Shown here one piece after another: positions 1 to 64,000 of a stretch of DNA of 64,000 bases (the first letter of the stretch is position 1; each line of letters starts with the position of its first letter). The notes under the pieces are model-generated. The model searched no databases, was not told where the DNA came from, and was given only the letters and a program-made list of their open reading frames with translations. The DNA comes from Roseovarius sp. M141. GTDB taxonomy: Bacteria > Pseudomonadota > Alphaproteobacteria > Rhodobacterales > Rhodobacteraceae. Location: positions 2,542,001-2,606,000 of the forward strand of contig NZ_VCNH01000008.1 of assembly GCF_024355225.1 (NCBI RefSeq), given 5' to 3'. The position numbers and the translations under genes were made by a program.

Positions 1-41
1 GCGTGACAGGCCGGTACTCTAACCAACTGAGCTACAACCGC
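1..41 (-). tRNA. tRNA-Asp(GTC), 5' part only
   Basis: The reverse complement begins GCGGTTG-TA-GCTC and runs through the D arm into an anticodon loop containing CTGTCAC, so the anticodon is GTC and the tRNA carries aspartate. The gene is cut by the window edge just after the anticodon stem, so the T arm and 3' end are not visible. Confidence 0.85.
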
Positions 42-135
42 CCACTGCGCGCCCGTGGGCCGTTGCCCGCCAAGCGTTGCACGTCTTTAGTCGGCAAGAT
101 CAGGGGCGTCAAGCGGCAGTTGGCGCAAAATAGCA

Positions 136-822
136 TCAATCTGCCGGGGCAACGTCGATACCCAGATTCGGGCGCGTTTGCTGCATCCACGCACGCGCGC
201 CGGCCGTGACGGCGTCATGCACCGCCCTGCCCGCGGCTTCGCCCAGTTCGGTGTGCATGCCCGCATAGGCGATGCCCCCGGCGCGCGCCGCAACGGCGAT
301 ACAGTCGGTCCCGGTTCCGGTGGCGCGGCCCGAGGGCAGGTCCAGCCCGGCCTCCATCACCGCAGCCGTGCGCGCGGAGGCGGCGATGCTGAGCGTCTCG
401 ATCAGGGCCGCATCGGTCGGGCCCACGCCCGGCCCGGCGTCCAGCTGCAAGGCAACGTTTATCGTACCCCAATCGCGCCCGCCGCGATCCATGCGCTGGC
501 CGATCCGCTCGGCGTTCGACAGACCCACAGTCGCGATAGCAGTGGCGCGCACGGTGCCAACCTCGGCCTCGGCCATATGGTGATAGCGGATGTCGCGGGA
601 GGTCAGGAAGGTCACCGCGTCCAGCGCGCCGCGCGCGGTAAGCTGGCCATGCAGCCACTCCAACACGTCCAGATCCCGCGGCAGGTCCGCATTGCGCACC
701 TCGCGCCACAGGATGCGGCGCGCTGTCACCAGACCGGGGCGATTGACTGCCCAGCTGAGCACCCGCATCTGCCCCCCCAGATCAAACTCCAGCCAAGGCG
801 CATCCAGAACAAGCGCGCTCAT
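136..822 (-). CDS. cbiZ: Adenosylcobinamide amidohydrolase CbiZ
   Basis: The 228-residue product matches the CbiZ family, which hydrolyses the aminopropanol side chain of adenosylcobinamide, or of some pseudocobalamins, to give adenosylcobyric acid for re-entry into cobalamin synthesis. Recognisable family segments are GTGTDCIAVAA and AGMHTELGEAAGRAV near the C-terminus. It is the last gene of a riboswitch-controlled btuBFCD operon, and its start overlaps the stop of the ATPase gene by 4 bp, so it is co-translated with the importer. This fits remodelling of imported corrinoids. The enzyme is of archaeal type and was spread by transfer to some bacteria, including Rhodobacter. Confidence 0.85.
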   Translation of the reverse strand: MSALVLDAPWLEFDLGGQMRVLSWAVNRPGLVTARRILWREVRNADLPRDLDVLEWLHGQLTARGALDAVTFLTSRDIRYHHMAEAEVGTVRATAIATVGLSNAERIGQRMDRGGRDWGTINVALQLDAGPGVGPTDAALIETLSIAASARTAAVMEAGLDLPSGRATGTGTDCIAVAARAGGIAYAGMHTELGEAAGRAVHDAVTAGARAWMQQTRPNLGIDVAPAD

Positions 823-1589
823 CGCGTAATCCGGAGCGGCTGAAACAGGGGACCGTCGGCAGTGTGCAGATAGGCTGCGGTGATACCGAACACCTCCTCT
901 AACCGCTCAGGCGTCAGCACGTCGGCGGGCGGGCCGTCGGCCACCACGCAGCCCTGCCCGCCGCGCTTTCCCAGCAGGATCAGACGCGTGCAATGGCGCA
1001 CTGCAAGCCCCAGATCGTGCAGGGACACAAGACAGGATTTGCCCTGCGCGGCAAGCGCGGCGAATGTTTCCATCGTGGAAATCTGGTGCGCGGGGTCAAG
1101 CCCGGCGGTCGGCTCGTCCGCCATCAGCAGTGGGGTTTCCTGCGCCAATGCGCGCGCGATCAGGGCGCGCGCCGCCTCGCCGCCCGACAGGCGGGTCGCG
1201 GCGCGATGGCGCAGCGGCCCCAGCCCCATCTGCGCGATGGCAGATTCGACGGCGGCGCGATCAGCCGGTGTCGTGCGCTGGCCTGCGCCCAGGTGAGGCA
1301 CCCGGCCCAGCATGACTAGTGTCTCGACGGTCACGGGCCACGCGATCTCGCGCGATTGCGGCATCCATGCGGCCAGTTTGGCGCGCTGCGCGGGCGGCAG
1401 CGCGCCAAGCGCGCTGTGCCCCGCCGCCGGGATCAGGCCGAGCGCCGCTCGCATCAGTGTCGTCTTGCCCGCACCATTGGGACCGATCAGGCCAACAAAT
1501 TCACCGGGCGCAATGTCCAGCGTAACGCCCGAAATCACCGGGCGCCCGCGCAATATGACGCCCAACTCCGACAGCGACAGCAGGCTCAT
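819..1589 (-). CDS. btuD: Corrinoid ABC transporter ATP-binding protein BtuD
   Basis: A 256-residue ABC ATPase with Walker A GPNGAGKT (residues 36-43), the signature LSGGEAARA, Walker B LLMADEPT and the switch histidine in SLHDL. Open frame extends upstream, but the ATG at 1589 is chosen because it overlaps the stop of btuC as ATGA and puts the Walker A motif at the usual distance from the N-terminus. It would power import of cobalamin or cobinamide through BtuC. The FecE/BtuD family also serves haem and siderophores; the riboswitch and CbiZ neighbours decide for corrinoids. Confidence 0.9.
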   Translation of the reverse strand: MSLLSLSELGVILRGRPVISGVTLDIAPGEFVGLIGPNGAGKTTLMRAALGLIPAAGHSALGALPPAQRAKLAAWMPQSREIAWPVTVETLVMLGRVPHLGAGQRTTPADRAAVESAIAQMGLGPLRHRAATRLSGGEAARALIARALAQETPLLMADEPTAGLDPAHQISTMETFAALAAQGKSCLVSLHDLGLAVRHCTRLILLGKRGGQGCVVADGPPADVLTPERLEEVFGITAAYLHTADGPLFQPLRITR

Positions 1590-2569
1590 ATCCCGTCCCT
1601 CCGCGTCTTGTAGATCAGGTGCAGGAAGACCGGCGCGCCGACCAGTGCAGTCAGCACGCCCAGTTTCAAATCCTGCGTCGGCAGGATGATCCGCACGGCG
1701 ATGTCGGCAACCAGCAGCATCACCGCGCCCCCCAGCGCCGACGCCCACAGCAGACGCGAGGGCCGCGCGCCAACAAAGGGCCGCAGGATATGCGGCACCA
1801 CCAGCCCGACAAAGCCGATGGCCCCGGCAACCGCCGTGGACGCCCCAACGACGCAAGCCGTGCCCAGCACCAGAACGATTCGCATCCGGGGCAGGTTTAC
1901 CCCCATGGCGCCCGCCGCATCCTCGCCCAGCGTCAGCGCGTCAAGGCCCCTGCCCAACGTGCCGATCAACACCCAGCCTACCGCCATCAGCGGCGCCGCC
2001 AGCCAGACATGCGTCATCGAACGATCCGCCAGCGACCCCATCATCCAGAACACGATCTCATTTGCGGCAAAGGGATTCGGCGACAGGTTCAGCACGAGCG
2101 ACGTCAGCGCGCCGGCCAGCGCCGAAATCGCGATCCCCGCCAGGATCAGCGTCAGCGATCCACCACGTGGCCCGGCCAACCCCATGACCAGCGCGACACC
2201 GGCCAGTGCCCCGCCAAGCGCCGCCAGAGGCAGGCCCAGCGACCACATCGCCGCCGCGCCTGTATGGATCGCCAGCACCGCCCCAAGCGCGGAAGAGCCC
2301 GACACCCCGATCAGCCCCGGCTCGGCCAGCGGATTGCGCAGATAGCCCTGCATCGCCGCCCCGGCAAGCCCAAGGCTGGCGCCGATCATCAGCGCAAGGA
2401 TGGCGCGCGGCAGGCGAATCTGGCGCATGACCATCGCCACAGGCCCGTCGCCCCCCTGCCAGAGCGCGACCAGACTATCACCCACCGGCAGGCCCGCAGG
2501 GCCGACCAGCAGCGATGCGGAGAACAGTGCCGCGGCCAGCAGTGCAAGGGCGATCATCACACGGTTCAT
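1586..2569 (-). CDS. btuC: Corrinoid ABC transporter permease BtuC
   Basis: A 327-residue FecCD-family inner-membrane permease with about nine or ten hydrophobic segments. Family segments visible include GASLGLAGAAMQGYLRNPLA and FVGLVVPHILR. The length is normal for BtuC. Its start overlaps the btuF stop by ATGA and its stop overlaps the btuD start the same way, indicating tight translational coupling within the corrinoid uptake operon. Confidence 0.9.
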   Translation of the reverse strand: MNRVMIALALLAAALFSASLLVGPAGLPVGDSLVALWQGGDGPVAMVMRQIRLPRAILALMIGASLGLAGAAMQGYLRNPLAEPGLIGVSGSSALGAVLAIHTGAAAMWSLGLPLAALGGALAGVALVMGLAGPRGGSLTLILAGIAISALAGALTSLVLNLSPNPFAANEIVFWMMGSLADRSMTHVWLAAPLMAVGWVLIGTLGRGLDALTLGEDAAGAMGVNLPRMRIVLVLGTACVVGASTAVAGAIGFVGLVVPHILRPFVGARPSRLLWASALGGAVMLLVADIAVRIILPTQDLKLGVLTALVGAPVFLHLIYKTRRDGI

Positions 2570-3462
2570 TTGTCTGCCTCCACGCCGGTTTTCAAATCAG
2601 CCACTGCCTTGCGGCGGGCGGCGGCCATGTCGGCAATCGCGCGCAGTACGAAGGGGGTGCCACAGACCCAGTCCTGATCGCTCATCACAGCGCGGGCGGC
2701 CTGCCCGCTTAGCATTTCGACGACGGGGTGGTCCATGATCTCCTCTGCCCGCGAGCCGCGCGGATAGCGCCGCGCGGTGATGACAAGGTCGGGCTGAAGC
2801 ATCGCCAGCATTTCCAGAGGCAGCTTGCCATAGCCATAGCCCTCTTCGCCCGGCGCGTTCCGCAGCCCGGCAGCGGCTAGAATCTCACCCGACAGGGTTT
2901 TGTCGCCAGACGTGTATCCGTTGGCCGAATACATCGCAGCGCGCGGCGCGTCCGGGCCGGGTGCAAGCCCACCGTCCAGATCCGCCCGCAGATGTGCAAG
3001 ATCGGCGTCGAACTGCGCGATCATCGCGCGCGCCGCCGCCTCGCGGCCCAGCGCCGCGCCCATCTGCCGGATACGCGCGCGCACCTCGTCCAGCGAACGG
3101 ACAATGCCGAACTGTACCACGTCGATTTCCAACCGTCGCAGCAGCGCCACCGTATCGCGGCTGGTGTATTCGCCCGCCACGACCAGATCGGGCCGCATGC
3201 CGTGCACCTCTTCGGCGCGGCTGGCGTTGATGGGATACTGCGCAGCCTCGGCAGCCATGGACGAAACGCGCGGATCCAGCGCAATGCGGCTGACCGATAT
3301 CAATTGGCCGGGGGCGGCCAGCAGCATTGCCAACTGGTCGGTGCACAGGTTGATCGACACGACCCGCTGCGGCGCCGCCGACAGCGGCACCGAAAACAGC
3401 ACCGCCGCGCCCGCCAATACGGCGCGCGCAGCGATCCGGCTTATACGATCAGAAGCTCGCAC
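2566..3462 (-). CDS. btuF: Corrinoid-binding periplasmic protein BtuF
   Basis: Periplasmic binding protein of the BtuF/FecB class. Open frame runs far upstream inside btuB, but a GTG at 3462 gives a 298-residue protein beginning with a basic stretch, a hydrophobic core (AVLAGAAVLFSVPLSAA) and a likely signal peptidase site before PQRVVSIN. I chose this start for that reason; a TTG at 3471 is the alternative. The coding sequence overlaps the 3' end of btuB by 14 bp. It hands corrinoid from the BtuB receptor to BtuCD. Confidence 0.8.
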   Translation of the reverse strand: MRASDRISRIAARAVLAGAAVLFSVPLSAAPQRVVSINLCTDQLAMLLAAPGQLISVSRIALDPRVSSMAAEAAQYPINASRAEEVHGMRPDLVVAGEYTSRDTVALLRRLEIDVVQFGIVRSLDEVRARIRQMGAALGREAAARAMIAQFDADLAHLRADLDGGLAPGPDAPRAAMYSANGYTSGDKTLSGEILAAAGLRNAPGEEGYGYGKLPLEMLAMLQPDLVITARRYPRGSRAEEIMDHPVVEMLSGQAARAVMSDQDWVCGTPFVLRAIADMAAARRKAVADLKTGVEADK

Positions 3463-5299
3463 GAAGCCCAACGTAGGCCGCGCGACCCGGTTGGTTGTAG
3501 CCGCCCGCCGTCTCGTAATCCTCGTCAAAGAGGTTCTCGACACGCAGGTACAGCGCGGCGTCGTCCGTGACGTCATAGGAGACTCCGGCGCCGACCAAAG
3601 TGTAGTCGCCGACCTTGTGACCCGCAGGGGCGAATGCGCTAGGCACCACATCGGCGACATGGCGCAGGTCCACATAGCCGGAGAACCGATCGGTGAAATC
3701 GTTCGACAGACCCAGCGTGACGTCATGCTTGGGCGTGCGCTCCAGGCGCGCGCCGTCGTTCTTGGCGTCAGTGTATGTATAGGCGCCAAACAGGGTCAGG
3801 CCGGACGTCAGGGCATATTCACCCGACAGCTCGATGCCCTTGGACGTCGTCGTGCCCGGCACCTGACTGTAACAGCCGGGGAACATGTTGCCGCAAGCGG
3901 TGGAGTTCGGATCGTAGTCGATCAGATCATCAATGTCGGTGTAAAACAATGTCGCCTTGACGTAACCGACCGCGCCAAAGGTTTTCTCGACGCCCAACTC
4001 ATAGCTGCTGCTCTCCTCAGGCTGGAGCGAGGCGACACCGTATGGTCCGAACCTCTCGTACAGCGACGGCGCGCGATAGCCGGTGCCATAGACGGCGCGG
4101 AATGCCAGATCCTCGATCGGGCGCCAGACTGCCGCAAGCCTACCGGTCGTCTGGCCGCCAAAGCTTGAATCGTCGTCATGTCGCAGGGCGGCAGATATAT
4201 CGATGTTGTCCGCCGGGCTGAACAGCAGCTCGCCATTGACGGCAGTGTCATCCTCGGACCCACGCGACGCGCCCGAGGTGAATTTTTCCTCCGTATACTC
4301 GGCGCCAAAGTTCAAAATCGCGCGCGCGCTCAGTTCGGCACTGCCCAAGTAGGACACATTCTGACGCTCGCCCGTGAAAGTGGTGGTAAATCCGCCCGGA
4401 TCGTCGCGGTCGACCTCGAAATAGCTATAGCTTAGCGTGTGGGTGATTGCGCCGGTTTCAAGCGTCGCAAAAAACCGCGCGCCCTTTTCGGTGAAATAGT
4501 TGATGCCGGTCGCATCATCGGAAAATCTGCTGCGGTCGATATCCAGCGTGCTGTCACGGTAATGCAGGGCAGCACCAATGGTGAACGCGGCGGTCACGTT
4601 ATATTCGGCGGTCAGATCTATGGTTGTCTGCTCGAACCCGTCATCTTCGGTGTTGAAGCTCTGAGAAGAAAACCCATCAGTTTTGACCCGACCATAGCTA
4701 AGCGCGACAAACCCGCGCTCTGATCTATAGCCCACGCTGAGCGCGCCGGAATAGGTATTATACGTACCCGCCTCGACATTGGCCTGGCCGGAAAACCCAA
4801 GATCTTCGGGTACATATGTCAAGATATTCACAACACCGGCTATCGCCTCGGAGCCGTAGAGCGCCGATTGCGACCCCTTCAGCACCTCGATACGCTGAAC
4901 GCCTGACGAGGTGTACCCGCCGAAATTGAACTGATTCTGGGTGCTCGCCGGATCAGCCACGTCGATGCCGTTGATCCGAACGCCCACATAGCGCGCGGGC
5001 AGTCCGCGGATCTGGATGCCGCCCCTGGCACCAAGCCCACCGTCCGAGGTGGAACTGACACCCGGCAAACGGTCCAGCCGGTTGATGACCGAGATGTCAT
5101 TCTTGCCTACCTGATCCCCCTCAAGCACCTCAACAGTGGCGCCGGTGCGGCCCAGTTCTACGGGGGTGAGGCTGGACGATAGCACGATGGTGCCCAGATC
5201 ATAGGTCTGTTGCGCTGCGGCGGCGGCGGCGATCAGCGCGCCGGTAAAGCTCAGGCCCGTGGCGGTCAGGACGGTGGAAGTGAGAAAAGAGCGTTTCAT
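3449..5299 (-). CDS. btuB: TonB-dependent corrinoid receptor BtuB
   Basis: A 616-residue outer-membrane receptor with a signal peptide (MKRSFLTSTVLTATG through AAAAAQ), an N-terminal plug domain and a 22-strand-type barrel ending in the aromatic residue F, typical of BamA substrates. The ATG at 5299 follows a GGAG ribosome-binding site eight bases upstream. Longer open frame upstream lies in the riboswitch leader and is not coding. It is the first gene of the operon and is preceded by a cobalamin riboswitch, which fixes its ligand as a corrinoid rather than a siderophore. Confidence 0.9.
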   Translation of the reverse strand: MKRSFLTSTVLTATGLSFTGALIAAAAAAQQTYDLGTIVLSSSLTPVELGRTGATVEVLEGDQVGKNDISVINRLDRLPGVSSTSDGGLGARGGIQIRGLPARYVGVRINGIDVADPASTQNQFNFGGYTSSGVQRIEVLKGSQSALYGSEAIAGVVNILTYVPEDLGFSGQANVEAGTYNTYSGALSVGYRSERGFVALSYGRVKTDGFSSQSFNTEDDGFEQTTIDLTAEYNVTAAFTIGAALHYRDSTLDIDRSRFSDDATGINYFTEKGARFFATLETGAITHTLSYSYFEVDRDDPGGFTTTFTGERQNVSYLGSAELSARAILNFGAEYTEEKFTSGASRGSEDDTAVNGELLFSPADNIDISAALRHDDDSSFGGQTTGRLAAVWRPIEDLAFRAVYGTGYRAPSLYERFGPYGVASLQPEESSSYELGVEKTFGAVGYVKATLFYTDIDDLIDYDPNSTACGNMFPGCYSQVPGTTTSKGIELSGEYALTSGLTLFGAYTYTDAKNDGARLERTPKHDVTLGLSNDFTDRFSGYVDLRHVADVVPSAFAPAGHKVGDYTLVGAGVSYDVTDDAALYLRVENLFDEDYETAGGYNQPGRAAYVGLRASF

Positions 5300-5447
5300 A
5301 TATGTCTCCGGGCCGCCGGAATACGGCGATGCAGGTCGTAAGAGTTGCATGCGGAATGACACGACGGCCCCTCCGCAGGCGGCGAAATGCCACCACACCG
5401 GAAGACTCCGTTGTCCACGACGCGCCCCGCGTCCGGACAGGGTGAGC

Positions 5448-5631
5448 ACTTCGGCAGGTCTCCTGACTTGCGGGTCAACGCTTGGCCGGGCCTTCCCGCC
5501 GCTTCGTGCGGCAGTGACATGTGTCCGGCTTCGCTTACCGCCTACAGTTGCGGGGGCAGTCACGACATTGGCGCCGGGGCGCCGCATCGTAGTTCCCTAT
5601 TATCCAGACGTATGACAGCCGGGACCGAAGT
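5448..5631 (-). promoter_or_regulatory. Cobalamin (B12) riboswitch
   Basis: Read on the minus strand, the leader contains GCCCCCGCAACTGTAGGC, GTCACTGCC, GGGAAGG, TGACCCGCAAGTCAGG and AGACCTGCCG in the order of the adenosylcobalamin aptamer. The ends can pair as P1: ACTTCGG (plus 5625-5631) with CCGAAGT (plus 5448-5454). It lies about 150 nt upstream of the btuB start and should shut off the whole btuB-cbiZ operon when cobalamin is plentiful. The 148 nt between aptamer and start would be the expression platform; I did not resolve its switch hairpin. Confidence 0.93.
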
Positions 5632-5758
5632 AGCGCGGGTGTAACCTAGTGCAATGCTGCGGGGAAGGGGAAAACCGGGCGCCGGAACTCATCGTTTGAG
5701 GGCGCCTTTGATGCAAAGCCGACACCGACCGGCGCGGCGTGGCAGGGCGAGTCGGGGA

Positions 5759-5834
5759 TGGTGGGTGATGAGGGGCTCGAACCCCCGACATTTTCGGTGT
5801 AAACGAAACGCTCTACCAACTGAGCTAATCACCC
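5759..5834 (-). tRNA. tRNA-Val(TAC)
   Basis: Cloverleaf with acceptor arms GGGTGAT/ATCACCC, T arm GGGGGTTCGAGCCCC and anticodon stem TTTCG/CGAAA enclosing loop TTTACAC, giving anticodon TAC. The 3' CCA is encoded (positions 5759-5761). Confidence 0.95.
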
Positions 5835-5964
5835 GCGCGACCCCTCTAGCGTCAAGCGCTGCGTCTGGCAAGGGTGGTTTGACATCTGCGCCCGGCAAAG
5901 TGCGGTCTGTATCGGCATTGCGTGCCGTGACCCCCTTGATCCGTAGAACAAACGCCGCTTACCT

Positions 5965-6549
5965 CTAGTCAGGCGCATCCAGCCGCGTCTCGCGCCCTTG
6001 GCTAAGATGATAGATACAGCCCTGCCCGTTATCCTGCGCGCCCATGTCGCCCGGCTCCAGCCCTTTGGTCAAGCCGCGCAGCACCTGCCCCCACAGGCCA
6101 TGGGCAACCACGATGCCAGGCCCGGCAAGGCTGTCGGCAAAGCCCTGAACGCGGGCGATCAATTGTTCCAGCGTTTCGCCCTGCGGGGCGGATGTATAGG
6201 TCAGCAGATCATTGTCGCGCTGCGGCAGGTCGGCCTTCTGCCGACCCTCCCACGCGCCTGCGCCGATCTCGGCCAGACGCGGGTCAATGATGACGGGATG
6301 CCCTGCCAGCGCGATCGCCGCCGTCTGACGGGCCCGGCCCAGTGGCGAGACGTAGATGCCACCACGCCCTGCCGCTACTTCGCCGAGCGCGTCGCCAACC
6401 AGACCTGCCTGCATCTGCGCTTGCAGCCTACCCATGGCTGTCAGCGGAGAATCCAGCCGCCCCTGAATGCGGCCGGCCGCATTCCATTCGGTTTGCCCAT
6501 GCCGCAGGAACCACAGATCCGGCCAGTCATGGCGCAGCGATACACTCAT
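5965..6549 (-). CDS. Histidine phosphatase family protein (phosphoglycerate mutase-like)
   Basis: A 194-residue protein with the phosphohistidine motif LRHGQTEWN (catalytic His17) and later family segments SPLGRARQTA and VAHGLWGQVLRGL, which carries the second catalytic histidine. Members act as phosphatases on sugar phosphates, alpha-ribazole phosphate or other small substrates. The substrate cannot be decided here, although CobC-type alpha-ribazole phosphatase belongs to the same family and a corrinoid operon lies 0.4 kb away. It sits between two tRNA-Val genes on the same strand. Confidence 0.85.
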   Translation of the reverse strand: MSVSLRHDWPDLWFLRHGQTEWNAAGRIQGRLDSPLTAMGRLQAQMQAGLVGDALGEVAAGRGGIYVSPLGRARQTAAIALAGHPVIIDPRLAEIGAGAWEGRQKADLPQRDNDLLTYTSAPQGETLEQLIARVQGFADSLAGPGIVVAHGLWGQVLRGLTKGLEPGDMGAQDNGQGCIYHLSQGRETRLDAPD

Positions 6550-6577
6550 ACTTCAAGCACCTGAAACGAATGGAAAA

Positions 6578-6652
6578 TGGTGGGTGATAAGGGACTTGAA
6601 CCCCTGACATCTTCGATGTGAACGAAGCGCTCTACCACTGAGCTAATCACCC
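6578..6652 (-). tRNA. tRNA-Val(CAC)
   Basis: Acceptor arms GGGTGAT/ATCACCC, anticodon stem CTTCG/CGAAG and loop TTCACAT give anticodon CAC. CCA is encoded at 6578-6580. It is closely related in sequence to the tRNA-Val(TAC) 750 bp away, suggesting a local duplication followed by anticodon divergence. Confidence 0.93.
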
Positions 6653-6670
6653 TTTCGCCGGTTTTTAGCG

Positions 6671-7183
6671 TCACTCGGCGTCGTCTGCAACCGCTTCTTT
6701 TCCGCGCTTCTTCGCCTGATCCTTGCCCCCTTGCGGATGCACCGCCGCTGCCGGACGGACGAGCGCGTCATCGCCTGCCCCGGGCGCATTCGGCTGGCGG
6801 ATATTGGCGACGATCACGCGCGCCTTGCCGGTGTCCTTCATGCGCTTGCGCTTGATCTTGCCCATGGGTTGCAGGTTCAAATCGCGCCCCTCGCCCAGCG
6901 CTTCGCCCAGGACGGCCAGCATCGCCTCGACAACGGGTTTGGCATATTTCTTGGGCACATCCGACCGCTCGACAACCGTGGCGATCAATTCCTGCTTTTT
7001 AAGGGGGACGGTGCCGTCATCCGCAACTTCAAACTGTTGCGCGCGGCCCGATTTGGGCGTCGCCGGGGCTGCGTCCGCTAGTGGGCGACGGGTGGCCGAC
7101 GTCTGGGGCGGCACTGCGCTGGCGCGGGCGGGTTTTGTGCCCTTGGGCTTTGGTTTGCTGACTGTTGGTTTGCGGCTTACCAT
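6671..7183 (-). CDS. HU-family DNA-binding protein with basic N-terminal tail
   Basis: The 170-residue product has an HU/IHF-like core at about residues 70-140 (LKKQELIATVVERS, followed by a basic KIKRKRMK segment). It is preceded by a Lys/Pro/Ala-rich tail and followed by a charged tail. The ATG at 7183 follows an AGGAG site; a longer open frame upstream has no such site. HU proteins bend and compact DNA. This version is nearly twice the usual HU length and lies next to a HerA-like ATPase gene on the same strand. Confidence 0.75.
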   Translation of the reverse strand: MVSRKPTVSKPKPKGTKPARASAVPPQTSATRRPLADAAPATPKSGRAQQFEVADDGTVPLKKQELIATVVERSDVPKKYAKPVVEAMLAVLGEALGEGRDLNLQPMGKIKRKRMKDTGKARVIVANIRQPNAPGAGDDALVRPAAAVHPQGGKDQAKKRGKEAVADDAE

Positions 7184-7284
7184 GACGGCGAACTCCTGAA
7201 TTTTTCCCACTTGGCAACAGATTAGACGCCTGCCGTGGAATACGCCAGTAGCCTGATGGGCAGCCGCCCCCGTCAACGCGGCCT

Positions 7285-8883
7285 TCAGCGGCCCTTGAAC
7301 AGCCCACCAAGGATACCACGCACAATGCGCCGTCCGGTCGTGCCCTTTAGCTCGCGCAGGACCGCATTGCCGACGGCTTTGCCCAGCTCGTTGCCGATGC
7401 CTCCCCGGCGCGGCTGCGCGGTCGAGCGGCCGACGCGGGCACCAGTGTAGCGGCGCCCGGCATTGAAGTCCCGCTGGGCGGACGATTGCTCCTGCGCGGC
7501 CTCTTCGGCCTCGGCCGCGTCGTGGGCGGCAGATTCGGCGCGGGCCTTGAGTATCTCATAGGCGGATTCGCGATCGATCAGCGTCTCGTATTTCCCCACC
7601 ACCGGCGAGGCCTGCATCGCGGCGCGGCGCGCGGTCTCATCGATCGGCCCCAGTTTCGACGATGGCGGGCGGATCAGCGTGCGTTCGACGATGCCGGGCA
7701 CGCCCTTGTCCTCCAGCATGGATGTCACGGCCTCGCCAACGCCGACATCGCGAATGGCATCGATGGTGCTGAACCGGTCATTCGGGCGGTAGGTCTCTGC
7801 TGCGCGGCTCAGCGCCTTTTGATCGCGCGCGGTGAAGGCACGCAGCGCGTGCTGTACCCGGTTGCCCAACTGGCCCAGAATATCCTCGGGCACGTCATCG
7901 GGGTTCTGGGTGATGAAATAGACGCCAACCCCTTTGGAGCGGATCAGGCGCGCGACCTGCTCGACCTTGTCGACCAGCGCCTTGGGGGCGTCGTCGAACA
8001 GCAGATGCGCCTCGTCAAAGAAGAACACCAGCTTGGGCTTGTCGGGATCGCCAATTTCGGGAAGCGTCTCGAACAGTTCGGACAACAACCACAACAGGAA
8101 GGTCGCATAAAGGCGCGGCGATCCCATCAGCTTGTCTGCCGCCAGAATGTTGATCCGCCCGCGCCCATCCGCGCCGATATGCATGAGATCCGCCAGATCC
8201 AGTGCAGGCTCGCCGAACAGCTGCGTGCCACCCTGATTTTCCAGCACCATCAGCTGACGCTGGATCGCACCGACCGACTGCACCGACACGTTGCCATAGC
8301 GCAGCGACAGCGCGGCGCGGTTTTCGCCCACCCAGACAAGCAACGCCTGTAAATCCTTGAGGTCGAGCAGCGGCATCCCCTCTTCGTCCGCGACGCGAAA
8401 GGCGATGTTCATGATCCCCTCCTGCGCCTCGCTCAGTTCCATCAGACGGCTCAGCAGCAGCGGCCCCATTTCGGCCAGCGTAGTGCGCACCGGGTGGCCT
8501 TGTGCGCCGAAAAGATCCCAGAACGTGACGGGAAAGGCAGCGTAGCTGTAATCCTTCAGCCCAATTGTGGCCGCCCGATTGGTGAACGCCTCGTGCAATT
8601 TGAAATCAGCGCTGCCCGCCTTGGCAAGGCCCGACAGATCGCCCTTCACGTCCGACAGAAAGACCGGCACGCCCGCGTTTGAAAACCCCTCGGCCAGGAT
8701 CTGGAGCGTTACCGTCTTGCCGGTGCCAGTGGCGCCCGCGATCAGCCCGTGCCGGTTGGCGTATTTCAGGCTGAGGGTCTGCCCCTGTGAATAGTCCGGC
8801 CCGCCGCCGCCGATGAAAATGCCGTTGCCCAAAATGCCGCCCCCGATTGTGCCGATGCTGCTGCGTGCCACGCGACCATACAT
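7285..8883 (-). CDS. HerA-like helicase/ATPase (DUF853 family)
   Basis: A 532-residue P-loop ATPase of the HerA/FtsK superfamily. It has Walker A GATGTGKT (residues 50-57), Walker B LVFFFDEAHLLF and a sensor-like segment YFITQNPDDVP. The ATG at 8883 follows AGAGG at a good distance; upstream in-frame methionines lie in the leader. Proteins of this family are widespread and poorly characterised; a role in DNA translocation is inferred from the superfamily. The tail after residue 470 is Ala/Glu-rich, then basic and Gly-rich (RRGGIG). Confidence 0.85.
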   Translation of the reverse strand: MYGRVARSSIGTIGGGILGNGIFIGGGGPDYSQGQTLSLKYANRHGLIAGATGTGKTVTLQILAEGFSNAGVPVFLSDVKGDLSGLAKAGSADFKLHEAFTNRAATIGLKDYSYAAFPVTFWDLFGAQGHPVRTTLAEMGPLLLSRLMELSEAQEGIMNIAFRVADEEGMPLLDLKDLQALLVWVGENRAALSLRYGNVSVQSVGAIQRQLMVLENQGGTQLFGEPALDLADLMHIGADGRGRINILAADKLMGSPRLYATFLLWLLSELFETLPEIGDPDKPKLVFFFDEAHLLFDDAPKALVDKVEQVARLIRSKGVGVYFITQNPDDVPEDILGQLGNRVQHALRAFTARDQKALSRAAETYRPNDRFSTIDAIRDVGVGEAVTSMLEDKGVPGIVERTLIRPPSSKLGPIDETARRAAMQASPVVGKYETLIDRESAYEILKARAESAAHDAAEAEEAAQEQSSAQRDFNAGRRYTGARVGRSTAQPRRGGIGNELGKAVGNAVLRELKGTTGRRIVRGILGGLFKGR

Positions 8884-8966
8884 TCTTAACCTCTTCGTGC
8901 CACTATCAAATTCAGCCCGGTGCTGCATGTCCTTCCGGCGCCGGGGTGACTTCCTTCCTGTCAGTG

Positions 8967-8994
8967 TGGCCGCGCCTTCGGGTGCGGCCATTTT
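8967..8994 (+). terminator. Rho-independent terminator, plus strand, no obvious gene before it
   Basis: A 10-bp stem TGGCCGCGCC / GGTGCGGCCA closed by a TTCG tetraloop is followed directly by TTTT. It reads as a terminator only on the plus strand, yet the plus strand upstream is antisense to the HerA-like gene. It may end a small or antisense RNA. On the minus strand it would be a hairpin in the 5' leader of the HerA-like gene. Confidence 0.6.
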
Positions 8995-9021
8995 CACATC
9001 GAATTTGCGTTCATTTTGACT

Positions 9022-9050
9022 GTTGACGATGATTCATTGCTGCCGTAGCG
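9022..9050 (+). promoter_or_regulatory. Candidate sigma-70 promoter for a short RNA
   Basis: TTGACG (9022-9027), a 17-bp spacer and TAGCGT (9045-9050) resemble a housekeeping promoter; another TTGACT overlaps at 9016. A transcript starting near 9057 would run about 60 nt into the terminator at 9095-9120 and contains no coding sequence that I can see. This is an assignment from pattern only. Confidence 0.35.
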
Positions 9051-9094
9051 TCGGCCTCAATTATTAAGTCGGCCAAGTCCGGCGGGGAGACGCG

Positions 9095-9120
9095 AAAGGG
9101 GGCCGCAAGGCCCCTTTTCT
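9095..9120 (+). terminator. Rho-independent terminator
   Basis: Stem AAGGGGGCC / GGCCCCTTT with a GCAA tetraloop, followed by TTTTCT. It lies 140 bp before the IalB gene on the plus strand and would end any transcript begun at the candidate promoter at 9022-9050. Confidence 0.7.
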
Positions 9121-9261
9121 ACGTCCGATCCCATATGTTGGCGGGTGCCTGGGCCACGCGGAATTCCGCCATGCGCCGTGGCTGGATTTGCGATTTGATC
9201 CTGACAGTTGCGGCGCGGCATGTTAGGTCGCCTTGTAACCTACAATGACGACGGGGAAATC

Positions 9262-9996
9262 ATGCAAAACTCACTTTCCATTCTGTCCTTGGCAGCAGCG
9301 CTTGGCTTGGCCGGCGCGGCCTTCGCACAAGACACTGCCACGGGCGATGCTGCGGCCGCCGAGGGTGCTGCCGCCGCGACCGAAGAGACGGCGCCCGACA
9401 CCGGTGCTGCGGATGCGGCTGGCACGGACGCAACCGGCACGGATGCAGCCGCTGCGCCTGCCGACGCGCCGACAGACACTCCGGCAGATGCGCCTGCCAC
9501 CGAGGGCGAGGCCTTTGCGACCGGAACCGAAGTCGCTGAAAAAGAACCTCCCGTCTACATCAAGGAAAAGTTCGGCGACTGGAGCCTGCGCTGCTTCCGC
9601 AATGCCGATGGGGACGATCCTTGCCAGCTGTATCAGCTGCTGCGCGAAGAGGGCGGCAATCCCGTCGCCGAATTCAGTATCTTCCGCATCTCGGGTCAGG
9701 CGCCCGCCGTGGCAGGCGCCACAGCGATCGTGCCGCTGATTACCCTGCTGACCGAAGAGCTGAAGATCTCCGTCGATGGCGGCACCGCCAAAAGCTATCC
9801 CTACCGTGTCTGCACCGAGGCCGGCTGCGTCGCGCAGATCGGCATGACCGAGCAGGACATCGCCGTCTTCAAAAAAGGAGCCAAGGCGCAGATGGTGTTG
9901 GTGCCCGCGCAGGCACCCGACCAAAAGGTCAAGATCAACATCTCGCTAAACGGGTTCACCGCCGGGTATGACGCGGTCGGTACGTTCACCGAGTGA
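9262..9996 (+). CDS. Invasion-associated locus B (IalB) family protein
   Basis: A 244-residue secreted protein: signal peptide (residues 1-22, ending AAFAQ), an Ala/Thr/Asp/Pro-rich low-complexity linker to about residue 95, then an IalB domain (from KFGDWSLRC to GFTAGYDAV) containing four cysteines that could form disulfides. The ATG at 9262 is chosen because it opens the signal peptide directly; the upstream frame is GC-skewed leader. The family is common in Rhodobacterales and Rhizobiales. Its role in free-living species is unknown; the Bartonella member affects erythrocyte invasion. Confidence 0.85.
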   Translation: MQNSLSILSLAAALGLAGAAFAQDTATGDAAAAEGAAAATEETAPDTGAADAAGTDATGTDAAAAPADAPTDTPADAPATEGEAFATGTEVAEKEPPVYIKEKFGDWSLRCFRNADGDDPCQLYQLLREEGGNPVAEFSIFRISGQAPAVAGATAIVPLITLLTEELKISVDGGTAKSYPYRVCTEAGCVAQIGMTEQDIAVFKKGAKAQMVLVPAQAPDQKVKINISLNGFTAGYDAVGTFTE

Positions 9997-10025
9997 TCGA
10001 AAATCACGATCGCAACTAACAAGGA

Positions 10026-10052
10026 GGGTGGGCTGAAGGGCCTGCCCTTTTT
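10026..10052 (+). terminator. Terminator after the IalB gene
   Basis: GGGTGGGC pairs with GCCTGCCC (two wobble pairs) around a TGAAGG loop and is followed by five T, 30 bp after the IalB stop codon. Confidence 0.75.
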
Positions 10053-10141
10053 ACTAACTTATGGCACCTGACGTTTGCGCGACGCGCGCGATATGGCTGA
10101 CCGAATGAGGCCGTCGACGGACAGACGTGCCCAGAGGCATG

Positions 10142-10468
10142 TCAGCCCGCCCAGTTTCCAAGCCAGTTTCCGTGCACCCAGCCTTTGCGGCGTGGCTGGC
10201 CATAGTAGACACCCCACCATGCCCCTTCCTTGGCGCAGGGCCGAACCGAGTTCCCGTTATACAGTTCGTCAATCTTGCGGTAATTCGTCCCCGGCCCGGT
10301 CCGCACCGACAGGAAACCGTCCCCGTTCGGATTCAGCCCCACAACCATGGCCCCCAGACATCCGGCCGCGTGGCCATCCTCGACAATTTGGAACTCCACA
10401 TCCAGTTGCTGCGCGCCGGCAGCGACTGAGGTCAGCGAAAGCGCCATAATCAGTGTCATGAGTTTCAT
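10142..10468 (-). CDS. Secreted SH3-domain (SH3b) small protein
   Basis: The 108-residue product has a signal peptide (MKLMTLIMALSLTSVAAGA) and a bacterial SH3 core around LSVRTGPGTNYRKIDEL, ending in GWVHGNWLGNWAG. The ATG at 10468 follows AAAGGGG. Bacterial SH3 domains often bind peptidoglycan or peptides in the periplasm. It stands alone between the IalB gene and the FabF operon. Two cysteine pairs may form disulfides. Confidence 0.8.
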   Translation of the reverse strand: MKLMTLIMALSLTSVAAGAQQLDVEFQIVEDGHAAGCLGAMVVGLNPNGDGFLSVRTGPGTNYRKIDELYNGNSVRPCAKEGAWWGVYYGQPRRKGWVHGNWLGNWAG

Positions 10469-10640
10469 GCGCGCCCCTTTCGGTCTGATGTCCCTCGAAA
10501 TTACACCAAACCGGCAGAGTCGCGCAACTTCGCACGCCTCCTCACCCACTGCAAAAGGGCTTCGGCACCAGAGGTCGATTTCGACCAGAACAGCCGAAGG
10601 CGCCACGAATTTACACAATCTTTGGGAAAACGGGCCGCGC

Positions 10641-11852
10641 CTACTCCGCCCGGCGCAGCGCCAGAACGGCGTTTAGCCCGCCAAAGGCAAAGGCATTGCT
10701 GAGCGCCACATCGACATGCGCCTCGCGCGCCTCATTCGGGACGACGTCCAGCGCGCATTCGGGGTCCGGCTCGTCGTAGTTGATCGTGGGCGCGATGATT
10801 CCGTCGCGCACGGCCATGATGCAGGCCAGCAGTTCGACCGCGCCGGTGCCGCCGATCAGATGGCCATGCATGGATTTGGTGGACGACATCATCAACTTGT
10901 CCGCGTGGCGCCCAAATACGGCCGCCACGGCGGCACATTCCGTCTTGTCATTGGCCGCCGTGCCCGTGCCATGCGCGTTGATATAGCCCACATCCTCGGG
11001 ATTCAGCCGCGCATCGCGCAGCGTCCCGGTGATGGTGCGCGCCGCGCCCTCCTTGGAGGGCATGACGATGTCCGACGCGTCCGAGGACATGGCATAGCCG
11101 ACGATTTCGGCCATGATGTCGGCGCCGCGCGCGCGGGCGTGTTCATATTCCTCAAAGACGAAGATGCCGGCCCCCTCGCCCTGCACCATGCCGTTACGGT
11201 TGGCCGAGAACGGTCTACAGCCGTCTTTGGACATGACGCGCAGACCTTCCCACGCCTTGACCCCGCCAAAGCACAGCATCGATTCCGATCCGCCGGTCAG
11301 CATCACGGGGGACTGCCCGCCATGCACCATCTGAAACGCCTGCGCCATCGCGTGGTTTGACGATGCGCAGGCCGTCGACACGGTGTAGGACGGACCATGC
11401 AGCCCCCACTCCATCGACACATGGCTGGCTGCGGCATTGTTCATCAGCTTGGGCACCACGAACGGGTGCACGCGGTTTTTGCCGTCCTCGTAAACGGTGC
11501 GGTAGTTTTCATCCAGCGTGGTCATCCCACCGCCGGAATTGCCCAGAATGACGCCCGCCCGCAGCGACAGTTCATCGTTGAATTCGAGGCCCGATTGCGC
11601 GACGGCCTGCCGCGCGGCAACCATGGTGAACTGCGTGAACCGGTCATAAAGCGCCAATTGCTGGCGGGTGAAAGCAGACTCGGGGTCATATTCCTTGACC
11701 TGACCGCCAATGCGGATTGACAGGCGCTCGACATCGCGGAACTCCAGATTGCTGATCCCGCAGCGCCCCTCGCGCATCGCCTCTAGCGTGGTAACGACGT
11801 CTTTGCCAAGCGCGTTGATCGTACCCGCGCCGGTTATGACGACACGTTTCAC
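10641..11852 (-). CDS. Beta-ketoacyl-ACP synthase (FabF-like), lipid A/very-long-chain acyl set
   Basis: A 403-residue condensing enzyme with catalytic Cys162 (STACASS), His294 (NAHGTGT) and His331 (SMHGHL), so the full Cys-His-His triad is present. It begins with GTG at 11852, and that GTGA overlaps the stop of the acyl-carrier-protein gene. The neighbours are a dedicated ACP and an LpxD homologue. This points to making or loading an unusual acyl chain on lipid A rather than bulk fatty acid synthesis. Housekeeping FabF is the alternative, but the context argues against it. Confidence 0.85.
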   Translation of the reverse strand: MKRVVITGAGTINALGKDVVTTLEAMREGRCGISNLEFRDVERLSIRIGGQVKEYDPESAFTRQQLALYDRFTQFTMVAARQAVAQSGLEFNDELSLRAGVILGNSGGGMTTLDENYRTVYEDGKNRVHPFVVPKLMNNAAASHVSMEWGLHGPSYTVSTACASSNHAMAQAFQMVHGGQSPVMLTGGSESMLCFGGVKAWEGLRVMSKDGCRPFSANRNGMVQGEGAGIFVFEEYEHARARGADIMAEIVGYAMSSDASDIVMPSKEGAARTITGTLRDARLNPEDVGYINAHGTGTAANDKTECAAVAAVFGRHADKLMMSSTKSMHGHLIGGTGAVELLACIMAVRDGIIAPTINYDEPDPECALDVVPNEAREAHVDVALSNAFAFGGLNAVLALRRAE

Positions 11853-12106
11853 GACTGTTCGGCGACCAGCCGTTGAACGCCGGCCGCAATGGCACCAACC
11901 GTCGAGATTTCGAAATCGCCTGCCGACGGCTCGTTCGCGTTGAAGGGAATGGTAATGTCGAACGCCTCCTCAATCGCAAAGATGCTTTCGACAAGACCAA
12001 GGGAATCGATACCCAGATCCTCAAGGCTGCTGTCCAGCGTCACGTCGGACGGCTCCAGCATGGCCTGATTTGCGATGATGGCAATCACACGCTCGGGTAT
12101 GGTCAT
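11849..12106 (-). CDS. Acyl carrier protein (AcpXL-like)
   Basis: An 85-residue acidic ACP with the phosphopantetheine attachment serine at residue 35 in LGIDSLGLVE. It resembles AcpXL, the carrier of very-long-chain or hydroxy acyl groups for lipid A in alphaproteobacteria. The assignment to that subgroup rests on the neighbours (FabF-like enzyme downstream, LpxD upstream) more than on sequence. Confidence 0.85.
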   Translation of the reverse strand: MTIPERVIAIIANQAMLEPSDVTLDSSLEDLGIDSLGLVESIFAIEEAFDITIPFNANEPSAGDFEISTVGAIAAGVQRLVAEQS

Positions 12107-12136
12107 GGCGTGGCTCCTTGGGATAACGGCATGGCT

Positions 12137-13228
12137 TTAGTCACTCTGGTCAGGCTTGAAAACAGCTTTCTTCAGGGCTGCGACATCGGCAACCATGCGG
12201 CCCAGACGGCGCATATGTTTGTACATGTCGATGTGGTTGTCCATCTTCATCGCGGGATAGCCCAGTACGACGCGCCCGGCGGGCACGTTGCTGAGGATCT
12301 TGGTGCCGCCGCCGGCGATCACATTGTCCCCGACGAACAGGTTATCACCTACGCCCACCTGCCCTGCTAGCACGACATTGTTACCAATCCGTGACGATCC
12401 GGCGACGCCCACCAGACCGCACAGCAGCGTATCGGTGCCAACCACCACGTTATGGGCGACCATCACCAGCGTATCAATCTTGGTACGGTCACCGATCACC
12501 GTGTCGCGCACCGTGCCACGGTCGATGGCCGCATTCGCACCCACTTCGACATCGTCGCCCAACCGTACCGATCCCAGACTGTGAATCCTCACATAAGACT
12601 GCGCCCCCGCGCCGCCCTGATCGCCAAGGGTTTCACGCACGGATTCAACGCTGCTTTTCTCGGGGGTGACAAAGCTGAAGCCGTCGCCCCCCACCACTGC
12701 GCCGGGGTTGAGAATGACGCGTGCCCCGATCCGCACGCGGGCGGCGATGCGCACACCTTCACGGATCAGGCCATTCTCGCCGATCACCGCATCGGCCCCG
12801 ATCGTGACCTGCGGGCCGATCCGGCAGCCTGCACCGATCTGTGCGCGCGGGCCGATCACCGTCAGCGGGCCGACATGCACGCCGATCCCCAGCTGCGCGG
12901 TGTCGTCGATCACGGCGCTGGGATGGATACCGTCGCCCCATCCTTCGCCCGGATCCATCATCGCGGTCAGGCCCGACATGGCATAGCGCGGACGCGGCGC
13001 GATGATCGCGGCCTCCAGCCCCAGCGCCTGCCAGTCCGCGCCCTCCCACACTAGGGCCGCGCGGGCGGCGCCCTGCGGCAGCGCAGCGGCATAGTCGGGC
13101 CGGGTGGCCAGCGCCAGATGGTCTGGCCCGGAATCGGCAGGCTCGGCCAGGGCCGTAACCCGTATATCTGTCGCACCGAGGGCCTCGACCCCAAGCGCCT
13201 TGGCAATCTGATCAATCGTGTAGGACAT
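12137..13228 (-). CDS. lpxD: UDP-3-O-acylglucosamine N-acyltransferase LpxD
   Basis: A 363-residue protein with an N-terminal uridine-binding domain (to about residue 105) and a left-handed beta-helix of hexapeptide repeats. It ends in a short helical tail. The catalytic-type segment TLVMVAHNVVVG contains the expected histidine, and GGDGFSF is typical of LpxD. ATG 13228 follows GAGGGT. It adds the second N-linked 3-hydroxyacyl chain to lipid A using acyl-ACP, which suits the ACP encoded 30 bp downstream. Confidence 0.9.
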   Translation of the reverse strand: MSYTIDQIAKALGVEALGATDIRVTALAEPADSGPDHLALATRPDYAAALPQGAARAALVWEGADWQALGLEAAIIAPRPRYAMSGLTAMMDPGEGWGDGIHPSAVIDDTAQLGIGVHVGPLTVIGPRAQIGAGCRIGPQVTIGADAVIGENGLIREGVRIAARVRIGARVILNPGAVVGGDGFSFVTPEKSSVESVRETLGDQGGAGAQSYVRIHSLGSVRLGDDVEVGANAAIDRGTVRDTVIGDRTKIDTLVMVAHNVVVGTDTLLCGLVGVAGSSRIGNNVVLAGQVGVGDNLFVGDNVIAGGGTKILSNVPAGRVVLGYPAMKMDNHIDMYKHMRRLGRMVADVAALKKAVFKPDQSD

Positions 13229-13256
13229 GCTGCACCCTCTTGTGACGGTGCGATAT

Positions 13257-14900
13257 CTAGCCCTGATGCGCAGGCAGCGAAACCCCTGCCTTTTGCAGGG
13301 CATCCCATACCTTGGCGTCCCGGCCATAGATATCGTCACGATACTGGGTCGGCCCCTTGGCGGGAACGGTCGCCGTGCGGTAGATAATATGCACCGGCAC
13401 CTTCTGCTCCAGGTTGACGCGCGTCTGGCGACCCGAGTTCCGGATGCGGTCGAAATACGCCTTGGGGTTATCCTCCTGCCGCGACAGGAGTTCATAGGCG
13501 AAATCAAAGGGTTCCTGCAGACGGATGCAGCCGTGGCTGAACGCGCGCACATTGCGCTGAAACAGGCTTTTGGACGGCGTGTCGTGCAGGTAGATGTTAT
13601 ATTTGTTCGGGAACATGAACTTGACCAGCCCCAGCGCATTGCGCGTCGACGGTGGCTGTTTCAGAGCGAACGGAAAGGTGCGCGCGTTGTAGGCGTTGAA
13701 GTTGACATTGGCACGGCTCACCTCTTGGCCGCGTGAATTATACAGCTTCAGGTGCCGCGCCGCGCCACGATTGCGCTGCATTTGCGGCAGGTATTCGCTG
13801 ACTGCGATCGAGCGCGGGACGTTCCAGACCGGATTGATTTCCAGATACTCCATCTCGTCCGAAAATTCGGGGCTTTGATGGGTGCTGAGATTCTTGCCGA
13901 TCACGGCGCGGGTTTCAAAGGTCAGGCGGTCGTCATCCATGATGCGGGCGCTGAAATCCGTCAGGTTGACCAGAATGTGGCGCTTGCCGCGCGGACCACT
14001 CAGCCAGCGTTCCCGCTCCATCGCGACCAGAATCATCGGCAGGCGCTGAGAAATCGGAGCGTTGATTGCGACCATCGTAGATTCGCCGGCTGTCCCGTCG
14101 GGGACAAGACCATGCGCCTCCTGAAACTGCTGAACGGCCTGCTGCATCGCAATATCGTAGCTGCCCGACGCCGTGCGCGGCAGATAGCCCATGCGCATCA
14201 GGCGGTTGCGCAGCGCAACGACGTCCGCCCCCGTCTGGCCCGGCGCCAGCGACAATGCGGGCACTGTCGGTCCCCAGCCGCCGGTGGCCAGCAAGCCCTC
14301 AAGCCGGGTCTTTTCGCGCATCAGGCGCGCATATTCGCCCGACTTGGGCACAAGCCCGCGGAAGAAGCCCCGAGGGTTGGACGCAGCAAAGCTGTTCAGC
14401 AGATCATCCGCCGACCGGGTCGGCACCTTGCGCACCATCCCCTTGTCGATACTTGCGGGGGTCAGCATGCCGGTCTGCATATCATGTGCCAGCCGCAAGA
14501 ACGTACGCGACATCGCGATCTCGACCGCGCCCAGATCACGCGGCGTGCGCGCGCCTTGCATCATCTGCATCAGGCCCGCCGCATCATAACGCCGCGCAGG
14601 CAGGCCATGCGCGCCCGCCGCGTCAATCGCCTGAAGCAGTGCCTGGCGGCGCGCACGGTCCGCCTCGCCCGCTCCGGTCCAGATGGCACCGTAACCGTTG
14701 GCGCGATAGTAGGCCGACAGATCATCGTCGCGCGCAGCACCCTCGGCGACCGCCTGTTTAAACGCCGTCACCCCGGCCGCGGCGCCCTGCGGACCGCCCA
14801 ACGTCAGCAGGGCGATGGCCGCAGGCATCAGCATGCGCTTGGTCAGTCTACCGGCGGTCGCCGCGCATAGTCTGGACGTCAAAGTGGCGGCAAAGTTCAT
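13257..14900 (-). CDS. L,D-transpeptidase (YkuD/YcbB type) with peptidoglycan-binding domain
   Basis: A 547-residue exported protein: N-terminal hydrophobic signal near residues 23-42, a scaffold region, a PG_binding_1 domain at about 215-280 and a YkuD catalytic domain from about 305. Catalytic Cys458 lies in SHGCIRL, with His439 in YLHDTP. YcbB-type enzymes make 3-3 peptidoglycan cross-links. ATG 14900 was preferred to an upstream in-frame start because it follows GGGGT and begins just before the signal. A divergently encoded DUF882 (M15-like) protein lies upstream. Confidence 0.9.
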   Translation of the reverse strand: MNFAATLTSRLCAATAGRLTKRMLMPAAIALLTLGGPQGAAAGVTAFKQAVAEGAARDDDLSAYYRANGYGAIWTGAGEADRARRQALLQAIDAAGAHGLPARRYDAAGLMQMMQGARTPRDLGAVEIAMSRTFLRLAHDMQTGMLTPASIDKGMVRKVPTRSADDLLNSFAASNPRGFFRGLVPKSGEYARLMREKTRLEGLLATGGWGPTVPALSLAPGQTGADVVALRNRLMRMGYLPRTASGSYDIAMQQAVQQFQEAHGLVPDGTAGESTMVAINAPISQRLPMILVAMERERWLSGPRGKRHILVNLTDFSARIMDDDRLTFETRAVIGKNLSTHQSPEFSDEMEYLEINPVWNVPRSIAVSEYLPQMQRNRGAARHLKLYNSRGQEVSRANVNFNAYNARTFPFALKQPPSTRNALGLVKFMFPNKYNIYLHDTPSKSLFQRNVRAFSHGCIRLQEPFDFAYELLSRQEDNPKAYFDRIRNSGRQTRVNLEQKVPVHIIYRTATVPAKGPTQYRDDIYGRDAKVWDALQKAGVSLPAHQG

Positions 14901-15241
14901 CGGATACCCCGTAATCTGATCGCGCGCTTCATGTAACCTGAACAATCATATCGCAATTTTGCGCAATCAGCCCGCCCCACGGCCCGATGTCCATTGAATT
15001 TTGCGCGAGCGACGGGTCGCTGGATAAGCTGCGGCGATTTCGCATCACGCCACTGCAAAAATGCCACAGCTCGCGGTGATTGCGCGGATTTATGCCGAAA
15101 TCTGTTGAACAAAGGTTTCTCGGGAACCCGCGTCTTGGTTAGCGATTCTTAATATGTCATAGGTACACCTGCATCCGGGGATGAGATGAACGCCCGCCTT
15201 GTGCGGGAAAGAAACTGAAGCGACGGACAGGCAAAAAACCT
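14901..15241. other. Divergent intergenic region, no gene seen
   Basis: The 341 bp separate the L,D-transpeptidase gene (minus) from the DUF882 gene (plus). It must hold both promoters, but I see no convincing hexamer pair or palindrome. The part around 15120-15170 is AT-richer than its surroundings. Confidence 0.6.
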
Positions 15242-15811
15242 ATGACCCAATCTAAACCGGCAGGCCTGTCGCGGCGTGCGCTGCTAGGCGCATTCGCGGC
15301 AACCGCTGTAGTGGCGGCCCCCTCATATGCTAACGCATTCAGCCTCTTGCGCGGTGCCGGTGATGTTCGCCGACTGCGCATGATTTCCCCCCGGACGGGC
15401 GAAAAATTGGACACGATCTACTGGATCGAGGGCGAATACATCGCCGAGGCTGTTCGGGAAATATCGATGTTCATGCGCGATTGGCGCCGGAACGAGGCCA
15501 AGAATATCGACACCCGCACCATCGATATCATGGCCGCGGCTCATAACCTGATGGGCACGACAGAGCCTTACACGCTGCTGTCCGGATATCGGTCGCCGCA
15601 GACCAATGCGATGCTGCGCAGCCGGTCCAAGGGGGTGGCGAAACATTCGCTACACCTGAACGGTCAGGCCGCAGATCTGCGGCTGGGCTCGCGCTCGGTC
15701 GGGCAGATAAGCAAGGCGGCAATCGCATGCCGTGCAGGCGGTGTTGGCAGATACTCCCGCTCTAATTTCGTGCATATGGATTGCGGCGTGGTGCGCTCCT
15801 GGGGCGGCTGA
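15242..15811 (+). CDS. DUF882/YcbK-type murein peptidase homologue, exported
   Basis: A 189-residue protein with an N-terminal twin-arginine-like signal (LSRRALLGAF) and a peptidase M15-like fold. The probable zinc ligands are in SLHLNGQAADLRL (His and Asp) and VHMDCG (His). Related proteins are periplasmic murein endopeptidases. Divergent placement from an L,D-transpeptidase suggests both act on peptidoglycan. Normal length for the family. Confidence 0.85.
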   Translation: MTQSKPAGLSRRALLGAFAATAVVAAPSYANAFSLLRGAGDVRRLRMISPRTGEKLDTIYWIEGEYIAEAVREISMFMRDWRRNEAKNIDTRTIDIMAAAHNLMGTTEPYTLLSGYRSPQTNAMLRSRSKGVAKHSLHLNGQAADLRLGSRSVGQISKAAIACRAGGVGRYSRSNFVHMDCGVVRSWGG

Positions 15812-15842
15812 AATCAGCGCTGCATCCGCAACGCCTGACAGA

Positions 15843-15865
15843 CCCGCCTTTTTCGGCGGGTTTTT
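15843..15865 (+). terminator. Terminator after the DUF882 gene
   Basis: CCCGCC / GGCGGG stem around TTTTTC followed by five T, 32 bp after the stop codon. Confidence 0.85.
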
Positions 15866-15938
15866 CATTGCCCGCGCCCATGTGGTGGCGATTCCACCTT
15901 GAACCCGGCGCGCGGCGGATGCTATTCAGACCGTCGCG

Positions 15939-16012
15939 GCGGGTATGGTGAAAAGGTATCACGGCAGCTTCCCAAGCTTTAGTTACGGGTTCAATTCCCG
16001 TTACCCGCTCCA
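15939..16012 (+). tRNA. tRNA-Gly(CCC)
   Basis: Acceptor arms GCGGGTA/TACCCGC, T arm ACGGGTTCAATTCCCGT, and anticodon loop TTCCCAA with anticodon CCC. CCA is encoded at the 3' end. Confidence 0.95.
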
Positions 16013-16410
16013 GAAATCAAAATCAGGTCTATAACGTAAATACCCGTTTTCTTTTAAGAAAATGAGAATCTTGCATATTGCCGATCAAGAAACGGCTTTG
16101 GGAAGAATCGGAAACCTCTGGGGCATTGGAGAGCTTGAGTCCCAGACATTCCCCCAGACGTCGTAAGCGGTGGAGACAAAACATGTTGGGTCGGTTTGAC
16201 TTTCTGCGCAGGCCTGCCAGTTCCGCCCTGCCCGTCACGACTACGCTCCCGATGCGGTCGGCTTCGGCACCCCAACGCCTTGCGGCGGCTCTCCGGCGGA
16301 ATCGGGCCCATCGATAGCTGGTATCTGCTTATCTTCAGTGGTTGATCTTGAATCCGCTCTGAACCGCAAACAGATTGAAGGTACGGCACTAACAGAGAGG
16401 ATTACCTATC
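16013..16410. other. Non-coding or decayed stretch after tRNA-Gly
   Basis: About 400 bp between the tRNA-Gly and a small DUF465 gene. Open frames here (the longest is 111 codons, minus, 16054-16389) have no ribosome-binding site or family resemblance that I can see. An AT-rich hairpin, TTTTC-TTTTAA-GAAAA, lies at about 16048-16063. The position at a tRNA 3' end is typical for old integration scars, but I see no integrase fragment or duplicated tRNA end. Confidence 0.4.
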
Positions 16411-16575
16411 ATGCAAGCTCATCTGAATTCCCTGAAGGAAAAGCACGCAGCACTTGATGCGCAGATCTCCTCCCGCCAGCGCAGCCCCGGAGCCAATCAA
16501 CTGAAAACAGCGGAACTCAAAAAGCGCAAACTGGCCCTGAAAAAGATAATCACCTCACTCGAATCCTACAACTAG
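16411..16575 (+). CDS. YdcH/DUF465-type small protein
   Basis: A 54-residue protein (MQAHLNSLKEKHAAL at the N-terminus, LKKRKLALKKII near the C-terminus), helical, charged and matching the YdcH-like DUF465 pattern of H-x3-L-x2-I followed by L-K-x4-L-K. AGAGGA lies 9-14 bases before the ATG. Function of the family is unknown. These small proteins are common in alphaproteobacteria, often in several copies. Confidence 0.75.
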   Translation: MQAHLNSLKEKHAALDAQISSRQRSPGANQLKTAELKKRKLALKKIITSLESYN

Positions 16576-16701
16576 ACCAGCAATTCCGGGTCGGGTCCGC
16601 GCTCTAATCAGAGCGCGGGACAGGCCGTGCGGGTGCAGGCAGCGCGAGGCGTATCAAATACGGCTGTGATACTGACCCCGGCACGCAGGTTCCGTCTGCG
16701 T

Positions 16702-18519
16702 TCAGTTGCCGGCCTTCTCCTCCAACGTCAGCCATTCCCCTTCAGCGTCAGCGAGTCCCTTTTGCCGATGGGTCAGCGCCTCCATCGCCTTGCGGAATTT
16801 GACCGGCTCGCGCGTAAACAGCTCGGGGTCGGCCATCAGGCCTTCCAGCTTGGTGATTTCGGCCTCAAGCCGGGCGATCACCTCAGGCAGTTCGGCAAGA
16901 CGATGCCTTTCGGTAAAGCTGAGCGCGCCAGATTTGCCCTTTTTAGACGCGCTACTGGTCTTGGATTTTGAGGCCGACTTGCGACCGGCATCCGCCCATT
17001 CCGCCGTCGATTGGCGCTGCGAGCGATAATCGGTCCAGCCGCCGGCATAGACGGTCGCGCGGCCATCCCCCTCCATCGCGATGGTGGTGGCGGCGACGCG
17101 GTCCAGAAAATCGCGGTCATGGCTGACCAGAATGATCGTGCCGTCGTAATCGTCCAGAAGCTCCTGAAGCAGATCCAGCGTTTCGATATCCAGATCGTTC
17201 GTCGGCTCGTCCAGCACTAGAATATTCGATTCGCGCGCCATCAGCTTGGCCAGCAGCAGCCGGGCCTTTTCGCCACCCGACAGGGACCGAACGGGCGCGC
17301 GCGCTTGCGCCTCATCAAAAAGGAACTCCTTGAGGTAACCGATCACATGGCGCGGCATTCCGCGCACCAGAATCTGATCCGCCTTGCCCGACACACGCAT
17401 CTCCGGATCACCGGTCAGGCTGTCCCACAGGCTCATATTCGGGTCCAACTGCGCGCGCGCCTGATCGAAAATCGCCGGCAGCAGGTTCGTGCCCAGGCTG
17501 ACCGTGCCGCTATCGGGCGCCTCGGTGCCCATGAGCATGTTCAGGAGCGTCGTCTTGCCCACGCCATTGGGACCGACCAGCGCCACGCGGTCGCCGCGCT
17601 GGATCTTGATCGAAAAATCCGACAGAAGAACCTTGTCGCCGTAAGCTTTTGAAATGCTTGTGGCTTCAATGACTTTCTTGCCTGATTTCGGCCCGGAATC
17701 CAGCGCCATGGCCGCCGCACCCTGCCGCTGAATCTGACTCGACCGCTCGGCGCGCAATTCCTGAAGCGCACGCACGCGGCCTTGATTGCGCTTGCGTCGG
17801 GCGCTGATACCCTCGACGGCCCAGCGGGCCTCGGACTTGATCTTGCGGTTCAGCTTGTGACGGGCCTGATCCTCGTCTTCCCAGACCTTGTCACGCCATT
17901 CCTCAAAATGGGTGAAACCCTTTTCTTGGCGTCGCGTCATTCCCCTGTCTATCCAGAGGGTTGCGCGCGTCAGTTCACGCAAGAACGCGCGGTCGTGGCT
18001 GATCAGAACATAGGCGCTGCGCGTCTCTTTCAGCGTGGCCTCCAGCCAGGCGATCGCCTCGATGTCCAGATGATTCGTCGGCTCGTCCAGTAGCATCAGT
18101 TCGGGGGCCTCGGCCATCAGCTTGGCCAGCGCAGCGCGGCGACGTTCGCCCCCCGAGGCGGTTTCGACCGGGCGCGCGGGGTCGAATTTCAGCCCCTCGC
18201 CCGCCATTTCCACGCGGTATGTCTCGGCCGGATCCAATTGGCTGGACGCGAAATCGCCCAACGTGGCAAAACCGGCCATGTCGGGGTCCTGCTCCATGTA
18301 GCCGACCGATGCGGCGGGGGCCAGAGTGCGGGCGCCGCTGTCGGCCTCGACCAGCCCGGCCATCACCTTCATCAGTGTGGACTTGCCCGACCCGTTACGG
18401 CCAACCAGCGCGACACGGTCGCCCGGCTGAACGACCAGCGACAGGTCAGAAAATATCGGATCGCCCCCAAAGGTGAGGGAGATATCATTGAGTTGCAAAA
18501 GGGGGGGACGTGCTGCCAT
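16702..18519 (-). CDS. uup: ABC-F ATPase Uup
   Basis: A 605-residue soluble tandem ABC protein without membrane segments: Walker A GRNGSGKST and GPNGVGKTT, signatures ASGGERRRA and LSGGEKARL, two DEPTN Walker B ends, and the interdomain P-site tRNA-interaction linker region. A Lys/Ser-rich stretch and a coiled-coil C-terminal domain (about residues 515-600) fit Uup rather than EttA. ABC-F proteins act on the ribosome; Uup also affects precise excision of transposons. Usual length. Confidence 0.85.
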   Translation of the reverse strand: MAARPPLLQLNDISLTFGGDPIFSDLSLVVQPGDRVALVGRNGSGKSTLMKVMAGLVEADSGARTLAPAASVGYMEQDPDMAGFATLGDFASSQLDPAETYRVEMAGEGLKFDPARPVETASGGERRRAALAKLMAEAPELMLLDEPTNHLDIEAIAWLEATLKETRSAYVLISHDRAFLRELTRATLWIDRGMTRRQEKGFTHFEEWRDKVWEDEDQARHKLNRKIKSEARWAVEGISARRKRNQGRVRALQELRAERSSQIQRQGAAAMALDSGPKSGKKVIEATSISKAYGDKVLLSDFSIKIQRGDRVALVGPNGVGKTTLLNMLMGTEAPDSGTVSLGTNLLPAIFDQARAQLDPNMSLWDSLTGDPEMRVSGKADQILVRGMPRHVIGYLKEFLFDEAQARAPVRSLSGGEKARLLLAKLMARESNILVLDEPTNDLDIETLDLLQELLDDYDGTIILVSHDRDFLDRVAATTIAMEGDGRATVYAGGWTDYRSQRQSTAEWADAGRKSASKSKTSSASKKGKSGALSFTERHRLAELPEVIARLEAEITKLEGLMADPELFTREPVKFRKAMEALTHRQKGLADAEGEWLTLEEKAGN

Positions 18520-18550
18520 GGGCGCGGGCTATCCCGCCGCACGCCTGCCG

Positions 18551-19309
18551 TCAAGCGCCCCCGTCAGGCACTCTGGCATCCGCGCGCAGCAACCGCTTGC
18601 GCGCAACCGGGATCGCCGCGATTTCCAGACCGGTAAAGACGTGCAGCGTATTCATCTGCGCGTCGATCACCGCATGGTCGCTGACCTTGCCCCCCATTGC
18701 CAGATACGTGCGCAGCAACGGCGGCATCGCCTGCACCGCGCGGCGCGCATCGGGGGCGTCCTGCTGCCGCATCAGCGGCACGGTTTGCGGCGCGCGGGGC
18801 AGCGGCGCCCAGTCGGGCGGCGCAAGGTGACGTTGCGCCAGCAGGGCAAAAGCCGCCGCATAGGGTGCAGGATCAATGCCGCGAAACGACGTGCAGCCAA
18901 ACAGCATTCCCACGCCTTGCGTGTCGACATGCGCGGTCACCGCGCCCCACGCAGCGCGCAGGATATCGGGATCGCGCAAGCCGGGGCGGACGCAGAATCG
19001 CCCTAGCTCGGTCATCGGCCCCATGTGGAGCGCAAGGCGCGCCAGATCATAGAACCGCGCCGAATAGCTGCGTGCGATGTCCGCGCCGCTGGCCAGCGGC
19101 AACATGCGAAAGCAGCCGACCAGACAACTGGCGCGGCGGTCCTCGATCACGATTTGAATGCAGGCGTCGTCGAACGGATCACGGTCGGGGGCGCCCAGAC
19201 CAAAGGCCGCCGCGCGGATCGCGCAAGCGGCCTCCAGATCGTCGGCGCCGCGCGCTCGCCGCGCAAGGTAGCGCGGTCCGTTCGCTGGCTGCGTGCCCGC
19301 CGCAGACAC
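18551..19309 (-). CDS. OlsB-like N-acyltransferase (GNAT fold, ornithine lipid synthesis)
   Basis: A 252-residue protein of the OlsB family, recognised by ELGRFCVRPGLRD (substrate-binding strand) and GVGMLFGCTSF. OlsB transfers a 3-hydroxyacyl group from ACP to the alpha-amino group of ornithine, the first step of ornithine lipid synthesis. No OlsA partner is adjacent. Translation appears to start at GTG 19309 with a weak ribosome-binding site, 19 bp after the bamE stop, so it may be co-transcribed with bamE. A different GNAT acyltransferase is possible. Confidence 0.7.
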   Translation of the reverse strand: MSAAGTQPANGPRYLARRARGADDLEAACAIRAAAFGLGAPDRDPFDDACIQIVIEDRRASCLVGCFRMLPLASGADIARSYSARFYDLARLALHMGPMTELGRFCVRPGLRDPDILRAAWGAVTAHVDTQGVGMLFGCTSFRGIDPAPYAAAFALLAQRHLAPPDWAPLPRAPQTVPLMRQQDAPDARRAVQAMPPLLRTYLAMGGKVSDHAVIDAQMNTLHVFTGLEIAAIPVARKRLLRADARVPDGGA

Positions 19310-19328
19310 CCGCGCTGCCGCCGAGGCC

Positions 19329-19790
19329 CTAGAAGAAGTCGGCCGGATTGAGGTTGCCGAAGTTGCCCATCATCTGCTGCAAGAACCCTTTGCCCGCGAC
19401 CGTGCTATCGGTGACGCGGCGCGACAATGTCACCATCCGGCCAGCTTGCAGGTCGAATCGTTCGATATTCGCGATGACGCCCCGGCTGTCAAAGCTGATG
19501 GCCAGCACCTGCCGGTCGATTTCCTCGGGGCGCATCATGCCGTAAGCCTTGAAGCGGCTGCGCACATAATAATAGTCGCCCCCGCTCAACATGCCCGCAA
19601 CCGAGGGCGCGCCGATCACTTCATCAACCGTCGCACGGGTATCGACGCCCGGAACCAACTGTAGCAGGTCCTCCTCCGGCGGCACATATCCATGATTCTG
19701 GTACAGTGCCGTACAACCGGCCAATGCGGTCATCAGGGCAAGGACGATTGCCATGCAGGCGATTTTAAGCGAATATTCGGTCCCGAACAT
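19329..19790 (-). CDS. bamE: Outer-membrane assembly lipoprotein BamE
   Basis: A 153-residue lipoprotein with lipobox ALAGC (Cys26) and the SmpA/OmlA fold segment PGVDTRATVDEVIGAPS, followed by a YYYVRSRF strand. It is a subunit of the BAM complex that inserts beta-barrel proteins such as BtuB. The ATG at 19790 is chosen because GAGGA lies seven bases upstream; the internal ATG at 19754 has no such site. Divergent from the YceD gene. Confidence 0.9.
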   Translation of the reverse strand: MFGTEYSLKIACMAIVLALMTALAGCTALYQNHGYVPPEEDLLQLVPGVDTRATVDEVIGAPSVAGMLSGGDYYYVRSRFKAYGMMRPEEIDRQVLAISFDSRGVIANIERFDLQAGRMVTLSRRVTDSTVAGKGFLQQMMGNFGNLNPADFF

Positions 19791-19877
19791 GACTGTCCTC
19801 TTGATATCGGCCCACCGGGCCTTTTATCCCGCTTATATCAAGCCAACCCCCTTGTTCAAGAAAGGATGCGCCCGCCC

Positions 19878-20444
19878 ATGGCAAAGCTGCTGACTGACGC
19901 CGCCACATTGCGCGTGGCCGACCTACCAAAGGGGCGCACGCAACCCTTCGATATCGTGCCGGACGCAGATGCGCGCGCCGCCCTGGCCGATGCACTGGGA
20001 ATAGTGGCCCTGCGCAAGCTGACCTTTCGCGGCACGCTGGCGCCGCTGGGACGTCATGACTGGCGGCTGACCGCCGAACTGGGCGCGACCGCCGTGCAGG
20101 CCTGCGTCGCCACGCTGGCGCCTGTGACCACGCGCATCGATACCCGCATCGAGCGGCGGTTCCTGTCGGACATGCCCGCCCCGGCCGAGCTGGAGGCGAC
20201 GCCCGAGGACGGGATCGAGATACCCCAGGACGACAGCGAAGAGCCGCTGGGCGACCTCATCGATCTGGCGCGCATCCTGCACGAGGCGCTGGCGCTGGCG
20301 CTGCCGGACTATCCGCGCGCCGATGGCGCAGGCATCATGGCCGCACAGGCCGCACCGCCGGGCAGCGCCCCGCTGCGGGATGAGGATCTGAAACCCTTTG
20401 CCGGGCTAGCCGGGCTGAAAGCCAAATTGGAAAGCGACGGCTGA
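19878..20444 (+). CDS. YceD/DUF177 family protein
   Basis: A 188-residue acidic protein of the DUF177 family, which commonly sits directly before rpmF in bacteria and is linked to 23S rRNA accumulation. The segment FRGTLAPLGRHDWRL and the acidic PEDGIEIPQDDSEEPLGD are recognisable, although the usual cysteine pair is reduced to one cysteine. ATG 19878 has AAAGGA upstream; the in-frame ATG at 19866 is too close to that site. It is followed by rpmF-plsX-fabH in the classic order. Confidence 0.8.
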   Translation: MAKLLTDAATLRVADLPKGRTQPFDIVPDADARAALADALGIVALRKLTFRGTLAPLGRHDWRLTAELGATAVQACVATLAPVTTRIDTRIERRFLSDMPAPAELEATPEDGIEIPQDDSEEPLGDLIDLARILHEALALALPDYPRADGAGIMAAQAAPPGSAPLRDEDLKPFAGLAGLKAKLESDG

Positions 20445-20497
20445 CACCTCCTGCCCGCCCCCACCTATGTGCACGGTCGTTGCAGCCGCGCACATTT

Positions 20498-20546
20498 AGC
20501 GCGAAATATCGCTTGCGGCGCCGGTATTTCACTGTATTTTCGCGCT
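20498..20546 (+). promoter_or_regulatory. Overlapping alternative hairpins in the rpmF leader
   Basis: AGCGCGAAATA (20498-20508) can pair with TATTTTCGCGCT (20535-20546, one bulged T). Its inner GAAATA part can instead pair with TATTTC (20525-20530). The two foldings exclude each other. The element lies about 105 bp upstream of the L32 start codon. It could be an attenuator, an autoregulatory L32 site, or a protein-binding palindrome overlapping the promoter. Confidence 0.4.
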
Positions 20547-20649
20547 TTCACGGAATTTGGGGTTGAACCGGCGCCGCAAGGCGGACTAAGAGCCGCACAA
20601 CCTCATGGAAACTGGGCCAGTCCGGCCCCACAGGAATCGGGATCGCGAC

Positions 20650-20856
20650 ATGGCCGTCCAGCAGAACAAAGTATCGAAATCGCGTCGCAACAATCGCCGC
20701 GCACATGACGCCCTCAGTGGCGCCAACCCCAACGAATGCCCCAATTGCGGCGAGCTGAAGCGCCCGCATCACGTCTGCTCGGCGTGCGGCCACTACGCAG
20801 ATCGCGAGATCGTCGCGATGGCTGACGAGGTTGATCTGGACGACGACGCGGCCTGA
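20650..20856 (+). CDS. rpmF: 50S ribosomal protein L32
   Basis: A 68-residue protein starting [19 protein letters not shown] with the four-cysteine zinc ribbon CPNCGE / CSACGHY, so this is the zinc-binding form. It is followed by plsX, the conserved ribosome-to-lipid gene arrangement. Normal length. Confidence 0.97.
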
Positions 20857-20915
20857 CCTCCCTCGGTCCGGACCAGAATCACGGCCCGGACCACAATCAA
20901 GGACAGACCGCCCGC

Positions 20916-22091
20916 ATGACCGCGCGTCCAGATATCACACCGGCGGATGCAGCCCATCCCGGCCCATCCGCTGATGGGTCTGGTGCTGCTGCCGCCAACC
21001 GCAGGACGGTCATATCCGTCGACGCAATGGGTGGTGACGCGGGGCCTGCCAGCGTTGTTGCAGGCATTGCTGCCAGCGCACAGAAAAATCCTGACATTGC
21101 CTTCATCCTGCACGGCCCCAAGGCCGAGCTGGCGCCGCTGGTCGCCCGTCACAGGGAACTTGCGGGATGTTGCGAGCTGCGCGATGCCCCCGGCATCGTC
21201 ACAATGCAGGACAAGCCCGCCCATGTGGCCCGCCACGGCAAGGATACCTCGATGTGGTCCGCGCTGGAATCGGTGCGCGCAGGCGAGGCGACTGTGTGTG
21301 TCTCCTGCGGCAATACCGGCGCACTGATGCTGATGTCGGTTCTGCGCCTGCGCCGCCTGCCGGGCATCTACCGCCCTGCCATCGCCGTGATGTGGCCATC
21401 GCGCAATCCTCAGGGGTTCAACCTGCTGATGGATGGCGGCGCAGACATCAGCGCCGATGCCAAGGATCTGATGCAATACGCATTGATGGGCGCCTCTTAT
21501 GCGCGCAGCGGATTGGGCGTTTCGCGCCCCCGCATCGGCCTGATGAATGTCGGCACCGAAGAGCATAAGGGCCGCTCTGAATTGCGCGAGGCGCATGATC
21601 TGATCTCGGCTCACGCACGCGGCGCCGATTTTGATTTCGTCGGCTTCGTGGAAGGGCGCGATCTGCCCGGTGATACCGTGGACGTGATCGTCACAGACGG
21701 ATTCACCGGCAATGTCGCGCTGAAAACCGGCGAAGGTACCGCGACTCTGATCGCGGATCTTCTTCGCGAGGCGTTCCAGTATTCCATCCTGTCCCGTATC
21801 GCGGCATTGCTGGCCTACCCGTCCCTTCGCCGCCTGAAAAAGCGGATCGACCCGCGCCGCGTCAATGGCGGCGTCTTCCTCGGCCTCAACGGCACGGTCG
21901 TCAAATCGCACGGCGCAGCGGATGCCACAGGTGTATCGGCAGCCGTCAAATTGGCATTCAAATTGGCCCAGACGGGTTTTTCAGAGAAACTGGCCGAACG
22001 CGTGGCCAAAGCTACCTTGATGGCGCAGGATGGCGGTCCGGACGATGACGCACCCGGCCAGAGCGACGCGCCCAATGGAGCCAAGACATGA
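20916..22091 (+). CDS. plsX: Phosphate acyltransferase PlsX
   Basis: A 391-residue peripheral membrane enzyme that converts acyl-ACP to acyl phosphate for phospholipid synthesis. The core begins at VISVDAMGGD and includes SCGNTGALM, RPAIAVMWPS and VTDGFTGNVALK. About 30 residues precede the usual start, so initiation could be further downstream; I see no better ribosome-binding site. The stop overlaps fabH by ATGA. Confidence 0.93.
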   Translation: MTARPDITPADAAHPGPSADGSGAAAANRRTVISVDAMGGDAGPASVVAGIAASAQKNPDIAFILHGPKAELAPLVARHRELAGCCELRDAPGIVTMQDKPAHVARHGKDTSMWSALESVRAGEATVCVSCGNTGALMLMSVLRLRRLPGIYRPAIAVMWPSRNPQGFNLLMDGGADISADAKDLMQYALMGASYARSGLGVSRPRIGLMNVGTEEHKGRSELREAHDLISAHARGADFDFVGFVEGRDLPGDTVDVIVTDGFTGNVALKTGEGTATLIADLLREAFQYSILSRIAALLAYPSLRRLKKRIDPRRVNGGVFLGLNGTVVKSHGAADATGVSAAVKLAFKLAQTGFSEKLAERVAKATLMAQDGGPDDDAPGQSDAPNGAKT

Positions 22092-23062
22092 CCAGACGCG
22101 CCGTTCCCCTCGGTATCGGCCACTACCTGCCCGACCGCATCGTGCCCAACGCCTATTTCGAGACGCTGGTCGACACGAGCGATGAATGGATTCGCACCCG
22201 CTCTGGCATCGAACAACGCCACTTCGCGGCAGACGGCCAGACCACATCCGATCTGGCGACACGCGCGGCGCGTGCGGCACTGGACAATGCCGGGCTGACA
22301 GCGGACGACATCGACGGAATCATCGTCGCCACATCGACCCCGGACCTGACGTTTCCGTCGGTCGGCACCATTGTGCAGGCCAATCTGGGCATGACGCGCG
22401 GCTTCGGCTTTGACGTTCAGGCGGTTTGCGCGGGCTTCGTCTTTGGTCTGTGCAACGCGAATGCGATGATCGTTTCGGGTCAGGCCGATCGCCTGCTGGT
22501 CATTGGCGCCGAAACGTTCAGCCGGATCATGGACTGGACAGACCGCAGCACCTGCGTGCTGTTCGGTGACGGCGCTGGCGCACTGATTCTGGGCGTCGAG
22601 GACGGCGTCGGCACATCGCAGGATCGCGGCATTCTGGCGACAGACCTGAATTCGGACGGGCGTTATCGCGATATGCTGTATGTCGATGGCGGTGTGTCCT
22701 CTACCGGCACGGTCGGGAAGTTGCGCATGCAGGGCAACCCGCTGTTCCGCCAGGCGGTGGAAAAACTGACGCAAACCGCAGATACCACGCTGGCCCGGGC
22801 CGGGCTGAGCGCCGATGACGTCGCATGGATCGTCCCGCACCAGGCCAATATCCGCATCATTCAAGGCACCGCCAAAAAGATGGGGGTTCCGATGGATCGC
22901 GTCATTCTGACGGTGCAGGATCACGGCAATACATCCGCTGCATCGATTCCGCTGGCGTTGTCCGTGGGCGTCGCTGATGGGCGGATCAAGCGTGGCGATC
23001 TGGTGTTGAGCGAGGCAATCGGCGGAGGCCTGGCGTGGGGGTCTGTCGCGATTCGCTGGTAA
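22088..23062 (+). CDS. fabH: Beta-ketoacyl-ACP synthase III FabH
   Basis: A 324-residue enzyme that starts fatty acid chains by condensing acetyl-CoA with malonyl-ACP. The catalytic cysteine lies in AVCAGFVFGL, the histidine in VPHQANIRI and the asparagine in HGNTSAAS. Normal length, translationally coupled to plsX. Confidence 0.95.
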   Translation: MTRRAVPLGIGHYLPDRIVPNAYFETLVDTSDEWIRTRSGIEQRHFAADGQTTSDLATRAARAALDNAGLTADDIDGIIVATSTPDLTFPSVGTIVQANLGMTRGFGFDVQAVCAGFVFGLCNANAMIVSGQADRLLVIGAETFSRIMDWTDRSTCVLFGDGAGALILGVEDGVGTSQDRGILATDLNSDGRYRDMLYVDGGVSSTGTVGKLRMQGNPLFRQAVEKLTQTADTTLARAGLSADDVAWIVPHQANIRIIQGTAKKMGVPMDRVILTVQDHGNTSAASIPLALSVGVADGRIKRGDLVLSEAIGGGLAWGSVAIRW

Positions 23063-23118
23063 ATCCGTGTAACCGTGCCCACCAATCCGCTTAAACTGCC
23101 CTTTCCAAGTCATTGTAA

Positions 23119-23148
23119 TTGACTCGCAAATTTCTTCCCCACTATGGT
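23119..23148 (+). promoter_or_regulatory. Candidate promoter for ihfA
   Basis: TTGACT (23119-23124), an 18-bp spacer and TATGGT (23143-23148) precede the ihfA start by 26 bp in an AT-rich strip between fabH and ihfA. This would allow IHF-alpha to be expressed separately from the lipid genes. Confidence 0.5.
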
Positions 23149-23174
23149 TAGGAAAACGCAATCGGGGGATGAAA

Positions 23175-23477
23175 ATGAGTGACAAGACATTGACGCGCAT
23201 GGATTTGAGCGAAGCGATTTTTCGCGAGGTCGGACTGTCGCGGAACGATTCGTCCCAACTGGTCGAAAGCGTTCTTGAATATATGTCTGATGCGCTGGTC
23301 CGCGGCGAGCAGGTGAAAATATCGTCTTTCGGCACGTTTTCGGTACGCGAAAAATCGGCACGTGTGGGCCGCAACCCAAAGACCGGCGAAGAGGTCCCTA
23401 TCAATCCGCGCCGCGTCCTGACCTTTCGCCCCTCGCATCTGATGAAGGATCGCGTGGCCGCGGGCAACAAACGCTAG
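23175..23477 (+). CDS. ihfA: Integration host factor subunit alpha
   Basis: A 100-residue HU/IHF protein with the DNA-wrapping arm [23 protein letters not shown] in normal form. The start at 23175 is preferred to ATG 23169 because GGGGG at 23164-23168 is then seven bases upstream rather than adjacent. It partners with IHF-beta (not in this window) to bend DNA. The MerR-type gene follows after 7 bp. Confidence 0.92.
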
Positions 23478-23484
23478 GCAGACC

Positions 23485-24417
23485 ATGTCGAAATCCGCAG
23501 ACGCCTTTCGCACCATCAGCGAAGTCGCAGACTGGCTGGGGGTTCCCGCCCATGTCCTGCGCTTCTGGGAGAGCAAGTTCACTCAGGTGAAGCCGGTCAA
23601 ACGCGCCGGCGGGCGGCGCTATTACCGCCCTGCGGACATGCAATTGCTGGGCGGTATTCGCAAGCTGCTGCATGACGAGGGCATGACCATCAAGGGCGTA
23701 CAAAAGGTGATGCGCGAGCATGGCGTGCGCCACGTCGCCGCCATGTCGCCCCCCCTTGATGACGATATCAAAGAGACCATTGCCGGCATCGCACTGAATG
23801 TGCCCGAGGTCGAAGAGGCGCGCGGCGCTGTCCTGAGCTTTGACCGGTCCAGGGGCGGCGCGCAGGCCAGCGTTCCTGCAGATGATGCGACACCCAAAGA
23901 TGTGCAGAAACCCGTGCCCAACGCAGATACGCCCCCCGCGTCCCCCGACACAGCGCCAGAGGCAACAACCGCAGCTGATACCCCTGCCGAACGTCAGGAC
24001 GAGCAGGCGCCGGATAGCACCGCAGCCACCACGGTCCAACCGGAGCCAGCCGACACCGAAGACACAACAGCACCGGCCCAGGCTGATCTGCCGCGCCCGC
24101 CTGCGCCTTCTGCCAGCGCTGACCCAAGTAGCGCCGCCGAGGACGCGGTCGAAATCGCTTCGCCCCCCTCGCAGGACGACGCGCCGACCCTGCAAGACAG
24201 CGACGCCGCCACGACTGTGCCGCCCTCGCCCCGCGTCGCGGAAGTCTCTGTACCGGAGGACCTGGACGACAACGTGCCCGCCGCCGCGTCCGCCCTTACC
24301 AATTTTGGCACACCGGATCCGGCCATTCTGGTTGCGCAGCACCCTGCCCTGTCCGATCTTGCCGGGCGCATGGCAGACCTGCGCGCGCGTATGGCCGGGG
24401 GCGCGGAATCTTCGTGA
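23485..24417 (+). CDS. MerR-family transcriptional regulator with long Pro/Ala-rich tail
   Basis: A 310-residue protein with a MerR winged-helix domain at residues 8-80 ([22 protein letters not shown], then [12 protein letters not shown]). About 180 residues of Ala/Pro/Thr/Asp low-complexity sequence and a short C-terminal helix ([14 protein letters not shown]) follow. The ihfA-MerR order is conserved in alphaproteobacteria. The tail has no ligand-binding cysteines, so metal sensing is unlikely. The target is unknown. Confidence 0.85.
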
Positions 24418-24484
24418 TATCAAGCCTGAAAAAAGGTTTTACCTCTTGTCCCTGCCCGAAAAACAGGTATGACGACCAAATCGT

Positions 24485-24561
24485 CGGGCTATGGCGCAGT
24501 CTGGTAGCGCGTCCGTCTGGGGGACGGAAGGTCGCAGGTTCGAGTCCTGCTAGCCCGACCA
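24485..24561 (+). tRNA. tRNA-Pro(GGG)
   Basis: Acceptor arms CGGGCTA/TAGCCCG, T arm GCAGGTTCGAGTCCTGC, and anticodon stem TCCGT/ACGGA around loop CTGGGGG give anticodon GGG. CCA is encoded. Confidence 0.95.
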
Positions 24562-24672
24562 TTAACACCTTCCCCAACATCCAAAAATCGCACTGCCAGC
24601 ATCGTTTTCTCCCGCAATTGCAAAGACTGGCCAAGGCGGGTAAACCAGCGCGACTTTCATAGGGGCGCAGCG

Positions 24673-25749
24673 ATGACCGGGGTTCTCTCCAGCCAGCAGA
24701 TCCAAGGCATGATCGACAGCGGCGCCATTGCCGCCGAGCCCGCCGTCACGCCCGCTCAGATCCAGCCTGCCAGCCTCGATTTACGTCTGGGCCATATCGC
24801 CTACCGGGTTCGGGCCTCGTTTCTGGCCGGCGAAGGGCGCAGCGTGGCCGAACGCCTGCGCGAATTTGAGATGCACCGCATCGATCTGACCGCCGGGGCG
24901 GTGCTGGAAAAGGGCTGCGTCTATGTTGTTCCGCTGATGGAATCGCTGGCCCTGCCCGCGTCTGTTCAGGCAACGGCCAATGCCAAATCCTCCACCGGGC
25001 GGCTGGACCTGTTGACGCGCGCTGTCACCGATGGCGGCGCGGAGTTCGACCGTATCCCGGCGGGCTACAGCGGCCCGCTATACGCCGAGATTTGCCCGCG
25101 CTCTTTTTCGGTGCTGGTAAGGCCCGGTATGCGGCTGAACCAAATCCGGTTCAGCACCGGCGACGCGGTGCTGAATGACGCCGATCTGGTCGCGCTGCAT
25201 GCCTCTGACCGGCTTGTCGACTGCAGCCCTGTCATCAGCGACGGGCTGGGCTTTTCCGTCGATCTGCGGCCAGCCACAGGCACGCTGGTCGGCTACCGCG
25301 CCAAACCGCATGCAGGTGTGATTGATCTGGACAATATCGACCATTACGACCAGGCAGATTTCTGGGAGGAAGTGCATACACGCGAGGGGCGGATCATCCT
25401 CGATCCCGGCGCATTCTACATTCTGGTCAGCCGCGAATCGGTTCATATCCCCCCGCAATATGCGGCGGAAATGGCGCCCTATCTGGCGATGGTGGGCGAA
25501 TTTCGCGTGCATTACGCCGGTTTCTTCGATCCCGGATTCGGACACAGCGCCGCTGGCGGTACAGGCTCGCGCGGGGTGCTGGAGGTCCGCTGCCACGAGG
25601 CGCCTTTTGTGTTGGAACATGGCCAGATCGTCGGGCGGCTGATCTACGAGCGCATGGATACTGTTCCAGACACGCTATACGGCGCCGACCTCAGCTCGAA
25701 CTATCAAGGCCAAGGCCTGAAATTATCCAAACACTTCAAATCATTGTAG
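24673..25749 (+). CDS. dcd: 2'-deoxycytidine 5'-triphosphate deaminase, two-domain form
   Basis: A 358-residue protein about twice the length of enteric Dcd, consisting of two dUTPase-like beta-barrel halves. The catalytic-type signature is in ATANAKSSTGRLDLL in the first half; GEFRVHYAGFFDPGFG lies in the second. The long form is typical of alphaproteobacteria. It deaminates dCTP to dUTP for thymidylate synthesis. The family assignment is solid; which half keeps activity is not shown by sequence alone. Confidence 0.85.
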   Translation: MTGVLSSQQIQGMIDSGAIAAEPAVTPAQIQPASLDLRLGHIAYRVRASFLAGEGRSVAERLREFEMHRIDLTAGAVLEKGCVYVVPLMESLALPASVQATANAKSSTGRLDLLTRAVTDGGAEFDRIPAGYSGPLYAEICPRSFSVLVRPGMRLNQIRFSTGDAVLNDADLVALHASDRLVDCSPVISDGLGFSVDLRPATGTLVGYRAKPHAGVIDLDNIDHYDQADFWEEVHTREGRIILDPGAFYILVSRESVHIPPQYAAEMAPYLAMVGEFRVHYAGFFDPGFGHSAAGGTGSRGVLEVRCHEAPFVLEHGQIVGRLIYERMDTVPDTLYGADLSSNYQGQGLKLSKHFKSL

Positions 25750-25773
25750 CCCGAAAGTAACGCGATACCTGCG

Positions 25774-25974
25774 TTACATCCGCCCCATACGGCGGGCAAT
25801 CTTCATCGTGCTGCGCGCCCGTTTCTGCGTCTCTTTCGAATTCGGGGCGTCGCCAGTCGGTGACCCGTTGTTCATGCGCTTGCCCACGGCGCCAATACCA
25901 GCGTCGATGCCCCTACGCATCAGACGACGCATGATCATGCGCATCGCCATGTTTATCAGTTGATTGGCGTTCAT
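25774..25974 (-). CDS. Small basic Met/Arg-rich protein, function unknown
   Basis: A 66-residue protein very rich in Met and Arg (MAMRMIMRRLMRRG near the N-terminus, IARRMGRM at the end). A strong GGAGG lies upstream of ATG 25974, which supports real translation. The N-terminal half could form an amphipathic helix with membrane or nucleic acid affinity. I recognise no named family. It is 66 bp downstream of scpB on the same strand. Confidence 0.6.
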   Translation of the reverse strand: MNANQLINMAMRMIMRRLMRRGIDAGIGAVGKRMNNGSPTGDAPNSKETQKRARSTMKIARRMGRM

Positions 25975-26040
25975 TGCGCCCTCCTTCTTTTCTAATACTT
26001 CTACATAACATCAAATCACGATGATTTCAGGGCATCGCGA

Positions 26041-26706
26041 TCACTCTTCGAAAAGTTCGCTCTGATCGCCTTCTTTCAACGGCAAATCATCTTCATCCTC
26101 GTCGGATTTCGCACCGGGCATCGACATCGGCGGCAGGCGGCTGTCCAGCAGACCCGCGGCGCGCAGTTCCCTCAATCCCGGCAGATCGCGCGCGGTTTCC
26201 AGACCGAAATGCCCAAGAAAAGTATCGGTGACGACGAATGTTACAGGCCGCCCCGGCGTCATCCTGCGCCTGCCAAAGCGGATCCATTCCATGTCGAGCA
26301 GTTGATCGACCGTGCCCCGGCTAACCGAAACGCCGCGAATTTCCTCGATCTCGGCGCGTGTCACGGGCTGGTGATAGGCGATGATTGCCAGCGTCTCGAT
26401 CGCGGCGCGGCTGAGCTTGCGTGTCTCGACAGTCTCGCGCTGCATCAGGTAGCCCAGATCCGGCGCTGTGCGTAGCGCGTAGGCATCCCCGATCCGCACC
26501 AACGTGACGCCGCGCCCTTCGTAGCGGCGGCGCAGATGCACCAGCGCCTCGGCCGCATCGCAGCCGGGGGGCAGGCGCGCGTCCAACTCGCGGCTGCTGA
26601 CCGGCTCGGATGACGCAAAAAGGATCGCTTCGATCATGCGCTCCTGCTCGGCCATGAGCGGTGCATCGAACAGGATTTCACATTCTTTTTCTGATACTTG
26701 CGTCAC
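26041..26706 (-). CDS. scpB: Segregation and condensation protein ScpB
   Basis: A 221-residue ScpB with two winged-helix domains (ETLAIIAYHQPVTRAEIEEIRGVSV is the family hallmark), followed by an acidic tail. I choose GTG 26706, which begins 4 bp after the scpA stop; the next ATG would give a protein starting at MAEQERM. It forms the SMC-ScpA-ScpB condensin complex for chromosome segregation. Confidence 0.9.
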   Translation of the reverse strand: MTQVSEKECEILFDAPLMAEQERMIEAILFASSEPVSSRELDARLPPGCDAAEALVHLRRRYEGRGVTLVRIGDAYALRTAPDLGYLMQRETVETRKLSRAAIETLAIIAYHQPVTRAEIEEIRGVSVSRGTVDQLLDMEWIRFGRRRMTPGRPVTFVVTDTFLGHFGLETARDLPGLRELRAAGLLDSRLPPMSMPGAKSDEDEDDLPLKEGDQSELFEE

Positions 26707-26710
26707 GATG

Positions 26711-27490
26711 CTAATCCCGCCTTCGAATTTCGATTGGTGCGAAAATTTCGGCCTGGCGCAGTTCGATCCGCCCCTCTTTGGCCAATTCCAACGACGCCGC
26801 AAATGTCGAGGCAGCGGCCGAGCGGCGGCGCGCGGGATCGGTGCCGAACCCTTCGGGCAAATAGGTTGAAATGTCCGTCCAGCCCCCGGAAAATCCGATC
26901 AGGCTGCGCATCCGCTCCAGCGCCTGCTCGAGCGAGAAGATCGCCTCGCGGTCCATCGCGTAGGGCCGGAATTCATCGCGCGTGCGCGTGCGGGCATAGG
27001 CCTGCATCAGGTCCAGAAGCGACGCGGTATAAGTAACGCTGCGCGTGCGCGTGACCGTCTCGGGCTGACCACGGGCAAAGAAGTCACGCCCCAGCTGCCC
27101 GCGCGCCATCAGCCGCGCGGCGGCGTCGCGCATGGCCTGAAGCCGCTCTAGCTGAAAGGCCAGATGCGCGGCCAGTTCCTCGCCCGATGGACCCTCCTCA
27201 TCGGGATCGGGGGGCAGCAGAAGCCGCGATTTCAAAAAGGCCAGCCAAGCAGCCATGACAAGATAATCGGCAGCCAGTTCCAGCCGCAACTGGCGGGCTT
27301 GTTCAACAAATTCCAGATATTGGCGGGCCAGTTGCAGAACGCTGATCTTGCGCAGATCCACCTTTTGCGTGCGCCCCAGCGTCAACAGCATGTCCAGCGG
27401 GCCCTCGAACCCGTCGACATCGACAATCAGTGCCTCGGCGGCCATCCTGTCGGCAACCGCGCTGCGTGTATGGCCCCAGTCATCTGCCAT
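26711..27490 (-). CDS. scpA: Segregation and condensation protein ScpA
   Basis: A 259-residue kleisin with the N-terminal signature VDGFEGPLDMLLTL and a C-terminal winged helix (LELAKEGRIELRQ) that contacts the SMC cap. Its start overlaps the nagZ stop by 11 bp, and scpB follows immediately: the nagZ-scpA-scpB order is standard in alphaproteobacteria. Confidence 0.93.
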   Translation of the reverse strand: MADDWGHTRSAVADRMAAEALIVDVDGFEGPLDMLLTLGRTQKVDLRKISVLQLARQYLEFVEQARQLRLELAADYLVMAAWLAFLKSRLLLPPDPDEEGPSGEELAAHLAFQLERLQAMRDAAARLMARGQLGRDFFARGQPETVTRTRSVTYTASLLDLMQAYARTRTRDEFRPYAMDREAIFSLEQALERMRSLIGFSGGWTDISTYLPEGFGTDPARRRSAAASTFAASLELAKEGRIELRQAEIFAPIEIRRRD

Positions 27491-28490
27491 ATGTCAGACC
27501 GTCGCACATGGCGGACAGCTTAGCCTCCAGCGCAGAAACATCTACGTCCGAGGGCGTGCGCCGGGCGGCCAGGGCTGCACGGGCGCGGGCCTGTCCTGCA
27601 TCATCGAGGCGCCCCGCCGCATCAGCAACCGCGCGGCGATCCTCCAGCGTGGCATTGCACAGCAGCGCCACGTCGCAGCCCGCCCCCAGCGATGCGCGCG
27701 TGATGTCGGTCAGGCTACCCTTGAGCGCCTTCATCGAGATATCATCGGTCATGATCAGCCCGTCAAAGCCAATCTCGTCGCGGATCAGCTGCATCATGAC
27801 CGGCGATACGGTGGCCGGGCGGTCGTCTATCGCCCCATAGACCAGATGCGCTGTCATGCCCATCGGTAGATCATTCAGCGCCTCGAACGGCGCAAAGTCG
27901 CAGGCGGTCAGCGTGGCCTTGTCCTCGGTCACAACCGGCAGATCCAGATGGCTGTCGGCCTGCGCGCGGCCATGGCCGGGGATGTGTTTCAGCACCGGCA
28001 GCACGCCGCCATCCAGCAGGCCATCGGCCACCGCACGGCCCAACAATGCAACGCGCTCCGCGTCCGTGCCATAGCAGCGGTCGCGCAGAAATGCGTGCGT
28101 GGATGCGCCCGCCACGTCGACCAGAGGCGCGCAATTGCTGTCGATACCAAGCGCATGAAGTTCGGTCGCGATCAGGCGATAGCGCAGATACATCGCCTCG
28201 GCGGCCTGCGGGCCTGCGAGGTCGACATGGTCCATCGGCGCGGGCCACTGGCGCCAGAGCGGCGGGCGCAGGCGCTGCACGCGCCCGCCCTCCTGATCGA
28301 TGGTGATGGGGGCATCGCGGCCCACCGCCTCGCGCATATCGGCGCACAGGGCACGAACCTGATCGGCGGTGCCGATGTTGCGCCCGAACAGGATAAAGCC
28401 GAACGGATCAGCCGAGGCGAAAAAGCGTTTCTCCTCAGCCGTCAGGCGATGGCCCTCGGCATCTAGGATCGTGGCGCCAAAATGCGTCAT
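27480..28490 (-). CDS. nagZ: Beta-N-acetylhexosaminidase NagZ
   Basis: A 336-residue family 3 glycoside hydrolase with the NagZ motif KHIPGHGRAQADSH (catalytic His) and the nucleophile Asp in LIMTDDISMKAL. It removes GlcNAc from anhydro-muropeptides in the cytoplasm during peptidoglycan recycling. Expected length, first cistron before scpA-scpB; the SPOR gene ends upstream of it. Confidence 0.93.
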   Translation of the reverse strand: MTHFGATILDAEGHRLTAEEKRFFASADPFGFILFGRNIGTADQVRALCADMREAVGRDAPITIDQEGGRVQRLRPPLWRQWPAPMDHVDLAGPQAAEAMYLRYRLIATELHALGIDSNCAPLVDVAGASTHAFLRDRCYGTDAERVALLGRAVADGLLDGGVLPVLKHIPGHGRAQADSHLDLPVVTEDKATLTACDFAPFEALNDLPMGMTAHLVYGAIDDRPATVSPVMMQLIRDEIGFDGLIMTDDISMKALKGSLTDITRASLGAGCDVALLCNATLEDRRAVADAAGRLDDAGQARARAALAARRTPSDVDVSALEAKLSAMCDGLTYGR

Positions 28491-28515
28491 GCCGTTGCCT
28501 TATCTTGCATCACTA

Positions 28516-29448
28516 TCACCGTGTAACAACCGGAATGCACTCTGCTTTTTCCGATACAAGGGCCGAGCAAAAACGCCGCGCATCGGCCAGATCGTCAAAT
28601 CCCATGGCGCGCAGGCGATAGAAGGTGCGCCCGCCGCTGGTGGCACGCTGGATCACGCGGTCCTTGCCGTCCAGAAATTCCTCGAACCGCTTGCCAAGGC
28701 GGTCCCATTCCTCGCGCGCGATCTCTTCGCTGGCAAAGGCGCCCAGCTGGGCAAGGCGGGTTCCCACGGGGATCGTCTCGGGGTCGATATCGCGGACACT
28801 CTGCGAGCTCGCGGTGACTGCGGCGGCTCCGCGGATATTGCGCAGATCGGCGGGGCGCGCCCTGGGGCGCAGGGAGGTGGCGACGACGTTTTCATCGTCT
28901 GTGCCATCTGCGGCGACATCGCCGACGTCAGGCAGATCCTCCAGCGGGGTGATACTTGCGCCGATCGCCTCCGCAAGGGCAAGCATATCCATCTCATCTT
29001 CTGATGACGGGGTAGCTTCGGGTTGAGTATTTGTGACCGACTCTGGTGCATCGCCGCCGGGCAGCGCCGACGTGCGGTCCGGCGGCGCGGGGACGTTGCC
29101 CGCCGCGTCCTCGTCGCTCAGATCCAGCGGTGCCGGGGCGAGGATCAGCTGATCGGGCGCTGCCCCTGCCGTGCCCACAGCCGCGACATCATTGACCGAC
29201 AGCCCTTGGTTCAGCGCCTGCCGCCCGCCCGGATCCTCGGGCTGAATACGCATCGGTCCCTCGGCTGCGCGGATCACCGGCACGCCGCTGACGTCGCGCA
29301 CCAGCAGCTTGTAGCCCCAGACGCCAAGGCCGATGACCAGCCCGACCGACACGATAGAGCCCAAGGCATAGGTCGCACGCGACAGCGGATGCGCAGGTGC
29401 ATCCGGGGCACCTGAGGACCGGGATCTATCATCTTGGTGTCGTGACAT
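28516..29448 (-). CDS. SPOR-domain cell-division/peptidoglycan-binding protein
   Basis: A 310-residue bitopic membrane protein: short cytoplasmic tail, one membrane segment (about residues 30-50, ALGSIVSVGLVIGLGVWGY), a long Pro/Asp-rich periplasmic linker and a C-terminal SPOR domain from about residue 232 (RLAQLGAFASEEIAREEWDR). SPOR domains bind denuded septal glycan. The ATG at 29448 follows AGAGGCG; a GTG 18 bp upstream is less likely. It lies between argS and nagZ. Confidence 0.85.
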   Translation of the reverse strand: MSRHQDDRSRSSGAPDAPAHPLSRATYALGSIVSVGLVIGLGVWGYKLLVRDVSGVPVIRAAEGPMRIQPEDPGGRQALNQGLSVNDVAAVGTAGAAPDQLILAPAPLDLSDEDAAGNVPAPPDRTSALPGGDAPESVTNTQPEATPSSEDEMDMLALAEAIGASITPLEDLPDVGDVAADGTDDENVVATSLRPRARPADLRNIRGAAAVTASSQSVRDIDPETIPVGTRLAQLGAFASEEIAREEWDRLGKRFEEFLDGKDRVIQRATSGGRTFYRLRAMGFDDLADARRFCSALVSEKAECIPVVTR

Positions 29449-29528
29449 TCTTCGCCTCTCGTGCACCGATGGGTCGTGCCCACCGGCCTGACTGCTCTGC
29501 CTCGCTGTTCGTCCGGCGGTGTGCGGCT

Positions 29529-31274
29529 CTATCGCATCTCTTCAGCCGGAGTGACGCCCAAGATACCCAAACCTGCGGAAATAACAACGCTTGCAGCCTT
29601 GACCAGCGCGATTTTCGCCTGTGTCGTCGCCGGGTCGCCCTCCTGAAGGAACCGCAGTTCGGGCGCGTCATGGCCGCGATTCCACAGCGCATGCACCTCG
29701 GATGCCAGATCGTAGAGGTAGAACGCGACGCGGTGCGGCTCGTTCGTGCGCCCGGCGATTTCCACCAGACGCGGCCATTCCGCGATCTTGCGCGCCAGCG
29801 CCAGCTCGGCCTCGTGGGCGATCAGGTCCAGATCGGCGGCATTCAGCGCTGCGTCCGACACGTCAATCCCCGCCTCGGTCGCCTTGCGCATCACCGAGCG
29901 CACGCGGGCATGGGCGTATTGCACGTAGAACACCGGGTTATCCTTGGACTGCTCCAGCACCTTGTCGAAATCGAAATCGAGCGGCGCGTCGTTCTTGCGG
30001 GTCAGCATGACAAAGCGGGTCACATCCGCGCCGACCAGTTCCACCACGTCGCGCAGCGTCACGAAAGTGCCGGCGCGCTTGGACATCTTGAACGGCTCGC
30101 CATTCTTCCACAGCTTGACCAGTTGGGTCAGCTTGATCTCCAGCGGCACCTTGCCGTCCGACAGGGCCGAAACGGCGGCCTTCATGCGTTTGACGTAACC
30201 ACCATGATCGGCGCCGAAGACGTCGATCAGCAGGTCGAACCCGCGCGTCACCTTGTCGTAATGATAGGCGATGTCGGGGGCGAAATAGGTCCAGCTTCCG
30301 TCGGATTTCTTGACCGGGCGATCCACGTCGTCGCCATGCGCGCTGGAGCGGAAAAGCGTCTGTTCGCGCGGTTCCCAATCCTCGGGCATCTTGCCCTTTG
30401 GCGGCTCCAGAACGCCCTCGTAAATCAACCCCTTGTCGTCCAGTGACTGAATCGCCTTTTCGATCAACCCCGTGCCGTAAAAGGACTTTTCCGAGCTGAA
30501 CTTGTCCATCTCGACGCCGAGCGATTTCAGATCGGCGCGGATCAGGTCCATCATGGCACCCGTCGCATAGTCGCGCAATTCGTCCAGCCAGACCTCTTCT
30601 GGCTGACCGACCCAGGCATCGCCAACCTTGTCTTTTAGTGCCTCGCCGGTCGCGATCAGGTAATCACCGGGATAGGTGCCATCGGGGAAATCGACGGCGC
30701 GGCCATGCGCCTCAAGATACCGCAGGTAGACGGACCGGGCCAAAGTGTCGACCTGCGCGCCGCCATCGTTGATGTAGTATTCGCGGGTGACGTCATGGCC
30801 GGTGAAATCCAGCAGGCTGGCCAGCGCATCGCCAAAAACCGCGCCCCGCGTGTGGCCGACATGCAAAGGGCCGGTGGGGTTGGCACTGACGTATTCAACG
30901 TTGACGCGCCGCCTCTGCCCCATGCCCGAGCGGCCAAAGTCGGTGCCCTTGGCCAGCGCCGCGCCGACGATGGCGCGCCAATTGTCGGGCGCAAGGCGCA
31001 GATTCAGAAATCCGGGGCCAGCCACCTCGGCGCTGTCGATGCGGGAATCTTTAGCCAGTTCGGCGGCCAATGCGTCGGCGATGTCGCGCGGTTTCATCCC
31101 CGCAGGTTTTGCCAGCACCATGGCGGCATTGGTTGCCATATCGCCATGCGCCGGATCGCGGGGCGGCTCGACCGTGACGTTGGCGCGGTCAAGGCCGGCG
31201 GGCAGCGCGCCGACGGTCTCCATCGCACTCAGGGCGTCCAGAACGGCGGCGCGGATATCGGTAAATAGGTTCAT
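29529..31274 (-). CDS. argS: Arginyl-tRNA synthetase
   Basis: A 581-residue class I synthetase with the HIGH motif in [13 protein letters not shown], a KMSKS-like MSKRAGT and the C-terminal DALR anticodon-binding domain (from about residue 450, [11 protein letters not shown]). The ATG at 31274 begins the usual MNLFTDI N-terminus; a short open extension upstream is not supported. Normal length. Confidence 0.95.
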
Positions 31275-31325
31275 GGCGTGGTTTCCTTGCATTCCCGGCC
31301 CGGTTTAACACTGCGGCGGCGCGCG

Positions 31326-33284
31326 TCAATCCGCACTGGTGCTGCGGGGTTTGTCAGCGCTCATGCTGTCGCCCTCTTGCTGTGCTTTTTCGTCGGCCTC
31401 CACCTGCGCCTTGTCGGCGGCCTTCTGGGCAACTTTGGCCTCGTCCTCGCTCGCGCCCTTGCGCTCGGCGGCTTCGGCGGCACGTTCACGGCCCGGCGAC
31501 AGGGCCAGCAGGCGCATGCCGGGGCCCGCCTTGATCTCGGCGTCGCCGGCAATGATGCGCATGTTGCGGCCCGGCGTCAGTTCGGCCAGCGGAACCGAGT
31601 CGGGGTTGTCGGCCTGCCAGTCATCCACGCCGTATTCCTCGGTGATGTTGGTGGCGCGAATTTCCCAGCCCTGCCGCATGTGGCGCGCCAGTTCCAGATA
31701 GCGCAGGCCGCCCGCAATGCTGCGCCCGCCCAAGGTGGCGGGCAACGCATGGCGCGTCTGTTCCTGCTTGGCGCGTTTCAACTGATAGACATGTTCGCGC
31801 CCAAATTCCGGGCCAAGGTCGGTCGCGACCAGTGTGTTGTAGGCGTCATTATCAGACGATGCGATGACGCGCCCAAAGCTGATGAACTCGACGCCATGCT
31901 CGGCCCCGTCCGACAGGATGTCACCCACATAGATTGGCAAGCCTTGCTCGCGCGCCGACCGCAGGCGCGCGCGGTTGGCGTCCGCAATCAGCACCGGGAT
32001 CTCTTCTTTTTGCAATGCGGCGGCAAAGGCGGACGAGAATTGTGAACCGCCGACGAAGATGACCCCAGGCACCTGCCCGCCCGCCAGCCCCAGCGCCTGC
32101 CCCATGGGCCGCAAGGTAAAGCCGTGCAGAACCACAGTCGCCGCCACCAGGGCAAACGCCAGCGGCGTCAGAAGGGCCGCATCGGCGATGCCCGCGCTGA
32201 CCAACCGGTCCGAAAACAGCCCCGCCACCGCCACCAGAACCACGCCGCGCGGGCCGGTAAAAGCAACCAGCAGACGCTCTTTCATCGGGATGTTGGTGAA
32301 GGCCAGCGACAGCATCACCGTAACCGGGCGCACCACAAGGATCGTCACTACGATGAACGCCAGCGCAGGCCAGCCCAACAGGCTGAGCCGTTCAATATTC
32401 ATCGATGCCGCCAGCAGAATGAACACGCCCGACACCAGCAGGACCGTCGCGTGTTCCTTGAACCGGCGCAGTTCAGTATAGCTGGGCAGGTCCGCGTTGG
32501 CGATGTAGAAGCCCATGATCGTGACCGCCAGAAGGCCGCTTTCGTGCAGCACGTGATCGGCCAGCGCGAAAACCACCAGTAACGACGCAAACAGGACCGG
32601 AACCTTCATGTATTCCGGCACCCTGCCCCGGCGGAAGCCTTCGGACAGAAACCACCCTGCGGCCACGCCCATCATGGTCGCGCCGACGATGCCGACGCTC
32701 ATGTCCCAGATCGCAGCGCCAAAGGTTTCGCTGGCGTAGACAACCAGCACGACCTCGAACGCCAGAACCGCCGCCAGCGCGCCGATCGGGTCGTTTACGA
32801 TCGCCTCCCATTGCAACAATTGCGAAGGACGCTTGGCCAGACGCGCGGTGCGCAAGAGTGGCGCGATCACTGTAGGGCCGGTCACGATCATGATCCCGCC
32901 AAAGACCGCCGCACTGGCCCAGCTCAGCCCGGCCACATAATGCAACGCCAGCGCCGATCCCAGCCAGCCCACCGGCGCGCCGATCAGCACCAGCCTGCGC
33001 ACACCCTTGGCCGCCTCGCGCAAGCCGCGCAGGTTCAGCGTCATGCCACCTTCAAAGAGGATGATCGCCACCGCGATACTGATCATCGGCCCCATCAGCG
33101 GGCCGATATCACGCTCGGGGTTGAAAATGCCCAGCCCCGGCCCGATGGCCAGCCCCGCCAGCAGCATCAGCACGATGGCCGGCAGCCGCAGCTTCCATGC
33201 GACCCACTGGGCCCCGACGCCGATGGCGCCCACCAGCGCGAACGCCATGACGGGCGACATTGCGCCCGCGGTCTCGACAGCCAT
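31326..33284 (-). CDS. CPA-type sodium:proton antiporter with RCK/TrkA-N domain
   Basis: A 652-residue protein with about twelve membrane segments. An ND pair in QWEAIVNDPIGALAA fits the antiporter ion site, and a Rossmann-like regulatory domain starts near residue 405 (VIFVGGSQFSSAFAAAL). The last 60 residues are a highly charged Glu/Lys/Ala tail predicted to be helical. NAD(H)-sensing RCK domains commonly gate such exchangers. It is downstream of the dNTPase gene, 3 bp away, and probably co-transcribed. Confidence 0.85.
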   Translation of the reverse strand: MAVETAGAMSPVMAFALVGAIGVGAQWVAWKLRLPAIVLMLLAGLAIGPGLGIFNPERDIGPLMGPMISIAVAIILFEGGMTLNLRGLREAAKGVRRLVLIGAPVGWLGSALALHYVAGLSWASAAVFGGIMIVTGPTVIAPLLRTARLAKRPSQLLQWEAIVNDPIGALAAVLAFEVVLVVYASETFGAAIWDMSVGIVGATMMGVAAGWFLSEGFRRGRVPEYMKVPVLFASLLVVFALADHVLHESGLLAVTIMGFYIANADLPSYTELRRFKEHATVLLVSGVFILLAASMNIERLSLLGWPALAFIVVTILVVRPVTVMLSLAFTNIPMKERLLVAFTGPRGVVLVAVAGLFSDRLVSAGIADAALLTPLAFALVAATVVLHGFTLRPMGQALGLAGGQVPGVIFVGGSQFSSAFAAALQKEEIPVLIADANRARLRSAREQGLPIYVGDILSDGAEHGVEFISFGRVIASSDNDAYNTLVATDLGPEFGREHVYQLKRAKQEQTRHALPATLGGRSIAGGLRYLELARHMRQGWEIRATNITEEYGVDDWQADNPDSVPLAELTPGRNMRIIAGDAEIKAGPGMRLLALSPGRERAAEAAERKGASEDEAKVAQKAADKAQVEADEKAQQEGDSMSADKPRSTSAD

Positions 33285-33287
33285 GGC

Positions 33288-34487
33288 CTATCCTTCCATT
33301 TTTTCGGGCCAGGATCCGGCTCCGCCGCGCCCGCCCAAGTGCCGCGCGTGTTGCGCCAGGGCAAAACGGTCCGTCATCCCTGCAATGTAATCACTAACAA
33401 GCCGTGCAAGTTCCGTCGTTGTTTCGGCCGCCCGCACATCGCACTGCCAGCGGCGCGGCAAATGGTCCGGCTGCGCCATGTAGAACGGGAACAGCCCATC
33501 GACCACTGCCGTCGCCTGCGCGCGCTGCACCATGACCATCGGCGCGCGATACATCCGCTTGAAAAGAAAGCGGCGCACACCTTGCAAACCCTGCCACAGG
33601 CCGGGTGAAAACCGGATGACCGGCTGGCCAAAATGGCGCACGGCGTCGATGTCCGGCAGATCGGCGGCGGCAATGATGCCGCGCGACGCGTCGATCACGT
33701 CGCCCACCATCACACCAAACACCCGGCGCAGCGCCTCGTGACGGCGTCGATACCCATCGAGGCCCGGATAGAGCCGATCAACCTCGGCGTAGCACGGGCC
33801 GACGATGGGCAGCGCGGCAACCTCGTCCTCGCTGAACAGACCCGCGCGCAGGCCATCATGCAGATCGTGGTTGTTATAGGCGATGTCATCGGCCAGCGCG
33901 GCCACCTGCGCCTCGGCCCCGGCATGGGTGTGCAGTTCCAGATCGTGGCAGGCGGCGTATTGGGCCAGCGCATAGGGCAGATCGCCGGTCACAGGACCAT
34001 TATGCTTGGCCAGCCCCTCCAGCGTCTCCCAGCTGAGGTTCAGGCCGTCGAATTCAGCATAATGCCGCTCCAGCGCCGTGACGATGCGGATCGCCTGCGC
34101 GTTGTGGTCAAAGCCGCCGTAGGGCTGCATCAGGCGATGCAACGCGTCCTCGCCGGTATGTCCGAACGGCGTGTGGCCCAGATCATGCGCCAGCGCGACC
34201 GCCTCGGTCAGCTCTCCGTTCAGGCCCAGAGCGCCGGATATCGTCCGCGCGACCTGCGCAACCTCGATGGAGTGCGACAGGCGCGTGCGGAAATAATCGC
34301 CCTCATGTGCAACGAAGACCTGCGTCTTGTGTTTCAGTCGACGAAACGCGCTGGAGTGGATAATCCGGTCGCGATCACGCTGAAAACACGAGCGAAATGC
34401 GCTTTCCTCCTCGGGCACGAGCCGTCCGCGCGATTGGCTGGGCCGCGCGGCAATGGGCGATGGCACGGGCATATGCGACGCGGTCAT
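33288..34487 (-). CDS. dgt: Deoxyguanosinetriphosphate triphosphohydrolase-like protein
   Basis: A 399-residue HD-domain protein with metal ligands in TRLSHSIEVAQ, the HD pair in ALAHDLGHTPFGHTGEDAL, and the family segment FRRLKHKTQVFV. Members hydrolyse dNTPs to nucleosides and triphosphate, helping balance pools. This is the shorter type 2 subfamily. ATG 34487 has AGGAG upstream. It is divergent from erpA, an arrangement common in Rhodobacteraceae. Confidence 0.88.
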   Translation of the reverse strand: MTASHMPVPSPIAARPSQSRGRLVPEEESAFRSCFQRDRDRIIHSSAFRRLKHKTQVFVAHEGDYFRTRLSHSIEVAQVARTISGALGLNGELTEAVALAHDLGHTPFGHTGEDALHRLMQPYGGFDHNAQAIRIVTALERHYAEFDGLNLSWETLEGLAKHNGPVTGDLPYALAQYAACHDLELHTHAGAEAQVAALADDIAYNNHDLHDGLRAGLFSEDEVAALPIVGPCYAEVDRLYPGLDGYRRRHEALRRVFGVMVGDVIDASRGIIAAADLPDIDAVRHFGQPVIRFSPGLWQGLQGVRRFLFKRMYRAPMVMVQRAQATAVVDGLFPFYMAQPDHLPRRWQCDVRAAETTTELARLVSDYIAGMTDRFALAQHARHLGGRGGAGSWPEKMEG

Positions 34488-34578
34488 GGGCGGGCTCCTT
34501 GCCGGGTGGTCATCGGGGGCATATATTGCATTTGAAACCGGCGCGAAACATTTCTGCGCCAAACGACGGAGATCCGCG

Positions 34579-34902
34579 ATGAACCTGCCGCCCAAAGTCA
34601 CCGACCGCGCGTTTGAACGCCTTAGCGAAATCGGGGCAGGCAATCAGGGTCAGGCCCTGCGCGTCGCCGTCGAGGGCGGAGGATGTTCAGGCTTTCAATA
34701 CGAGATCAAGCTGGACAACCCGGCAGGTGATGATCTGGTGCTGGAAGGTCAGGGCCAGAAGGTGGTGATCGACGCCGTGTCGCTGCCATTCCTGACCGGC
34801 GCGGTCATAGATTTCAGCGAAGAGTTGATCGGCGCGCGGTTCGTCATCGAAAATCCGAATGCCAGCAGCAGCTGCGGCTGTGGAACATCATTTTCTATGT
34901 AA
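34579..34902 (+). CDS. erpA: Iron-sulfur cluster insertion protein ErpA
   Basis: A 107-residue A-type carrier with the three cluster-binding cysteines: GGGCSGFQY and SSSCGCGTSF. It delivers Fe-S clusters to apoproteins. The start at 34579 is supported by GGAG nine bases upstream; the upstream frame overlaps the divergent dNTPase gene. ErpA versus IscA/HesB is by best resemblance. Confidence 0.9.
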   Translation: MNLPPKVTDRAFERLSEIGAGNQGQALRVAVEGGGCSGFQYEIKLDNPAGDDLVLEGQGQKVVIDAVSLPFLTGAVIDFSEELIGARFVIENPNASSSCGCGTSFSM

Positions 34903-34937
34903 ATCAAGAGCGTGCGCGCCTATCCTGAGGCATTACA

Positions 34938-35846
34938 TCACTCCGCCGTAACGACCCTGCGCATCGTGGCCGCCGGATAGACCTGATCATAGATCAGCCA
35001 CACCCCCGCCGTGATCACAAGTGTCGCCCCGATATAGATCGCCGCGCCCGGCACCTCGCCGAATATGGCGGCGCCAATGACGACCATCCAGAGGAATTGC
35101 AGGTTCATCAGAGGTGTGATCACATAGGCCGGTAGCGCCCGAAATGCGCCGACCAGCAGCCAGCGCGCCGCAAACAAAAGCGCGCCATAGGCGCAGGCCC
35201 AGCCCAGATCGGCCCGTCCCATCGGCGCCCAGACAAAGGGCAGCGCGCAGGCCATGACTCCGGCCAGCGCCAAATTCGGCCAGAACACCTGCGCCAGCAG
35301 GTTGACGTCACGCGTCCCGATGTACCGCGACGCCATCATTGATATCGTTCCCAACAGCACGGCGGCCAGCGCCACCGCATGGCCGAGGCCAAGACTGCTG
35401 ATCCCGGCGGGTGCGACCCACAGCAAGCCAACCAGCCCCAGCATCAGCGCACCCCATGCCTGCGGGCGCACCGACTCGCCCAGCACGGGGCCGGACAGGA
35501 GCGCTGCGAAAAGCGGGATCATCGCGATGAACAGGAATACTTCGGCAAAGGGTAGCAGGCGGAACGCATGGAAAAACGCGGCGGCGCCCAGCACCGTCGC
35601 CGCGCTGCGGATCGCCATGGCGCGCGGGCATGCCGTGCGCACCCCGCGCGGCGCAGGCCCCGCGCGGTCGGCCAGCACCGCCAGCAGCGCGACAATACCG
35701 CCCGACAGCGCGAAGAGCTGCGGCGCGGCATAGCTGGCGGCGAACATCTTGGTAATCGCGTCGGCGCCGGAGATCAGCGCCGTATAGCCGATCGTCAGGC
35801 CAACCCCGGTCAGGATTGCGGCGCCCCCGGTGCGCGCGGCGATCAT
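34938..35846 (-). CDS. DMT-family (EamA) transporter in repeat-peptide operon
   Basis: A 302-residue membrane protein with ten hydrophobic segments in two EamA repeats. Its ATG overlaps the stop of the 359-residue gene (ATGA, 35843-35846), so it is translationally coupled to it. EamA proteins export metabolites, amino acids or drugs. Here the coupling suggests export of a product linked to the repeat peptide, or of a small molecule made with it. Substrate unknown. Confidence 0.8.
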   Translation of the reverse strand: MIAARTGGAAILTGVGLTIGYTALISGADAITKMFAASYAAPQLFALSGGIVALLAVLADRAGPAPRGVRTACPRAMAIRSAATVLGAAAFFHAFRLLPFAEVFLFIAMIPLFAALLSGPVLGESVRPQAWGALMLGLVGLLWVAPAGISSLGLGHAVALAAVLLGTISMMASRYIGTRDVNLLAQVFWPNLALAGVMACALPFVWAPMGRADLGWACAYGALLFAARWLLVGAFRALPAYVITPLMNLQFLWMVVIGAAIFGEVPGAAIYIGATLVITAGVWLIYDQVYPAATMRRVVTAE

Positions 35847-36922
35847 GAGCGCGCCTCCGCAATGGGGCGCAGCCCGACACGGGCGAACCCCTCGAAGAAC
35901 GCGCCAAACTGATCGGTCGATGCCTCTGCCGCAACCAGCGCCGCCTGCGCCTCGCCTGACAGCTGGCCGCACACTTCGGTGCGCATCACCTCCCAATCGG
36001 CGGAGCGGCCCGCACCCATGGAATAGATGCACTGCGACAGTTCCCGCAGCGGCGCCGAGGCCGGGCGCGTGCGCGCAAAGGTCAGTCGCCCCCGCGGGAC
36101 ATTATCGCCAAAGCCACCCTGCCCGGCGCGGGACATGAACCAGTTCAGCATCAGGTATTCGTGGTAGTCGTCCTGTAGCCCGTCGCAATCCTTCAATGTA
36201 AAAGTGCGGATCTGCTGGGTCAGCCAGAGCTCCCACACCCGGGGTACCGCTTGCCCGGCAAAGCGCAGGGCAAGACAGATTTCGGCCAGAAGGTCGGCGT
36301 TGAAATCAAGGAATGCCAGCGTGCCGGCGAACATCAGGCTGGATGTGGTGGCGGCGCAGATCCTCGGATCCTTGCGACCGTATTCTGACAGGTAGAACAC
36401 GATATGGGTCAACTCATACGCCGCCTTCTTGTTCGGCATGGCGAAGGTTTGCGACCGCGCGGCAAATCGGCGCAACCGCGCGTCCAGCCCATCATCGGCG
36501 GGCAGCGGATCAATCCCGCGCCGCGCACACAGGCGCCGCGCCTCTGCGCGTTGCAGATCAGAAAGCTCTGCCTCGGGTAGGCCCTGCTGCGCGACCCATT
36601 CGGTCAATGCCGCCCCCTTGTTGCCGGGCGCGCCCAGATCCTCGAGATCAAGGCAGATCGACAACAGAAATCTGTAATACTGCGGAAAGAACTCCATCCG
36701 CTGTTCGATATCGTCATGGAATGCCCCGTACACGTCAAGCGCGCCGGGTGCCAGATCGGCGCCGGTCGACTCCAGGATGTTCAGCATCTCGGCGTTTTCC
36801 TTGAGCCAGAAAACATCCTCTTGGGTGCGTCGCCCCTGGGCAAAAACCTTGAGCAGGGCCGCCTGACGTGCGGCCTTGCTGTGTTGGCGGAACGGGACGT
36901 TGAGCTGGACGATAGTGGTCAT
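35843..36922 (-). CDS. Conserved-looking 359-residue protein of unknown function
   Basis: A soluble, mostly helical-looking protein. Distinct segments are YELTHIVFYLSEYG at residues 169-182, CLALRFAGQAVPRVWELWL at 216-234 and DDYHEYLMLNWF at 251-262. The conserved-looking His173 and His254 and Asp/Tyr pairs could form an active or metal site. I cannot name a family with certainty; the pattern Y-x-L-T-H-x-V/I-F-Y-L faintly recalls actinobacterial proteins of unknown function. A GGAG lies 8-11 bases before the ATG. It follows the repeat-peptide gene by 54 bp and overlaps the transporter gene. Confidence 0.75.
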   Translation of the reverse strand: MTTIVQLNVPFRQHSKAARQAALLKVFAQGRRTQEDVFWLKENAEMLNILESTGADLAPGALDVYGAFHDDIEQRMEFFPQYYRFLLSICLDLEDLGAPGNKGAALTEWVAQQGLPEAELSDLQRAEARRLCARRGIDPLPADDGLDARLRRFAARSQTFAMPNKKAAYELTHIVFYLSEYGRKDPRICAATTSSLMFAGTLAFLDFNADLLAEICLALRFAGQAVPRVWELWLTQQIRTFTLKDCDGLQDDYHEYLMLNWFMSRAGQGGFGDNVPRGRLTFARTRPASAPLRELSQCIYSMGAGRSADWEVMRTEVCGQLSGEAQAALVAAEASTDQFGAFFEGFARVGLRPIAEARS

Positions 36923-36976
36923 GTCTTTGATCTCCAGTGATCAGTCCCGGCCCAAGGCCCCGTTCAGGGTTCAGCC

Positions 36977-37210
36977 TTAGAGGCTGGATGTAAACATTTC
37001 GACAGCGTCACCTTCACGCGCCCGGGCAGCAGGGGCCAGCGATGACGTGAACATTTCCAGCCCTTCACCAAGGCCGGCATCCGCGCTGGTGACAGGGCTC
37101 AGCGACGACGTGAACGCCTCGACGGCTGCGCCGTCGTGCAGGTTCATTGCGGCAACGGGCTTGGCGGCGGCTATTGCGGATGTGGATTCTACTTTACGTT
37201 GTGCGGACAT
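36977..37210 (-). CDS. Repeat peptide with three [VL]E[MA]FTSSL units (putative multi-core precursor or docking peptide)
   Basis: A 77-residue protein without cysteines. Residues 1-29 form a leader-like part (MSAQRKVEST...). Then VEAFTSSL (30-37), LEMFTSSL (51-58) and VEMFTSSL (70-77) follow, each after an acidic/Gly spacer, and the last copy ends exactly at the stop codon. Spacing is 21 and 19 residues. I start it at ATG 37210; a longer frame begins at TTG 37291. It is the first gene of an operon with a 359-residue protein and a DMT exporter. The layout resembles a multi-core ribosomal peptide precursor, but no known RiPP enzyme is adjacent. Confidence 0.7.
   Translation of the reverse strand: MSAQRKVESTSAIAAAKPVAAMNLHDGAAVEAFTSSLSPVTSADAGLGEGLEMFTSSLAPAARAREGDAVEMFTSSL
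36980..37123 (-). repeat. Three in-frame 24-bp repeats encoding [VL]E[MA]FTSSL
   Basis: Copies lie at 36980-37003, 37037-37060 and 37100-37123. The protein repeat is nearly identical, whereas the DNA differs at synonymous positions (for example two different Phe-Thr-Ser codon sets). The repeat is therefore maintained at the protein level and is not a fresh DNA duplication. Confidence 0.85.
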
Positions 37211-37591
37211 TATTTCATGTTTCCCAGAATGGCGTTTCAGACCCCTCAAGGCTTTGCACTCAATCCGAGTCTTGCCAAGAGGGTTTTTCAACTTAAAGAA
37301 GATATTCCATTCAACCCTTCAATCAACTTCTCCGTGTAAGCCTATCTTCTAAATACAAAAACTGGACGGCCGAAAAACTTATCCACGGCCTGAACTTATC
37401 CGGCTTCTTTCTGCCGTCTCAAAAATGGACGCCGCTGTTTTTAACGCAACCCTAACGTGTCGTTCGGAATCGATCGCCATACTGAGGCAGATCAGCCGCG
37501 GGAGCGAATCGCGGCGTGTTCCGCCAGCCGCTTGCCCCCGGCGCAAGCCTGGGCGATAGAAGAGGCGCCCCTACCGCAGCGAGGACCGCCC
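37211..37591. other. Divergent intergenic region between repeat-peptide operon and xthA
   Basis: The 381 bp are notably AT-richer than the genes on either side, especially 37200-37450, and should contain promoters for both directions. A lone DnaA-box-like TTATCCACG is at 37380. I see no gene, RNA motif or strong palindrome. Confidence 0.5.
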
Positions 37592-38374
37592 ATGAAGATC
37601 GCGTCATTCAACATCAACGGGATCAAGGCCCGCATCAATGCCCTGCCCGACTGGCTGGACGAGGCAGAGGCCGATGTCGTGCTGCTGCAAGAAATCAAGT
37701 CGGTGGATGAGGCATTTCCGCGCGAGATTTTCGAGGATCGCGGCTATACTGTGGAAACCCACGGGCAAAAGGGCTTCAACGGGGTTGCGATCCTTTCAAA
37801 GCTACCGCTGGAGGATGTGACGCGCGGCCTGCCCGGTGACGAGAGTGACGAACAGGCCCGCTGGATCGAGGCGACCATCATGGGCGACACCGCAGCGGTG
37901 CGGGTTTGCGGCCTCTACCTGCCCAACGGCAATCCGGTGCCGGGGCCGAAATACGACTATAAACTGGCCTGGATGGAGCGGATGCAAGCCCGCGCTGCCG
38001 ACCTTCTGGCGCTGGAAGAGCCGTTTCTGATGGCGGGCGATTATAACATCATCCCCCAGGACGAAGACGCCAAACGCCCCGAGGCGTGGCAGGAGGATGC
38101 GCTGGCCCGGCCTGATAGCCGCGCCGCCTATCGCCGGATCCTCAACATGGGCTTTACCGAAGCATTCCGCGCACGCCAAAACGGGCCGGGGCATTACACC
38201 TTCTGGGATTATCAGGCCGGTGCGTGGAACTGCGGCGACGGGATCCGCATTGACCATTTCCTGCTCAGCCCCGAATGTGCCGATCTGCTGGAGGACTGCC
38301 AGATCGATGCCGAGATTCGCGGCCGCGAGAAGCCCTCTGACCACGTCCCCATCTGGGTGCGCCTGCGCGCCTGA
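37592..38374 (+). CDS. xthA: Exodeoxyribonuclease III
   Basis: A 260-residue EEP-superfamily nuclease: NINGIKAR and LLQEIKS (metal Glu), GDYNIIPQ (Asp/Asn pair) and the C-terminal SDHVPIWVRL catalytic Asp-His. It is an AP endonuclease and 3' exonuclease in base excision repair. ATG 37592 follows GAGGA. Normal length. Confidence 0.93.
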   Translation: MKIASFNINGIKARINALPDWLDEAEADVVLLQEIKSVDEAFPREIFEDRGYTVETHGQKGFNGVAILSKLPLEDVTRGLPGDESDEQARWIEATIMGDTAAVRVCGLYLPNGNPVPGPKYDYKLAWMERMQARAADLLALEEPFLMAGDYNIIPQDEDAKRPEAWQEDALARPDSRAAYRRILNMGFTEAFRARQNGPGHYTFWDYQAGAWNCGDGIRIDHFLLSPECADLLEDCQIDAEIRGREKPSDHVPIWVRLRA

Positions 38375-38397
38375 CATCCCCCTGAAAGGGCGAACCC

Positions 38398-39291
38398 ATG
38401 GATAACCTGCGCGGCAGCGCGCTGATGGTTCTGGCGATGGCCGGATTCGCGCTGGAAGATTACTTTGTCAAACTGCTGTCGGTGCAGTTGCCCGTCGGGC
38501 AGATCCTGATGATGCTGGGGGCATCCGGTTGTCTGGTCTTTGCCGTCTTTACCAAGATGGGGCGCGGCAAACTGTTCACCCGCGTTCTGCTGACCCGCGC
38601 CGTGATGCTGCGCAATCTGGGCGAGATCATCGCCGCCGTGTGCTATGTTACCGCGCTGGCGCTGGCGGATCTGTCGACCGTGTCGGCCATTCTTCAGGCG
38701 ACGCCGCTGGCCGTGACGGTGGGCGCGGCGCTGTTCATGGGCGCGCAGGTCGGCTGGCGGCGCTGGTCGGCAATTCTGGTCGGCATGGCCGGCGTCCTGA
38801 TGATCGTGCGGCCCGGTCTGGACGCGTTCGATGCGTCTTCGATCTTTGCCATCGTTTCCGTCGTGGGCCTTGCCATACGAGATCTGGCAACGCGGGCGAT
38901 TCCGCCGTCTGTGTCGTCCATTCAGCTGTCCTGCTACGCGTTTGGCACTATGGTCCCGACCGGCGCTGTGATGCTGATGTTTCACGGCAATCTGACCCCG
39001 CTGGAGCCGGTTAGCTGGCTCTACCTCTTTGGCGCGATGGTGTTCGGTGTCGTGGCATATTACTTCATCGTCGGCGCGATGCGCGTAGGCGAAGTCGCAG
39101 CCGTCACGCCGTTTCGCTATGCGCGACTGATCTTTGCGCTGATCCTCGGCATGACGCTGCTGGGCGAGCGGCCCGATATGTGGACGCTGATCGGCGCCGC
39201 GATCATCATCGCCTCGGGGTTGTATACCCTGATCCGCGAGCAACGTCTGGCACGCGCCTACCGGCGCGCCAGACCTGCGGGGCCGCTGTAA
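38398..39291 (+). CDS. DMT-family (EamA) transporter
   Basis: A 297-residue ten-helix membrane protein with two EamA domains, including FALEDYFVKLLSV in the first helix and VAAVTPFRYARLIFALILG in the eighth to ninth. It starts 23 bp after xthA and is probably co-transcribed with it. It is not closely similar to the other EamA protein at 35 kb. Substrate unknown. Confidence 0.85.
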   Translation: MDNLRGSALMVLAMAGFALEDYFVKLLSVQLPVGQILMMLGASGCLVFAVFTKMGRGKLFTRVLLTRAVMLRNLGEIIAAVCYVTALALADLSTVSAILQATPLAVTVGAALFMGAQVGWRRWSAILVGMAGVLMIVRPGLDAFDASSIFAIVSVVGLAIRDLATRAIPPSVSSIQLSCYAFGTMVPTGAVMLMFHGNLTPLEPVSWLYLFGAMVFGVVAYYFIVGAMRVGEVAAVTPFRYARLIFALILGMTLLGERPDMWTLIGAAIIIASGLYTLIREQRLARAYRRARPAGPL

Positions 39292-40641
<1,350 letters not shown>

Positions 40642-40672
40642 TACCTGCCACCCGGGGCTGGGCAAGAATGAC

Positions 40673-40702
40673 AAAAGGCGCGGCATGGTTGCCGCGCCTT
40701 GG
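40673..40702 (-). terminator. Convergent terminator between eno and a lipoprotein gene
   Basis: An 11-bp perfect stem AAGGCGCGGCA / TGCCGCGCCTT with a 4-nt loop. On the minus strand it is followed by TTTTG, so it clearly ends the lipoprotein transcript; it may also stop eno transcripts. Confidence 0.75.
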
Positions 40703-40750
40703 ATTATTTCGGATAAATCACCTTATAGATCGGTGCTTACCGGGGAATTT

Positions 40751-41026
40751 TTACGGGCAAGGCGCCTCGTAATAGCTGCCGTCTCCGCGCGAATATGCGC
40801 AAACCTTGCGGTTCTGGTTCTGCGCAACGACTGTACCCGCTGCTGCGCCGCCAAGGGCGGAAATCAGGCGCCAATTGCTGTTCGCACCCAGTGCCTCAGC
40901 GGTGATAAGACCAGCTGCTGCACCACCTGCCGCGCCAGCAACGGTACGCTGCTGCGACGTCATGTTATCGCAGGCGCCGAGGCCCAGCACGGCGGTACAC
41001 GCAATTGCGTATATCCAGGTTTTCAT
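40751..41026 (-). CDS. Small glycine-zipper lipoprotein
   Basis: A 91-residue protein with signal peptide and lipobox LGLGAC (Cys19), then a glycine-zipper segment (VAGAAGGAAAGLITAEALG) and a second one (ALGGAAAGTVVAQ). Such small outer-membrane lipoproteins are related to the 17-kDa surface antigen family. AGGAG lies before the ATG. Function unknown; probably cell-envelope structure. Confidence 0.8.
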   Translation of the reverse strand: MKTWIYAIACTAVLGLGACDNMTSQQRTVAGAAGGAAAGLITAEALGANSNWRLISALGGAAAGTVVAQNQNRKVCAYSRGDGSYYEAPCP

Positions 41027-41250
41027 AGTGTTCTCCTCTTCAATCTTTATTGTCGCCGTCGCGCAACCATTCCAGCCAGAAACGGCCCCCCGAAGGACGC
41101 TGTGTTTGAAACGCGATCGCGGGGCACTGGTTCCACAGATTGACGCGCCCTTTTACCCGATTGTTGAAATAATCATGGTCCGGGCGAAACTTCGCCCGCT
41201 TGGGCTGCGTGTATGGCAACATGTCGCCCGCTCAAGCGGGCGGCAACGGT

Positions 41251-41283
41251 GGCGGCATCTGCCCCCAAAGGGCAGATGCCGCC
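41251..41283 (-). terminator. 14-bp perfect hairpin just after pgi
   Basis: GGCGGCATCTGCCC (41251-41264) and GGGCAGATGCCGCC (41270-41283) form a perfect 14-bp stem around CCAAA, 10 bp after the pgi stop. Two more hairpins follow further out: GCCCGC/GCGGGC at 41226-41241 and CGGGCGA/TCGCCCG near 41180-41200. No long T run is present, so it may protect the 3' end of the mRNA or act with Rho. Confidence 0.5.
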
Positions 41284-41293
41284 AGAGGGCGGA

Positions 41294-42895
41294 TCATCCA
41301 CGGTTCGATTGCACGAATGACACGAGTTGCCGGGTCGATCCGTCCTTGCCGTCCATAGGTGCCGTGCCGTCCAGCATCGGCTGGATCGTCTTGGCCAGTT
41401 CCTTACCCAGTTCTACCCCCCACTGATCGAAGGAATTGATGCCCAAAATCACCCCCTCGACAAAGACCCGGTGTTCATAAAGCGCGATGATCTGACCCAG
41501 CCGGTAAGGCGTCAGAAGGTCGTATATCAGCGTGGTCGATGGGCGGTCCCCGGGAAACACACGGTGGCGGGCCTGCTGCTCCAGCTTGGCGCCGCGATAT
41601 CCGGCGTCATGCATCAGGGCGCGGGCCGTCTCGAGGTCGCGGCCCAGCATCAACGCCTTGGACTGCGCCAGACAATTGGCGACCAGAAGCCCGTGGTGAT
41701 GCGCCAGATCCGGCTCGTGACCGCGTGCAGCGATCAGAAACTCGCAGGGGACAACAGCCGTGCCCTGATGGATCAGCTGATAAAACGCATGCTGCCCATT
41801 GGTGCCCGGTTCGCCCCAGACGACCGGACCCGACGCATGGCCAAGGCTGCGCCCGTCCATGGCAACGCCCTTGCCGTTTGATTCCATCTCAAGCTGTTGC
41901 AGATAGGCCGGCAGGCGGCCCAGCCGCTGATCATAGGGCAGCACGGCGCGCGTGCCATAGCCGCATCCGTGGGTGTGCCACAGACCGACCAGCGCCAGCA
42001 TAATGGGCATGTTTTCAACCGGCGGCGCACTGCGAAAATGATCATCCATCGCCTCGGCGCCGCGCAGGAAATCGGTGAAGCCCCCGGCGCCGATGGCGAT
42101 CATCAGTGACAGGCCGATCGGCCCCCAGATGGAATAGCGCCCGCCGACCCAATCCTCGAACCCAAAGACGCGCGAGGCATCGATGCCCCAGTCCGCCGCC
42201 TTGTCCGCCGCAGATGACAGCGCGACGAACTGCGCGCCGGGCGCCTCCACGGCACCCTCGATCCATTTATACGCCGTGGCGGCGTTAGTCATCGTTTCGG
42301 TCGTGGTAAAGGTCTTGGACGCGACCAATATCAGCGTGCGCGAAGGATCAAGCCGCGCCAGCGTGTCGGAAATATCGGCGCCATCCACGTTCGACACGAA
42401 ATGGCAGCGCGGCCCGTCGCCATAGGGTGACAAGGCGCGCACCGCCATTTCGGGGCCCAGATGCGAGCCGCCAATGCCGATATTGACCACATCCGTAAAG
42501 GCCCCGCCTGCCCCGCGATAGGCGCCACTGCGCACCGCCCCCGCAAAGGATTTCATCCGCTCCAGCGTCTCGCGCACGTCCGGCATGACATCGACGCCAC
42601 CCACCATGACGCGGCGCCCCGACAGGTTGCGCAGGGCGGTATGCAGCACGGCGCGATCCTCGGTTTCGTTGATCGCGGCGCCGGTGAACATCGCCTCGCG
42701 CTGGCCCGCCACGTCACGCGCGGCGGCCAGTTCGATCAGCACCGCGCGCGCCTCTGCGTCTATTGCCGTCTTGGAATAATCCAGCAGCAGGCCGCCTGCC
42801 TCAACCGAAAAATCAGCCGCCCGGCCCGTGCCGAACAGTGGCGCAATACCGCGTGCGCGGGCCTTGCCCGCCATTACCTTCAGGTCACGCCACAT
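41294..42895 (-). CDS. pgi: Glucose-6-phosphate isomerase
   Basis: A 533-residue enzyme with signature [13 protein letters not shown] and a second region [10 protein letters not shown]. It interconverts glucose-6-P and fructose-6-P. It starts 2 bp after the pgl stop; an upstream in-frame extension overlaps pgl and is not supported. It is the last gene of zwf-pgl-pgi, which feeds glucose-6-P into the Entner-Doudoroff route. Confidence 0.95.
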
Positions 42896-42896
42896 G

Positions 42897-43568
42897 TCAG
42901 GGTGCCCAATGCACGGTGGCATCGTCCAGCAATGCCGTGATGGGCGCGATCAACGCATCCTGCCCGCGTGCGCGCTCCAGCGCGTCGCGCTTGGCGGCGC
43001 CGATGATGACGATATGCAGATGCATTGCCGAATTCAGCACATGCGCGGCCAGCGTGATGCGCGGCTCAGGCTCACCGTCGATCCGCATCGGCAGCACCAG
43101 CGGCGCGTCATGCGCCAGCGCCGCCTCCAACCCCGGTGCGTGCGCAAACAGCGACGCGGTGTGCATATCCTCGCCCATGCCGACCAATGCGACGTCAATG
43201 GGCAGACGCGGCGCCAGATCCGCGGCCAGCTGCGGCGCCGCCGCCTCGGGAGAGATGCCCTCGACATAGAGCGGCAGCAACGTCGCCGCCGCCGCCCGTT
43301 CGCATATCAAGTGCTTGGCGATCATACCGGCGTTCGAGCGGATATGCGGCTGAGGACGCCACCGCTCGTCGCTGGGCAGGATATCGACGCGGTCCCACTC
43401 CAGCCGCGCGCCGCACAGCGTGTCAAACACCGCCCCCGGCGTCGTGCCGCCCGGCACCACCAACAGCGCACGATCGCGCTGCCGCAGGGCCGCGTTCAGC
43501 TGGGTCGACATCACATCTGCCAGACCCATCGCCATGAATTCGGCGTCCGGGTAATCCTGAAACTTCAT
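42897..43568 (-). CDS. pgl: 6-phosphogluconolactonase
   Basis: A 223-residue DevB-type protein with [17 protein letters not shown] and DILPSDERW near the N-terminal half and [16 protein letters not shown] (general acid region) after it. It hydrolyses 6-phosphogluconolactone produced by Zwf. ATG overlaps the zwf stop (ATGA). Confidence 0.92.
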
Positions 43569-45022
43569 GGTCGTATCTCCCGCCAGCGACGTCCGTCGCG
43601 ATGTATGAGGGCCAGCGCGTCATCCGGCCCGGAACTGCCGGTGCTGTACAGTTCGGGTTGCGCGCCGACCGCCTCCCACCCCTTGATGATGGGGTCGGTC
43701 CAGCCCCATGCCGCCTCGACCTCGTCACCGCGCATGAACAGGGTCTGATCGCCGCGAATGACGTCCATGATCAGCCGCTCGTAGGCGTCGGGGACATCTT
43801 CGCTCTGCGGTCCCAGCGCCTCGGAAAATGTCATGTCCAGGGGCACATCGACCAGGCGCATGCCGCCCGGTCCCGGTTCCTTGATGGTGACGCCCATTTC
43901 GATGCCCTCGTTGGGTTGCAGGCGAATGGTCAGGATATTGCGGTGCCGCCCTGCATCGGCGCCAAAGATCGAATGCGGTGCATCCTTGAACACGACCGCG
44001 ATTTCGCTGGCGCGCGCGCGCAGGCGCTTGCCGGTGCGCAGGTAAAACGGCGTGCCAGCCCAGCGCCAGTTGCCAATCCGCGCCTTGAGCGCGACGAAGC
44101 TTTCGGTATTGGTATCGCGGTTTTCCACCTCGTTGCGGTAGCCCGGCAGGGTCTCGGTGCTTTCATACTGGCCGCGCACCACGTCGCCCGGCTCGACCGG
44201 ATCGAGCGCGCGGATCACCTTGAGTTTTTCGTCGCGCACCGAATCGGGATCGTATTTTGCGGGCGGTTCCATCGCGGTCAGGCACAGCAGCTGCATGATG
44301 TGGTTTTGCATCATATCCCGCATCGCGCCGGATCTGTCGTAATAGCCGCCGCGCGTGCCGACACCGCCGGATTCGGCCACCGTGATCTGAATGTGATCGA
44401 CATACTGGCTGTTCCAAAGCGGCTCGAACAAGGTGTTGGCAAAGCGGATCGCCATCAGGTTCTGCACCGTTTCCTTGCCCAGGTAGTGATCGATCCGGTA
44501 AATCTGCGCCTCGTCGAAATGCTCGGCCAGCACGGCGTTCAGCTTGCGGGCCGATCCCAGATCGCGGCCGAACGGCTTTTCCACCACGATCCGGCATTCC
44601 GGCGAGGCAAGGCCATGGGCGTGCAACCGCGTAGCCAGTTCACCGAACAGCGCCGGCCCGACCGAGAAATAGAACGCGCGGACGCGCTCGGGGTCGGTCA
44701 GCTTGCCAGCCAGCGCGCCCCACCCGGCCTCGCCCGCGGCATCCAGCGTGACATAATCCAGCTGTTCCAGGAACCCGGCCAGATGCGCGTCCATCGTGGC
44801 GATGTCGCCATCGAATTCGGTAATCGCATCGCGCGCAAACGCGCGATACCCTGCGCCATCCATATCGCCACGGGCGGCGCCGATGACTCGCGCGCCCTCG
44901 TCCATCTGGCCTGCACAGAACCGCCGGAACAGCGCCGGAAGGATCTTGCGCCGGGCCAGATCGCCGGTGCCACCGAAGATCACCAGATCGAACGGCTGGA
45001 CGGGAATGACGCGCGATACCAT
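43565..45022 (-). CDS. zwf: Glucose-6-phosphate 1-dehydrogenase
   Basis: A 485-residue NAD(P)-dependent enzyme with nucleotide fold FGGTGDLARRK and the catalytic signature RIDHYLGKETVQN. The ATG at 45022 is supported by a strong AGGAGG. First gene of zwf-pgl-pgi. Its leader contains two inverted repeats (45073-45132) that may bind a sugar-responsive repressor. Confidence 0.96.
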   Translation of the reverse strand: MVSRVIPVQPFDLVIFGGTGDLARRKILPALFRRFCAGQMDEGARVIGAARGDMDGAGYRAFARDAITEFDGDIATMDAHLAGFLEQLDYVTLDAAGEAGWGALAGKLTDPERVRAFYFSVGPALFGELATRLHAHGLASPECRIVVEKPFGRDLGSARKLNAVLAEHFDEAQIYRIDHYLGKETVQNLMAIRFANTLFEPLWNSQYVDHIQITVAESGGVGTRGGYYDRSGAMRDMMQNHIMQLLCLTAMEPPAKYDPDSVRDEKLKVIRALDPVEPGDVVRGQYESTETLPGYRNEVENRDTNTESFVALKARIGNWRWAGTPFYLRTGKRLRARASEIAVVFKDAPHSIFGADAGRHRNILTIRLQPNEGIEMGVTIKEPGPGGMRLVDVPLDMTFSEALGPQSEDVPDAYERLIMDVIRGDQTLFMRGDEVEAAWGWTDPIIKGWEAVGAQPELYSTGSSGPDDALALIHRDGRRWREIRP

Positions 45023-45072
45023 GGGCTTCCTCCTAAGACGTTTTGCCAAAATCCTGATCCGCGAATTATGGC

Positions 45073-45132
45073 AAAACGCGCGCAACGTTCGATTGTTTCG
45101 CGCGTTTTATGTTCGATCCCTCTGATGGGATC
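45073..45132 (-). promoter_or_regulatory. Two inverted repeats upstream of zwf
   Basis: AAAACGCGCG (45073-45082) and CGCGCGTTTT (45099-45108) are perfect 10-bp arms 16 nt apart; GATCCC (45115-45120) and GGGATC (45127-45132) are 6-bp arms 6 nt apart. Both lie 50-110 bp upstream of zwf and 140-200 bp upstream of the divergent radical SAM gene. They could be operators (an RpiR or LacI-type sugar regulator) or an attenuator. Confidence 0.4.
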
Positions 45133-45269
45133 AAACGCAAAACGCTTGTGCAATGCGAACACCTTAGCAGGCTGCGCTGCGTTCACAACTGTGTCAGACG
45201 CCGTCGTGCGGGTTTCATCCCCGCCTGCGCCGCGCTAGTCAGAATATCACCAACCAAGGCAAGGACAGC

Positions 45270-46217
45270 ATGAAAGACAGCGCAGCCGCTAACACCGGTA
45301 AATTTCAGGACCCGCAGCGCACTGCCAAGGGCGAGCCGCGCGCGCATGTCGCACTGACGCGGCCCCAGACGCTGTGGTTCAATACCGGCACGCTGTGCAA
45401 TATCGAATGCGCCAATTGCTATATCGCCTCTTCGCCCACCAATGACGCACTGGTCTACATCACCAAAGACGAGGTCAGCGATTATCTGGACCAGATCGAA
45501 TCCCGCGCCTGGCCGGTGGACGAGATCGCCTTTACCGGCGGCGAGCCATTCATGAACCCCCAGATGATCGGCATGACGCGCGCAGCGCTGGCGCGCGGCT
45601 ACAAGGTGCTGATCCTGACCAACGCCATGCGCCCGATGATGCGCAGGGCCATGCAGGATGGGCTGCGCGCGCTGGAGCGCGATTTTCCCGGCCAGATGAC
45701 TCTGCGGATCTCGGTCGATCACTGGTCCGAGTCCCTGCATGACGTCGAGCGCGGCGCCGGCGCCTTTGGCCGCACGATCGAGGGGATGGAATGGCTGCGC
45801 GATGCAGGCATATCCATGGCCGTCGCCGGGCGCACCGTATGGGGCGAAGACGAGGCGGAAGGGCGCGCCGGTTACGCCGCGCTATACGCGCAGCACCGTT
45901 TCGCTATCGACGCGCATGATCCCGGCGCCACTGTTTTGTTTCCCGAAATGGACGAAGACGTCGCGGTGCCCGAAATCACCACCGCCTGCTGGGACATTCT
46001 GGGCAAGTCCCCGACCGATGTGATGTGTGCGTCCTCGCGCATGGTGGTCAAACGCAGGGGCGCCGACCGCCCTGCCGTTCTGGCCTGCACCCTGCTGCCC
46101 TATGCGCCCGAATTCGAGCTGGGCCACACCCTGGCCGAGGCCGAGCGCGAGGTGTCCCTGAACCACCCCCATTGCGCCAAGTTCTGCGTTCTGGGCGGCG
46201 CCAGCTGTTCGGCCTGA
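45270..46217 (+). CDS. Orphan radical SAM protein with C-terminal cysteine cluster
   Basis: A 315-residue radical SAM enzyme: CNIECANC (Cys43, 47, 50: CX3CX2C for the SAM-binding 4Fe-4S cluster), GGEP at 90-93 and a partial barrel. Cys240, 253, 273, 302, 306 and 313 in the C-terminal third, ending CAKFCVLGGASCSA, could hold an auxiliary cluster. It stands alone, divergent from zwf. I recognise the radical SAM fold but not the reaction. No precursor peptide is visible next to it. Confidence 0.85.
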   Translation: MKDSAAANTGKFQDPQRTAKGEPRAHVALTRPQTLWFNTGTLCNIECANCYIASSPTNDALVYITKDEVSDYLDQIESRAWPVDEIAFTGGEPFMNPQMIGMTRAALARGYKVLILTNAMRPMMRRAMQDGLRALERDFPGQMTLRISVDHWSESLHDVERGAGAFGRTIEGMEWLRDAGISMAVAGRTVWGEDEAEGRAGYAALYAQHRFAIDAHDPGATVLFPEMDEDVAVPEITTACWDILGKSPTDVMCASSRMVVKRRGADRPAVLACTLLPYAPEFELGHTLAEAEREVSLNHPHCAKFCVLGGASCSA

Positions 46218-46400
46218 GCGCGCGGCGCATTTCATCGCGACGCAAACCCATCCGGGTCACAGTTGCCGGATGCCGGGCTCTTTCAGTTGCATGTAATGAC
46301 AGACGTGTTCCATGTTAGCATTATTTTCGGACCAAAAGATCGCTAGCAGGCCGGTTCCCGATATATGCGTAGCGGCGCAATACCACTTGGAGACGCGTTG

Positions 46401-47264
46401 ATGGAAACGATACTTGTTGCGACCGACTTTTCTGACCGCTCCGATCTTGCGGTGGCCCGAGCCGCGCTGATTGCCGCCAAGTCGCGCGCTCAATTGCATC
46501 TGATTCACGTCGTTGATGACGATCAGAAGCCGCGGATCGTCGAAGGTGAAACCGCCATCTCGAAGCAGATCCTGCAAGAAGAGATCGCGCGGCTGAACCA
46601 GATCGACGGGTTGCAGTGCACATGCGACGTGTTGCTGGGTGATCCGTTCGAGGGGATCTGCGGTTTTGCCGATACGATCAATCCGCGCCTGTTGGTGATC
46701 GGCGCGCACCGCCGCCGCGTACTGCGTGATGTGTTCGTGGGCACCACAGCCCAACGCACGATCCGCCGTGCCCGCTGGCCTGTCCTGATGGTCAATGCGC
46801 CGCCCTCACAGACCTATCGCAACGTCCTGATGGCCACCGACCTGTCCGAAAACTCTCGCCGCGCGGCGGCGCATCTTGCCAAGCTGAATCTGGCGCCGCC
46901 CGAGGACCATACACTGCTGCATATCATCGACGCACCGGCGCGGCGCCTGATCATGAGCGATGTGCTGGCTGAGGACCAGATGACCCGGTATCTCGCAGAA
47001 TTGCAGATCGAGGCCGAACAGGACCTAAAGGATTTCGCGGAATCACTGTCTTTCGACGATTGCAACCGTGTCGCCCGTCAGAGCAGCGGGGCGACCTCTG
47101 CTGCGGTTCTGCAATCGGCGGGGGATTTTGACGTGGATCTGATCGTGGTTGCCAGTCAGGGGCGCGTCGGTCTGAGCAAGACATTTCTCGGAAGCGTTGC
47201 CGAAGAAGTTCTGCGCCGGGCGGCCCGCGACGTGTTGGCGATACCGCCCGATCTGCCGCACTGA
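46401..47264 (+). CDS. Tandem universal stress protein (two Usp domains)
   Basis: A 287-residue protein with two UspA folds (about 1-140 and 145-287), each starting VATDFS/MATDLS. The second keeps an ATP-loop-like segment, ASQGRVGLSKTFLGS; the first has RRRVLRDVFVGT with the second glycine lost. ATG 46401 follows GGAG. It lies 86 bp before the large antiporter gene on the same strand, suggesting a joint response to ion or energy stress. Confidence 0.88.
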   Translation: METILVATDFSDRSDLAVARAALIAAKSRAQLHLIHVVDDDQKPRIVEGETAISKQILQEEIARLNQIDGLQCTCDVLLGDPFEGICGFADTINPRLLVIGAHRRRVLRDVFVGTTAQRTIRRARWPVLMVNAPPSQTYRNVLMATDLSENSRRAAAHLAKLNLAPPEDHTLLHIIDAPARRLIMSDVLAEDQMTRYLAELQIEAEQDLKDFAESLSFDDCNRVARQSSGATSAAVLQSAGDFDVDLIVVASQGRVGLSKTFLGSVAEEVLRRAARDVLAIPPDLPH

Positions 47265-47350
47265 GTCATATACGCGAGCGCCGCTTGAAATTGGGCCGCT
47301 TGTGATCTGTTTTGGCTGTGCTGCCGCTGTTATTCTGCTATTTCAGCCCC

Positions 47351-49864
47351 ATGGACATCATTCTGATCACGACCATCATCGCGTCCCTGTTCCTGCTGAT
47401 CGGCGCCGCCGAGCCGCTGGCCAGCCGTCTGCGGCTACCCTATGCCGTGATTATCGCCTGCCTCGGTATTCTCGTCGGTGTCGCCGCGACGTTTTTCCTG
47501 CACACAGATCTGACCGATGCACTCAATCCGGTGGCAACTGCCATTCTGGCGCTGCCGATCAGGTCCAATGTCTTTTTGTATGTCTTTCTGCCCACCCTTG
47601 TTTTTCAGGTCACGCTGGGCCTGAATCTGCGGCGCATGATCGACGACTGGGTGCCGATACTGGTGCTGGCGGTCGTGGCCGTTTTCGTAGCGACGTTCGT
47701 CATTGGGTATGCACTGGCGTTCACCTCTGCCCTGACGCTGTCGGCGGCGCTATTGGTCGGGGCCATCGTGTCGACCACGGATCCATCCGCAGTCGTCAGC
47801 ATTTTCCGATCCATCTCGGCGCCACGCCGTTTGGCCCGGATTATCGAGGGCGAAAGCCTGCTGAACGACGCCGCCGCCATCGCCTTGGCCGCGCTGTTCA
47901 TGGAATTTGTCAAGGCGGGCGTCCCGGACCCGTCTGTGCAAAACGCGCTGGCACGCTTTCCCGTATTGCTGGCCGGGGGTGTTCTGGTCGGCTGGATCGC
48001 GGCGCGTATCGCGATCTGGATCATGGCACTCTTTGCCCGGTACGAACTGGCGGTGGTTTCGGTTTCCATCGCCCTGCCCTACCTCGCCTATATTATAGCC
48101 GAGCAGAGCGTCGGCGCATCGGGCGTCATCGCGGTGGTCGTTGCGGCCATGACGCTTCAACTCACCGGACCGGGACGGCTGCCGCCATCGACATGGCAGA
48201 ACCTGCGCGAAGTGTGGGATCTGCTGGCGCATTGGGCCGGGGCGCTGATCTTCATCCTTGCCGCACTGCTGATCCCGCGAATGCTGGAAACGGTGCAACT
48301 GTCGGATCTGGGCCTCATTATGGTGGTCGTGCTGGCGGCCATCGTGGCAAGGGCGATCATCCTCTACGGGCTGCTTCCGTTGCTTACCCGGCTTCGCCTT
48401 TCGCCGGTGGTCGAGCGGCCGTATCGCGTGGCCATCATGTGGGGCGGCTTGCGCGGCGCGGTAACATTGTCGCTCGCCTTGGCCGTGACCGAAAGTTACC
48501 TGATACCGCCCGACGTCAAAAGACAGGTGGCCATCCTCGCCACCGGCTTCACCCTGTTCACGCTGTTGGTCCAAGGTACGACACTGCGCTGGGTGATCGG
48601 CCGGCTGGGGCTGGACAAACTCTCGCCGCTCGATAACGCGCTGTATAATCAGGTGATCGCGGTCGCCTTGCAGACCGTCCGCGAAGATCTGGCGAAAGTG
48701 ACTGAAAACTATGAACTGACCAAGGAAACCGTCCGCTCCGAGGCCAAGCGTTTTGGCGAACGTCTGGATTTTGCGGTCAAATCCGCAGAAGACAGCACGG
48801 AAATTCTGGACCGCGACCGGATTACCCTTGGCCTTGTCGCATTGGCCAGCGCCGAGCGCGATACCATTCTCGCCCGTTTTCGCGACAGAACAATATCATC
48901 GACCCTGTCTGACCGGATGCTATCCGAGGCCGACGCGTTGATCGAAGGGTCGCGGTTTGGCGGGCGCTCGGGCTACAAGAAGGCCTCCAGCCGCAGCCTG
49001 GGGTTCAGCATCTGGCTGAGACCCGCGATTTTCCTGCACAACCGCCTGCGGATTTCGGCCCCTCTGGCGCGAATTACGGCGATGCGGTTCGGCCTCTTGC
49101 TGGCGCAGCGGCTGATCCTGCGCGATCTGCACGGATTCATCGACGGGCGCATCCGGCGCATCCACGGCCGCCGCGTGGCGGAGTTGCTGCACGATATGCT
49201 GGACCAGCGTATCAAGCGGGTGAAACAGGCGCTGGACGGGCTGCGCCTGCAGTATCCGGGCTACGCCGAGGACATGGAGCGCCGGTTTATCCACCGCACC
49301 GCCCTGCGTCTGGAAGAGCGGGAGTACGACACGCTGCTGGAGGACGGGCTGATCGGCGAAGAAGTCCACAGCGCCCTGACGCAGGACGTCGCTGCGCGCC
49401 GTGACCGCGCGGAATCAACGCCTTTGCTGGATCTGACGTTGCAAAAGGCCGAATTGGTGCGCCAGTTCCCGCTGTTTTCAGAAATGGAAGAGCGTGTTTT
49501 GAACAGACTGGCGCGGGCATTGGTCACCAAATACATCAATCCCGGCGAAAAAGTCCTGCATCGCGACAGCCCGGCGCGTAACGTCTATTTCGTGGCATCC
49601 GGTGCGGTCGAACTGGACATGGCGGGGCAAACCTGGCGACTTGGCCGCGGCGAGATGTTCGGTCAGATCGGTGTGCTGATGCGCCGCCCGCAACTTACCG
49701 AAGTGCGCGCCATCGCGCCCTCGACGCTGCTTGTTCTGGACGAAGGGCGGTTCTTGCGCCTTCTCAAACGCAGCAAGGTCATTCAATCCGCCGTCCACGA
49801 AAGTGCGGTTCGTCGCGGAATACCCACCGACCAGCTCATGGCCGACATCGAGGCAACCGGATAG
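47351..49864 (+). CDS. CPA1 sodium:proton antiporter with cyclic-nucleotide-binding-like domain
   Basis: An 837-residue protein: about 12-13 membrane segments (1-420) with the ion-site motif GESLLNDAAAIAL, a long helical cytoplasmic region (430-690) and a C-terminal cNMP-binding-like domain (about 700-830). The phosphate-binding cassette reads FGQIGVLMRRPQLTEVRA; the usual Glu of FGE is Gln and the invariant Arg of the PRTA element is absent, so cAMP/cGMP binding is doubtful. ATG 47351 has no clear ribosome-binding site; TTG 47312 or GTG 47318 are possible. Confidence 0.85.
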   Translation: MDIILITTIIASLFLLIGAAEPLASRLRLPYAVIIACLGILVGVAATFFLHTDLTDALNPVATAILALPIRSNVFLYVFLPTLVFQVTLGLNLRRMIDDWVPILVLAVVAVFVATFVIGYALAFTSALTLSAALLVGAIVSTTDPSAVVSIFRSISAPRRLARIIEGESLLNDAAAIALAALFMEFVKAGVPDPSVQNALARFPVLLAGGVLVGWIAARIAIWIMALFARYELAVVSVSIALPYLAYIIAEQSVGASGVIAVVVAAMTLQLTGPGRLPPSTWQNLREVWDLLAHWAGALIFILAALLIPRMLETVQLSDLGLIMVVVLAAIVARAIILYGLLPLLTRLRLSPVVERPYRVAIMWGGLRGAVTLSLALAVTESYLIPPDVKRQVAILATGFTLFTLLVQGTTLRWVIGRLGLDKLSPLDNALYNQVIAVALQTVREDLAKVTENYELTKETVRSEAKRFGERLDFAVKSAEDSTEILDRDRITLGLVALASAERDTILARFRDRTISSTLSDRMLSEADALIEGSRFGGRSGYKKASSRSLGFSIWLRPAIFLHNRLRISAPLARITAMRFGLLLAQRLILRDLHGFIDGRIRRIHGRRVAELLHDMLDQRIKRVKQALDGLRLQYPGYAEDMERRFIHRTALRLEEREYDTLLEDGLIGEEVHSALTQDVAARRDRAESTPLLDLTLQKAELVRQFPLFSEMEERVLNRLARALVTKYINPGEKVLHRDSPARNVYFVASGAVELDMAGQTWRLGRGEMFGQIGVLMRRPQLTEVRAIAPSTLLVLDEGRFLRLLKRSKVIQSAVHESAVRRGIPTDQLMADIEATG

Positions 49865-50060
49865 CTGGCCTCCGTTTGGCCGCGCTATTTGGCCGTCACG
49901 ATCATTCCGGTCTTGTGGTGAAATCCAGCCACGTGCCCGGCTGCGCCAGTGATCACTGATCGCCGCAGGGACCGCCCTCCTTTTTTGGATCGTCGCAGAT
50001 ATATCTTGGTACACCAGTGCCCTCCGGGCGCGGTGACATCACCCAAGCCGGTTTGCTATC

Positions 50061-51449
50061 TCATGTGTCCGGCGTTCCGCCTGCGCCCACATCCCAGAAC
50101 AGCCCCGCCATCACGCGCAGCGCGTCGCGGCTGAGGGATTTCAGCACATGCTCATTCGGGGCGTGCTGCGAGCAGCCGCGATAGGAATGTGGCACCCACA
50201 CGGTCGGCAGGCGCAGAATATCGGCAAAGCTGTCATTGGGCAGCGACCCTGCCAGATTGGGCAATACATGCGGTGCCTTACCTGCCGTGCGCTCGATCGA
50301 AGAGGTGACGAACCGGACCCATGGATGCGTTGGATCCAGCCGCGTCGCGGCAAAGAAGCCGCGATCATGCGCAAGGATCTCGATCGCCTCGAAGCCATGT
50401 GCGTCCAGATGCCTACGCAGCGCCGGAACAATGTCTTCGGGGTCCGTGCCGACAACATAGCGCAGCTGGCAGGTGGCGCGCGCCGTTGCGGAAATGGCGT
50501 TGACCGGCGCCTCGGGGACGCCGCTGGTCATGGCGAGGACGGCAAAACTGTTCCAGCCATAAACGCGCTCGGCCGGGGTCAGGCTTTCTTCGCCCCAGTC
50601 CAGATCGACGTCGGGACCATCGCCGCCGGTGACCGGCAGACCATCCAGCGCTGCGCGCACATCGGCGGTCAGGCTGTCGGGGCGCCATTCGGCAATCTGG
50701 ATCTGCCCGCGCCGGTCGGTGATCGTCGCAAGCGCATGGGCCAGAATGATCGCCGGGTCGGCCAGAAGACCGCCCCAGTTGCCCGAATGATGCGCGCCCT
50801 CGCGCAGGGTCAGTTCCAGATCGAAGGTCACGCCGCCGCGCGATCCCATGAAGACGGTCGGCACGTCGGGTTGCAGGCGCGGGCCGTCCGAGGCGATCAG
50901 CACATCGGCGGTCAGCCGGTCCTTGTGGCTGCGGAACACGTCAGCCAGACCGCTCGATCCGACCTCCTCGCTCATTTCCAGCACGATGCGGGTGTTGAAA
51001 CCAAGGCTTCCGCGCACCTCGAGCACCGCCTCCAGCGCGGCGATGTTGATGAGGTGCTGGCCCTTGTTGTCCGCCGTGCCGCGCCCATAGAGACGGTCGC
51101 CCTCCTCGACCAGATCAAACGGGGCCAGCCCCTCGCGCCACATGCCGTCCTGCGCGCGGATCACGTCGCCATGGCCGTAGGTCAGGACCGTGGGCAGGTC
51201 GCCGCCCTCGCGCCGCTCCCCTATCAGCAGCGGGCCGCCGCTGGGGTCCGGGTTGGCGATGATTTCGGTTTCGAACCCTATTTTTTCCAGCCGCGGCTGC
51301 ATCGCTTCGGTCAGATAGCGCATCAGCTCGGGGGCGGCCTCGGGGTTCTGGCTCTCGCTCGGGTAGGCGACGAGGGTGGCCAGTTCGGCCTGAAAGGTGC
51401 CGGTGTCGAAATAGGCGGTGACGGTGTCAATGGCGGTCTCGCGGCTCAT
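50061..51449 (-). CDS. M20-family metallopeptidase (dipeptidase-like)
   Basis: A 462-residue zinc peptidase: metal ligands in TYGHGDVI (His), GRGTADNKGQ (Asp) and EMSEEVGSSG (Glu-Glu), a dimerisation domain at about 190-350, and a final His in CSQHAPNEH. It would cleave di- or short peptides in the cytoplasm. It begins 3 bp after the gamma-glutamyltransferase stop in the peptide-uptake operon. Confidence 0.88.
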   Translation of the reverse strand: MSRETAIDTVTAYFDTGTFQAELATLVAYPSESQNPEAAPELMRYLTEAMQPRLEKIGFETEIIANPDPSGGPLLIGERREGGDLPTVLTYGHGDVIRAQDGMWREGLAPFDLVEEGDRLYGRGTADNKGQHLINIAALEAVLEVRGSLGFNTRIVLEMSEEVGSSGLADVFRSHKDRLTADVLIASDGPRLQPDVPTVFMGSRGGVTFDLELTLREGAHHSGNWGGLLADPAIILAHALATITDRRGQIQIAEWRPDSLTADVRAALDGLPVTGGDGPDVDLDWGEESLTPAERVYGWNSFAVLAMTSGVPEAPVNAISATARATCQLRYVVGTDPEDIVPALRRHLDAHGFEAIEILAHDRGFFAATRLDPTHPWVRFVTSSIERTAGKAPHVLPNLAGSLPNDSFADILRLPTVWVPHSYRGCSQHAPNEHVLKSLSRDALRVMAGLFWDVGAGGTPDT

Positions 51450-51452
51450 GGT

Positions 51453-53021
51453 TCAGTCCTTTGTCTCAAGCGCGGCGTCGCCCCAGGGCGACATGATTTC
51501 GGTGCAACCGGTGTTGGTGTCCCCGTCGCGCATCACCCCGGCCGGGCAAGCGAAGGCATAGGGAAAGACGGTGCGCGGGGCAGTGACGACGTCGCGGCCC
51601 TTGCGCAGGCGGTCTAGCACATCGGGGGCGTGGGCCTCGTCTGCGACCACCATGGGCCCGCCCGACACGTCGATGCGCGGGTGATGGAACGCGGCCTCGA
51701 TATCCATGCCGAAATCGGCGACGAAGGACGCCATCTGCGTCATGGCCGACACGATCTTGCGCCCGCCCGACGCGCCAAAGGCGAAGCGGCGGCTGCCCAC
51801 CTCGCCGAGGATCGGGCAGACATTCATCAGGCACCGCTTGCCGGGCGCCAGCGAGTTGGGACGCCCCTGCACCGGGTCGAACCACATGATGCCGTTGTTC
51901 ATCAGGAATCCGGTCGAGGGCGACACGACCCGGCTGCCAAAGATCGACAGCAGCGTCTGCGTCTGCGACACCATGTTGCCCATCCGGTCCACAACCGAAA
52001 AATGCGTGGTGCAACCTGGGGCGTGCGGGCTTTCGCCGGTATCGCCCATCTTGCCCAGCCGCGCGGCATAGGCGCTGTTCAGCGCGTCGGCATAGGCGGC
52101 GAAGGCCTCGGGCTTGGTGCTCAGATCGCGCTGTTCCAGCTCGCTCATGGCATGGGCGAAGGTCGGCCCGGCGGTCAGCCCGTCCAGTGCGTGGAACCGC
52201 GCATCGCGGTAGGCCACGCGCAGCGGAGCCTGCATTTCGGCGTGATAGGCGCGCAGGTCATCGTGGCTAAGGTATCCGCCCTTGTCCTGCACATCGCGGG
52301 CCATCGCGGCGCCCACATCGCCGTCATACAGCGCCCGCGACCCGTCGCGTGCGATGATGTCGAGGCTATCCGCCATGCGGCTCTGATCCAGTCTCTTTTC
52401 GGCCAGCGCAGTCCAGCCCGATATGGTCGGCCATTGGCCGTCCTCAAGGAACAGCGCGGCGGCATCCGTATCCTCGGCCAGCGCGCGGGTGGTCGAGGCG
52501 ATGATCAGTGCGGCATACCAATCGACCAGCATCCCCTCGCGCGCATGGGCGATGGCGGGGGCCAGCAGATCGGCCCATGGCATCCGTCCGAACTGCTTAT
52601 GGACCTGCCCCAGACCGTCCACGACGCCGGGCACGGCGATCGCCTTGGCGCCCTGCACGTTGACGTCACCGGTGACATGCTCCCACGGGAAAAGGTCGCC
52701 TGCGACACCGGCGCCCGACAGCGGGAAATCCTCGACGCGCAACCCACCCGGTGCGCGCATCCCGTGGTTCACGGCCACGGCCTTTTCCTCGCCCGCGCGC
52801 CATAGCATCATCGCGCCGCCGCCCGCCGGGCCGCTCATCCAAGGCTCAAGCACCCCGACGACGAAGGACGTGGCGACCGCGGCATCCACCGCATCGCCCC
52901 CGGCGCGCAGCACCTGCGCGCCCGCCTCGGCGGCAAGGCGGTGCTGGGATGCGACGACGCCGCCCTTCGTCTCGATAACGGTCTTGCTTGTGTGCATGCT
53001 GCGAGACAGGGACGAGGCCAT
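51453..53021 (-). CDS. Gamma-glutamyltransferase family protein
   Basis: A 522-residue Ntn-hydrolase of the GGT family. The autoprocessing site is TTHFSVVDRMGN, the first Thr (residue 338) being the expected nucleophile, with GFLMNNGIMWF further on. There is no signal peptide: the N-terminus is MASSLSRSMHTSKTV, so it is probably cytoplasmic, unlike E. coli GGT. With the Dpp transporter and the M20 peptidase this suggests use of imported gamma-glutamyl peptides or related compounds. AGGAG precedes the ATG. Confidence 0.88.
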   Translation of the reverse strand: MASSLSRSMHTSKTVIETKGGVVASQHRLAAEAGAQVLRAGGDAVDAAVATSFVVGVLEPWMSGPAGGGAMMLWRAGEEKAVAVNHGMRAPGGLRVEDFPLSGAGVAGDLFPWEHVTGDVNVQGAKAIAVPGVVDGLGQVHKQFGRMPWADLLAPAIAHAREGMLVDWYAALIIASTTRALAEDTDAAALFLEDGQWPTISGWTALAEKRLDQSRMADSLDIIARDGSRALYDGDVGAAMARDVQDKGGYLSHDDLRAYHAEMQAPLRVAYRDARFHALDGLTAGPTFAHAMSELEQRDLSTKPEAFAAYADALNSAYAARLGKMGDTGESPHAPGCTTHFSVVDRMGNMVSQTQTLLSIFGSRVVSPSTGFLMNNGIMWFDPVQGRPNSLAPGKRCLMNVCPILGEVGSRRFAFGASGGRKIVSAMTQMASFVADFGMDIEAAFHHPRIDVSGGPMVVADEAHAPDVLDRLRKGRDVVTAPRTVFPYAFACPAGVMRDGDTNTGCTEIMSPWGDAALETKD

Positions 53022-53053
53022 GGGACGGCTCCTTGGGGCTTAAACTTTAAGGC

Positions 53054-54043
53054 TTAGACTGTGAAACCAGGGCGATACATCGCGCTATCGGGATCGTGCA
53101 GATGGCATTCGACATGCCCACCCTCGCGCGGCACCGGGCGCGGCGCCTTGATCTTGCACTCCGGCCCGGCGAAGGGGCAACGCGGGTGGAAATGGCACCC
53201 CGGCGGCGGCGCGATCGGGTTGGGATAGGCCGCGCCCAGCTGGGTGTCGGGTATGCCCTGCGCCGGATCGGGCGTCAGCACCGAATTCAGCAGCGCACGC
53301 GCATAAGGATGGCGCGGCGCGTCAAATAGCGCTCCCACCTCGGCCTCTTCCACAATGCGGCCCAGATACATGACCGCAACCCGCGTCGCCAGATGTTCGA
53401 CCACCGCCAGATCGTGACTGATGAAAAGATAGGTCAGCCCGAATTCTTCGCGCAGCTCGTTGAGCAGGTTCAGGATCTGGCTTTGCACGGACACGTCGAG
53501 GGCCGAAGTCGGCTCGTCACAGATGACGATTTCGGGGTGCATGATGAGCGCGCGCGCGATGGCGACGCGCTGGCGTTGGCCGCCTGACATCTGGCTGGGA
53601 TAGGTGTTCAGCACGCGCGCGGGCAGACCGACCAGATCCAGCATCTCGCGCACGGATTTGGCGCGGCTTTTCGCATCGCCAACTCCGTGGACGCGCAGGG
53701 GCAGCGACACGATATCGGCAATGGTCTTGCGCGGGTTCAGCGACGAATAAGGATCCTGAAAGATCGGCTGGATACGGCGCGCCAGCGCAAGGCGGTCCTG
53801 ACCACCGATCTGCTCCCCGTCGACCAGCACCTGACCCGAAGTGGGCGCCTCCAGCCCCAGCAGGATCTTGGCCAGCGTGGACTTGCCGCAGCCCGACTCG
53901 CCCACGAGGCCCAGCACCTCGCCCCGGCCCAGCGTGAGGGACACGTCGTTGACGGCGTTCAGCGGCTTCGGCTTGCCGAAGATGCCTTGCTTGACGCGGT
54001 AGGTCTTGGCGACATTGCGCAGTTCCAGAACGGGGGCGCTCAT
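53054..54043 (-). CDS. Peptide ABC transporter ATP-binding protein (DppF-type)
   Basis: A 329-residue ABC ATPase with Walker A GESGCGKST, signature MSGGQRQRV and Walker B VICDEPTSALD, and the C-terminal oligopeptide-type extension GCHFHPRCPFA. The ATG at 54043 overlaps the stop of the DppD gene (ATGA); upstream open frame is antisense-like extension. It pairs with DppD on a heteromeric importer. Confidence 0.92.
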   Translation of the reverse strand: MSAPVLELRNVAKTYRVKQGIFGKPKPLNAVNDVSLTLGRGEVLGLVGESGCGKSTLAKILLGLEAPTSGQVLVDGEQIGGQDRLALARRIQPIFQDPYSSLNPRKTIADIVSLPLRVHGVGDAKSRAKSVREMLDLVGLPARVLNTYPSQMSGGQRQRVAIARALIMHPEIVICDEPTSALDVSVQSQILNLLNELREEFGLTYLFISHDLAVVEHLATRVAVMYLGRIVEEAEVGALFDAPRHPYARALLNSVLTPDPAQGIPDTQLGAAYPNPIAPPPGCHFHPRCPFAGPECKIKAPRPVPREGGHVECHLHDPDSAMYRPGFTV

Positions 54044-55047
54044 GCGGGTTCTCCTTCGGCGGCGCGGGCGCCATCGGGGTGGACGCATAGGAATTCATGC
54101 GGCGGCGCGCCGCGCTCGGGGATGGTATCGCGGCAGGCATCGACCGCATGGGGGCAGCGCGTGCGAAATGCGCAGCCCTGCACATCGCCGACCAGCGACG
54201 GGACGATGCCGGGGATCGTACCCAGCGCGGCGCCGCGCTCGGTCTTGCCCGGCTGCGGGATGCAGCGCAGAAGCCCGCGCGTATAGGGATGTAGCGGCTT
54301 GCCGAAGACGCTGGCGGCGGGGCCGGTTTCCACCAGTTCGCCCGCATACATGACGCCCACGTTGTCCGCGACGCGGGCGACGACGCCCAGATCGTGGGTG
54401 ATAAGGATCATCGCGACGTCCATTTCCTTGGTCAGGTCCACCAGAAGGCGCAGGATCTGCGCCTGAATGGTCACGTCCAGCGCCGTCGTCGGCTCGTCCG
54501 CGATGATCAATTCCGGCTCGCACATCAGGGCCATGGCGATCACGACGCGCTGGCGCAGACCGCCCGACAGCTGGTGTGGATACTGACCGAGGCGGCTGGC
54601 AGCCGCCGTGATCCCGACCTTCTCCAGCAGTTCGACGGCGCGCGCGCGCGCCGTGTCGCGGCTGACATTGCGGTGCAGGCGCAGCGCCTCGATCAGCTGA
54701 TCGCCGATGGTATAGGCCGGGTTGAGCGACGTCATCGGTTCCTGAAAGATCATGGCGATGCGGTCACCCCGCAGGGCGCGCATCTGCCGCTTTGATGCAC
54801 GCGTCAGTTCAATCCCGTCGAAATCCATCCTTTTGGCGCTGCGCCGGATATTTTTCTCCAGCAGGCCCATGATGGCAAGCGAGGTCAGTGATTTGCCCGA
54901 CCCCGATTCGCCCACGATGCACAGCGTTTCGCCGCGTTGCAGGTCAAAATCGATGCCGCGTACGGCGTGCAGCATGCCGCTGGCCAGTGGGATCTCCAGC
55001 GTCAGGCCCCGCACGCTGAGCAGCGGTTTGGCGGTGTCATTGCTCAT
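54040..55047 (-). CDS. Peptide ABC transporter ATP-binding protein (DppD-type)
   Basis: A 335-residue ABC ATPase with Walker [10 protein letters not shown], signature LSGGLRQRV, Walker [12 protein letters not shown] and the C-terminal [10 protein letters not shown] cysteine segment typical of oligopeptide systems. It is 4 bp from the upstream permease gene. Confidence 0.92.
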
Positions 55048-55051
55048 CAGG

Positions 55052-55969
55052 TCAACTCCGGTTTTCGGGGGCGGTCACGTCGCGCAGACCGTCGCCCATC
55101 AGGTTGATCGCAAGGACCAGAACGAACAGCACGATGCCGGGAATCAGCACCAGCCAAGGTTCGAACAGCATCATGTTCTTGCCCTCGCTGACCATCAGGC
55201 CCCAGCTGGGCGTCGGGGGCTGCACGCCCAGCCCGAGAAATGACAGCGTCGCTTCCAGCAGGATGGCGTGGGCCATTTCCAGCGTCACGATGACGATCAG
55301 GTTGTTGACGATGTTCGGCATGATTTCGGACAGGATAACGCGGCGGGTCGAGGCGCCGATGGCTTGCGCTGCCGCCACATATTCGCGCCTGCGCACTTGC
55401 AGCGTCGAGGCGCGCATGACCACGGCGAAACGATCCCACAGCAGCAAGCCCAGCACGCCGATCACGACCTGAAGCGAGCCGCCAAGGATGGCGACCACCG
55501 CCAGCGCGACCAGCACGACGGGCATGGCGAGGCGCACGTTAATGAGGAAGGTCACGACGGCGTCCACCTTGCCCCCGAAATACCCGGCTGCGACGCCCAT
55601 CGCCGTGCCGATGATCCCCGAGACCAACGCGGCGACAGCGCCGATCAACAAGGACACGCGCGCGCCATAGATCAGGCGCGACAGGTAATCGCGCCCCAGA
55701 TGATCGGTGCCCAGCGGATGTTCCCACGTGCCGTCCAGAAACACGGGCGGCACCATGCGGTTGCTGAGGCTCTGCTCATAAGGGCTGTGCGGCGCCAGCA
55801 CCGGTGCAAAAAGTGCGACCAGCACCAGCAGCAGCACAACACCGAGACCAAAGAGCAGTCCGGTATGGCCCCGCACCCGCTTGATCAGGATCTGGCGCGG
55901 GGTCGGGCCGCTGATGTCCTCAAGCAGGGGGTCGGCGGTCGCGTTCAGGGTGGTTTTCGGCACGGCCAT
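55052..55969 (-). CDS. Peptide ABC transporter permease (DppC-type)
   Basis: A 305-residue inner-membrane permease with six or so membrane segments, an OppC-type N-terminal extension, and the EAA-loop-like segment AAQAIGASTRRVILSEIMPN. Separated from DppB by 1 bp. Confidence 0.92.
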   Translation of the reverse strand: MAVPKTTLNATADPLLEDISGPTPRQILIKRVRGHTGLLFGLGVVLLLVLVALFAPVLAPHSPYEQSLSNRMVPPVFLDGTWEHPLGTDHLGRDYLSRLIYGARVSLLIGAVAALVSGIIGTAMGVAAGYFGGKVDAVVTFLINVRLAMPVVLVALAVVAILGGSLQVVIGVLGLLLWDRFAVVMRASTLQVRRREYVAAAQAIGASTRRVILSEIMPNIVNNLIVIVTLEMAHAILLEATLSFLGLGVQPPTPSWGLMVSEGKNMMLFEPWLVLIPGIVLFVLVLAINLMGDGLRDVTAPENRS

Positions 55970-55970
55970 C

Positions 55971-56888
55971 TTACGAACTCCTCATGCGGGGGTCGAGCCA
56001 TGCGTTCAGCACGTCCGCCAGAAAGGTAAAGATGATGTAGAACATCGAAAAGATCAGGATCAGCGCCTGCACGGTGGGCAGGTCGTTGCGCGCGATACTC
56101 TCCCACGCGAGGTATCCGGCGCCATGCAGGGCAAAGACAGACTCGACCACGATCGAGCCACCCAGCATGAAGCCCATCTGAACCGCGGCAAGGCTGACCA
56201 CCGGAATGATCGCGTTGCGCAGCGCGTGCTTGAACATCACGCGCCCCTCGCTGGCGCCCTTGGCGCGCGCGGTGCGGATGTAGTCAGAGTTCAGCACTTC
56301 CAGCATCCCGGCGCGCGTCAGACGCATGATCGCGGGCATGGCATAGTAACCCAGAACGACGGTCGGCATGATGAAATGCCGCCATGTAGACGCGCCCGAG
56401 GGCGGCAGCCATCCCAGTTTGATCCCGAATAGCACGATCAGGATCAGGCCAAACCAGAAGCTGGGCATCGCCTGCCCCGCTACCGACAGGAACAGCGCGA
56501 CGCGGTCGATGATGGAATTGGGCCGGATCGCCGCTACCACACCCAGCGGCACGGCCGTCAGCAGCGCGAAGGTGATCCCGCAGACACCCAGCGTCATCGT
56601 GACCGACAGGCGGTCCGCAATCAGGCTGGAGACGGGCAGCTTGAAATAATAGCTTTCGCCAAAGTTCCCCTGCAGCGCCTGCCATAGCCAATCGCCGTAT
56701 TGCACCAGCATGGGCCGATCGAAGCCATAAAGGACGCGCAGCGATTCGATATCTTCGCCACTGGCCGTTTCGCCAGCGAGGGCCGCCGCCGGATCGCCCG
56801 ACAGGAACAACAACGAAAAGCTGATGAAGCTGACCGTGAAGGCCACGAGAAGCGCGAGGCCGAGCCTCTTGAGAATGAATGGCAGCAT
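55971..56888 (-). CDS. Peptide ABC transporter permease (DppB-type)
   Basis: A 305-residue permease beginning MLPFILKRLGLALLVAFTV, with the EAA loop RTARAKGASEGRVMFKHAL and GYLAWESIARNDLP near the end. ATG 56888 follows GGGAGG, so the 19-residue upstream extension is not used. The 100-bp gap to the dppA gene is the largest in the operon. Confidence 0.92.
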   Translation of the reverse strand: MLPFILKRLGLALLVAFTVSFISFSLLFLSGDPAAALAGETASGEDIESLRVLYGFDRPMLVQYGDWLWQALQGNFGESYYFKLPVSSLIADRLSVTMTLGVCGITFALLTAVPLGVVAAIRPNSIIDRVALFLSVAGQAMPSFWFGLILIVLFGIKLGWLPPSGASTWRHFIMPTVVLGYYAMPAIMRLTRAGMLEVLNSDYIRTARAKGASEGRVMFKHALRNAIIPVVSLAAVQMGFMLGGSIVVESVFALHGAGYLAWESIARNDLPTVQALILIFSMFYIIFTFLADVLNAWLDPRMRSS

Positions 56889-56988
56889 GTGCTGCGACCT
56901 CCCTGCCGAAATTGCGGTTGGTGGGCGTGGACTTGAATCATGCAATGACCCGGCAGGCGCGGAGGCCCGCCGGGCCGAAGGTGTCGGT

Positions 56989-58515
56989 TCAGTTCCAGGT
57001 CATATCCGTAAAGCGCAGCACCTCGTCCGCTGTCGGGGTGTAGGCCACCTCTTTGGTCATGACGTAGTTGGTGTTGTAGCTGAACAGCGGCGCCCAGAAG
57101 GCCTGATCCGCGATGCGCTGCAGCGCCTTGGTGTAGAATTCAACCCGCGTGTCCGGGTCGGTCGAGCTGTCGGCAACGTCCAGCCATTCCTTGGTCTGAT
57201 CGTCCTGCGCATCGTCAAGGCTGCCCTGTTTGAAGAACTGGCTGACCATGGCCGACGCGTCGTTGACCGAATAGCTGCCCCAAGTCAAAAACGCGATCGG
57301 CACTTCGCCCTTCATGTTCAGCTCGCGCAGCGCAGAATACTGCAGCAATTTGAAGTCGGTTTGAATGCCGACAGCGTTCAGGTAGCTCGAAATTGCCTCG
57401 GCATATTCGCGGTCGCGATAGGCGTAGAATTCGGTGCTGAACCCGTCCTCGTAGCCCGCCTCGGCCAACAGTGCCTTGGCTTTTTCCGGATCATAATCAT
57501 AGTTGGTCACGTCCTGCGCGCAGCCAAACTGGCTGGGGAAGCAGGCGGTCGAGACGACCTTGGATTTGCCTTTCAGCAGGTTGTCGACCAGCGCCTGACG
57601 GTCGATGGCGTGGTTGACAGCCTGGCGCACCTTGAGATCGGTGAAGGGGTTGGGATCCATCGACGAGCGGCCCGCCGCGTCCATCGAGAGGTAGCCGACG
57701 CGCATCGTGGATTCGTTGGACACGGTGAAACGGTCATCCATCTCGCCCAGCTTTTCGGCCTGATCCGAGGGCACCTGCCAGATCAGATCCAGCGTGCCGG
57801 AGAACAGTTCGGCCATCTGGGTATTCACGTCGGGAATGGTGCGGATGTCGATCTTGGAAATCGTCGGCTGACCCTTGGGGCTGTCATGGTAGCCGTCGTA
57901 TTTCTCCAGCTTGAAATGCTGGCCGGGAACGACCTCGGTCACCTTGTAGGGGCCGGTTCCGACAGGTTTCAGGCCCATGCCCGACGGGCCGACTTCGGCG
58001 TAATAGTCCGCCGGGTACATCGAAACAGGACCGGACAGGAATTCGATCGCCGCCGGGAATACGTCTTTGGTGGTGATGCGCACGGTGTAGTCGTCGATTT
58101 TTTCGGCGGCTTCCATCCAGTTCACGTTGCGCTGCGTCTTGACGCCGTTTTCCTCCTTGGCGACAAAATTGACGGTGGCCACCACATCATCGGCTGTGAA
58201 ATCCGATCCGTCATGGAACTTCACACCTTCGCGCAGCTTGAACTCCAACGTCTTGTCGTCGATCCACTCCCAGCTGGTCGCAAGGTTACCCTTGTATTCA
58301 TTGGTCGCGGGATCGCGGTAGATCAGCCCGTCCCAAACGGCACGCTGCATCACGACACCCTCGCGCGACGAGTTGAAGAAACTGTCGACGTTCTCCAGTT
58401 CTTTGGTAAAGGCAACGCTCAGCGTGTCGCTGGCCTTGTCTGCCAGCACGGCACCGGTTGTGGCCACCGACATGGCCAGCGCCAAGGCTGTCGATTTCAA
58501 GAATACTGCTTTCAT
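56989..58515 (-). CDS. Peptide ABC transporter substrate-binding protein (DppA-type)
   Basis: A 508-residue family 5 solute-binding protein with signal peptide (MKAVFLKSTALALAMSVATTGAVLA) and typical segments EFKLREGVKFHDGSDFTADDVV and RQAVNHAIDRQ. First gene of the operon, with a strong GGGAGGAG site. The ligand class is peptides or similar; exact ligand unknown. Divergent from the IclR gene. Confidence 0.92.
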   Translation of the reverse strand: MKAVFLKSTALALAMSVATTGAVLADKASDTLSVAFTKELENVDSFFNSSREGVVMQRAVWDGLIYRDPATNEYKGNLATSWEWIDDKTLEFKLREGVKFHDGSDFTADDVVATVNFVAKEENGVKTQRNVNWMEAAEKIDDYTVRITTKDVFPAAIEFLSGPVSMYPADYYAEVGPSGMGLKPVGTGPYKVTEVVPGQHFKLEKYDGYHDSPKGQPTISKIDIRTIPDVNTQMAELFSGTLDLIWQVPSDQAEKLGEMDDRFTVSNESTMRVGYLSMDAAGRSSMDPNPFTDLKVRQAVNHAIDRQALVDNLLKGKSKVVSTACFPSQFGCAQDVTNYDYDPEKAKALLAEAGYEDGFSTEFYAYRDREYAEAISSYLNAVGIQTDFKLLQYSALRELNMKGEVPIAFLTWGSYSVNDASAMVSQFFKQGSLDDAQDDQTKEWLDVADSSTDPDTRVEFYTKALQRIADQAFWAPLFSYNTNYVMTKEVAYTPTADEVLRFTDMTWN

Positions 58516-58568
58516 CTGATCTCCTCCCTCCCGCAGTCGTGCTGCGGCTGTTCGCCAAAATTCCGCTT

Positions 58569-58608
58569 ATACGAAAAACGTATCATATAGTAATATGATA
58601 GATTATCA
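58569..58608. promoter_or_regulatory. Three nested palindromes, probable IclR operator
   Basis: ATACG-AAAAA-CGTAT (58569-58583), TATCATAT-AGTA-ATATGATA (58581-58600, 8-bp perfect arms) and TGATA-GAT-TATCA (58596-58608) overlap in a very AT-rich strip between dppA and the iclR-type gene. They sit 54-93 bp before dppA and 88-127 bp before the regulator gene. This is the expected place for an IclR-family dimer or tetramer site controlling both. Confidence 0.6.
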
Positions 58609-58695
58609 TGTAATTAGTAGAACTCCGAGCTTATCGAAAAATCAAGTGTCAATTATCATGCCCGCGCCCAAACCATTCCAGAAAAGAGAAATTTG

Positions 58696-59454
58696 GTGAC
58701 CAAGCCCAAACAAAATACCCTTTTTGTAGGTTCGCTGGCCAAGGGTCTGAGCATTCTACGGGCCTTCGACCAGACACATACCGAATTGTCGCTGGCAGGG
58801 CTGGTCCAGATCACTGGCCTCGACAAAAGCGCGGTCCAGCGCCTTGCCAATACGCTGCACGTCGAGGGGATGCTGGACAAGGATCCGGTAACGCGGCGCT
58901 ACAGGCCGTCTCATGCCTGGCTGCGTCTGGCCTATGCCTATTATTGGTCCGATCCACTGATCGCACGCGCCATGCCCAAGCTGATTGATCTGTCCCAGCG
59001 CCTCGGCGAAACGGTGAATCTGGCACAGTTGTCAGGGCAGGAGATCATCTATGCCGCGCGCCTGCCCTGCACCCGCACAATTTTTGCCGCGTCAGTGCCG
59101 GGCCGATCGGTGCCTGCCCTCAGCACGTCGCCCGGTCAGGCTATTCTGGCAACGTTCCCACCACACGAACGCGTGGCTGCCATCCGCGACTGGCGCTTGC
59201 ACGCCCAAACGCCGCGCACCACGATGGATCGCGCGGAAATCGCCGGGCAAATCGACGCGGCAGCCCAAACCGGCCATGCCATCACCCGTGACCAGATGAT
59301 CCTGAACGAGGTTGGCATCGCCTGCGCCATTCGCGGCCCGGATGGCAGGGGCTTCGCGGCAGTCCATTGTTCGGTTTCGGCCCATCACTGGGATGATGCT
59401 CGTATCCAGGCAGAAATCCTGCCGTGGCTTCAGGATACTGCAAACGCGATCTGA
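58696..59454 (+). CDS. IclR-family transcriptional regulator
   Basis: A 252-residue protein with an N-terminal winged helix (about residues 12-75, SLAKGLSILRAFDQ then LDKSAVQRLANTL) and a C-terminal effector-binding domain (from about 95, LGETVNLAQLSGQEIIYAAR). The start is GTG 58696; TTG 58693 is also possible. It is divergent from the peptide-uptake operon across the palindromes, so it probably represses or activates that operon in response to a substrate. Confidence 0.9.
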   Translation: MTKPKQNTLFVGSLAKGLSILRAFDQTHTELSLAGLVQITGLDKSAVQRLANTLHVEGMLDKDPVTRRYRPSHAWLRLAYAYYWSDPLIARAMPKLIDLSQRLGETVNLAQLSGQEIIYAARLPCTRTIFAASVPGRSVPALSTSPGQAILATFPPHERVAAIRDWRLHAQTPRTTMDRAEIAGQIDAAAQTGHAITRDQMILNEVGIACAIRGPDGRGFAAVHCSVSAHHWDDARIQAEILPWLQDTANAI

Positions 59455-59525
59455 CTGCCGCCCCACCCCGGCAATCTGCGGTTTGAAAACCGTCTTTCCG
59501 GCGTCCTGCCGAAAAATAAATTAAA

Positions 59526-59735
59526 CTATGCGCTTAGTCCGTAAATCTGATGTCTTTGATCAAGGTTTTGTCTTTCTGGCTCGGGTGTCCAGATTTGCAG
59601 GTGTATTTGTAGCGCGTGAAACCTCCGGGTGTCTTCAAGCGCCACGCAAAGTTGTCTGCTGCGAGGAGTCGCCGAGATGGGTCGTGGCTGTCGTTGGGGG
59701 AACCGTTTAACTGCCGCAGCAAATGCAGCTCTCGC
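59526..59735 (-). pseudogene. IS481-like transposase, C-terminal remnant with frameshifts
   Basis: On the minus strand three pieces in two frames resemble the end of an IS481-type DDE transposase: AVKRF, then DSHDPSRRLLAADNFAWRLK and TRYKYTCK in another frame, then IWTPEPERQNLDQRHQIYG back in the first, followed by TAG at 59526. Two frameshifts and loss of everything upstream make it non-functional. It abuts a MATE transporter fragment at about 59736-59745. The IS family name is from pattern memory. Confidence 0.6.
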
Positions 59736-59744
59736 CACGCCCAG

Positions 59745-60000
59745 ATGCCGTGCCACAAGGCTCGACATTCCGTTCGACACACCCGTCGAGAGCGCACCAA
59801 TCAACATGTGGACCGGGAACATCATCGTGACGGCACCCAGCGCTTTGGGGCTAACATAGATCCCCAAAAAAGCGCATCAGCCACGGCCAAAAGACCGCTC
59901 ACCCCCGCTACAAAGATAATCGGCATCCGGTCTTCGAATATAGAGCGCCGGGCGGCCATCCGCGCGATATGCGGAAAAGAGGTAGATAGAGATGTGAAGT
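59745..60000 (-). pseudogene. MATE-family efflux transporter, N-terminal fragment
   Basis: The minus strand reads ...DRMPIIFVAGVSGLLAVADALF, then after loss of one T in a run (at 59866-59871) LGIYVSPKALGAVTMMFPVH and SNGMSSLVARHLG, which match the first helices of MATE pumps. An in-frame stop precedes the fragment near 60001, and the reading runs into the IS481-like remnant at about 59745. So this is a truncated, frameshifted gene. Confidence 0.65.
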
Positions 60001-60003
60001 CCT

Positions 60004-60313
60004 AGAACTTAACCAAGACAAACGTCAGCGGGAGGCAGGCGTCTACAGCCTGAAATCTGGCTGGCCTGAAAAAAGTCTGACATCGAGCAATCTGGGGAGT
60101 ATCCGATTTAGCAAAGCTGACATTCGCGGCGACGCAGAATATCGACAAAGTGGGTCCATTTTCAGACCTTAGCTGCAAAACGCGCAGATGACCGCTATGC
60201 GGGACAAAGCTGCCGTTCATTTCCTCCAGATTACCCGGGGCGACGCGATGAATATCATAGACGCGGCTTGAATTGGGGCAGATACTTTTCCAATCCTTGG
60301 GGAGGGAAATGGC
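60004..60313. other. Intergenic stretch, no gene seen
   Basis: About 310 bp between the MATE fragment and the sulfotransferase gene. A 72-codon minus-strand frame (60002-60220) starts at MNGSFVPHSG but has no visible ribosome-binding site and no recognised family. The part just before 60314 should contain the promoter of the sulfotransferase gene. Confidence 0.4.
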
Positions 60314-60949
60314 ATGACGCTTGAAGTAATCGGCTCAGGGTTCGGCAGGACCGGAACGAAATCTCTGAAAGCCGCGTTGGAACGGCTGGGCTACGGAAAT
60401 TGTCATCACATGCACGAGATCGTCGTGAACCCCGAACAAGTCGTGCATTGGCGGCGGCTGGCGGTCGGCGAAATTGTTGACTGGGAGATTGTCTTCGACG
60501 GGTATAAATCTCAGGTTGACTGGCCGGGAGCACATGTCTGGCGCGAGCTAGCCGAGGCGTTTTCAGACGCAAAAGTGGTCCATACGGTCCGCCCGGAAGA
60601 GAAATGGTGGGCCAGCTTCGACAAGACGATTGGCAAGCTGATGGCCCGATATAAGGAACTGCCGCTGCCGCCACACGTTCGCGACATTCTCTCGACTTGG
60701 AACGATCTGGCTGGGAAAAGCACTTTCGGCGGCGTTCTTGACGACAAGGAGATCGCACTGGCCGCCTATCGCCGCCGGACGGAAGAAGTGCGCGAGGCGC
60801 TGCCCGTTGACCGGTTGCTCGTCTTTGACGTGGCGGAAGGATGGGAACCGCTCTGTTCATTCCTAAAGGTCGAGGTGCCCGATGAGCCATTTCCTCACCA
60901 CAACCTGCGGGCCGACTTTTGGGAAGTCCTCGGCGTGGAACCTGCATGA
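60314..60949 (+). CDS. Sulfotransferase family protein
   Basis: A 211-residue protein with the PAPS-binding P-loop-like segment GSGFGRTGTKSLKAALERL at residues 7-25 and KVVHTVRPEEKWWASF as the 3'-phosphate-binding strand. It belongs to the short Sulfotransfer_4-like group often found singly in marine alphaproteobacteria. GGGAGGG precedes the ATG. Acceptor unknown. It lies intact between two decaying mobile-element zones, so it may have arrived by transfer. Confidence 0.8.
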   Translation: MTLEVIGSGFGRTGTKSLKAALERLGYGNCHHMHEIVVNPEQVVHWRRLAVGEIVDWEIVFDGYKSQVDWPGAHVWRELAEAFSDAKVVHTVRPEEKWWASFDKTIGKLMARYKELPLPPHVRDILSTWNDLAGKSTFGGVLDDKEIALAAYRRRTEEVREALPVDRLLVFDVAEGWEPLCSFLKVEVPDEPFPHHNLRADFWEVLGVEPA

Positions 60950-61367
60950 TCGCAAATCCCTGCGGGCCAAAACCCTGTCTGGTCCAGCGCGGCAACGCAT
61001 ATATGTGAAAAATTGATTCGATGTAGGTTTCTCTGGCGCGCTGCGGGACGTTTGTGTGACGCGGGACGTTGCCTGTCGTCGGAGAGGCGCTCAGGCGGGA
61101 AATCGCGGGGTTGGGCTTGGTGGGTCGTTTGTTGTCATGGGGATTTGGGCGGCGGGCTTGTCTCGGATCCGATCTGACAGACCCGTTGACCGTGGTTTGT
61201 TAGGCTAAGCACGGTGCCGGTTTTGCCAACACCTGGCCTATTCGTGCTGTTTCTTGTCGATATTATCCGCTTTCGCGGAGTTGATACCTTGAGCTGTGCA
61301 TGACGATTGGTTCGCAGGAGATATAGCCTGCGGCTGAGGATATCGTTCGTATTGTACGGCACGCGGG

Positions 61368-62591
61368 TCATGCTGCGGCCCTTTGTGGTTTTGGCGGTGC
61401 TCTGGAGTGCTGTGCTGGTGCGATTGTCTCAACGATGATCAACTGTCCGCCACAACATGGACAAGGCAATGCCAGGACACGGGGCGGCTCATTGGTATCG
61501 CTGGGACGGCCCTCATCAGCGCGATCTTTGTCTGATCGGTTGGCCCCAGGCAGTTGCCTGATCCGCGCGATATTGGCGGCACGATTACCATTGCCATAAA
61601 GCCGTAGTGACGGATGCGGTGTTGGGCTTTTGGCAGGACATGGATCAGGAACCGGCGGATGAACTCATTCGTGGCCAAGGTCATGGTGGTGTGGCGGCCC
61701 GCGCCTTTGAGACGGTAATCTTTGACGCGGAAGGTGACGCGGTGGTCGTCGATGCGGATCAGGCGACTGTTTGAGATGGCGACACGATGGGGGTATCGCG
61801 ACAGATATGCCAATACTGCTTTGGGCTCGGCGAAGGGTTCCTTTGCGTAGACGACCCGGTCGATTTTGCGCGGTGGTTGCAGGAGGTTGTTGAAGGTATT
61901 GTGGTCAATGAGGCCCGCATGATCGCCGAAGAACTGCAGTTTCCCGGCATCATGCAGCTTGCCCAGCCCTTCCTGAATGTGACGGCGATACAGACGGGAC
62001 AGCACGCGGACGGACTGGAAGAAGGTCTTGCGGCAGGCGATCCACTTTGTGCCATCCGCAGACAAGCCCCCGCCCGGGACGATCATGTGGACGTGGGGGT
62101 GGTGGGTCATTGCCGAGCCCCAGGTATGCCGAGCCCCAGGTATGGAGGACGGAAATGATGCCGGCCCGGGCACCAAGGTGCTTGGGGTCGGCGGCAATCT
62201 TGATCACCGTGTCCGCACTTGCCCGCATTAGCAGATTATGGATCTCTCGTTTGTTTTGGGATGCAATGTCGGCAATCTGTTTGGGCAAGGTGAAGACCAA
62301 GTGGAAGTACCGCACGGGCAGCAGTTCCGCCTCGCGCGCCGCCAGCCATGCTTTTGCGGCAGTGGATTGGCATTTGGGACAGTGACGATTGCGGCAGGAA
62401 TTACAGGCGATGTGCTCATGCGCGCAGTCAGCGCAGCGCACCACATGACCGCCAGGCGCCGCCGTGCGGCAGCGCTCAATGGCACTCATGACTTTGAACT
62501 GGTTCAGGCTAAAGTGCCCTGCATTCGCCCTACGCCATGCAGCACCATGGGCGCGGAAAATATCCGCGACCTCCAGAGATTGAACTGGCAT
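61368..62591 (-). pseudogene. IS91-family transposase, broken by two frameshifts
   Basis: N-terminal part (from 62591): zinc-binding domain with CADCAHEHIACNSC and CRNRHCPKCQ, then FHLVFTLPKQ. The HUH motif HHPHVHMIVPGGG and RVLSRLYRRHIQ are in a second frame after a 16-bp tandem duplication at 62112-62143. A further frameshift near 61500-61540 leads to the C-terminal zinc ribbon CPCCGGQLIIVET and a TGA at 61368. All domains are present, so the inactivation is recent. Without the two shifts it would be about 400 residues. Confidence 0.8.
62112..62143. repeat. 16-bp tandem duplication inside the IS91 transposase
   Basis: The unit GCCGAGCCCCAGGTAT occurs twice in a row (62112-62127 and 62128-62143). 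Sixteen is not a multiple of three, so the second copy shifts the transposase frame exactly where HTWGSA should continue into MTHHPHVH. Confidence 0.9.
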
Positions 62592-62597
62592 GGCGGC

Positions 62598-63287
62598 TTA
62601 TGACGGCCCGGCCTTGCCCTTCTTGCGCTTGGTTTGGTTCAGATCGTCCAGCGGGCCGTCCGCGGCTGCAATCATACCAGTTGCCACGCTGGCATAGCGT
62701 GCGGTGGTCGTCAGTTTAGTATGCCCAAGCAGGGCTTGGATCACCCGGATATCGACGCCGCGTTCCAGCAGGTGGGTAGCAAAGGAATGGCGTAACCTGT
62801 GCAGCGTGACCGGCTTGGTGATCCCGGCCTCCTGCGCTGTCTGTCTGAACAGTCGCGATCTCTGTCGCGCCGAAAGGTGCCTCCCACGATAGCCGGGAAA
62901 AAGGACCCGCTCGGGTTCAGGGACATCCTTGTCCTGACTGATGGGCCGCTCTTTCCACCACGCACGCAGCAGGTCTGAAATCTCAGCTGGCAACACCACG
63001 GTGCGATCCTTACACCCCTTCGCCTGGACAATCCGGATGATCTCCTGAGCGCTGTCGATATCACCAACCTTGAGCCGCACGACGCTCAAGCGTGCGCGCA
63101 TCCCACAGCCATAGGCACGTGACGACATGACCTTGGCCTTCAAGCTTGAGCCATTGCTAGGATGCACTTGATCTCCTTTTTTGCTCAGCACCAGTGGCAC
63201 CTTTACGGGTTCTTTCAGGCTGAAGATCTCGGCTACAAGTTCTTGCCGTCGAAGCGTCACACGGAACAGGAATTTGACCCCGGTCAT
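62598..63287 (-). CDS. Tyrosine recombinase (XerC/D-like) of the IS91 element, N-terminus missing
   Basis: A 229-residue frame with the catalytic domain of phage-type integrases: Arg in YGCGMRA, HRLRHSFATHLLE (His-x-x-Arg-His) and the nucleophile Tyr in TTTARYASVA. The start lies at RVTLRRQELVAEIF, where homologues already have about 60-90 residues of core-binding domain, so the N-terminal domain is largely lost. The segment after YGCGMRA has one extra residue and an altered GE motif. Probably inactive. Confidence 0.65.
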   Translation of the reverse strand: MTGVKFLFRVTLRRQELVAEIFSLKEPVKVPLVLSKKGDQVHPSNGSSLKAKVMSSRAYGCGMRARLSVVRLKVGDIDSAQEIIRIVQAKGCKDRTVVLPAEISDLLRAWWKERPISQDKDVPEPERVLFPGYRGRHLSARQRSRLFRQTAQEAGITKPVTLHRLRHSFATHLLERGVDIRVIQALLGHTKLTTTARYASVATGMIAAADGPLDDLNQTKRKKGKAGPS

Positions 63288-63826
63288 GGTCTGATTGCGC
63301 GTGCAGATACTGGTGCCCTATCGCGGAGCGAATTAGTGCAAGAGCTCTTTATGGACCTTAGCCGTTTTTGCACATATCTCTGATAGGCTGCGCCGCCAAC
63401 GTTGGGTTGTCGATGTGGGAGGATCAAGCCCCAGTTCGCTCTGCACCGTGGCCGCCAAACCGTCATGGCCGCGCCGGAAATCTGACTGGTTCGTGGCGCG
63501 CTACAATCGGCAGCCGCTGGCCCGCGACAGTTATCGCTCGTCCCGCAGCGCGGTCAGCCCCCCGGCACGCCGGTCTGCCTGACGCTACACAGCAATCCGC
63601 TCCGTCTCCGGGAACCCCATCGTGGCCATCTGTGTCGTTGCAAGGTCGGTAGGTCCAGACATCCTGATCTACGCCCCGCCACTGCACACGCGCATCTGTG
63701 CCGGTGCGACGCGAAGTAGGCCAAGAATACGGTCAGCTGTCCGGCTTTCTCAACAATGGCGATTTGTTCGCCCGATGGCTCCGGGCCTTCTCGGCACGAA
63801 CACTCTTGAGGTGATCTGGATCTCAA
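63288..63826. other. Scrambled stretch between IS91 element and GMC gene
   Basis: About 540 bp in which open frames on both strands are short and overlapping, none with a ribosome-binding site. The minus-strand reading GEQIAIVEKAGQLTVF at about 63720-63770 looks coding-like but I cannot place it. The stretch probably contains debris of a gene once adjacent to the GMC oxidoreductase. Confidence 0.35.
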
Positions 63827-64000
63827 CTATGGCGATGTCTTGCGCGTCGGTGCCGCGCTGCGTTGGGTGACACCGACACCAGGGGCAACGCCAACTTCGG
63901 CATTGGATGCCGGCAATAGCGGGCGTCCGCGCAACATGTCGCAGGCCCGCTCGGCCAGCATGATCGTCGGCGCATTCAGGTTGGCGTTCGGTTCGGTCGG
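63827..64000 (-). CDS. GMC-family oxidoreductase (choline dehydrogenase-like), C-terminal part
   Basis: The minus-strand frame entering from the window edge reads NLNAPTIMLAERACDMLRG, the conserved C-terminal FAD-contacting segment of GMC oxidoreductases such as BetA (normally N-T-N-A-P-T-I-M-I-A-E). It is followed by an Ala/Pro-rich tail and a TAG at 63827. Only 57 codons are in the window. The tail is slightly unusual, so its end may be altered by nearby rearrangement. Confidence 0.7.
   Translation of the reverse strand, partial: PTEPNANLNAPTIMLAERACDMLRGRPLLPASNAEVGVAPGVGVTQRSAAPTRKTSP

Follow-up and report, generated by a model that had tools for sequence, protein, structure and literature searches.

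The question raised by this locus is what a short gene for a peptide built from near-identical repeats does next to a gene for a protein to which no function had been given. Both lie in the window, that is, the whole 64,000-nucleotide stretch of Roseovarius sp. M141 DNA analyzed here, to which all positions refer, and they are followed on the minus strand by a transporter gene, in the order peptide, DUF6902 protein, EamA protein. The peptide gene (36977 to 37210, minus strand; 77 amino acids), delimited from its open reading frame and its homologues, encodes the proposed multi-core precursor; the second gene (35843 to 36922, minus strand; 359 amino acids), assigned by Pfam to DUF6902, encodes the proposed maturase; and the third (34938 to 35846, minus strand; 302 amino acids) encodes an EamA-family transporter (PF00892; 36.3 bits, cut-off 28.2). 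The ATG of the EamA gene and the TGA of the DUF6902 gene overlap in the ATGA at 35843 to 35846. All three genes, including the overlapping start and stop, lie where a first-pass annotation of this DNA had placed them. The cassette is bordered by two plus-strand genes, a hesB-type gene (34579 to 34902; Pfam Fe-S_biosyn) on one side and an xthA-type gene (37592 to 38374; Pfam Exo_endo_phos), divergent from the precursor gene, on the other. The remaining flanking genes scanned with Pfam encode an arginyl-tRNA synthetase, a sodium/proton exchanger, an HD phosphohydrolase, an enolase, and a second EamA-family protein, whose gene lies beyond xthA on the plus strand and outside the cassette (38398 to 39291; 71.7 bits). 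A Pfam scan recognized no protease among the three cassette genes, and no structured RNA was matched at the Rfam gathering threshold in 34800 to 37800.

The window peptide starts with MSAQRK, contains no cysteine and consists of an N-terminal part (residues 1 to 26) followed by three units, VEAFTSSL, LEMFTSSL, and VEMFTSSL. From the translation, their FTSSL cores occupy residues 33 to 37 (37100 to 37114), 54 to 58 (37037 to 37051), and 73 to 77 (36980 to 36994), all on the minus strand, and the third core is directly followed by the stop codon. Core codons differ between the units (e.g., TTC ACG TCG TCG CTG versus TTT ACA TCC AGC CTC). The first-pass annotation had described exactly this: three [VL]E[MA]FTSSL units with differing codons, the last one at the stop, and no cysteines. 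When the 77 residues were shuffled, some 5-mer occurred at least three times in 43 of 100,000 shuffles (overlapping runs counted). Homology is the stronger proof of the repeat, as a repeat peptide is found upstream of 124 of 125 DUF6902 genes, and a chance repeat is ruled out by the homologous repeat peptides, the conservation of the unit, and the reverse search described below.

The protein encoded next to the peptide had been called unrecognized, which holds for its function, for which Pfam gives none, but not for its family: it matches DUF6902 (PF21843) over residues 1 to 349 with 525.2 bits (E = 9.2e-158; curated cut-off, 27). It also passes the cut-off of DUF6895 (PF21836; 74.1 bits, E = 1.6e-20, residues 19 to 225; cut-off, 23.8), with a score far below that for DUF6902. 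NCBIfam has no family for this protein or for the window peptide. To our knowledge, DUF6902 is not among the known RiPP maturase families. The family is named in no open-access paper searched (subscription journals and bioRxiv preprints lie outside this scope), and no title on this peptide/DUF6902 system was among the open-access matches listed. What the sequences add here is a putative precursor of the multi-core type together with a candidate maturase family that has no description in the open-access literature searched.

Peptide and DUF6902 are strictly paired. The locus set comprised 126 loci (18 from named genomes, that of the window's own genome, 29 from the order sample, and 78 others), 125 of which were counted, since L134 (genome G177), a match with an internal stop, was unmatched by tblastn; the identical loci L069 and L021 were counted apart in the 125 and once among the 120 distinct peptides. 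A repeat peptide is encoded just upstream and on the same strand in 124 of the 125 loci. Its units were found with a position matrix in 121 loci, and L124, L130, and L132 have divergent repeats recognized by eye (of the types MPTSN, MTSVA, and QSFS). No more than 150 nt separate the peptide and DUF6902 genes in 119 of the 121 matrix-positive loci. A DUF6902 protein regularly occurring without the peptide, the observation that the first-pass annotation had named as fatal to its idea, is therefore not what we see. In the reverse direction, in which 13 aligned precursors served as the query and scoring was limited to 8 candidates per genome, all 97 peptide-positive genomes among the 380 searched carry DUF6902, and no DUF6902-negative genome yielded the peptide. 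Eleven DUF6902-positive genomes of the order sample lie outside the 97: G380, G386, and G388, which have peptides at their loci and were probably not redrawn in the reverse search, G177 (stop in the DUF6902 match), G117 (no peptide), and six whose peptides are divergent or partly masked. As in RiPP systems, a short precursor gene and a single dedicated partner gene thus occur in strict association, and the partner would be the maturase.

Two loci of the set deserve separate mention. Among the 125 loci, L105 (genome G117) alone has an open DUF6902 gene with no repeat peptide visible upstream. In L133 (genome G150), a damaged repeat peptide adjoins a DUF6902 gene that is broken up over several frames, and the pair as a whole appears to be in decay.

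Among 390 genomes sampled from the window's order, 108 gave a DUF6902 match, 107 of them over the cut-off, and the positive genomes belong to 47 of 139 genera, every one in the window's own family. In a class-wide sample, the search matched 5 of 385 genomes, four of them in the same family; the fifth, G392, gave a match under the DUF6902 cut-off, and its protein is a DUF6895 protein by Pfam (42.6 bits). The cassette has a fixed position, with xthA located divergently upstream in 120 of the 125 loci. In all six DUF6902-negative genomes examined (drawn from 282 negatives; four belong to the window's genus), hesB and xthA are found on one short contig piece, and neither DUF6902, nor an EamA match, nor a repeat peptide was detected between them. 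The distance between the aligned ends of the two genes is 54 to 152 nt in five of these genomes and 858 nt in the sixth. Since peptide and DUF6902 are jointly absent at the hesB-xthA site, both genes appear to be gained or lost as a single cassette. Plasmid and phage collections contained no match to DUF6902 at E ≤ 1e-5, and cargo of a mobile element was rejected on this ground; a defense system was rejected likewise, as neither peptide nor DUF6902 matched any family of the PADLOC anti-phage models at E ≤ 1.

The EamA gene is a looser companion. A homologue follows DUF6902 in 77 of the 125 loci (tblastn, E ≤ 1e-5), a count obtained with the window's EamA as the only query, which divergent transporters could escape. 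In 25 of the 48 loci lacking it, the next genes were viewed by eye and are hesB-like and other household genes. A fixed three-gene operon is ruled out by these numbers, and of the two partner genes expected always to accompany the peptide, DUF6902 does so (97 of 97 peptide-positive genomes), but EamA does not. Since no EamA was detected in 48 loci, a dedicated exporter is not essential, at least at this position.

Across the 120 distinct peptides, the number of scored units ranges from 1 to 20 and is most commonly 4 (24 peptides); 45 precursors, the window's among them, have 2 to 4 scored units. These counts are too low in two loci with runs of N near the precursor, the two peptides with a single scored unit are one of these loci and the damaged L133, and a small number of units in L028 and L117 appear to have been scored by chance. 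Of 649 steps from unit to unit, 312 measure 20 residues and 248 measure 21 (together 560), and the unit consensus can be written approximately as G-[DE]-x-x-x-[MLA]-F-[TS]-[STC]-x-x. Position 3 of the core is Ser (660), Thr (91), or Cys (19) in 770 of 770 units (both copies of L069/L021 included) with this column left out during the unit search; each core column was omitted in turn when units were sought, and the matrix itself had been seeded with Ser/Thr/Cys at position 3. Within a peptide, the last four core residues are identical in 2595 of 2701 pairs (761 units), compared to an average of 7.9% in the 7140 comparisons between peptides, and the core is wholly uniform in 98 of the 118 peptides having at least two units. 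Hence, the repeat number varies while the core stays the same, the pattern that the first-pass annotation had proposed to look for. For core positions 1 to 5 within peptides, pS is 0.52 to 0.72 and pN is 0.03 to 0.13 per site. Because synonymous sites diverge this strongly, the uniformity of the core reflects selection on the protein; the same pS values led us to reject the view that the cores are identical mainly because their DNA was copied recently. In 91 of the 120 distinct peptides, the stop codon directly follows the last core, and a proline stands at +2 after 524 of the 678 cores that have two following residues. A leader motif is present in 73 of 121 peptides (the precursor start was verified for the window peptide alone), and one or more cysteines occur in the repeat region of 66 of 121, although not in that of the window. 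Between species the core differs, with 35 core types among the 121 labeled loci, and the core type tracks the DUF6902 tree, on which 45 changes are required compared to 84 to 95 in 200 label shuffles; the tree was made with FastTree and is without support values, and its 122 rows (121 core-labeled) leave out L131 and L133, which are too short, and one protein identical to another.

DUF6902 and DUF6895 are separate Pfam families that are homologous at the profile level (hhalign, 95.4%, E = 2e-8, 148 columns) and share six residues, Y169, H173, D210, E214, Y253, and H254, which are invariant in 26 of 26 aligned proteins of both families. In the window protein, Y169 and H173 are part of the motif PNKKAAYELTHIVFYLSEYGR (residues 163 to 183; 36374 to 36436), D210 to E214 correspond to 36281 to 36295, with both end residues invariant, and Y253-H254 corresponds to 36161 to 36166, all on the minus strand and all taken from the 26-sequence alignment. 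The predicted structure of DUF6902 is mostly helical, and the modeled fold may be toroid-like. No relative with a solved structure was found by sequence at E ≤ 1, and the fold search with the model gave no match at E ≤ 0.001; LanC, MslH, and BotH are absent among the 50 fold matches listed, which excludes none of them.

In the order and class samples, DUF6902 is over its cut-off in the window's own family only. DUF6895 was found in 13 of 398 genomes of a phylum sample, eight of which belong to that same family, and in 3 of 234 and 1 of 189 genomes of two order-level samples, the center genome included in each; source names of further matches point to Bacteroidota, a cyanobacterium, and archaea. 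Nine DUF6895-like places lie away from the hesB-xthA site. Seven of these loci were opened (L152 to L156, L179, and L180; the below-cut-off G833 and G843 lie outside this set), and each has, by eye, a precursor-like open reading frame directly upstream. In most of these reading frames, the leader resembles AGIINxxxxLxxL and the core resembles GxWxF[VI], examples of the aromatic-rich cores being GPWFVLKE, DWTFVSPNYVYKG, and AGYVFVWDKYVYD; two repeats are present in those of L153, L154, and L180. The pattern is matched poorly by L179, and the DUF6895 gene of L155 is short and probably degenerate. Since they were picked by eye, these reading frames are supporting but not independent evidence, and the DUF6895 genes beside them possibly belong to undescribed peptide systems. 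One DUF6895-family protein is a lasso-peptide epimerase, judging from the title of Shi et al. (ACS Catal 2026), as cited in PMC13352647. DUF6902 differs in that its partners are repeat precursors with short cores and, unlike in lasso clusters, neither a lasso cyclase nor a leader-peptidase was recognized by Pfam in the three cassette and seven flanking genes (29529 to 40641).

Taken together, these data considerably strengthen a RiPP-like reading of the locus. In our model, the product of the short gene would be a precursor whose N-terminal leader is followed by one short core repeated several times, with a repeat length of 20 to 21 residues, and DUF6902 would be the dedicated maturase working on each core. 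That the two genes form a dedicated precursor-maturase pair is, in our judgment, quite probable, and that DUF6902 is a modifying enzyme acting either by epimerization or on the side chain at position 3 is still probable. The suggestion that the peptide is the multi-core precursor of a nonstandard RiPP is thereby supported, if indirectly, by the pairing and the repeat structure; what had to be given up is EamA as a fixed partner. Position 3 of the core, with its Ser, Thr, or Cys, would be the likeliest site of modification or the neighbor of that site. As the most likely single chemistry, we tentatively propose a cofactor-independent acid/base exchange at the alpha carbon (epimerization), for which the invariant Tyr, His, Asp, and Glu may serve as acid/base residues. 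This proposal is made because a DUF6895 enzyme is titled an epimerase and because these residues suit acid/base chemistry at an alpha carbon. The cores may well be excised from the precursor, a step for which we see slightly better than even prospects, probably by a host protease, and the products would probably be exported, through EamA where it is present.

The occurrence of Ser, Thr, or Cys at position 3 of every scored unit would suit a reaction of the side chain better than plain alpha-carbon chemistry, and DUF6902 might, within the same gene pair, dehydrate or eliminate Ser/Thr/Cys, shift an acyl group, or form an ester. However, neither Pfam nor NCBIfam recognized a kinase, ATP-grasp, or other activating domain in DUF6902, and its sole named relative is, by title, an epimerase; we regard side-chain chemistry as rather unlikely, although among the alternatives it is the leading one. 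It is also imaginable that no core is modified at all and that the repeats are docking sites for several copies of DUF6902 or for another protein, an idea already raised in the first-pass annotation. Such a scaffold would explain the nearly fixed spacing of 20 to 21 residues as well as the strict co-occurrence with DUF6902. It is disfavored, and to our minds very improbable, because the core changes widely between species while DUF6902 keeps its invariant, enzyme-like polar residues; furthermore, the DUF6895 relatives adjoin precursor-like reading frames with unrelated cores.

A similarly poor chance is given to a folded repeat protein, i.e., a beta-solenoid or a fiber of stacked units with DUF6902 as its chaperone or modifier. 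An AlphaFold2 model of the 12-unit precursor of L023 does have two strands per repeat in a solenoid-like chain (pLDDT, 66.8 overall, with block values of about 71 to 77 over the middle; pTM, 0.62). However, AlphaFold2 is reported (PMC11795689) to draw unrealistic beta-solenoids for perfect repeats, the L023 model has no solved-structure match at E ≤ 0.001, and 45 of the 120 distinct precursors have just 2 to 4 scored units. Moreover, neither the window peptide nor the 12-unit relative reaches the cut-off of any Pfam family (precursor matches below curated cut-offs were disregarded).

If DUF6902 is a peptide epimerase, it would resemble the lasso epimerase MslH in using His and Asp for acid/base chemistry; MslH has two His/Asp pairs with Ca(II) and a calcineurin-like fold (PMC10406935), whereas the DUF6902 model is mostly helical. 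In dermatan sulfate epimerase 1 (PMC8006597), an alpha/alpha toroid domain carries Tyr/His acid/base epimerization, but this enzyme acts on sugars and the resemblance would be chemical only. Both parallels to the mechanism of DUF6902 are analogies.

Multi-core RiPP precursors such as those of cyanobactins and dikaritins consist of a leader, repeated cores, and spacers and adjoin a dedicated modifying protein. The peptides described here share the spaced, repeated cores and, putatively, the leader beside a dedicated partner, in this case a putative modifying protein, but have up to 20 scored units and a core that is uniform within most peptides and shifts between species. Pheromone polyproteins of the yeast alpha-factor type likewise contain several related or identical signaling peptides in one precursor (PMC5850478); in contrast, the present system is bacterial and has a paired putative modifying protein and no known receptor. 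A full counterpart would be a polyprotein of identical, short, species-specific peptides that receive their modification from a new class of cofactor-free epimerase and, once secreted, act as a private signal, with a code kept by selection within a species and switching between species; we consider it quite unlikely.

Should the model hold, 108 of the 390 genomes sampled from one bacterial order, or roughly a quarter of the species sampled there, would contain an undescribed peptide pathway. As it would consist of one candidate enzyme and one small precursor, it could readily be rebuilt in a laboratory host. DUF6902 would gain a function, DUF6895 would widen from lasso peptides towards a peptide-modifying superfamily, and the 35 core types of the 121 labeled loci would be a natural series for studies of specificity. 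The identity of the core within a species and its change between species make a signaling role directly testable.

The repeat arrays show two further features. Exceptions to the rule of one core per peptide carry two core types arranged in blocks, e.g., FSTSC flanked by FSSGS, and were seen in the precursors of L061, L063, L066, L072, L073, L087, L088, L091, and L096. A step of 8 residues was counted in 26 cases, which include doublets such as FTSGLVQMFTSGL; in L037, L038, L043, and L045, these core doublets, eight residues apart, are mixed with single cores and thus form a higher-order repeat.
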